Shown: positions 1 through 34,265 of the stretch, one piece after another
Layout: each line of letters opens with the position of its first letter
How positions within the stretch are numbered: the first letter of the stretch is position 1
NCBI GenBank assembly: GCA_015228995.1
Contig: JADGCM010000003.1
Span: forward strand, 1 to 34,265
Source: Magnetococcales bacterium
GTDB taxonomy: Bacteria; Pseudomonadota; Magnetococcia; Magnetococcales; JADGCH01
Length of the DNA: 34,265 nt
Direction: 5' to 3'
Notes under the pieces: model-generated
Told to the model about the DNA's origin: nothing
The model's input: only the letters and a program-made list of their open reading frames with translations
Database searches by the model: none
Made by a program: the position numbers and the translations under genes

Positions 1-29
1 ACGATGGCACAAGCAACAACTAATAATAA

Positions 30-1043
30 TATCCAATAAATAAAAATATAGCGATTGCGGCCGCCATTGGGGCTGGTTATGCGGGTGCGCGTGCGGCGAC
101 AGCCACTTCTGGTCCTGGCTTAGCGCTCATGATGGAGATGCTTGGCCTAGCGACGATAGCTGAGGTACCTTGTGTGGTTTTTGTGTCACAACGTGGCGGC
201 CCTTCCACGGGTATGCCCACCAAAACCGAGCAATCTGATCTAAATGCCGCCTTATATGGTAGTCCGGGTGATGCCCAGCGGATTGTCATTGCCCCAACCA
301 ATGTCGAAGGCTGTTATCGTTGCGCTGGCAAGGCGTTTGAGCTGGCGGAACGATTTCAAACCCCGGTGATCGTGCTGCTTGATCTATACCTCTCTAATCG
401 TTACGAAACGGTGTTGCTTGCCAATGCCGGGTCTCCCTTCGAGTTGGATGCCAATTGTTCGGTGCGGCCGCTGGAACAGGGAGAGATTTATCAGCGGTTT
501 GCCATCACCGCTGATGGGGTTAGCCCGCGTGCTGTCCCCGGTCAGCCAGGTTGTATGCACGTCGTCACGGGCCTGGAACACAACGAGTTGGGACGTCCCA
601 ACGATCAGGGCGATAACCATGAACGGATGAGCCGCAAGCGCCATGACAAACTGAAGGGGGCACTGGCTCACCCCGATTTCACCAAGTGCAAACGTTTTGG
701 TGATGAGGGGCCGGTCGATGTTGGCTTGCTGTCGTGGGGCTCCACCTTTGGTGAGTGTCTTGAGGCGATGTTGAAGGCACGTAATGAGGGTATTCGCTGC
801 GCTGCCATGAAGGTGGTGATGTTGTCACCGTTGCCGATTGAGCCAATCACCCAGTTTATGGATGATTGCCGGGTGGTGTTGGTGCCTGAGTTGAATTATG
901 AGGGTCAGTTCGCTCATCTCATTCAGGGGACGCTGGCGCGTCCAGTGGTGCGGCTCAGTCGAGTACCGAGTGGCCCGATGCCGGTAGAAGAGATTTTAGA
1001 GCAAATTCGTCGTTTGGCAAATCGTGGGGAGAGCGACACATGA
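30..1043 (+). CDS. korA: 2-oxoacid:ferredoxin oxidoreductase subunit alpha (KorA), 5'-truncated in this window
   Basis: In-frame AIGAGYAGARAATATSGPGLALM motif lies upstream of the ORF-track start at 129; frame is open back to a TAA triplet at 21-29; C-terminal part is typical of KorA and overlaps korB by 4 nt. Confidence 0.8.
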   Translation, partial: YPINKNIAIAAAIGAGYAGARAATATSGPGLALMMEMLGLATIAEVPCVVFVSQRGGPSTGMPTKTEQSDLNAALYGSPGDAQRIVIAPTNVEGCYRCAGKAFELAERFQTPVIVLLDLYLSNRYETVLLANAGSPFELDANCSVRPLEQGEIYQRFAITADGVSPRAVPGQPGCMHVVTGLEHNELGRPNDQGDNHERMSRKRHDKLKGALAHPDFTKCKRFGDEGPVDVGLLSWGSTFGECLEAMLKARNEGIRCAAMKVVMLSPLPIEPITQFMDDCRVVLVPELNYEGQFAHLIQGTLARPVVRLSRVPSGPMPVEEILEQIRRLANRGESDT

Positions 1044-1903
1044 CCGCCATGGAAAAGCCGGTTTACGTCGATGAGAAATTGCAAGAGGTCAAACAGAGTG
1101 GGCGGTTGGAGTATCGTTCGCGCGCCTTGCCGACTTGGTGTCCAGGGTGTGGCTATTTCTCCATTGTTGAGGGGGTCACAGCGGCTCTGAATGGTATGGC
1201 GATTCCCCAACAAGAAGCCGTGGTGCTTTCTGGTATTGGCTGTGCCTCCCGGTTCCCTTTTTTTGTGAGTACTTACGGCTTTCACACCTTGCATGGTCGG
1301 GTGTTACCGGTGGCTACGGGGGTGAAGGTGGCCAATGACAAGCTGACGGTGGTGGCCATTGGTGGCGATGGCGACGGTTTTGCGATCGGCGGCGGCCATT
1401 TGCCCCACGCCGCCAAGCGCAATGTCGATATGACCTACCTGCTGTTTGATAACGGCATCTATGGATTGACCAAGGGACAGACCTCTCCCACTTCGGCTTA
1501 CGGGTTTCGCACTTCAACAACGCCTTATGAGAACCCAGATCAGCCGCTCAACCCAGTGCTGATGGTGCTTTCTTACGGTGCCAGTTGGGTCGGCCAGGCT
1601 TATGCAGGTCATCCGGATCATCTCCGGCAGATGATCGCTGCGGCCATTCAGCATCGCGGTTTTTCTTACTTACACATTCTTAGTCCTTGTGTAACGTTTG
1701 ATAAAACCAGCAAGACTTATGTTAATTTGGGCATGCAGGTGCGTGATCTACCAGAGGAGCACGATGTGACCAACCTGATGTCTGCCATGCACCACGCCTC
1801 ACGTACCAGTAGGCCACTGCTGGGACTGTTCTACCGTGACTTGCGCCCAACATTGGGCGATAATCTTGATGGTCTGGTTGCCAAAGCGGGCGGCGATAAA
1901 TAA
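1040..1903 (+). CDS. korB: 2-oxoacid:ferredoxin oxidoreductase subunit beta (KorB)
   Basis: WCPGCGYFSIVEG, GIGCASRFP, HTLHGRVLPVATGVK, GGDGDGFAIGGGH TPP-binding motifs. Confidence 0.9.
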   Translation: MTAMEKPVYVDEKLQEVKQSGRLEYRSRALPTWCPGCGYFSIVEGVTAALNGMAIPQQEAVVLSGIGCASRFPFFVSTYGFHTLHGRVLPVATGVKVANDKLTVVAIGGDGDGFAIGGGHLPHAAKRNVDMTYLLFDNGIYGLTKGQTSPTSAYGFRTSTTPYENPDQPLNPVLMVLSYGASWVGQAYAGHPDHLRQMIAAAIQHRGFSYLHILSPCVTFDKTSKTYVNLGMQVRDLPEEHDVTNLMSAMHHASRTSRPLLGLFYRDLRPTLGDNLDGLVAKAGGDK

Positions 1904-1929
1904 ACCTAATCAGTTGAAGGAGAAATGCA

Positions 1930-2508
1930 ATGTCTATTTCACTTGCCAAGGGTGGCAATGTCTCTTTGACCAAAGAGGCGCCTGGTTTGACTTCGGTTAA
2001 CGTTGGTTTGGGATGGAGCATGCGTGCCACCGATGGTGCGGCATTTGATCTTGATGCTTCGGTTTTTCTGCTCAAGGAAGATGGCAAGGTGCGTTCCGAT
2101 GCTGATTTTATCTTTTATAACCAAAAGAAGTCATCCGACGGCATGGTCGAGCACATGGGGGACAATCGCTCTGGTGAGGGCGAGGGTGACGATGAGGTGG
2201 TCAAGGTCAATTTGGCTGGTTTGGCCGCTGATGTCAATCGTATCACCTTTGCCGTAACCATCCACGAAGCTGCTGAACGTAGGCAAAATTTCGGTATGGT
2301 GAGCAATGCCTACATACGGGTGGTGAACAGCGCCGACAACAAAGAAATCGCCAAATATGACTTGAGTGAAGATGCTTCGACGGAAACGGCCATGACCTTT
2401 GGTGAGTTATACCGTCACGGCTCTGAGTGGAAATTCCGGGCTGTCGGCCAGGGGTTCGCGGGTGGCTTGAAGGCATTGGCGACTGGCTACGGTATCAATA
2501 TAGGTTGA
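1930..2508 (+). CDS. TerD family protein
   Basis: [24 protein letters not shown] Ca-binding type motif; RBS aaggaga upstream. Confidence 0.92.
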
Positions 2509-2521
2509 GGAAGAGAGCATC

Positions 2522-3097
2522 ATGTCTATCTCTCTGACTAAGGGACAACGTCTCAGTCTGAACAAAGCCAGCTCCACGCCATTGAAGGCGGTGAGCATGG
2601 GGTTAGGCTGGGATGCCAAGAAGAAGTTGTTTGGGTTATTGGGGGGCTCCATCGATCTAGATGCCTCCTGTCTAGAATTCGACGCCCAGGGCAATATGAT
2701 TGATGCCGTTTGGTTCCAGCAGTTGCAAAGTCGTGATGGCGCCATCCGTCACTCTGGGGATAATCTGACCGGTGATGGTGAGGGAGATGACGAAGTCATC
2801 CACGTTGCCCTGGACCGGTTGCCAGCATCGGTGCAGTCGTTAGTGTTTACCGTCAACTCGTTTACCGGGCAGTCGTTCAAGGAGGTGCAGAATGCTTACT
2901 GCCGCTTGATCGATGCCAGCAATCAAAAGGAATTGGCGCGTTATACCTTGACTGAAACGGGCGACTATACCGCGCAGATTATGTCTCGGCTGTATCGTCA
3001 CGAGGGTGAATGGAAGCTGCACGCCATCGGCGATGCGGCAACTGGGCGCATCAAAACCTTTCACGATATGGTCCCAATGATCAAACAGCATCTATAA
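2522..3097 (+). CDS. TerD family protein (second paralogue)
   Basis: SIDLDASCLEFD, GDNLTGDGEGDDEVIHV motif. Confidence 0.9.
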   Translation: MSISLTKGQRLSLNKASSTPLKAVSMGLGWDAKKKLFGLLGGSIDLDASCLEFDAQGNMIDAVWFQQLQSRDGAIRHSGDNLTGDGEGDDEVIHVALDRLPASVQSLVFTVNSFTGQSFKEVQNAYCRLIDASNQKELARYTLTETGDYTAQIMSRLYRHEGEWKLHAIGDAATGRIKTFHDMVPMIKQHL

Positions 3098-3113
3098 ACG
3101 AAGGGGTTGGTCT

Positions 3114-3563
3114 ATGTCTCTCTCCTGGTTGAAAGAAAATTTTGAAGCAGCCAAGCAGTCGGTATCGAAAGAGATCACCAAATTCAATAACCGCTCCATG
3201 ATGGAAGCGATTGTGGCGGCTTGCGCCATGGTGGCCTACTCCGATGGTTCTGTTTCATCAGCCGAAAAACAGAAGATGGTTGGTTATCTGCGCAGCTCGG
3301 ACACCATGAAGGTGTTTGACATCAACGAGGTGATTCAGCTATTCCAAAAATATGTCGAGAAGTTCGAATTTGACCACACCATCGGTAGTGGCGAGGCGAT
3401 GACGGTTATTGGCAAATTCAAGGGCAAGCCAGAGGCGCAGCTGATTGTTCGTATCTGTTGCACCATCGGTGCTGCTGACGGTAGTTTTGATGCCCAGGAG
3501 CGCAAGGTAGTGCGTGGCATGTGCCAAGAGTTAGGGTTGGATCCGCAGACGTTTGATCTGTGA
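3114..3563 (+). CDS. terB: TerB family tellurite resistance protein
   Basis: SMMEAIVAACAMVAYSDGSVSSAEKQKMV and GAADGSFDAQERKVVRGMCQELGL duplicated acidic motifs. Confidence 0.9.
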   Translation: MSLSWLKENFEAAKQSVSKEITKFNNRSMMEAIVAACAMVAYSDGSVSSAEKQKMVGYLRSSDTMKVFDINEVIQLFQKYVEKFEFDHTIGSGEAMTVIGKFKGKPEAQLIVRICCTIGAADGSFDAQERKVVRGMCQELGLDPQTFDL

Positions 3564-3599
3564 TCGCATTTACAGTTCGCCGGCTGGTGGGACCTTGTG

Positions 3600-4571
3600 A
3601 TGGCGTGTGCATTTTTTACCGTTTCGGGTCCTGGAGTTTCTCTGGTTCCACAGTCAGGAAAGGCAATTGTCACCTTGTTGATTGGTGGTAGCTATATCAA
3701 GCAGTGGTCGGAAGTTATTGGCAATAGCTGGTGGCATTATGCCGATAAACACGGTTTCGACCTGATAGCGATTGTTGGGCCGTTGGATGATTCTGATACG
3801 GCCCGAAATCGCTCGGTGGCATGGCAGAAGTGCCTCATTTTAAGCCAGCCTTGGTCACACCTCTACCAGCGTATCGCTTGGGTTGATGCAGATATTTTGA
3901 TCAATCCTTACTCCCCGGATATCTTCAGGGGTGTTCCTGATGAAAAAATTGGTGCGGTAACCACCTACCAGGATTCGACCATATCACAACTACACATTTC
4001 GCACAGTCGGTATCATGGTTTTTCCGGTACGGGTATGGTTGACCCTGATCAGCACCTGCTGGAGGAGGTAAAGCGGGCTTTTTATGATTTCTATGTCAGG
4101 GTCCATGGTTTGGAGCAAATAGATGACCAAATAGCTCCTGGTGAGGAGAATATGATTAGCACTGGAGTCTTGGTTCTTTCTCCGGTCGTGCATAAGGCTA
4201 TACTTGAAAAAGCATATTATTCCTTCACAGAAAGGACTCGTATGTATGAGCAGACGCCGTTGTCGTATCTCGTGCATAAAAACTGTCTGTTATATGAGAT
4301 AAATAGTAGATTTAACTGGTGCATTGGCAGTCATTTATTGAGACATTGGCCTGAGTTATGGCTTTTTCTTAATAATAAACATTATGATAAAATTGATATA
4401 GATTTATTAGAACATATAATGCATAATGAATATATTAATAGTTTTTTTATGCATTTTGCAACATTAATACACCTATTTAACTCGATTAAGACGGTGTCTT
4501 TTCCACCGCAGATCGGCGCGCTTTCTAGAGCTATAAAAATAGATCAGGTAAAATTTCTGGGCGCTATTTGA
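3600..4571 (+). CDS. Putative glycosyltransferase (galactosyl/mannosyl transferase-like)
   Basis: IAWVDADILINP DxD-type motif, NRSVAWQKCLIL; ATG at 3600 with ggtggga upstream. Confidence 0.65.
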   Translation: MACAFFTVSGPGVSLVPQSGKAIVTLLIGGSYIKQWSEVIGNSWWHYADKHGFDLIAIVGPLDDSDTARNRSVAWQKCLILSQPWSHLYQRIAWVDADILINPYSPDIFRGVPDEKIGAVTTYQDSTISQLHISHSRYHGFSGTGMVDPDQHLLEEVKRAFYDFYVRVHGLEQIDDQIAPGEENMISTGVLVLSPVVHKAILEKAYYSFTERTRMYEQTPLSYLVHKNCLLYEINSRFNWCIGSHLLRHWPELWLFLNNKHYDKIDIDLLEHIMHNEYINSFFMHFATLIHLFNSIKTVSFPPQIGALSRAIKIDQVKFLGAI

Positions 4572-4607
4572 CACTTTTCTTTGCAGAAGATTTGGATTGG
4601 TGACATT

Positions 4608-6185
4608 GTGGCAAGTAAAGAGCGAGTTTCTCCTTTAGCACCCGTTGTTGTCCCTTCAATGGATAATGAAGAAGGACGGCGGCTGGTGCAGCGGTTTAAG
4701 GATATTCGAGGCTACCTTGGTTTAGATGAGGGGTACATGCTCTACTGTTGGGCCAAAGAGGGTCCGGGGGAGGGCGTGATTGTCGAACTTGGGAGTTTCA
4801 TGGGGCGGTCTACTTGCTGGTTGGCTGAAGGTAGTAGGGTAGCTAATAGGGGTAAAGTTTTTGCCTGCGATAACTTTCGGGGGTATTCTGAGGAGCAAAA
4901 TTGGGATACGTTGCCCCAGTTTCGGGCTAATATTGAGCAGGCGGGATTGAGTGATTGGGTTGATGTGAGGGTTGGTACCTCTGAAAATATTGGACGTAGC
5001 TGGCAGCAGTCACAGCGTATCCGTCTGCTGTTTATCGACGCTGACCACTCGTATGAGGCGAGCCGCCTGGATTTTATAACGTGGTTTCCGTATGTTGAGC
5101 CGGGCGGGATTGTCGCTTTTCACGATATTGGCTATCTGTTGGGATGCTCGCGGTTTTATAACGATCTATTGAGGTTTAATCCCGAAATTGAGGAAGTGGG
5201 ATCGGTCGGTTCTCTTCGTCTGGTGCGTCTGCCATCCTCCGGTGCCCATGTTCCCTCACTTGAGTCTATTACGGAAGAGCTTGATCGTTACCAGCAGCTG
5301 TTGGAAGGCGATGTTTTGGACGTCGGGGGGCTTATACAACTAGGGACGTTCCGTTTTGAACAGATGCAGCTGGAGGGTGCAGAGCGTTGTTACCGCCGGG
5401 CGATGGCCTTGTCACCGTCTGAGCCGATTCGCAATAATTTGGCACTGATATTAGTAAAGAGTGGCAAAGTCGACGAAGCGGTCAGCTGCTACGATGGCCA
5501 TACGGATCCTCGTTGGGTTAATTTCCAACAAGGCCAAGCTTTAGATGAATATTCGCAGGCCCACTATGATCGGGCAGAGTTTTGGTATCGGCGTATTTTG
5601 GATGTGACTCCCAATTCGGTTTTAGCGTGCAACAACCTAGCCGTGGCTTTGGGGAAACAGGGAAAGATAAAAGAGGCGGCTGAGTACTATGGTAGGGCGA
5701 TCAGCCTAGATCCGGGGACGACCTCGCTACAGGTGAGTGCGGAGATGTGCTATCGTCAGCTGGTGGAGCAAGTTCCATCCGCTGAGACTTTTAATAACTT
5801 AGCGATGGTATTAGTGAACCAGGATAGATTCGAAGAGGCGATTGGTTATTATACAAAAGCTATTGGGCTTGATCCCCAGCGGCTTGATTACCATTTCAAC
5901 TTAGCGTCGGCGTATCATCGTCGGGGTGATTATGGTCAGGCCGAAGTCTGTTATCGACGTGCGTTGACTATGGTGACTAATTCCCCCGTTGTCTGGTGCC
6001 GCCTCGGTTTTGTTGTCGGTTTACAAGGTCGAATTGATGAGGCTTTAGAGTGTTTCCAGCGTGCCATTGTTTTGCAGCCAGCCGCCGCGGGCCCATCTTC
6101 TGACGAAGTGGTGGTCTATCTTAGCCATTTGCGGAGTAGGCTACAAGGACAGATGGGTCGTATCGACGCGATGCTATCTCGGTGA
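4608..6185 (+). CDS. Class I SAM-dependent methyltransferase fused to tetratricopeptide repeats
   Basis: VELGSFMGRSTCWLA, LLFIDADHSYEASRLDF, GGIVAFHDI followed by several TPR units; start at GTG 4608 uncertain (ORF track begins at TTG 4581). Confidence 0.8.
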   Translation: MASKERVSPLAPVVVPSMDNEEGRRLVQRFKDIRGYLGLDEGYMLYCWAKEGPGEGVIVELGSFMGRSTCWLAEGSRVANRGKVFACDNFRGYSEEQNWDTLPQFRANIEQAGLSDWVDVRVGTSENIGRSWQQSQRIRLLFIDADHSYEASRLDFITWFPYVEPGGIVAFHDIGYLLGCSRFYNDLLRFNPEIEEVGSVGSLRLVRLPSSGAHVPSLESITEELDRYQQLLEGDVLDVGGLIQLGTFRFEQMQLEGAERCYRRAMALSPSEPIRNNLALILVKSGKVDEAVSCYDGHTDPRWVNFQQGQALDEYSQAHYDRAEFWYRRILDVTPNSVLACNNLAVALGKQGKIKEAAEYYGRAISLDPGTTSLQVSAEMCYRQLVEQVPSAETFNNLAMVLVNQDRFEEAIGYYTKAIGLDPQRLDYHFNLASAYHRRGDYGQAEVCYRRALTMVTNSPVVWCRLGFVVGLQGRIDEALECFQRAIVLQPAAAGPSSDEVVVYLSHLRSRLQGQMGRIDAMLSR

Positions 6186-6208
6186 GCTGGGGGTAGGAGA
6201 GCTTTATT

Positions 6209-7432
6209 ATGGAAGAGTCTATCCCGTCCGTCTTCGTTCCACCGATTGGTGGTGTTGAAGGGCAGCAGTTAGCTCGGCGTTTTGGCAGTGTTCCCGGCCT
6301 GTTGCAACCGGTTGAGGGGTACACCCTCTATTGTTGGGCTAAGGAGGGTCCGGGGACAGGGATTGTCGTCGAGTTGGGGAGTGCCAGGGGTTACTCCACT
6401 TGTTGGTTGGCGGCAGCAAACCAAGCGGCTCGGCGCGGCAAGGTGTTTGCTTGTGACTCCTTCCACTACGATGAAAACGCACGTGTTGTGCCTCATGAAC
6501 ATGTGGGTGTCCCCCTGTTTCAGGAAACCATTCGGCGGATGGGGCTTAATGATTGGGTTGAAATGAGGGTTGGTGATTCCTCGGAGATCGGGCGGAGTTG
6601 GTCACATCCGCAGCCCATTCGTTTGTTGTTTATCGATGCCGATCACTCATACGAGGGGACCTACCTCGATTTTACCGCTTGGTTTCCACACGTCGAAGCG
6701 GGGGGGGTTGTCGCTTTTCACGACATTGATACCAATCCTGGCTGTTCGCAGCTTTATAAGTGTTTATTGTATTTTAATAAAGAAATTAAAGAGGTTGCGT
6801 CGGCATCAAGCCTTCGGTTGGTGCGTAAGCCGTTTCAGGATGTGACGCTCTTTCTTCCGAGTTCTGTCGAGGAGGCGATTGGTTGTTATCGGCAGGCACT
6901 GGAACGCCATCCATCGGACATAGAAGCTCTGACCTTGCTGGGAACAATCTATTTTGAGCAACAGCGACTGGATGAGGCGGAGCGTTGCTACCGTTCGGCG
7001 ATGGCAGTGTCATCGGTCTCTGATGACCTCTACGATAAATTGGCTGCGGTATTGGGAAAACAGGGCAAGGTTGCGGAGGCCATCGACTGCTATGGCCATA
7101 TTGCCAATTTAAGCCCGCAGCAGAACGTCAATTTGGCTGGGTTTTACTTTTCGCAGGGCCAGCACGCCCAGGCTGAGGCTTGTTATATGCGGGTGTTAAC
7201 AACAGCAATGAGTTCCCCGGTGGTGTGGAGTCGTCTCGGTTTTGTTGTGGGACTACAAGGAAGAATTGATGAGGCACTGGCGTGTTTTAAGCGTGCGGTC
7301 GTCTTGCAGCCAGCTACCTTTTCGGCGCCATTGGATGAGACGGTGGTATATCTGAATCACCTGAAAAATAAATTTCAGATCAAAGTAGAGGTTATCGATT
7401 CGATTTTGGCGCGTCCACCGGTTTCCAGTTAA
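6209..7432 (+). CDS. Class I SAM-dependent methyltransferase fused to tetratricopeptide repeats (paralogue)
   Basis: VELGSARGYSTCWLA, LLFIDADHSYEGTYLDF, GGVVAFHDI, TPR C-terminus; strongly similar to the preceding CDS. Confidence 0.8.
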   Translation: MEESIPSVFVPPIGGVEGQQLARRFGSVPGLLQPVEGYTLYCWAKEGPGTGIVVELGSARGYSTCWLAAANQAARRGKVFACDSFHYDENARVVPHEHVGVPLFQETIRRMGLNDWVEMRVGDSSEIGRSWSHPQPIRLLFIDADHSYEGTYLDFTAWFPHVEAGGVVAFHDIDTNPGCSQLYKCLLYFNKEIKEVASASSLRLVRKPFQDVTLFLPSSVEEAIGCYRQALERHPSDIEALTLLGTIYFEQQRLDEAERCYRSAMAVSSVSDDLYDKLAAVLGKQGKVAEAIDCYGHIANLSPQQNVNLAGFYFSQGQHAQAEACYMRVLTTAMSSPVVWSRLGFVVGLQGRIDEALACFKRAVVLQPATFSAPLDETVVYLNHLKNKFQIKVEVIDSILARPPVSS

Positions 7433-7991
7433 GGGCTTGGTCTTGTGCCTGGGAGACTTGGTTGTGAGCCATGTTGCTGGCCACTAGGTCGCGTGCTTTT
7501 ATGGCGTCACGGTGGCCGTGTGATGCCGCCAAGTTGAACCATACGTGCGCCTGGATGGTATCCTGTTTGACGCCACGCCCTTGCTCGTGCATCTTGCCGA
7601 GACTGAACTGAGCATCGGCGTAGTCCTGGTTGGCGGCTTTGTGGTACCACTCTACGGCGACACCGTAGTGCTGGGTCACGCCTTTGCCTTGTTCATACAT
7701 CATGCCTAGGATAAATTGAGCTTTGGCCTCGCCCTGTTTGGCGGCCTTGCGGATCAGTTTGCCAGCCTCTTTGTAATTTTGACGTTCGATACTGCAATCG
7801 ATATACATCAAGCCGAGGCTCAGTTGCGATAAAGCATCTCCTTGTTCAGCGGCGAAGCGATACCACTTCATGGCCTCGTTGTCGTCTTGCGCGACGTCGG
7901 TCCCTTGCCGGTACATCGTCCCTAACTTGTACTGGGCTGCCACGTCGCCGCGGCTGGCGCTGTGTAATAACTCTTCAAAATCTTGTTCCAT
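7392..7991 (-). CDS. Sel1-like repeat (SLR/TPR) protein
   Basis: Repeats A..G...AQ..LG.MYEQGKGV..... A..WY.KAA. Confidence 0.9.
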   Translation of the reverse strand: MEQDFEELLHSASRGDVAAQYKLGTMYRQGTDVAQDDNEAMKWYRFAAEQGDALSQLSLGLMYIDCSIERQNYKEAGKLIRKAAKQGEAKAQFILGMMYEQGKGVTQHYGVAVEWYHKAANQDYADAQFSLGKMHEQGRGVKQDTIQAHVWFNLAASHGHRDAIKARDLVASNMAHNQVSQAQDQALNWKPVDAPKSNR

Positions 7992-8875
7992 TACGATTTC
8001 CCCTCTATTGCCTGTAGTAAGTACTCACCCATTGTTATATTTGCGACTGGCTGTTGTGTGGTTACCTCCAGCAACTGGTACCCCAGGTTTTCAATTAATT
8101 GGCGTAATTCGTCCAAGCTGTGACCAAGCATTTGAATGGGCACTGGGTGAACACTGAGAAAAACCAGCGGTTGCAGTGTGCGTAGAACGTGAGCAGCGCC
8201 GCGTAGTACCTCCAATTCATAGCCTTCAACGTCGATCTTGATGACCTGAGGATGAAGGGATTGTTGCTGGCAAAAACGATCAATCGTCACTTGGCGACGG
8301 CGTGTTTCGTGGTAGGCTGCCGCATCTTTTTTGATGACAACCGCATTCATCCCCGCCACCTCCTCTTGCTCAAAAAAAGCAACTTCGTCGCGGTCGTCTT
8401 CTCCAACCAGTAATTCGAGTGCTGTAATAGTTCGCTGCATACCATTTAATTCGATGTGGCGGCTCAGGTAGGTATGATTGGCATGGGCTGGTTCGAAGGC
8501 AAAGACGCGGCCGTTCGGTGCCAACACTGACGCCATTGGCAAGGCCACCAAACCGATGTGGGCACCAACATCTAATACACACTGACAGTCACGGCAGGCT
8601 TCGATACAGGCGACAAAGCCGGCGTTGTGACGATCACCCCATTGTTCAAAAGAGCTAAAGGCGAAATAACCGTCCAACTTGAACGGGCCATAAGGTCCAA
8701 TACGGCTGCTGGCCGTTAGGGAGCGACCGCTATGGTTTAGCGCAAAGCGGTAACAATGCCCCAATAATCGCCACATAGGCTCCATCTTCTTGAGGGGGCC
8801 GTGGCGCCATCGCCGCAGCGTTGCTACTGCTAGATGGACGAAGGAATAGGGATTCCAGCCCTTCATGCCCGTCAT
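7991..8875 (-). CDS. FkbM family methyltransferase
   Basis: VLDVGAHIGLVALPMA, VFAFEPAHANHTYL, VIKIDVEGYELEVLRGA. Confidence 0.9.
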   Translation of the reverse strand: MTGMKGWNPYSFVHLAVATLRRWRHGPLKKMEPMWRLLGHCYRFALNHSGRSLTASSRIGPYGPFKLDGYFAFSSFEQWGDRHNAGFVACIEACRDCQCVLDVGAHIGLVALPMASVLAPNGRVFAFEPAHANHTYLSRHIELNGMQRTITALELLVGEDDRDEVAFFEQEEVAGMNAVVIKKDAAAYHETRRRQVTIDRFCQQQSLHPQVIKIDVEGYELEVLRGAAHVLRTLQPLVFLSVHPVPIQMLGHSLDELRQLIENLGYQLLEVTTQQPVANITMGEYLLQAIEGKS

Positions 8876-10104
8876 GATCGACTCCTGCGCTGTTTAATGC
8901 CGTCCTGATATAACTCCAAATAACGGCCAACGACGTTATCCCAGCAGAAATCCTGGCCGCGCCGTTGAGATCGTTCTGCCCAACCACGACAGATAGTACT
9001 ATCGGACATCAGCAGCGCCATGGCATCCGCACAACTCTGGGCATCATTAGGATTGACGACCAAGCCATCGCGGCCGTGGCGAACCAAATCGCGGCAACCC
9101 GGGGCATCACTGGTAATGATGGGCAGTCCAGCCGCCATCGCTTCGGCCAACACAATACCAAAAGTTTCTAGACGTGATGGAAAGACAAAAGCGTCGGCTG
9201 CTAGGTAAAGATCGACGAGATCGTCGCCTGGTAATTGCAATAGTTGACCCACATCGGGATGGTGTCCAGAAATGCTCTCATGCAGGGATAGGTGATCGGC
9301 CACCCCCTGTTGTTTGGCTTCTGGTAGGAGGGCGGAGACACCACCACCAGCAATGACCATCATGAAGGGTTGCTTGGCAGTGCGTTGTTTGAGCAAGGCC
9401 ACCGCTTGTAGTAATAACACGAAATTTTTTTTAGGGTGATGCCGCCCCACTGATAAAAACAGAAAGGCTTGTTCCGGCAGTCCGAGACGCTGACGCAACA
9501 GGGCCTTGGATTCACGGCGCTGAAAACGGCTCAGATCAACGCCATTGGGGATGGCTACAATTTGTTCCTCTGCGACACCAAGGGCGCGATATTCGGCGAC
9601 GACACTGTCGCTGATAGCCACTAGGTGTTGGGCCAGGGGTAGCCAACGTCGCACCAGTTGATCAACCACTGGATTGAGACGCATGCCGTAGCCAATGTCC
9701 CGATCGATTTGGATGTCATCGCCGGCGCAACGCACCAACCAAGCAATATCCGGGCGGCATGCCGCAAAATGGTTAAAGGCGACTCCCACCGGATAACCCA
9801 TGGTGACGTGCCAATAGTCGAACTGCCAACGTCTTTGCAACAAGGCAAAGAACCGATCTAGTAACAAAAAACCAAGCCAAGGCCAACGTTCCAAAATCCC
9901 CCAGATACGCGGCGGAAACGCCTGTACCGGATAAGGCAGTTGCCATCCCCTTTGACGCAAGAGGGTCGGGTAGGGGTGCGAGGCAATTACCACTGGTCGG
10001 TGCCCCTGTTGCAGCAAACGGCTAGCGATATTATGTACCCCTACCTCGGCGCCGCCGATGTTGGGCAAGAAGGTAGAAATGGGTAAGGCAATGGTCAGTG
10101 ACAT
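8872..10104 (-). CDS. Glycosyltransferase family 4 protein
   Basis: IPNGVDLSRF, LSVGRHHPKKNF, FVFPSRLETFGIVLAEAMAAGLPIITSD; internal ATG at 10104 preferred (MSLTIALPISTFLPNIGGAEVGVHNIA). Confidence 0.88.
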   Translation of the reverse strand: MSLTIALPISTFLPNIGGAEVGVHNIASRLLQQGHRPVVIASHPYPTLLRQRGWQLPYPVQAFPPRIWGILERWPWLGFLLLDRFFALLQRRWQFDYWHVTMGYPVGVAFNHFAACRPDIAWLVRCAGDDIQIDRDIGYGMRLNPVVDQLVRRWLPLAQHLVAISDSVVAEYRALGVAEEQIVAIPNGVDLSRFQRRESKALLRQRLGLPEQAFLFLSVGRHHPKKNFVLLLQAVALLKQRTAKQPFMMVIAGGGVSALLPEAKQQGVADHLSLHESISGHHPDVGQLLQLPGDDLVDLYLAADAFVFPSRLETFGIVLAEAMAAGLPIITSDAPGCRDLVRHGRDGLVVNPNDAQSCADAMALLMSDSTICRGWAERSQRRGQDFCWDNVVGRYLELYQDGIKQRRSRS

Positions 10105-11312
10105 GTGGCTACATCCAGAGTAGCGTTTGCTGGTAGGCTCATCAGACATTGCAACAGGCTCACTAAGCGACGATCAATCACGTGCGTACTGGCACAGGCG
10201 ATGATGTCGGCGGCAAACTGCTGCCGTTGTGCCAAAGACCAAGTTGTAGCTTGCCGAATGGCATCAGCCCATTGGCTTGCTTCCAATTCCGGCAGAAAGC
10301 CGTTATAACCCGGTTGAATCCACTGCTGAAAAGCGGGCTCATTGCCGTTGGCCACCACCGGCAGACCACAGGCCAACGCCTCCAACATCGGGGTGCTGAG
10401 CCCTTCGGCCAGTGATGGGATGGTGACGACATCGGCTAGCCGTACGTAATCAGCTGCTACCGCAAATTCGGTGTGTAACAGTACCCGCTCGGTCAATTGC
10501 AGCTCATGGATACGCTGTTTGATCTGGACGACGTAATCACGATTACGGGCTCCGTGCGGACCCGATTGCAACCATGGACCCGCCAATACCAGCTTGTAAT
10601 GGGCTGGTAATTGGTAAAGTACCTCCAGGAGAAAGATCTGGTTCTTGCCTGGAATGAAATTGGCCACCCAAACCAACACCACATCGGTCTCTTGAAACGG
10701 GGTGAGTTGTCGGCGTAACTGCCAGCGTGTGGTGGCATCGGCTGGGCAGAATGATTGCTCATCGACTGGATTGGGACGACACCAGATATTGCTGGTTAGA
10801 CCAAAACGCTGTTGGCATGCCTGGCGCAGTTTATCGGAGATGGCGATGATCAAGGTGCGTTGCTGAAGCTTGGGCTGCAGGTAACGTTGCCACAGCCAAG
10901 CCAGACCTGGCAGTGGTTGTAGAGGCTCGGCACCGGTGTTGACCAATTCGATGACCAGTGGCAGCCGCCTTAATTGCGCCCATAAAATAGCAGCGGCTGT
11001 CGATGATGAAGTACCTACCACATAAACCAACTCAGCCGGATAGCGCCACAACCACCATAGAGTTGCCACAGCTTCAAACCAGGTCCGTAACGCTTGGAAG
11101 AGACGGGCGTCGTAGCGCCAGCGGCAGGAGATGCGTTGCACCGCTATCCCTTGCCACTGATAAGCCTGGTTACCGCTATATTCCAATGAGTTGCACACCA
11201 CTTGCCAACTCCATCCGGTGCTAGCTGCAAGGCGCCGCCAAGTACGATCAATGCGGTAGCCCGAACCGGCATATTCTGGTGGATACTTGCTCGATACTAG
11301 CAGGACGTGCAT
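10095..11312 (-). CDS. Glycosyltransferase family 4 protein
   Basis: PNPVDEQSF, VANFIPGKNQIFLLEVL, PSLAEGLSTPMLEALACGLPVVAN. Confidence 0.85.
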   Translation of the reverse strand: MHVLLVSSKYPPEYAGSGYRIDRTWRRLAASTGWSWQVVCNSLEYSGNQAYQWQGIAVQRISCRWRYDARLFQALRTWFEAVATLWWLWRYPAELVYVVGTSSSTAAAILWAQLRRLPLVIELVNTGAEPLQPLPGLAWLWQRYLQPKLQQRTLIIAISDKLRQACQQRFGLTSNIWCRPNPVDEQSFCPADATTRWQLRRQLTPFQETDVVLVWVANFIPGKNQIFLLEVLYQLPAHYKLVLAGPWLQSGPHGARNRDYVVQIKQRIHELQLTERVLLHTEFAVAADYVRLADVVTIPSLAEGLSTPMLEALACGLPVVANGNEPAFQQWIQPGYNGFLPELEASQWADAIRQATTWSLAQRQQFAADIIACASTHVIDRRLVSLLQCLMSLPANATLDVATCH

Positions 11313-12469
11313 GGATGACATAACCCCTGATACAGTTCCTCATACAACTCCTGATATTGCTTAACAATAGAAGTCAACGAAAAATGGTCTACAATGCGTT
11401 GTCGAGCTGCCAGACCAAGCTGCTGCCGTTGCCGAGCATCCATGCTCAGTAGCTGTAAGCAGGCTTGCGCCATGGCCTTTGCATCCGCAGCGGGGACGAC
11501 CAGCCCCTGCTGTCCCACTACCCAAGCGGAATCCCCCACGTCAGTAACGACGCAGGGAACACCACAGGACATCGCCTCGCCAATAACATTAGCAAACCCT
11601 TCACCGATTGAGGCGGAGAGGGCGATATCAAAGGCAGCGTGGAGGGCGGCGATGTCTTGACGCCGCCCCAGCAGATGTAACCGATGGCCCAATGAGTTGC
11701 GGTGTAAAGCCTCAGCGAAAAACGGATTATCTGCCGTCACCCCGGGTCCTACCAGTACCAGATGACAGTTTGGCCACACGGCCTGCACCAACGCCACAGC
11801 AGTGAGGCAGAGGTCAAATCCTTTCATCGGATCGAAACGGGCCACCATGCCGATGACCGGAGCATCCGGGGCGATGCCTAACTCGGTACGGATACGCCAC
11901 CGTGCGGTGTCATCGGGCTGGTACTGTTGCACATCAAAACCATTCGGGATCAGTCGCCAAGCGCGTGGCCGATAACCAAGCTGCTGGTGTAACGTTTGCC
12001 CGGCCTTAGAGTTGACCAATATTAGATCCGGCCATCGCGATAGCCGCGCCAGCAGCCATAAGATCAGGCGCAGAGAACGCGAGTAGCTCAAATCCATGTA
12101 GGAGCAACGCAAACTCCAGATCAGCCTCGGTACGGACAGTAGCCGCGCTGCAATGGTTCCCAATAGATCAGCATGATAAAGCCAGGTTTGCAAAATATCT
12201 GGCTGTAACTGGCGCAACAGCCGCCATAAGCGCCACAGACCACGTGGATCAGCCTGGCCGCGTGGTATGGCTAAAAAATAGAGGGGTAACCCCAGAGCGT
12301 GAAAGGAGTCTGCCATGGGGCCACCACCGGTCATCACCACCACACTGTGCTCGAAGCGGCGAGAATCTCTTTGTGATAACAGCTTATGCAACATACGTTC
12401 GGCCCCACCGGTCTCCATACCAGTAATGAGATGGACGATGCGGATACGTTGGCTCACCTCTCGCACCAC
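11297..12469 (-). CDS. Glycosyltransferase family 4 protein
   Basis: HLITGMETGGAERML, IPNGFDVQQYQPD, MVARFDPMKGFDL, GEGFANVIGEAMSCGVPCVVTDVGD. Confidence 0.9.
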   Translation of the reverse strand: MVREVSQRIRIVHLITGMETGGAERMLHKLLSQRDSRRFEHSVVVMTGGGPMADSFHALGLPLYFLAIPRGQADPRGLWRLWRLLRQLQPDILQTWLYHADLLGTIAARLLSVPRLIWSLRCSYMDLSYSRSLRLILWLLARLSRWPDLILVNSKAGQTLHQQLGYRPRAWRLIPNGFDVQQYQPDDTARWRIRTELGIAPDAPVIGMVARFDPMKGFDLCLTAVALVQAVWPNCHLVLVGPGVTADNPFFAEALHRNSLGHRLHLLGRRQDIAALHAAFDIALSASIGEGFANVIGEAMSCGVPCVVTDVGDSAWVVGQQGLVVPAADAKAMAQACLQLLSMDARQRQQLGLAARQRIVDHFSLTSIVKQYQELYEELYQGLCHPCTSC

Positions 12470-12474
12470 TTGCC

Positions 12475-12921
12475 TTAAGCCACTTCATGTTCCTCCTCTC
12501 CCCTTGCGGGAGAGGAGGTTGGGGGGTGAGGGGGAAATATACCCATGGCCAGTGACATGGGTATATTGGGACTCAGTGGGTTGGTTCGGACCCGCATCTG
12601 GACCGGCTCAATCACCAAGTCCATGTCTTCCATCGGAATTGCTCCCAGCAGTACTTGGTCGCCGAAAACCAGAGCCCCGGTCACACATTGACGCCCTAGT
12701 AGAGCGATTTTGACCGGAGCCATGTAGGGGATCAGGTGTAATTGACCATCCGCAGTTTTAATCTCACGTCTCCCCATTTCGGTCAACTGCAGCTGGATGG
12801 CAACATGTTGCGGAATGCACAGATGCAAGGCACCGGTATCTACGAGAGCATTAGCGTCAATCTCTTCCAGGTCAGGCCTAGCATAGTTGGCCAATCGAAG
12901 CGGTGTATAGATAATTCCCAT
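12475..12921 (-). CDS. Single-domain retropepsin-like (clan AA) aspartic protease
   Basis: ANALVDTGALHLCIP catalytic DTG motif and VLLGAIPMEDMDLVI; start taken at MGIIYTPLRLANY; the C-terminal ~15 residues are encoded by a REP-like palindrome. Confidence 0.78.
   Translation of the reverse strand: MGIIYTPLRLANYARPDLEEIDANALVDTGALHLCIPQHVAIQLQLTEMGRREIKTADGQLHLIPYMAPVKIALLGRQCVTGALVFGDQVLLGAIPMEDMDLVIEPVQMRVRTNPLSPNIPMSLAMGIFPPHPPTSSPARGEEEHEVA
12492..12534. repeat. REP-like GC-rich palindromic element, copy 1
   Basis: CCTCCTCTCCC cttgc GGGAGAGGAGG perfect 11-bp stem followed by ttggggggtgagggg. Confidence 0.75.
12536..12567. terminator. Perfect 12-bp inverted repeat next to REP copy 1
   Basis: AATATACCCATG gccagtga CATGGGTATATT. 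Confidence 0.4.
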
Positions 12922-12931
12922 GGCGTTGTTG

Positions 12932-14068
12932 TTATTCTGTCTGGGTGAGTAACTGCTGCAACAGCACCTCAGTCTCTTGTGCCAGCCGCTGTGGCGAAAA
13001 ACGGCTGACAATCGAGTCGCGGGCTTGCTGGTGGTACTGGTCGCGTTGCTGGCACAGCCGCTGCGCCAGGGTCAAAATGCCCCGGGCCATGGCTTGGCTG
13101 TCTCCTACTGGCACAACGATGCCATTATTGGCCACGATATCCGCTGAATCACCTACATGGGTGACCACAAAGGAACGACCACAGGCCATGCCTTCTGCTA
13201 CCGCGTTGGAGAACCCCTCTCCAAAGGCCGATGATGAGACGCCGATATCGAGCGCGGTGTAAACGGCCGGCATGTCATCATGAGCACCCGCCCATAACAA
13301 ACGATCTTGTAGCCCCCATGCTTCAGCTTGTTGGCTCAGGGCGACGCGATAGGGATCTGGACCATCACCGACGCAAACGAAACGCAAGTTTGAGTCCTGT
13401 TCACTGGCCAGTGTTGCGGCACGCAAGAAGGTGACGTGGTCTTTCATTGGGTCGAGTCGAGCCACGATACCCACCAACAAATGGTGTTCCTCAATACCCC
13501 ACTGTTGACGTAATCGGAGGCGTCCCATTTCATCTGGTTGGAACAGCTCGATATCAATGCCATTGGCTACCAAGGCCAAACGGTTAGACGGGTAGCCCTG
13601 TTCCTGGTGGTAGAGCATGCCCACCCGTGAATTGGCGACGATGAGATGGGCCCAACGCGATAGCCAACAACTGCCATCGAATGCGAGCCGTTGCAGCCAA
13701 TCGTAACGGCTCAAATCCATGTTAGAAGCCCGTACGCCCCAGACGATCCGTACGCCCGGATAAAACCAGCGCAGCAACAGCGCTAACAAATTAGGTTCAA
13801 CCAAATAGCTGTGTAGAATATCCGGACGTTGTTGCCGCACCAGCCGGATCAAACGCCATAAAAATGTGACGACATGCCAGCGTGATCGTTTACCAAGATC
13901 GTGCACCGGAATGCCGGCTTGGTGCAACGGTTGTTCAAAGATACCTCCTCGATAAAACAGCGCGACGCCTACCGTATGGCCACGCTGTTTGAGACCGGCA
14001 GCCAATAACGCCAACTGCCGCTCGGCGCCACCGCGATCTAAGGAGCGTGCTAGAAACAGAATACGCAT
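12932..14068 (-). CDS. Glycosyltransferase family 4 protein
   Basis: MRILFLARSLDRGGAERQLALLA, VANGIDIELFQPDE, GIVARLDPMKDH, GEGFSNAVAEGMACGRSFVVTHVGD. Confidence 0.9.
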   Translation of the reverse strand: MRILFLARSLDRGGAERQLALLAAGLKQRGHTVGVALFYRGGIFEQPLHQAGIPVHDLGKRSRWHVVTFLWRLIRLVRQQRPDILHSYLVEPNLLALLLRWFYPGVRIVWGVRASNMDLSRYDWLQRLAFDGSCWLSRWAHLIVANSRVGMLYHQEQGYPSNRLALVANGIDIELFQPDEMGRLRLRQQWGIEEHHLLVGIVARLDPMKDHVTFLRAATLASEQDSNLRFVCVGDGPDPYRVALSQQAEAWGLQDRLLWAGAHDDMPAVYTALDIGVSSSAFGEGFSNAVAEGMACGRSFVVTHVGDSADIVANNGIVVPVGDSQAMARGILTLAQRLCQQRDQYHQQARDSIVSRFSPQRLAQETEVLLQQLLTQTE

Positions 14069-14070
14069 GG

Positions 14071-14496
14071 CTACGATTCCTGATCCATCAAGCAGGCGGA
14101 TAAAATCCGGTCGAGTCCCGGTACGGTTTTGTAATGTCCCAATTCTTGCGGTAAAATCCAGCGCAGCTCGTCGTTTTCCCAATCCAGTTTGATTTTGTCC
14201 GGTGTGGCCAACTCAAAGAGGAAAGGGTGAATACGCCAGACAACGCCAACATGGTTGTGGTCGACGATGTCGACTGGCTTGGCTTGGCGTATTAATGTCA
14301 GGTCGGTGGCGGGGATGCTGGTCTCTTCCAGTATCTCTTGCAGGGCATGGATGAGCGGATCTCCTTCCAAATAACCGCTGATACCGGACCAGAACCCTTG
14401 AAAGGAGCCGACCCGGTCGCTACGTCGCACCAACAACAGCCGACCGTCGTGGCGTAAAAACGCGGAAATAGCCTGACGTTGTTGCATAGCTGTCAC
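14071..14496 (-). CDS. NUDIX hydrolase
   Basis: Divergent Nudix box GYLEGDPLIHALQEILEETSI (consensus Gx5Ex7REUXEExGU). Confidence 0.85.
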   Translation of the reverse strand: MTAMQQRQAISAFLRHDGRLLLVRRSDRVGSFQGFWSGISGYLEGDPLIHALQEILEETSIPATDLTLIRQAKPVDIVDHNHVGVVWRIHPFLFELATPDKIKLDWENDELRWILPQELGHYKTVPGLDRILSACLMDQES

Positions 14497-14637
14497 TCCA
14501 GATTTTTTACGTTATGTCCCGATTCCTGGCCAAAATATCATAGATTGATCGTTATGTCACATCACCGTAGCGCTAAATTTATTTTTTTGTCGTTGATTTT
14601 GATAGGGAGTTAAATATAGATTGGCCGGGCGAGCTGC

Positions 14638-14678
14638 CTCTTCACCCTCTCTCCTTGTGGGAGAGGGCAGAGTGAGGA
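14638..14678. repeat. REP-like GC-rich palindromic element, copy 2 (degenerate)
   Basis: ctcttcaccctctctccttgtgggagagggcagagtgagga. Confidence 0.65.
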
Positions 14679-14715
14679 GTGCGAAAGACTTAATCACATA
14701 CCTGGTTGATAAATT

Positions 14716-15321
14716 ATGAAATTTCGTCGCTGCCCAACTTGTGTCCACGCGGCTGTGTGGAGTGATTTTTTCTTCACCTTGGCCCAGGCGCTGTTTCAAA
14801 CCGCCATCGCCTTTGTTTCCGGCAGCATGGCTTTACATGCCCAGGGCATTTACTCCTTTGCTGATTTTACCACCAAAGGGATCAATTTGGTCAGCGTTAA
14901 AATGGCGGCGCGGTTCCCGCAACTCCCCTTTATATCGGCGGCTCTGATCGGTCTTTGCCTAATAGGGGGAGCCTCGTTATTCCTGATCCATAATTTTCAG
15001 GTTGCTAGCAGCGAACCCAGCCATATTCCCAATTTATTGGCATTTTTTGGTTCCCTATTATCTGCGTTGGCCAGCGAATTGATGTTTCGTTATCTGGCCT
15101 GTGTGGGGCAAGAAAATAGCTACCCTGCCATCACGGCAGCCGCTTGGGACAACCGGATGGACGCCCTGTCTTCTCTGGCAGTCTTTGTTGGTGTGCTGGC
15201 TGCCTATCTGGGTTGGCCGGCGGCTGACCACTGGGTCGCGGTTGCGGTCGCCTTGTTGGTGGTTTGGGTTGGCGGCAAAATTGTGGTTGACGCACTGCAA
15301 CATCTGCTAGATGTGTGGTAG
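14716..15321 (+). CDS. MamB/MamM-like cation diffusion facilitator, transmembrane domain only
   Basis: MKFRRCPTC N-terminus, SGSMALHAQGIYSFADF, ELMFRYLACVGQENSYPAITAAAWDNRMDALSS; stop at end of TM domain, no cytoplasmic C-terminal domain. Confidence 0.75.
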   Translation: MKFRRCPTCVHAAVWSDFFFTLAQALFQTAIAFVSGSMALHAQGIYSFADFTTKGINLVSVKMAARFPQLPFISAALIGLCLIGGASLFLIHNFQVASSEPSHIPNLLAFFGSLLSALASELMFRYLACVGQENSYPAITAAAWDNRMDALSSLAVFVGVLAAYLGWPAADHWVAVAVALLVVWVGGKIVVDALQHLLDVW

Positions 15322-15343
15322 AATAGGGACTTTTTATATGTAT

Positions 15344-17128
15344 CCGACATTCCGCAGTTGTTTTGTAGTTTTTTTGATTTTACGTTCTGCTGCCCCTCCC
15401 ATGTTCTACGATGAAGTCGTATTGTTTTACACGGTATCTGTGTAAACAAGATTGACGAGGTGGTGATGAGCATTCAAGTGAACCAAGTAAAGGCGTTGAT
15501 TCTTGATCATTTTGGTTTGGTGTCTGCTGTGGCAACGGACTTGGGTATTGTGGGCATGATTGATGCGCGGCTTCCAACGACAGATCGTTCTCATGCAACC
15601 ATGGGGCAACGGACGTTGGCCATGATTTTGAATGGACTTGGTTTTTTGAATGATCGGCTCTATATGGTGCCGAGGTTTTTTCAGAACAAGCCGCTGGAAC
15701 GTCTTATTGGGCCTGGTGTTAAGGCTGAACATTTGAATGACGACGCACTGGGCCGGTTACTGGATAGCGTTGCTGAATATGGAACGACGAAGCTGTTCGG
15801 TGAGATTGCATTCGAGATTGGAAGTAAACAGGGGTTGATAGGACGATCAGCCCACTTAGACACAACTAGTTTAATGGTTGTCACCCATGGTTACTCGAAG
15901 GATTACAGGAATGACCTGAAGCAGGTTGTTTTGTCGTTGACGACGACTGGGCCTGCTGGTTTTCCGATCTGGTTCGAAGCCTTGGCCGGTAATAGCAGTG
16001 ATAAGGTCTCCTTCCATGAGACACGAGACCGGGCAACAGAATTTCAGAAGCAGTTGTCAGCGAGTCATTTTCTGTATTGGGTAGCGGATTCATGTTTATA
16101 CACTGTTGGTAAACTGTTGTCTGTAACCGATACAATGTGGATACCAGGGTTCCTGACACGGTGGGTGATGCAAAAGCACTGACCATGATGCCACGGGAAC
16201 AGTTTGAGTGGCAGGAGATCGGCAACGGTTACCAGATAGCGGGAATTGGAAGCAACCATGGTGGTTTACGACAGCGGTGGTTGCTGGTCTATTCTGAACA
16301 GGCCGCCAAAAGGGAGACAGAAACATTCAATAAAAGCCTTGAGAAGATTGATGAGAAGCTCAAGAAGGACGTGTGGCATTTGGAGAATCAGTTATTTACG
16401 GAAGAGTCCTGTGCTGATAAGGCATGCCATGAGTTCAGCAAGAAACTACGCTGTCATCATGCAGAGTATACGGTTACAGCTGTGTTCAAGCACACCCAGC
16501 GCGGTCGTCCGAAAGCTGGTCAGCAAGCTGCTGATATTCGGATATGCGGTAAAGGTGGCATGGTCACGTCATGATGCTGCCATAGACGCCGAACTGAGGA
16601 GTAAGGGCCGTTTTGTTTTGGCGACGAATCAGCTAGATCATGATGAGCTGAGTGATTTGGAGTTTTTTCAGGAATACAAGGACCAGAGCCAAGTGGAGGG
16701 AGGGTTTCGATTCCTCAAGGACCCGTGGTTCATGGTAGACTCCATATTCTTGAAGACTCCAAAACGGATTGAAGCGTTGATGATGATCATGACCCTGTGT
16801 CTGATGGTTTACAACGTTGGCCAGTATCAGTTGCGAGAAAAGCTTTCTGCACAAGGTGGCTTCCTTCCCAACCAAGTTGGTAAACAAGTTCAGAACCCCA
16901 CCTTGCGTTGGGTTTTCAGAGTCATGGAGGGGATAACAATAGCCCGTGTGATGCTTGGTGGAACGATCAACGAGACTGTCCAAGAGATCGTGTGTAATGT
17001 GGATGATTTGCACGAAAAGATCATCCGCTATTTTGGCAAGCATGCCATGAGTATTTATGGTGTGACTTGAATGTTATAGCCTGTTCGTGAAAATGAAAAA
17101 AATGGCGTCAACAACTGCGGAATGTCGG
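15344..17128 (+). mobile_element. Insertion sequence of IS1634/IS4-superfamily type (1785 bp)
   Basis: 19-bp perfect terminal inverted repeat CCGACATTCCGCAGTTGTT / AACAACTGCGGAATGTCGG; flanking 6-bp direct repeat ATGTAT at 15338-15343 and 17129-17134; DDE transposase inside. Confidence 0.93.
15466..17070 (+). pseudogene. IS1634-type DDE transposase interrupted by two frameshifts
   Basis: HLDTTSLMV, YWVADSCLYTVG, VEGGFRFLKDPWF motifs are spread over three overlapping reading frames (15460-16182, 16137-16574, 16246-17070). Confidence 0.85.
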
Positions 17129-18274
17129 ATGTATGGGCGCTTTCTGTCTTTTCTGGGCACACGGATCAACATTCGGGTCACGTTCATCCTGATCGGTGTT
17201 GTGGTGCTGTTACAGATGGCCTTGGCCACCTATGCTTAGCTGGTCGACAGCGGATGTTACTGCAAAAGGCCGCTAAAGAGTTTTTTATCCTCATGGATGG
17301 CCAGAGTTTGCTGGTGGAGTCAACCCGTCGCCAACTCGACACCACGATATGGGGCTTCGATGCCACACTGGAAGCGTTAATCAATGGTGGTTTGGCACCA
17401 GAACGTCTGGACAAACAATCGGCTATGGTGGTTGTGGTGACGCCACTGCCTCATGTGAAGGTGCAGTTGCTACAAATCCAAACCGGTTGGCGCCCTTTAC
17501 GTGATGCGCTGCAATTGGCGCTGGAGGAAAATGCTTGGCAACGGCTATCACAAGAGACGAGAAAGCGGGTTGCCCACGACAGCACACAATTGCTGGAAGC
17601 TATGGATCGTGCCACCACCATGATCGGTCAAGTTTCCAGAGAACAGATCCAATTCGTGCATACCGGATTGACTCGCAGTGCGATTGGCAGCGTCGTTTTT
17701 GCTGTCAGTTTGCTGCTGTTTTGGGTGTGGCGTTACGTAACGTTGGTGGGGCAATTACACCGTTTTGGCGATCATTTGGTAGCGCTGGAGCAGGGCAAAT
17801 TGCTCTATCGTAGCCACGGCGACACTTTTGTGTCGGAGCTGGCTTTTTTTGGTGAGCGCATCAATGCGACAAGCGATGCGGCAGCTAGCGAATGTGGGCG
17901 ATCCTCCTTTTGATGTACGTGCTATCAAACAGGCCCACATGAAATGGTTGGGACGGTTGGAGCATGTGGTGCGCGGTCGAGCTCGCTTGCGTCCGGAGGA
18001 GGTGGCCAGTGGCCATGAGTGTGCCTTTGGCAAGTGGTACGATAGCGCTGGCAGCGAAATATTCGGTCAGTTGCCCCTCTTCCAAGAGATGGGCATTGCC
18101 CACATGGCCGTTCATGAAAAGGCGCGCGCCATCGTTGTACTGGTTGCCAACGGAGAAACTGAAGCGGCGGTTGCGGCCATGGATCAATTTGACCTCTTGC
18201 GGCGCGAACTGTTCACTTATCTAGATGCCCTATATGTTGACCCGGATCAGAGGCGGCAGCTACCAACCAACTAA
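17129..18274 (+). pseudogene. Decayed membrane sensor: N-terminal TM, periplasmic region, HAMP-like, CZB zinc-binding domain
   Basis: Frame 2 MYGRFLSFLGTRINIRVTFILIGVVVLLQMALATYA*, then frame 1 GRQRMLLQKAAKEFFILMDG...HAMP, then frame 2 CZB (HMKWLGRLEHVV...HECAFGKWYD...AHMAVHEKA). Confidence 0.75.
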
Positions 18275-18297
18275 AAAGACTATTGGGAGACAGGATC

Positions 18298-19506
18298 ATG
18301 AAACGTAGAGAATTTCTTCAGTCGTCTATGGCCATGGCCGCCGGTGCGGCCTTACCGACTTTGGGGGCAGCAGCGGAGCCGGCCTCAGTGGGCAAGCCCG
18401 TGGTCAAGAGCTACCGACAGTTGGGCAAGACAGCCATTACCATGAGTGATATCTCCTTTGGGGCGGGCAAGTTGGCTTCTGCATCAATGATTCTGCGTGC
18501 CATCGATCAGGGGGTTAATTATTTCGATACCGCCCCTGATTACGGTAGTAGTGAAGCCTTGATCGGCGAGGCCATGACCAAGTTCAAGCAACGCGATAAA
18601 ATTTATATCGCTTCCAAGTATTGTGAGGCAATTCCCTATCCAGCCCATTTAGCTATTGGTAAGTCTAAGGCCGATTATATCGCCGCTGTCGATGCCAGCT
18701 TGAAACGGATGAACTTAGATTATTTGGATGTCGTTTTTGTCCATGCTATTGGTGAGAAATCTGCTTCGGTAGAGCAAGAGCAGCAGCGGCTGCTAGATGC
18801 TACCATGCTGGAGGCAACGGAGGCCCTGAAAAAAGCCGGTAAAGTGCGTTATTTAGCGGTTTCTTCGCACGGTCCCAACAACCTGGAACCCTTATTGACA
18901 ACGGCAGTGGCCAGCGGCCACTATGATATCATCATGACCGCTTTCAATTTCATGAAGTTTCCCCAATTGCCCGAAGTTCTCAAAATGGCCGCAGCTCGTG
19001 GCGTTGGCATCATCGCTATGAAAACTTTGGCGGGGGCCAAGGAAAGCCAAGTGGAGGCCGGAGCGGCTGTTTTTGAACATGCTGCCTTCCGTTGGGTACT
19101 GAAACATCCTCAGATAGCTGGTCTGGTGGTTACGATCAAAACAGTGGACGATTTGAATCTTTATCTACAGGCCTCTGGCAGCTCTTTTGCGGCGGCCGAC
19201 CAACAAGCATTGGATCTCTACGCGGCGCGCCATGGACAAAATTATTGTCGTACTGGCTGTGGTGACTGTATGGGCTCTTGTCCGCAGGGTGTTGATATTG
19301 CCAATATCTTGCGTTACCAAATGTACTTTGAAGACTACGGCGACGAAAAACGAGCGATGCAAAGCTATGCGGCGTTGAGCCATTCGGCCTCACCCTGTGC
19401 CAGTTGTCAGCAACCGAGCTGCACGGCAGCTTGCAGTCACGGCTTGCCGGTAGCCAATAAGCTACAAGCGGCGCATCGGACGCTATCGTTTACTATGGTC
19501 GCTTGA
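18298..19506 (+). CDS. Tat-type aldo/keto reductase with C-terminal Fe-S cysteine clusters
   Basis: KRREFLQSS twin-arginine signal, YFDTAPDYGSSEALIGEAM, CRTGCGDCMGSCPQGVDI and CASCQQPSCTAAC. Confidence 0.88.
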   Translation: MKRREFLQSSMAMAAGAALPTLGAAAEPASVGKPVVKSYRQLGKTAITMSDISFGAGKLASASMILRAIDQGVNYFDTAPDYGSSEALIGEAMTKFKQRDKIYIASKYCEAIPYPAHLAIGKSKADYIAAVDASLKRMNLDYLDVVFVHAIGEKSASVEQEQQRLLDATMLEATEALKKAGKVRYLAVSSHGPNNLEPLLTTAVASGHYDIIMTAFNFMKFPQLPEVLKMAAARGVGIIAMKTLAGAKESQVEAGAAVFEHAAFRWVLKHPQIAGLVVTIKTVDDLNLYLQASGSSFAAADQQALDLYAARHGQNYCRTGCGDCMGSCPQGVDIANILRYQMYFEDYGDEKRAMQSYAALSHSASPCASCQQPSCTAACSHGLPVANKLQAAHRTLSFTMVA

Positions 19507-20450
19507 TGGCTGCTGAAGCGCCGGTAGCCGTACGGTTGCTGTTGTTAGTGCTGTTGCCGTTGTTGGCAGCGGTGTTGTATGGGCGGGGGCAGCATTACGA
19601 TTCTACTTTGCTGGACTTCAAATCGGCGCGCAACCCGGTGACGGTGCTGTTGCCGCACCAAGCCGGTGATTGGCAACGTCAGGCTGAGGTGCGTTTGTTC
19701 GGTAAAGATAACCTCTACGAGTACATCAACGGCCATGCTGAGTATTTTTTAGGTGCCGGTTTTCGCTCTTTGGTGGTGGCCGAATATCGGTTGCCGACCG
19801 ACACTCGGCCATCGGTGGTCGCTGATGTCTACGACATGGGGGAAGCGATCAACGCCTTTGGTGTCTTGATGGAGGAGATGGGCCCCACCGGCCAATCTGT
19901 TGACATCGGCGAGACTGGCTTACAAAGCCAGCGCAGTCTGGGTTTTACCAGCGGCCCCTATTACGTCAAATTGGCCGCTTTTGCCGATCATCTACCGCTA
20001 TCGACGCTGGCGCAAACGATCAACAAGGCCTTGTTCAAAACGGCCGGGCCTGCTCAGGGTCGCATCTCCTGGCAAGGCCTTTTTCCCGATCTGGGCACGG
20101 TCACCAGCAGCCGCTTTATCAAGGAAAATTACCAAGGCTGGAGTTTTCTGCAACGTGTGGTCGAACGCAGTTTTATCCGCGCCGATGGTACCGTGATCCG
20201 TGCCTTCAGCGTCTCTGGCACAGCGGAACAGATGGCTGCGGTGCAACAAGCGTTGCTGACATTCATGCGCCAGGAGGAGAATAAGGTAACGGATACCCAG
20301 GTCGATGGAATGCGAATCCTGCAGATCACGGATCGTTACGAAGGAGATTGGATTTTGCTGCCGGTTAATAAGGGTTGGTTGGGGGTTTTTCATCCCCTGG
20401 ATTCGCTGTTGCAACAGCAACTAAAGGCTTTTATGAGCTCCCATGGATGA
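19503..20450 (+). CDS. DUF6599-like protein of unknown function
   Basis: N-terminal TM/signal, DNLYEYINGHAEYFLGAGFRSL, VVADVYDMGEAINAFGVLMEE; starts by ATGA overlap with preceding gene. Confidence 0.7.
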   Translation: MMAAEAPVAVRLLLLVLLPLLAAVLYGRGQHYDSTLLDFKSARNPVTVLLPHQAGDWQRQAEVRLFGKDNLYEYINGHAEYFLGAGFRSLVVAEYRLPTDTRPSVVADVYDMGEAINAFGVLMEEMGPTGQSVDIGETGLQSQRSLGFTSGPYYVKLAAFADHLPLSTLAQTINKALFKTAGPAQGRISWQGLFPDLGTVTSSRFIKENYQGWSFLQRVVERSFIRADGTVIRAFSVSGTAEQMAAVQQALLTFMRQEENKVTDTQVDGMRILQITDRYEGDWILLPVNKGWLGVFHPLDSLLQQQLKAFMSSHG

Positions 20451-21468
20451 GAATGATAAAAAGCGTGTTGGCTCCCGCATCAATAAAGTCGAGCCAGCCT
20501 GGAGTCGACGCCGTCTTTTAGTCGAAGCGGGTATCACTACAGCAACGGCAGCGGCTGTGGGCGCCGTTGGCTACTGGGGTTACAGTTCTGAGGCGGTGCG
20601 GCATGCACCGCAGCCGATTTTGACCCTTAAAGACTTCCGAGTGGCGGCCAATACCCTGTACCCATCGCTGGTAGTGGTGCGTGGCGATGCGGTGGCAAAA
20701 ATGGTAGCGGAAGCATTGACACTGTTAGGCGGTATGCAGCGCTTTATCCAACGTGGTGATCGCGTCTTATTGAAGCCCAATGTTGGTTGGGATCGCCAAC
20801 CAGAGCAGGCGGCCAATACCAACCCCGAGGTTGTGGCGGCGGTCGCCCATCTCTGCCGGGAGGCTGGTGCGGCACAGGTATGGGTTACCGATTGCTCCAT
20901 CAACGATCCCCAACGTAGCTTTGTCCGTTCTGGCATTGAATTAGCTGCCCAGCAGGCTGGAGCGACCGTCAAATTACCAGCCAGCAACGATTTTTACCTC
21001 ACCAATATGCATGGCAGTCTCCTCAAAAATTGGCCCGTGGCGCGGTTCTTCCACCAAGTCGATAAGGTGATCAACCTGCCGGTGGTCAAGCATCACTCTC
21101 TAAGTGGCTGCACCGTGGCGATGAAAAATTGGTACGGGGTGTTGGGAGGGCAACGCAACCGCCTCCATCAGGACATCCATACCTCAATTGTTGATTTAGC
21201 CGCTGCTCTGCGACCGACGCTGACCATCGTTGATGCCACGCGGGTGTTAAAACGCAATGGTCCTTCCGGGGGCAGCCTGGATGATGTCGCACTGGAGAAC
21301 ACCTTAGTGGCTGGTCTGGATGAAGTCGCCTTAGATGCCTGGGCGTTGCCTCTGTTGGAATTGACGGTGACGCAGGTACCCTATTTGGCCATGGCTGAGG
21401 CGCGCGGTTTGGGAACCGCTAATTGGCGCAGTCTCCATTGGCTTGAACGTCAGCTCGGATCTGGGTGA
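20443..21468 (+). CDS. DUF362 domain-containing protein
   Basis: DRVLLKPNVGWDRQPEQAANTNPEVVAA, VINLPVVKHHSLSGCTVAMKNWYGVL. Confidence 0.85.
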   Translation: MDENDKKRVGSRINKVEPAWSRRRLLVEAGITTATAAAVGAVGYWGYSSEAVRHAPQPILTLKDFRVAANTLYPSLVVVRGDAVAKMVAEALTLLGGMQRFIQRGDRVLLKPNVGWDRQPEQAANTNPEVVAAVAHLCREAGAAQVWVTDCSINDPQRSFVRSGIELAAQQAGATVKLPASNDFYLTNMHGSLLKNWPVARFFHQVDKVINLPVVKHHSLSGCTVAMKNWYGVLGGQRNRLHQDIHTSIVDLAAALRPTLTIVDATRVLKRNGPSGGSLDDVALENTLVAGLDEVALDAWALPLLELTVTQVPYLAMAEARGLGTANWRSLHWLERQLGSG

Positions 21469-21477
21469 GGGTGCGGG

Positions 21478-22989
21478 ATGTTGCCCAATTTGCGTGCCAT
21501 TCGCCGCCTATACGCTGGCTTCTTTTTGGTGCTGTTCCTGTTGCTGTTGTGGTTGGCCGACTTTAGCCACCTGCAGGGCTATGAGGTTAGCCTGTTTTTG
21601 GAGCTTGACCCTCTAACTGCTTTGGCGGGCGGTCTGACCAGTGCCACCCTCTATCGTGGTCTGGCGCTGTCGTTGTTAATCATCATCTTGACGCTGTTTT
21701 TGGGCCGGTTTTTTTGCTCCTGGGTCTGCCCATTGGGGATCATCAATCAGATCACCAGCCATCTTTTTACGCGGCGGCGACCGGCAGAAGAATATAGACG
21801 CAACCGTTATCAACCGATCTTTCGCATCAAGTATTACCTGTTGACGGCGCTATTGGTTATGGCCGCTCTGGGGGTGTTGCAGATTGGTCTATTGGATCCC
21901 ATTGCCTTGATTACCCGTTCTTTTGTTGTGGGTATCTGGCCTGCCTTGCAGCAGGGCGGGGCTGGTTTTTATCTATCACAGCCCTATTTTATCGGCGGTG
22001 TTTTGATCGCTTTGATTTTATTGGCTATTCTGGTAGCTAATCGCTTTATGACCCGTTATTGGTGTCGAGTGCTGTGCCCTTTGGGAGCGCTGCTGGGGCT
22101 ATTATCATGGCGACCACTGCTCCGTATCCGTCGCGATGTCGATAAATGCAACGATTGCCACAAATGTCTCCAATTTTGCCAAGGTGGTTGTGACCCCGAC
22201 GGGGCCTTGCGGGTGAGCGAATGTCATGTCTGCATGAATTGTATCGAGCAATGCCCGGATGGAGCACTGCACTACGGTCTGGCACAACCGCGCAGCTCCA
22301 TCCACCAGCCGCTTGATGTCAACCGCCGCCGCTTGTTAGAGAGCGGTGTGGTGGCGATGGCTTTTGTTCCCTTGTTGCGCAGTTCTTATTCATCGGCGGC
22401 TTCGCCGCACCCAGCCGTCATTCGTCCGCCTGGATCGTTGCCGGAGCTAGATTTTCTCGCCCGGTGTATTAAGTGTGCAGCCTGCATGCGCGTCTGCCCG
22501 ACCAACGTGCTGCAACCGGCCCTGTTAGAGGGAGGTCTGGAGGCCCTGTGGACGCCGATTTTGGTGAATCGTTTGGGCTATTGTGAACACCACTGCGTCT
22601 TATGTGGTCATGTCTGTCCCACCGGTGCCATTCGTCCGTTGACCGTAGCAGCCAAGGTCGGTACGACCAACCCATCTGAGCCCATCAAGTTGGGGACCGC
22701 CTTTTTCGATCACGGTCGTTGTCTGCCGTGGGCCATGCATACCCCGTGCATTGTCTGTGAGGAGGTGTGCCCGACCGCTCCCAAGGCTATTTGGTATCAG
22801 AAGACAACGATTACCGGTCGTGATGGCCAGCCAATCTCTTTGAAACAGCCTTACGTGGAGCCCGCCCGCTGCATCGGTTGTGGTATCTGCGAAAATAAAT
22901 GTCCTGTCAGCGACATGGCAGCAATTCGGGTGACATCGGTGGGGGAGAGTCGTTCTACCAAGAATGTCATGATTCTGCGTTCTCCATGA
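21478..22989 (+). CDS. Membrane 4Fe-4S polyferredoxin (NapH/NosR-like)
   Basis: CSWVCPLG, CRVLCPLGA plus CxxCxxCxxxC-type clusters CHVCMNCIEQCP, CIKCAACMRVCP, CIGCGICENKCP; multiple TM segments. Confidence 0.88.
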   Translation: MLPNLRAIRRLYAGFFLVLFLLLLWLADFSHLQGYEVSLFLELDPLTALAGGLTSATLYRGLALSLLIIILTLFLGRFFCSWVCPLGIINQITSHLFTRRRPAEEYRRNRYQPIFRIKYYLLTALLVMAALGVLQIGLLDPIALITRSFVVGIWPALQQGGAGFYLSQPYFIGGVLIALILLAILVANRFMTRYWCRVLCPLGALLGLLSWRPLLRIRRDVDKCNDCHKCLQFCQGGCDPDGALRVSECHVCMNCIEQCPDGALHYGLAQPRSSIHQPLDVNRRRLLESGVVAMAFVPLLRSSYSSAASPHPAVIRPPGSLPELDFLARCIKCAACMRVCPTNVLQPALLEGGLEALWTPILVNRLGYCEHHCVLCGHVCPTGAIRPLTVAAKVGTTNPSEPIKLGTAFFDHGRCLPWAMHTPCIVCEEVCPTAPKAIWYQKTTITGRDGQPISLKQPYVEPARCIGCGICENKCPVSDMAAIRVTSVGESRSTKNVMILRSP

Positions 22990-23019
22990 TAGAACACGGT
23001 GCCCCGTATTCTACCATGG
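22984..23019. terminator. Hairpin between convergent genes, possible bidirectional terminator
   Basis: CCATGATAGAACACGG tgcc CCGTATTCTACCATGG: 16-bp arms with 2 mismatches, 4-nt loop; no clear U-tract. Confidence 0.5.
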
Positions 23020-23035
23020 GATTATGTCAATGGAA

Positions 23036-23536
23036 TCAGGCTACCTTCTGATAAGCGCTGTGTTTAGCGCCACAAATCGGGCACTGATCCGGTGCTTCAC
23101 CAAACACGGTATGACCACAGACGCCGCAGATGTGCAACATCTCGTGGTCCAGATCCTGGCCCTGCTCCAGTGCAGCGATGGCCTGCTTGTAAAGATCGCT
23201 GTGGACCTTTTCAACTTCCATGGCTTGGCGCATGCCCTGGGCAGCCCGCTTCTCCCCTTCCTCCTCGGCGGTGGCCACCATACCGGGATACATCTCGGTC
23301 ACTTCGTAATCCTCTCCAGCCATGGCTTCTTTCAAATTATCCAGGGTGGAGTGGATACCGCCCATATTGCGCAGGTGCGTGTGGGCATGCAGGGTTTCTG
23401 CCTCGGCAACAGCGCGGAACAGGTTGGCAATAACCGGGTAACCTTCTTGCTCGGCTTTTTTAGCAAAAGCCAGATACTTGCGATTGGCTTGGCTCTCACC
23501 AGCAAAAGCAGCTTTGAGATTGTCTTTGGTTTTCAC
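23036..23536 (-). CDS. Rubrerythrin
   Basis: LKAAFAGESQANRKYLAFAKKAEQEGYP diiron domain and CGVCGHTVFGEAPDQCPICGA rubredoxin-like C-terminus. Confidence 0.95.
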   Translation of the reverse strand: MKTKDNLKAAFAGESQANRKYLAFAKKAEQEGYPVIANLFRAVAEAETLHAHTHLRNMGGIHSTLDNLKEAMAGEDYEVTEMYPGMVATAEEEGEKRAAQGMRQAMEVEKVHSDLYKQAIAALEQGQDLDHEMLHICGVCGHTVFGEAPDQCPICGAKHSAYQKVA

Positions 23537-23548
23537 GATGGGGACTCC

Positions 23549-24682
23549 TTACTGATTGAGTTCTTTGATCAGAACTGATTTTTGGGTCGTAGCCTGACCA
23601 GTCAGGACAAAACCATCCAGAATGGCCTGCGCATTGAAATGGCGCCCGGTAACACCTGAATCGGATGGTTCTATCTCCCAATGCCCCTCTGTGGTACCGG
23701 GAGGCAAGGTGATGATAGGATATAACGTGGTTTTGATGGCAATGGGCATGACCGGATAGGTGACCGCCGTTTCCTGCCCGCAAAGGGTCGTTGCCAATGC
23801 CTTGGCTCCAGCCATCAGTGGTGCGACAAAGGGTAGATTACGACCATTGACTGCGGCGCAATCGCCCAAAGCGAAAATATCGGCAGCGCTGGTTCTTAGA
23901 TAGCCATCGGTCACAATGCCGCGCTCAACCTGCAGACCAGCCTGTTGCGCCAAGGCTGTAACCGGTCGAACCCCCACTGCCGACAGGATGAGATCGGCCG
24001 TGACAGTAACGCCATTTTTAAGTACTGTCCGGTAACCTGTGCCCGATTTTTCGATGGGACCATTAACGGTCTCAAGATGCCAGACAGCTCCATGACTGGC
24101 CAAAGCCTGCTGCACAGCCCGCCCTGCTTGTTCCGGCAACAGTGAGCTGATCGGCCAGCGATCCGGGCCAATAATGAGGACCTCACGTCCCGATTGCAAT
24201 AAATCGTTGGCAAACTCACAGCCAATCAGACCGGGTCCAATGATAGCGACGCGGCGTGATTGTTGGACCAGTTGCCGAAAATGGCCATAGTCGTCAAGGT
24301 TGTTGACCGACAGCACCTCCTGTGCACCGTCTCCGGTCAAAGGCAAGCGGATGGGGGTTGATCCAATCGCCAACACCAGTTTATCGTAAGTCAAACAAGT
24401 ACTACCGAAAGTGACCGTGTGTTGCTGTGGCTCAATAGCTGTCACAGGCGAGCCGGTTTTGATTTCTGCCTGTAGCTCGGATGCCATTTGCTCAGCCGTA
24501 GCCAGTGTCAGCGCTGTCGTATCCTTGTTTTGCGCCAAAGCTGTTGATAACAATGGCTTGGAGTAATAACGCCCCTCATCGGCTGTGATCAAAACCAGAG
24601 ATCCTGAATATTTCTGGCGACGCAGCTCCTTGGCTAGAGTGTAACCGGCTAGACCAGTACCAATAATACAGATAGGGTTCAT
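23549..24682 (-). CDS. FAD-dependent pyridine nucleotide oxidoreductase (rubredoxin reductase-like)
   Basis: PICIIGTGLAGYTLAKELR, RRVAIIGPGLIGCEFANDL, SAADIFALGDCAAVNG. Confidence 0.88.
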   Translation of the reverse strand: MNPICIIGTGLAGYTLAKELRRQKYSGSLVLITADEGRYYSKPLLSTALAQNKDTTALTLATAEQMASELQAEIKTGSPVTAIEPQQHTVTFGSTCLTYDKLVLAIGSTPIRLPLTGDGAQEVLSVNNLDDYGHFRQLVQQSRRVAIIGPGLIGCEFANDLLQSGREVLIIGPDRWPISSLLPEQAGRAVQQALASHGAVWHLETVNGPIEKSGTGYRTVLKNGVTVTADLILSAVGVRPVTALAQQAGLQVERGIVTDGYLRTSAADIFALGDCAAVNGRNLPFVAPLMAGAKALATTLCGQETAVTYPVMPIAIKTTLYPIITLPPGTTEGHWEIEPSDSGVTGRHFNAQAILDGFVLTGQATTQKSVLIKELNQ

Positions 24683-24691
24683 GGCTGCTAT

Positions 24692-24856
24692 TTAGCACTC
24701 CTCCATATCAAAATCAGCCTTAGCAACACCACAATCGGGACAAGACCAGTCATTTGGCACATCGGCCCATCGGGTGCCTGGCGCAATGCCCTCATCGGGT
24801 ACCCCTTGCGCTTCATCGTAGATATAGCCACAGATGTTACACCTGTATTTTTTCAT
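24692..24856 (-). CDS. Rubredoxin (54 aa; below the ORF-track size cut-off)
   Basis: Manual translation [54 protein letters not shown]. Confidence 0.95.
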
Positions 24857-24877
24857 CGATTTTCTCCTGTTTTACGG

Positions 24878-25456
24878 TTACGGTGACCAGCTCCAGATGG
24901 TGATATAGGTACGTCCGTAGCGCCGCTGTTTCACCAGAGACCAGGGTGGGGTGGCGACCTCTACGGTGGGGCTTTCATGTTCTGCTATCACCCAAGCCCC
25001 TTCTCTTAGCAGCTCCGTCGCCGCCAGCAGCATCAGTGCGGCGCCGATTAGCTCCTGATCGTATTGCCAAGGTGGGTCCATGAATACCACATCAAACGGC
25101 CCCCAGTCCACTACCATAGCGTGTAATCGGGCGTAGCTGGTTGCGGCAACGGCTGAATCTGCCAATAATCGAGCCTGTTGCTGGAGGCCACATTGACGCA
25201 AGTTTGTTTGGATGAGCCGTCGTGCCAGTGGCTGTTGTTCAACAAACAGCACCCGTTGGGCGCCACGGCTCAAGGCCTCAATGCCCAGCGTTCCGGTCCC
25301 AGCAAAGAGATCAAGCACCTGTGCTCCTGGTAAGGAATCCAGCAACATACTAAAAATCGCCTCTCGTACTCGCTCTGTAGTCGGGCGGATCTGTTGGCCT
25401 TGGGCCGGAGAGATCAGACGACGGCCACATAACGTCCCACCAGAAACCCGCAACAT
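24878..25456 (-). CDS. rsmD: 16S rRNA (guanine(966)-N(2))-methyltransferase RsmD
   Basis: IRPTTERVREAIFSML, LDLFAGTGTLGIEALSRGA, DVVFMDPPW. Confidence 0.92.
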   Translation of the reverse strand: MLRVSGGTLCGRRLISPAQGQQIRPTTERVREAIFSMLLDSLPGAQVLDLFAGTGTLGIEALSRGAQRVLFVEQQPLARRLIQTNLRQCGLQQQARLLADSAVAATSYARLHAMVVDWGPFDVVFMDPPWQYDQELIGAALMLLAATELLREGAWVIAEHESPTVEVATPPWSLVKQRRYGRTYITIWSWSP

Positions 25457-25465
25457 GGTGCCCGA

Positions 25466-26233
25466 TTACTCCGGCAACCAAGCTCGTTGGCCGGTAGCAC
25501 TCTGCAACGGCACCATCGGCCGTTGCATCAAGCGGCTGACACACTGTTGTTGTAATATTTGGCTGGTGCTGCCCTGTTCATGGCTGCCATCGGCAAATAA
25601 ACAGAGCAGGTGGTCGCAATAGCGGGCGGCCAAGTTAATATCATGTAATACCATACAGATAGCCCCACCTTTGTTGCGCCAATGTTGGCTGATGTGGTCC
25701 AAAATTTGGATTTGATGATGGGTGTCTAGGTAGACAGTCGGCTCATCCAATAACAATAGCAATGGATCCTGTGCCAATACCCTAGCCAAGGCCGCTCGTC
25801 GCCGCTCGCCACCAGAGAGGCGGCTGACATCGTGTTGGGCGTAAGGCGTCAAGCCGACCACTGCCAGTGCTTGCTGGGCCGCGAGATCATCGCCTTGATC
25901 GTGGTGCCACAGCGTCGCACGACGATGTGGGTAACGGCCGCTCAAAGCCATTGCCAATGCTGTGATCGGAAATAAGGTGTCGCTATCCTGTAACAGCACC
26001 CCCAGAGAACGAGCCAAATCACGACGTCGCCAGTGCGACAAAGGGCGATTTAATAAGGTGATGTGGCCAGCTGCCAGTGGATACAGCGCCGCCAGGGCAT
26101 GCAGTAACGTGCTTTTACCGATGCCATTGGGGCCCAGAATCGCCCAGCAGCTGCCTGCTTCGATGGTCAAATCGAGGTCACGACAAAGGGTGCGGTTATT
26201 GCGAACCACCGTTACAGCATCAGCACGAAGCAT
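25466..26233 (-). CDS. ABC transporter ATP-binding protein (FecE/BtuD/HmuV-like)
   Basis: LGPNGIGKSTLLHAL Walker A, RLSGGERRRAALARVLAQDPLLLLLDEPT signature/Walker B. Confidence 0.9.
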   Translation of the reverse strand: MLRADAVTVVRNNRTLCRDLDLTIEAGSCWAILGPNGIGKSTLLHALAALYPLAAGHITLLNRPLSHWRRRDLARSLGVLLQDSDTLFPITALAMALSGRYPHRRATLWHHDQGDDLAAQQALAVVGLTPYAQHDVSRLSGGERRRAALARVLAQDPLLLLLDEPTVYLDTHHQIQILDHISQHWRNKGGAICMVLHDINLAARYCDHLLCLFADGSHEQGSTSQILQQQCVSRLMQRPMVPLQSATGQRAWLPE

Positions 26234-26325
26234 TGGCTACCACCGAGAAAAGTGCCTTTCCGTTGATTTTTACTGGCAATAGGTGTATCTGTCAAGCGGT
26301 GGCCATTGATTCAAGGAGTGCAGGC

Positions 26326-26850
26326 GTGACCAATCCCAACGATAAACCGAGAATATTAATTGTTGACGATATACCAGGCAATCTCAGAGTAGCACAGGCG
26401 GCACTGGGGGGCGAGTATGAGTTATTTGCCGCGATTAACGGTCAAAAAGCGCTTGAAATTGCTCAGTCAAAACGTCCGCACATCATTCTTCTCGACATCA
26501 TGATGCCGGACATGGATGGTTACGAGGTCTGCCGCCGGTTAAAGTCTGATCCGGTCACCAGCGAGGCAACAATTCTATTCCTTTCCTCCAAAGACGAAGT
26601 CATGGATGAGGTCAAAGGGATTATGTTGGGTGCCGCCGACTTCATCCTTAAACCGATTGAGCCAACTCTGCTCAAAACGCGAGTGATGGGACATATTCAA
26701 CGGGCGCTGGCTCTTCAGTCACTGCAAAAACGTGTTGAACAACTGGAACAACGTCTGAAGGCCGGGAGCCAGCTGGCGCAGCAGGCCCTTGCTGGTGATG
26801 ATCAGGCCCTACCGCAATTGTTGGCCATTTTACAGGTTCCATCCCCATGA
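26326..26850 (+). CDS. Response regulator receiver-domain protein
   Basis: [46 protein letters not shown] start with aaggag RBS. Confidence 0.88.
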
Positions 26851-27824
26851 TCGTCAGGCCACGCCGGTTACGGCGCACCGCTACCCTGCGGCGTTTGGTA
26901 CAAGAGACCGCTGTCAGCGCCGCTGATTTTATCTATCCCCTGTTTGTTATCCCGGGCCAGAGCCGGCGTCTACCCGTCGCCTCAATGCCGGGTGTCGAGC
27001 AGCGAACCATCGATCAGGCCTTATTATTGGCGCGACAGGCTTGGGAGGTTGGTATCGGTGCCGTCATTCTGTTTGGTATCCCAGAACAGAAGGACGCGAC
27101 CGGTAGTGAAGCCTACCGGGAGGATGGCTTGGTTCAGCGTGCGATCGCCGCCCTCAAACAGGAATTGCCCGAGCTGCTGGTTATCGCCGATGCCTGCTTC
27201 TGTGAATATACCGACCATGGTCACTGTGGCGTCTTGCAAGGCCACGATGTCGATAATGACGCGACGTTGGAGTTATTGGCTCGTGCCGCCGTTAGCTACG
27301 CTGCCGCTGGCGCCGATATCATTGCCCCGTCCGGAATGATGGACGGCATGGTCACCACCATCCGCACCGCCCTCGACCGCCACGATTATACCCAAGTGGC
27401 TATTCTCTCTTACGCCGCTAAATATGCCTCCGCTTTTTATGGGCCTTTTCGTGACGCCGCTGGCAGCACGCCGCAATTTGGTGATCGTCGTAGTTATCAA
27501 ATGGACAGTGCCAACCGCCGTGAGGCATTGCGTGAGGTAGCATTGGACATCGAACAGGGCGCTGACATGGTGATGGTAAAACCAGCCTTGGCCTATCTTG
27601 ACATTGTCCGCGACGTTCGCAACCGCTTTGATGTGCCGCTAGTGGCTTATAACGTCAGTGGTGAATACGCCATGCTCAAGGCCGCCGCCGCTCAAGGGTG
27701 GATTGATGGCCCCCGCGTCATGATGGAGACCCTGACCGCCTTCAAACGAGCGGGCGCCGACCTCATTATTACCTACCATGCCATTGAGGCGGCGCAGCTG
27801 CTGTTGCCACGGACGTTTCCTTAA
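26847..27824 (+). CDS. hemB: Delta-aminolevulinic acid dehydratase (porphobilinogen synthase)
   Basis: [51 protein letters not shown]. Confidence 0.95.
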
Positions 27825-27834
27825 ATCAAGCCAA

Positions 27835-28332
27835 TCAATGACCGCCGTGTGACATGTTGTGCGGTTTGTCATGACTGGCCGGATGCACCTCAACATCAAG
27901 CGCTATCTTGCTCCCATTGTCGAGCAGGATCGCTAGGGGCACCTTATCACCGGCACGCAGGGGCTGTTGCGGATTTAACAACATGATATGATAACCACCT
28001 GGTTGCAATTTCATAGTTTTACGGGCCGGAATGACGAACTGCTTGCGGGCCTGCATCATGGCGACCCCATCTTTTTGGATGGTCTCGTGCAACTCGGTTT
28101 TGGCAAACAACGGACTGGTGATTTCCTTGATCTGCACGGCAGCGTCGCTATTATTGGTCAGGACCATATAAGCCGCCAGTGCGGGCACCCCGGGCGGCGA
28201 TTCACGAATCCACGGCGTCTCAATCTGCAACGGTGGTTCGGTGGCAGCATCGGCGTTAGCAATGAGCCATCCGTAAACAGCCGCCAGCACCGCGATACCA
28301 ATCGAAGCGATTGTTCTAGTTCTCGTTATCAT
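27835..28332 (-). CDS. PCu(A)C family periplasmic copper chaperone
   Basis: PWIRESPPGVPALAAYMVLTN, TELHETIQKDGVAMM, LQPGGYHIMLL; His/Met-rich tail. Confidence 0.88.
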   Translation of the reverse strand: MITRTRTIASIGIAVLAAVYGWLIANADAATEPPLQIETPWIRESPPGVPALAAYMVLTNNSDAAVQIKEITSPLFAKTELHETIQKDGVAMMQARKQFVIPARKTMKLQPGGYHIMLLNPQQPLRAGDKVPLAILLDNGSKIALDVEVHPASHDKPHNMSHGGH

Positions 28333-28336
28333 TTTA

Positions 28337-28999
28337 TTACCTCTCCAGTAGGCCAACGATACGTATAAATTGATCGGCCATTTTCTCCCCGCTTAACAAT
28401 TTCGGATCGAATATGGCCACCAGTTGCGCCTGTGGATTGATCAGAAAGATCGACGAGGAGTGAACAACCTCATACTCCGTGTCGCTCTCTTGGTTCTTTT
28501 GCAGGCGAAAATAGGCCCCAAATCTTTTAGCAGCATCAAGCAGTTGTGGCGCCGTTCCGGTGACGCCCAATAAATCTTTGCTGAAAAAGGCGACATAGTC
28601 CTGTAGTACCTTGGGGGTGTCGCGTTGTGGGTCAACGCTAATAAAAACACCGCGACTGCGCTGACGCAACGGCGGCGCTTTGTTAGACAGATCGGCGAGC
28701 ATCGCTCCCAGCACCCCCAATCCCATTGGGCAAATATCCGGGCAGTAAGTATAGCCGAAAAAAACCAAGCTCCACTGACCATTTAACCGGCTGAGATCGA
28801 AAGTTGCTCCCTGATGATCCACTAATTGAAATGGCTCTAGCGCTCGTGCTGCCGGCAATAAGGTGCCTCGCAGTTCGGAGGGAACGCTATAGCCCCGTTC
28901 ACCAGCACCGTACCAAGAAAACAGTAGGCCAACCCCAGCCAGTAGGAGACCCGCCAGTAATGCCGCCGGTAATAAATAACGATTGAACCATAACCTCAT
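28337..28999 (-). CDS. SCO1/SenC family copper protein
   Basis: LVFFGYTYCPDICPMGL, VFISVDPQRDTPKVLQDY, HSSSIFLINP. Confidence 0.93.
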   Translation of the reverse strand: MRLWFNRYLLPAALLAGLLLAGVGLLFSWYGAGERGYSVPSELRGTLLPAARALEPFQLVDHQGATFDLSRLNGQWSLVFFGYTYCPDICPMGLGVLGAMLADLSNKAPPLRQRSRGVFISVDPQRDTPKVLQDYVAFFSKDLLGVTGTAPQLLDAAKRFGAYFRLQKNQESDTEYEVVHSSSIFLINPQAQLVAIFDPKLLSGEKMADQFIRIVGLLER

Positions 29000-29009
29000 A
29001 GCAATAACC

Positions 29010-30305
29010 TCATGACGGCCCAACCCGATAAAAATGATAACGATTTCCCCCCAGTTGCTTTGCCTGAGCTAAGGAGGTGTAAGCACACTGCATGAGTTGA
29101 TCTACCGATAGGCCATCGAGTGGGCAGAGGGCTATGCCGATGCTACAGCTATTCCATAGATAATCATCATGTCCGTCTAACGCGACCATACCGACCATGG
29201 CAACCAAGTGCTGCGCCAGATCGGCCACTGTATCCGGACTTGATGGCTGGTTGGCCGGGCTGGGCAGCAGGATAGCAAACTCGTCACTGCCTAAATGATA
29301 CAGCGTACTGCGGGCATGTTGTGCGATGACGGGGGCCAGACGCCGGGCCAGCATCACCAGTGCCTGATCACCAGCCTGGGAACCGATGGATTGATTGACC
29401 GCCCTGAAGCCATCCAGATCCAGCAGCAACAGCGCTAAATCCGCTTGCAGTCGTTGCTGTTCCGCAATGAGATAATCACAACGGGCGTAAAACAACAAGC
29501 GGTTAGGCAGCTTCGTCAGCGCGTCGTAACCAACGGATTGTAATAAACGCGATCCAGGTTCAGCAACGGAAGTCAATTGTGAAAAGACACAGACATAACC
29601 GGTCAGTAATTGATTGGCACCACGGATGGCATTGATGGTCACTCGTTCCAAATAGCGCTCGCCACTGCGACGACGCTGCCAGATATTACCGCTCCAACAC
29701 TGAAATTCCTGCAATAGCGCCCATATACGCGTCGGAGATGTGGTATCATCGTGCAACAGCGCTGTTTCCATACGCAGGGGTTGCCCGACCAATTGGGCCT
29801 CGGTATAACCAGACCGGCGACAAAAAGCCGAATTAACCGCCTGTACCAGCATGGCTTGATCAGTGATGACAATCCCTTCTGTAACATGATCAAACACCGA
29901 TGCCGTTAGATGCAGCTGCCGCTCGGCCTCCAGTATGCGCAGCAAGTGGCGTAATCGATGCCGGAGAATGACCCAATGAATGGGTTTAGTGATTAGATCA
30001 ATCGCTCCTGCGCCATAAGCACGTTCGATTGAGGTCACGTCATGGAGGCCAGTGATCATCATGATCGGAATATGCCGCTCTCCCCGCCGCTCATTCAGGG
30101 CCTCGCAGGTAGAAAAGCCATCCATTCCCGGCATGCGCCCATCCAGCAGCACTACGTCTGGAGTACGGGCATCAAACAGCCGAATTGCCTCTTCGCCACT
30201 TTCCGCTGCCATGACCTCGTAACCACTGCGATGCAAAAAACGACTCAGCATCAAACGCGACACAGCATCATCATCAGCAATCAGGAACAGCGGCTGGCTG
30301 GCCAT
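29010..30305 (-). CDS. Response regulator with PAS and (degenerate) GGDEF domains
   Basis: REC: LIADDDAVSRLML, VVLLDGRMPGMDGF; PAS: ITDQAMLVQAVNSAFCRRSGYTEAQLVG; GGDEF: YHLGSDEFAILL. Confidence 0.9.
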   Translation of the reverse strand: MASQPLFLIADDDAVSRLMLSRFLHRSGYEVMAAESGEEAIRLFDARTPDVVLLDGRMPGMDGFSTCEALNERRGERHIPIMMITGLHDVTSIERAYGAGAIDLITKPIHWVILRHRLRHLLRILEAERQLHLTASVFDHVTEGIVITDQAMLVQAVNSAFCRRSGYTEAQLVGQPLRMETALLHDDTTSPTRIWALLQEFQCWSGNIWQRRRSGERYLERVTINAIRGANQLLTGYVCVFSQLTSVAEPGSRLLQSVGYDALTKLPNRLLFYARCDYLIAEQQRLQADLALLLLDLDGFRAVNQSIGSQAGDQALVMLARRLAPVIAQHARSTLYHLGSDEFAILLPSPANQPSSPDTVADLAQHLVAMVGMVALDGHDDYLWNSCSIGIALCPLDGLSVDQLMQCAYTSLAQAKQLGGNRYHFYRVGPS

Positions 30306-30323
30306 CTTTATTTAGTCTCTACC

Positions 30324-30812
30324 TCATTTGAGTAACAAGGTCCGTACGTCATCTTGAGTCGTATCATAGATCATATAGCTTGCCTGCCCCCCAAACCCAT
30401 GTAATGTACCGGGATTAAGTACCCGTGTCTTGCCATCGTAGCGATTTTCGATACGATGGGTATGGCCACAGATAACGGCATAATATTGGTGACTCAGGAT
30501 CAGGGCCTCTTTGATGGGACGTATTGTGCCGTGATAGAGAGCGATCAGCCCTTCCGGCGTCTCAATTTCGAGAAAATCACCCTCGATTTGACCAGATATT
30601 TTACTAAATACTTTGGATAATCCCAATACCTCGCCATCGTTATTGCCAAACACCGCCGCCACGCGCAGGCCGGATAGTGCCAATATCATCGATGGGCTGA
30701 CGAAATCACCAGCATGAACCACCAATTCCACCCGTTCGTTGCGAAACACATCTGCCACGAACTGGAGGTGTTCCAAGTGATCATGTGAGTCGGATACGAT
30801 ACCAATTTTCAT
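30324..30812 (-). CDS. YfcE/MJ0936-family metallophosphoesterase
   Basis: IGIVSDSHDHLEHL, VVHAGDF, FGNNDGE, VICGHTHR. Confidence 0.93.
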   Translation of the reverse strand: MKIGIVSDSHDHLEHLQFVADVFRNERVELVVHAGDFVSPSMILALSGLRVAAVFGNNDGEVLGLSKVFSKISGQIEGDFLEIETPEGLIALYHGTIRPIKEALILSHQYYAVICGHTHRIENRYDGKTRVLNPGTLHGFGGQASYMIYDTTQDDVRTLLLK

Positions 30813-30850
30813 GGGAGCACGTTTTCACCCCTCTTATTATTTGCTCGGTC

Positions 30851-30899
30851 GCTCCTCACCCCCCGACCCCCTCTCCCACAGGGAGAGAGGGGGAGGATG
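30851..30899. repeat. REP-like GC-rich palindromic element, copy 3
   Basis: gctcctcaccccccgaccccctctcccacagggagagagggggaggatg. Confidence 0.7.
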
Positions 30900-30977
30900 A
30901 AGCGGCCTCATCATAGCGACAACTGGGGCTGTTTACCACTGTTTACGTGATGCTATGGCCGTGATTTGTTTTGATGC

Positions 30978-31217
30978 TCAGTTCAATTCAATTTTTGGCC
31001 CTGCTAGAAACACAGCAACATCCAGAGCAATATCTCTAGCAATTTGCCGAATCAAAATGGGCGAGACATCCTGCCCAGGATGCACTGGAATTGTTGTCTG
31101 TCGCCCATCAGTATAGCGCCATTGCTGGTGAGAACCACGCTATCGAACCAGTTCAAAGCCCCAAGAACGCAACAACGATGCGATGTCTCTTGCCGCTAGA
31201 GGAGGAACGCGACCCAC
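30978..31217 (-). pseudogene. hicA: hicA-like mRNA interferase gene with in-frame amber codon
   Basis: Manual translation V/MGRVPPLAARDIASLLRSWGFELVR*RGSHQQWRYTDGRQTTIPVHPGQDVSPILIRQIARDIALDVAVFLAGPKIELN; TAG at 31142-31140. Confidence 0.85.
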
Positions 31218-31219
31218 GG

Positions 31220-31429
31220 TCAAGCCACCCGAATACGTTGTACACCGATAAATTCAGTTTCGAGATGAGGTTCGCCATCTTCCAGCAGCATGGCAATAAC
31301 CTCCTGTAAATTAATTGAGAGCTCATCAAGAGTTTTTCCTTGAGAATGGGCTCCAGGAAAACCAGGGACATAGCCTACGTAATATCCAGTGTCTTGGCAT
31401 TGCTCAACGACAGCATCATAAATGCGCAT
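31220..31429 (-). CDS. hicB: HicB-family antitoxin
   Basis: DTGYYVGYVPGFPGAHSQGKTLDELSINLQEVIAMLLEDGE; 2-nt gap to hicA remnant. Confidence 0.85.
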   Translation of the reverse strand: MRIYDAVVEQCQDTGYYVGYVPGFPGAHSQGKTLDELSINLQEVIAMLLEDGEPHLETEFIGVQRIRVA

Positions 31430-31478
31430 TTTATCTGACCCTTTTTAATCATGGGAGCACCATGATTCTGTTTTGATG

Positions 31479-32552
31479 TCAATTATTTTCCATTAACAGA
31501 TCAATGGCCTCCAGCAAACGGAGCCCATCGGCATGGGTGGCGATGGTAATGCGTAGCTTATCGGATAGACGCGGGTCGTGACCAAAATAACGTACCAAAA
31601 TATTCAAATTTTTGAGATCGTTGCACCAGTCACGACCACCACGACGGCCGGCCGGGACGGTGGCCAACACGAAATTAGCCTGGCTCTCTGGTACTTGAAA
31701 GCCGCGTTGACGCAACCCCGAGGTCAGGTAGCGCCGCTCAGTGCGAATGGCCTGTATGGTTGGTTGAAACAAATCCAGATGCCGCAACACTGCAACGGCT
31801 GCCACCTGTGCCAGCCGGTCGAGGTTATAGGAGTCGCGCACCTTGTGCATCTGTTGCGCCAGCACTGTGGGTAGAAATCCCAAGCCAATGCGCAAACCGG
31901 CCAACGATAGTGATTTGGAAAAGCTGCGCGTGATGACCAGATTTTCATAGCGGGCCATCAAAGGGAGGCCATTGTCATCGGCAAAATCGACATAAGCCTC
32001 ATCCAATACCACGATGGCTGTGGTGGCGGCACATAGCTGCGCCACTTGCTCCAGAGGTACCGCATGTCCGGTGGGGGCATTGGGACGAGCAATCAAAATT
32101 AATTTAGCGCCACTCGCTAACAGCCCTTCAATGGGCAAATCGAGCTGATTTTGCCACGGGACGGCGTGAAATAGCCCCTCCTGTAACTGGGTCAAGACCG
32201 GGTAAAGGGTGTAACTGGGATCAGGAGCCGCTACCCCATCACCGACCGCAATAAAGGTACGCATGAGTAGGGTCAGTAGGTCGTCCGAGCCGTTGCCAAC
32301 CACCACTTGGTCAGCGTCCAGACCAAAGGCCGCTGCTGCAGCCTGCCGTACTTCACGTGAGCTGGGTTCTGGATAGAGGCGCAGAGCGTCATTGATAGCG
32401 GCGTGCAGCGCCTCTATCACCGGCTGGGGGGGACCGAATGGATTTTCGTTGGTATTGAGCTTAATGATCGGTTGGCCATCTCTTGGCTGCTCACCCGGGG
32501 CATAACCATCCATCGCCACGACACAGGGGCGCACCTGAGCCAATAGATTCAT
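31479..32552 (-). CDS. hisC: Histidinol-phosphate aminotransferase
   Basis: KLNTNENPFGPP, VVGNGSDDLLTLLMR, VVLDEAYVDF, TRSFSKSLSLAGLRIG. Confidence 0.95.
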   Translation of the reverse strand: MNLLAQVRPCVVAMDGYAPGEQPRDGQPIIKLNTNENPFGPPQPVIEALHAAINDALRLYPEPSSREVRQAAAAAFGLDADQVVVGNGSDDLLTLLMRTFIAVGDGVAAPDPSYTLYPVLTQLQEGLFHAVPWQNQLDLPIEGLLASGAKLILIARPNAPTGHAVPLEQVAQLCAATTAIVVLDEAYVDFADDNGLPLMARYENLVITRSFSKSLSLAGLRIGLGFLPTVLAQQMHKVRDSYNLDRLAQVAAVAVLRHLDLFQPTIQAIRTERRYLTSGLRQRGFQVPESQANFVLATVPAGRRGGRDWCNDLKNLNILVRYFGHDPRLSDKLRITIATHADGLRLLEAIDLLMENN

Positions 32553-32565
32553 CCGGACTTACTCC

Positions 32566-34251
32566 TTATTTTTGGTTCCATAGCACCGAACTTAGTTCCA
32601 ACAGCTCTCTTGCTGAAGAGAGCACACGAGCTGGCATGGGCTCGACCCGACCACGAATCTCCAATTGATGGAGCGGGTAGTCCACCTGGGGCAGGTTCGC
32701 CAGTTCAAAGACCGCCTCGGAGATGATAACCTGGGCATCGTACGCCTTGGTTAGACTTTCCAAACGGCTAGCGGTATTGACGGTATCCCCTATCGCTGTC
32801 GTCTGTCGTGCGGAACCGTATCCCATCTCACCAACAATGGCTGTACCAACATGAATGCCGATACCGATGCGTAACGGCTCGCTCAGCTCCTCTGCCAAAC
32901 TGGCGTTGAATTGATCCAGACTGTGTCCCATGGAACCCGCAGCACGGATGGCGTCTCGGCAACCCTGACCAACGTCGCCATTCAGACCAAACAAGGCCAT
33001 CACCCCATCACCAATAAATTTATCAAGTTTGCCACCGCATGATTCCACCGCCTCCCCCATAAAGAGAAAATAGCGATTGAGTACGAATAGAACATCAAAG
33101 GGCAGCCGCCGCTCCGAAAAAGAGGTAAATCCACGTAAATCAGCAAACAGCACCACAACATCCATCTCACGCCCATGGCGCTGTTCAACGGCAGCCAGCA
33201 CATCAGACGCCCCAACATTGGCTTTCAATAGTGGCCAAGCAGATAAATCTTGCTGCGCCCTCGTTTGACAAGCCAAACGAATGCTGCTGGGAGCCCCGAT
33301 CTGGTTCAAAACCTGGCGTTCCAACGGACTGGGCGGCAGTAGCGATTCACTACCGCTACCAACCCGCACCCGGCAAGTCGAACAGCGACCACGGCCACCA
33401 CACAAGCTGGGATGATTGATGCGCGCCTGCTGCAAGGTCTCAAGCAGCGTGGCGCCCGGAGTAATAGGAACGCGGTGACGGTCGGCATAGCGCAATAGCG
33501 GTCGGTTACCAACCCGACTGGAAAGGTAGCGCCGCAACACAGGTGACATCAAGGCGGCAGATACCAAGGCCAACAATCCAGCCTGAAACCAATTGGCCAT
33601 ATTGAGGGTTGGTGGCAACATCTCTAGGGCCAATCGAGTCTGCTGTGCCAATCTGCTAAATAATTCTGGGTCTGCGTCAGCCAGCCGGCGGATATGCAAG
33701 CCAGAAGCAATATACCCGGCCAAGGCCAGTGTTACCAAAACCCACATCAATGGCGGCCACAGCCAGTGCCAGCGCTTATACCAGGGGTGCAATCGAGCCC
33801 AGGACCAAACACCGATGGAAGCGTGGGCCCAGACCAATAACAACAACACCCCCTGGACAACGCCATCGCTGCCGTAGGCAACCCAGAGGCTGAACTGAAC
33901 CAAAGGATAATTGACATCCACATGGTAATAATCATCCAACATCAAGGCTTTGACCAGATGGGGAGCCAACAGCGGTAAAATCAGCAATCCCAGCCAAATT
34001 TGGGCGCGCTGCCAAGTAGGCAACAACAGATGACGGCGCCGCTGCAGCGTCCACAAGCCCAAAGCAGGATGGAGCAACAGGGCGGTGTAGAACACAAACA
34101 TCAGCGGCGGATGATTCCATATCTCGGTCAACCACACTGCCGCCCAGTCCTGCACCTCAATGGAGATAATCCCAAGCGCATGGTTGGTGAAATGGCTAAC
34201 AACAAATAACGCCAGCAACAGGCCACTTATCAGACGCAACCGATCTTGCAC
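32566..34251 (-). CDS. Membrane-anchored [2Fe-2S] ferredoxin - class III adenylate/guanylate cyclase fusion
   Basis: N-terminal TM helices with His residues, LCGGRGRCSTCRVRVG...LACQT plant-type ferredoxin cysteines, VVLFADLRGFTSFSE...KFIGDGVMALFG...GDTVNTASRLE cyclase; GTG start, frame remains open to window edge. Confidence 0.9.
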   Translation of the reverse strand: MQDRLRLISGLLLALFVVSHFTNHALGIISIEVQDWAAVWLTEIWNHPPLMFVFYTALLLHPALGLWTLQRRRHLLLPTWQRAQIWLGLLILPLLAPHLVKALMLDDYYHVDVNYPLVQFSLWVAYGSDGVVQGVLLLLVWAHASIGVWSWARLHPWYKRWHWLWPPLMWVLVTLALAGYIASGLHIRRLADADPELFSRLAQQTRLALEMLPPTLNMANWFQAGLLALVSAALMSPVLRRYLSSRVGNRPLLRYADRHRVPITPGATLLETLQQARINHPSLCGGRGRCSTCRVRVGSGSESLLPPSPLERQVLNQIGAPSSIRLACQTRAQQDLSAWPLLKANVGASDVLAAVEQRHGREMDVVVLFADLRGFTSFSERRLPFDVLFVLNRYFLFMGEAVESCGGKLDKFIGDGVMALFGLNGDVGQGCRDAIRAAGSMGHSLDQFNASLAEELSEPLRIGIGIHVGTAIVGEMGYGSARQTTAIGDTVNTASRLESLTKAYDAQVIISEAVFELANLPQVDYPLHQLEIRGRVEPMPARVLSSARELLELSSVLWNQK

Positions 34252-34265
34252 AAATTCCCCTCTCA

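Follow-up and report, generated by a model that had tools for sequence, protein, structure and literature searches.

A tightly packed run of four genes in a Magnetococcales MAG raises the question of which reaction it serves and which of its products is the catalyst. The genes lie on one strand at 18298-22989 of the 34,265-nucleotide stretch of DNA that was analysed (the window), in the order aldo/keto reductase (AKR), DUF6599, DUF362 and polyferredoxin (PFD). The features considered here are:

18298-19506, forward strand: AKR, 402 aa (PF00248, E 4e-31)
19506-20450, forward strand: DUF6599 protein, 314 aa (PF20244, E 3e-25)
20443-21468, forward strand: DUF362 protein, 341 aa (PF04015, E 7e-50)
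20503-20520, forward strand: twin-arginine motif SRRRLL of DUF362, RR (residues 22-23) in 40/40 relatives
21094-21096, forward strand: DUF362 His218, aligned with LarA catalytic His174 by profile scan and hhalign register, invariant in 40/40
21124-21126, forward strand: DUF362 Lys228, aligned by profile scan with Lys184 of lactate racemase LarA, which binds the nickel-pincer nucleotide (NPN), and hhalign, invariant in 40/40
21166-21168, forward strand: DUF362 His242, candidate equivalent of LarA Ni-ligand His200 by spacing only, invariant in 40/40
21478-22989, forward strand: PFD, 503 aa, NapH-like at residues 7-266 and NapG/MauM-like at 279-486
22321-22344, forward strand: internal twin-arginine motif NRRRLLES of PFD (residues 282-289), read from the sequence and conserved in the type-1 PFD alignment

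The four-gene operon described in the original prediction is present, and Pfam or NCBIfam families could be assigned to all four products. Its 8-nt overlap of DUF6599 and DUF362 at 20443 and its 9-nt gap between DUF362 and PFD, ahead of 21478, were both right; the ATGA placed at 19503 was not, as the letters there are TTGATGG and the AKR stop codon (TGA, 19504-19506) shares one nucleotide with the natural DUF6599 start (ATG, 19506) in the junction TGATG. The features then recognised in the AKR were found again, namely a twin-arginine signal (MKRREFLQ at the N-terminus, RR kept in 30/30 homologues), the AKR fold assigned by PF00248 and two C-terminal Cys clusters (C317/C321/C324/C328 and C367/C370/C375/C379, Cys kept in 29-30/30 homologues). 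The tetrad D77-Y82-K107-H149 (Asp-Tyr-Lys-His), named from motif context, is present in 30/30 homologues. DUF6599 has no Cys and a single N-terminal hydrophobic helix (7-29 in the AF2 model, pLDDT 89.9), in agreement with the membrane anchor proposed for it, and is probably a membrane-anchored extracytoplasmic accessory protein; a fold search against the PDB gave no significant match, the best being TP0453 (E 2e-3) and RseB, both weak. The last gene had been read as a membrane polyferredoxin with about six 4Fe-4S motifs and two CxxxCP motifs, and six and two are the numbers found. The twin-arginine motif of DUF362 and the internal one of PFD had both been missed.

Gene-order analysis had been named as a check, and conserved clustering is what it shows. 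The order AKR, DUF6599, DUF362, PFD recurs across the Magnetococcales, and some 20 of the 296 Nitrospirota genomes have it too; it is constant wherever one retrieved stretch carries all four genes, which excludes chance. PF20244 (DUF6599) occurs in 43/48 Magnetococcales genomes and in 0/351 other sampled Pseudomonadota.

DUF362 had been left as poorly characterised. Its predicted fold, its active-site motif, co-occurrence and the continuation of the operon into larC-larB-larE in relatives all point to an NPN protein, which is probably the catalytic core. The AF2 model is confident (pLDDT 90.9, pTM 0.83), and its 19 best matches in the PDB are all LarA or malate-racemase NPN enzymes or their homologues (E 4e-6 to 2e-4, prob 1.00); the match after these has E 7e-3. 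Global TM-scores are low, 0.3-0.46. It is known that DUF362 and LarA share the Pfam clan CL0471 (PMC11770544). In LarA, R75, K184 and H200 bind NPN and D72, H108, H174 and K298 are catalytic. Of all ungapped registers of DUF362 on the LarA profiles, the top-scoring one at each of four window sizes puts H218 on H174 and K228 on K184, with a modest lead over the runners-up. Shallow DUF362 and LarA profiles gave no meaningful match in hhalign; broader profiles returned the same register, weakly (E 0.05). No match was obtained with the DUF362 profile against PDB sequences (hmmsearch), and PF04015 is the sole match of the window protein, with none to Lar_N (PF09861) even at E 10. A divergent DUF362 protein (L172) matches DUF362 at 2e-56 and, over profile positions 144-189, also Lar_N at 5e-5, just under the curated cut-off, KTHVQVGFTGGVK being aligned with ESHFFAGFSGGRK of the LarA segment. 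His242 sits at K+14, compared with K+16 in LarA, and its equivalence needs a two-residue gap. R118, a possible counterpart of LarA R75, is invariant as well. Of the seven LarA residues, H174 and K184 have aligned counterparts in DUF362 and H200 has a candidate one.

These residues bear on the possibility that DUF362 is a periplasmic NPN racemase or epimerase without net redox, with PFD and AKR reductively reactivating or maintaining an oxygen-sensitive NPN enzyme or acting on a downstream keto intermediate. The characterised NPN enzymes are all racemases or epimerases in which the redox step is hidden (PMC7583248, PMC11851776), and H218 is aligned to a catalytic His. However, the two-base mechanism requires two His (PMC12611868), and a second conserved His aligned to LarA H108 was not identified in DUF362, where the segment past that strand has the invariant N154-D155 instead. 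A dedicated electron conduit with eight motifs would also be unusual for a racemase, and we regard this possibility as quite improbable.

LarA-family racemases and 2-hydroxyacid epimerases (DUF2088/Lar_N) are like the DUF362 protein of the four-gene operon in predicted fold, clan, the H-x9-K motif (H174/K184 in LarA), the reliance of the host on LarBCE and the linkage of their genes to larCBE. The window protein differs from them in belonging to its own Pfam family without a Lar_N match, in its Tat motif, in its Fe-S partner of the quinol-dehydrogenase type and in that no second catalytic His was identified. Another comparison is offered by DUF2088 homologues with Asn at the H174 position, whose NPN-type fold is among the 19 best matches and whose acid/base set is also reduced. 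They lose the H174 equivalent, whereas in DUF362 that His is kept and no counterpart of H108 was found; they are also cytosolic octamers for which a carbohydrate role was proposed. In both cases the reduced set suggests chemistry other than racemisation. A parallel with the nickel cofactor of cable bacteria was dropped, since the paper favours a dithiolene-like centre and cites LarA for contrast only.

The genes for NPN biosynthesis provide a further line of evidence. In one Magnetococcales clade (L032, L033, L035, L036) the operon reads AKR-DUF6599-DUF362-PFD-LarC-LarB-LarE, LarC either overlapping the stop codon of PFD or directly adjoining it, while in a second clade (L037, L042, L059) PFD is followed by LarE, with LarB-LarC facing it. 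LarB, LarE and LarC score above the NCBIfam equivalog cut-offs. The linkage is confined to the two clades, LarC-LarB lying apart from the operon elsewhere. LarC is present in 41/48 Magnetococcales genomes and LarA in 0/48; no LarC turned up in the assembly to which the window belongs, which is 69% complete. Among the 296 Nitrospirota, 176 of the 181 genomes with DUF362 have LarC, and of the 50 without LarC 45 are also without DUF362 (Fisher p 2e-16, uncorrected for phylogeny), and LarA is absent in 19/21 of those with a close PFD. A further 68 Nitrospirota genomes have LarC and neither DUF362 nor LarA, which means that other NPN clients exist and that LarC alone does not predict DUF362; DUF362 is not the sole non-LarA client. 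A 2024 mBio study found larB, larE and larC without larA in about 15% of analysed genomes, many of them cyanobacteria, so that NPN must be loaded into proteins other than LarA (PMC11796402).

The original prediction had placed the AKR at the end of the electron-transfer chain. According to this explanation PFD would feed a Tat-exported Fe-S AKR that reduces an extracytoplasmic carbonyl, DUF362 would be accessory and carry no NPN, and the linkage to larCBE would be incidental. The conserved tetrad and the two Fe-S clusters of the AKR are in its favour, as are the position of the AKR as first gene everywhere and the fact that most genomes keep the four-gene cluster without adjacent larCBE. On the other hand, many Nitrospirota have DUF362 paired with PFD but neither an AKR of the four-gene type nor DUF6599, which indicates that DUF362 and PFD form the core. 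AKRs usually use NAD(P)H as reductant, and outside the cytoplasm there is no free supply of it. Nor would this explanation account for a LarA-like fold, an invariant motif, larCBE within the operon and LarC without LarA. We regard it as unlikely. What stands of the original interpretation is a conserved extracytoplasmic or membrane redox operon with a quinol-dehydrogenase-like Fe-S conduit; the terminal role of the AKR and the view of DUF362 as a poorly characterised family find no support as worded.

PFD matches TIGR02163 at 7-266 and NF007012/TIGR00397 at 279-486, below the equivalog cut-offs as is expected for a fusion. The motif NRRRLLESGVVAMAFVPLL directly precedes the fifth hydrophobic segment, is conserved across type-1 PFD and, lying inside the protein, identifies it as a NapH-NapG fusion. 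We propose that PFD is a quinol dehydrogenase or trans-membrane electron conduit. It resembles NapGH of the periplasmic nitrate reductase in domain homology and presumed direction, from quinol to periplasm, but NapGH are two separate proteins serving NapA and the window operon has no NapA. The polytopic polyferredoxin Q1NSB0 of MLMS-1 is likewise a NapH-NapG fusion with an RR motif ahead of TM5 and a NapG-like 4Fe-4S domain; its Tat dependence is experimental and its family, reported from Nitrospirae too, is dual Sec-Tat targeted (Tooke et al. 2017, PMC5449189). That paper gives no function, and its passages on NapH, NapG and ferredoxins connect the fusion with neither DUF362 nor NPN genes. 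By homology to this fusion, Tat translocation is proposed for the C-terminal half of the window PFD.

We consider it reasonably likely that the operon encodes an extracytoplasmic, quinone-linked redox system around a Tat-exported NPN enzyme, DUF362, coupled through PFD. NPN would be made in the cytoplasm by LarB, LarE and LarC and loaded at Lys228/His242 into the folded DUF362, which would then be exported by Tat and probably stay tethered by the helix at its N-terminus. Tat would also export the AKR, which has two Fe-S clusters, and the NapG half of PFD. DUF362 may exchange hydride with a hydroxy/keto-type substrate, while electrons would move from the NPN/AKR module to the quinone pool, or the other way, over the Fe-S clusters of PFD, with DUF6599 as a membrane-anchored assembly or docking protein. 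A hydride carrier feeding Fe-S clusters needs a partner that splits electron pairs, such as a flavoprotein; none is evident in the operon, and this counts against the model. The broader claim makes the DUF362 proteins exported by Tat a group of NPN enzymes other than LarA, with a net redox reaction that is coupled to the quinone pool; it is tentative and falls a little short of an even chance.

In the literature searched, mostly outside subscription journals, no assignment of NPN to DUF362 was found. The new point is DUF362 as an NPN enzyme candidate, Sec-Tat targeting of the PFD-type fusion family having already been shown. The operon offers a candidate for the long-sought NPN users of bacteria that make NPN without LarA, the only known enzyme family. 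It comes with K228 and H242 as candidate cofactor residues and with an electron-transfer partner, and since an E. coli system for co-expressing NPN enzymes has been published (PMC11796402), it is open to direct test. If the broader claim is true, an NPN enzyme would for the first time be placed in a respiratory chain and outside the cytoplasm, and a cofactor of racemases with a hidden redox step would become one that is exported and serves respiration. DUF362 at large would then be a main missing NPN client in genomes with larBCE and no larA, cyanobacteria and haloarchaea included, and of three domains of unknown function in bacterial redox operons one would have a mechanism. Among laboratory strains, Synechococcus elongatus and Haloferax volcanii have larC and DUF362 but no larA.

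Magnetococcales are a lineage known for magnetotaxis, which includes all Magnetococcales hosts of the operon, and a role in magnetosome formation or periplasmic iron redox could be imagined. The magnetochrome domain occurs in 9/21 Nitrospirota genomes with a close PFD and in 6/275 others (p 3e-8, uncorrected for phylogeny), an association for which shared ancestry is an adequate explanation. The domain is absent in 12/21 cluster genomes, magnetochrome is also present in several genomes that have no such cluster, and the flanks showed no link to magnetosome genes; we regard this role as extremely unlikely.

The rubrerythrin and rubredoxin reductase that adjoin the window cluster are not conserved as neighbours and were left out of the system. 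At some Nitrospirota loci the four genes are interrupted by foreign genes, and others end at contig ends. The intervening genes in L123, L125, L128 and L129 are apparently unrelated insertions; the one in L123, for example, is an ORF resembling a DNA cytosine methyltransferase.

The family identities of all four genes of the operon, namely aldo/keto reductase (AKR), DUF6599, DUF362 and polyferredoxin (PFD), were originally predicted from sequence and are backed by Pfam and NCBIfam matches. The predicted coordinates also held, except at the AKR/DUF6599 junction, where instead of an ATGA at 19503 the two genes share one base of TGATG and the DUF6599 ATG is at 19506. The window is contig 42 of an assembly totalling 1.96 Mb and 69% complete, the nearest named relatives of which are Magnetococcales MAGs, and it contains:

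15460-17070, a DUF4277 transposase-like protein across several frames, probably the remnant of an insertion element just 5' of the operon
17122-18274, PilJ N-terminal and CZB zinc-binding domains in two overlapping frames, apparently a single chemoreceptor-like gene broken by a frameshift
18298-22989, the operon AKR, DUF6599, DUF362, PFD, four co-directional genes
23036-24682, minus strand, paired genes for rubrerythrin and rubredoxin reductase, which converge on the operon
32566-34251, minus strand, an adenylate/guanylate cyclase domain fused to a 2Fe-2S ferredoxin domain, possibly a redox-sensing cyclase

Rubredoxin reductase homologues were found near the cluster in two other loci only (L037 and L040).

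That the four genes form a conserved cluster was borne out by gene order, which is kept in both Magnetococcales and Nitrospirota: in every Magnetococcales locus with a long enough stretch, and in L049 and most of the 20 Nitrospirota loci compared. DUF6599 (PF20244) is present in 43 of 48 Magnetococcales versus none of 351 other Pseudomonadota sampled. A more distant PFD occurs in about 48 further Nitrospirota genomes and, in the loci examined, is situated near a Tat-type DUF362 gene without AKR of the four-gene type or DUF6599; DUF362 and PFD are therefore the core, and the presence of AKR and DUF6599 marks the four-gene type. A second Nitrospirota DUF362-PFD type (L134-L145, L149), with genes adjacent or near and no DUF6599, has DUF362 Tat signals that look cleavable, and in L134 it adjoins an ordinary aldo/keto reductase gene. 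At L123:4542-6706 and L129:1412-6001 the cluster is interrupted between DUF6599, DUF362 and PFD by foreign genes, among them one similar to a DNA cytosine methyltransferase, with the four-gene order unchanged.

LarC is the enzyme which inserts nickel into the nickel-pincer nucleotide (NPN), the cofactor of lactate racemase LarA. It was already known that DUF362 and LarA belong to one Pfam clan, CL0471 (PMC11770544), and LarC was therefore looked for in the genomes. It was found in 41 of 48 Magnetococcales versus none of 13 other Pseudomonadota of the same sample, and LarA in none of these 61. In one Magnetococcales clade (L032, L033, L035, L036) AKR-DUF6599-DUF362-PFD-LarC-LarB-LarE is a continuous operon with tight junctions: in L033 and L036 an ATGA holds both the PFD stop and the LarC start, and LarE begins before LarB has ended. 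In a second clade (L037, L042, L059) LarE follows PFD, with LarB and LarC facing PFD-LarE. All three Lar proteins score well over the NCBIfam equivalog cut-offs. Among the 48 Magnetococcales, 39 have both DUF6599 and LarC, three neither, two LarC alone and four DUF6599 alone (Fisher p 0.018); every one of these last four assemblies is at most 76% complete.

Of 296 Nitrospirota, 246 have LarC and 181 have DUF362, and LarC is present in 176 of these 181 (Fisher p 2e-16, a statistic which ignores phylogeny); the five others, assemblies of 1.4-2.0 Mb, may be incomplete. LarA does not explain this association, being absent from 19 of the 21 genomes with close PFD, the type of the four-gene cluster, and from 71 of 80 tested genomes with LarC and DUF362, two Lar_N (PF09861) matches inside DUF362 genes left uncounted. 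The reverse inference fails, as LarC alone does not predict DUF362: just two of 70 genomes with LarC and no DUF362 have LarA, so other NPN clients must exist, and the remaining 68 (e.g. G408, G415, G426), without LarA or PF04015 DUF362, have either another client or a divergent one which the models missed. The 14 named control genomes include those of Synechococcus elongatus and Haloferax volcanii, where LarC and DUF362 occur without LarA; Bacteroides ihuae has DUF362 without LarC, and some DUF362 proteins may therefore not use NPN.

The AlphaFold2 model of the window DUF362 (pLDDT 90.9, pTM 0.83) gave 19 matches with E < 0.001 against all PDB structures, all of them LarA, malate racemase or other LarA-family proteins, with modest TM-scores (0.3-0.46); the first unrelated match had E 7e-3. 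For residue placement, every ungapped register of one family profile on the other was scored, 75,000-85,000 in all, with LarA numbering verified against the PDB sequence. At window sizes 22, 25, 30 and 40 the top register places DUF362 199-228 on LarA 155-184, aligning His218 with His174 and Lys228 with Lys184, and hhalign with broader profiles returned the same register (E 0.05). A divergent Nitrospirota DUF362 protein, L172 (DUF362 match 2e-56), matches Lar_N (5e-5) precisely there. All 40 of the 40 homologues compared keep His218, Lys228 and His242. In LarA, NPN is bound by Lys184 and His200 and the catalytic bases are His108 and His174 (PMC7583248). His242 lies 14 residues after the DUF362 lysine and His200 16 after that of LarA, and from this spacing we infer that His242 is the candidate equivalent of His200. 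No histidine equivalent to LarA His108 was found in DUF362 by profile and alignment comparison with LarA; LarA homologues without catalytic residues might perform other hydride chemistry (PMC7583248). The window DUF362 is outside the LarA family by the Lar_N test and may function like LarA.

The predicted twin-arginine signal of AKR proved to be N-terminal and invariant in 30/30 homologues, and that at the DUF362 N-terminus is invariant in 40/40. PFD is a fusion of NapH-like (residues 7-266) and NapG/MauM-like (279-486) halves by NCBIfam profiles, with the twin-arginine sequence NRRRLLES between them, so that three of the four operon proteins carry Tat motifs. Such a NapH-NapG fusion family has been described, with Tat-dependent export of the MLMS-1 member (Tooke et al. 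2017, PMC5449189). DUF6599 has a predicted N-terminal hydrophobic helix and a confident predicted model, yet fold search gave no recognisable relative.

The Tat pathway exports folded, cofactor-loaded proteins, which fits a cofactor that LarBCE synthesise in the cytoplasm. NPN would be loaded into DUF362 before export, and DUF362 would probably be active on the outer face of the membrane. By analogy with NapGH, which links quinone to nitrate reductase, PFD would join DUF362 to quinone through its NapH-like clusters in the membrane and its NapG-like ones outside the cytoplasm. AKR, which has two Fe-S clusters, would work on the same carbonyl/alcohol or a related one. No published link between DUF362 and NPN function was found in literature searched mostly outside subscription journals; what our analysis adds is the larCBE operon linkage, the pattern of LarC without LarA, the residue register, and the finding that DUF362 is paired with an exported quinol-dehydrogenase fusion.

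Of the 21 Nitrospirota genomes with close PFD, nine (G460, G481, G497, G532, G548, G552, G628, G636 and G642) also have a magnetochrome (MCR) domain, versus six of the 275 others.
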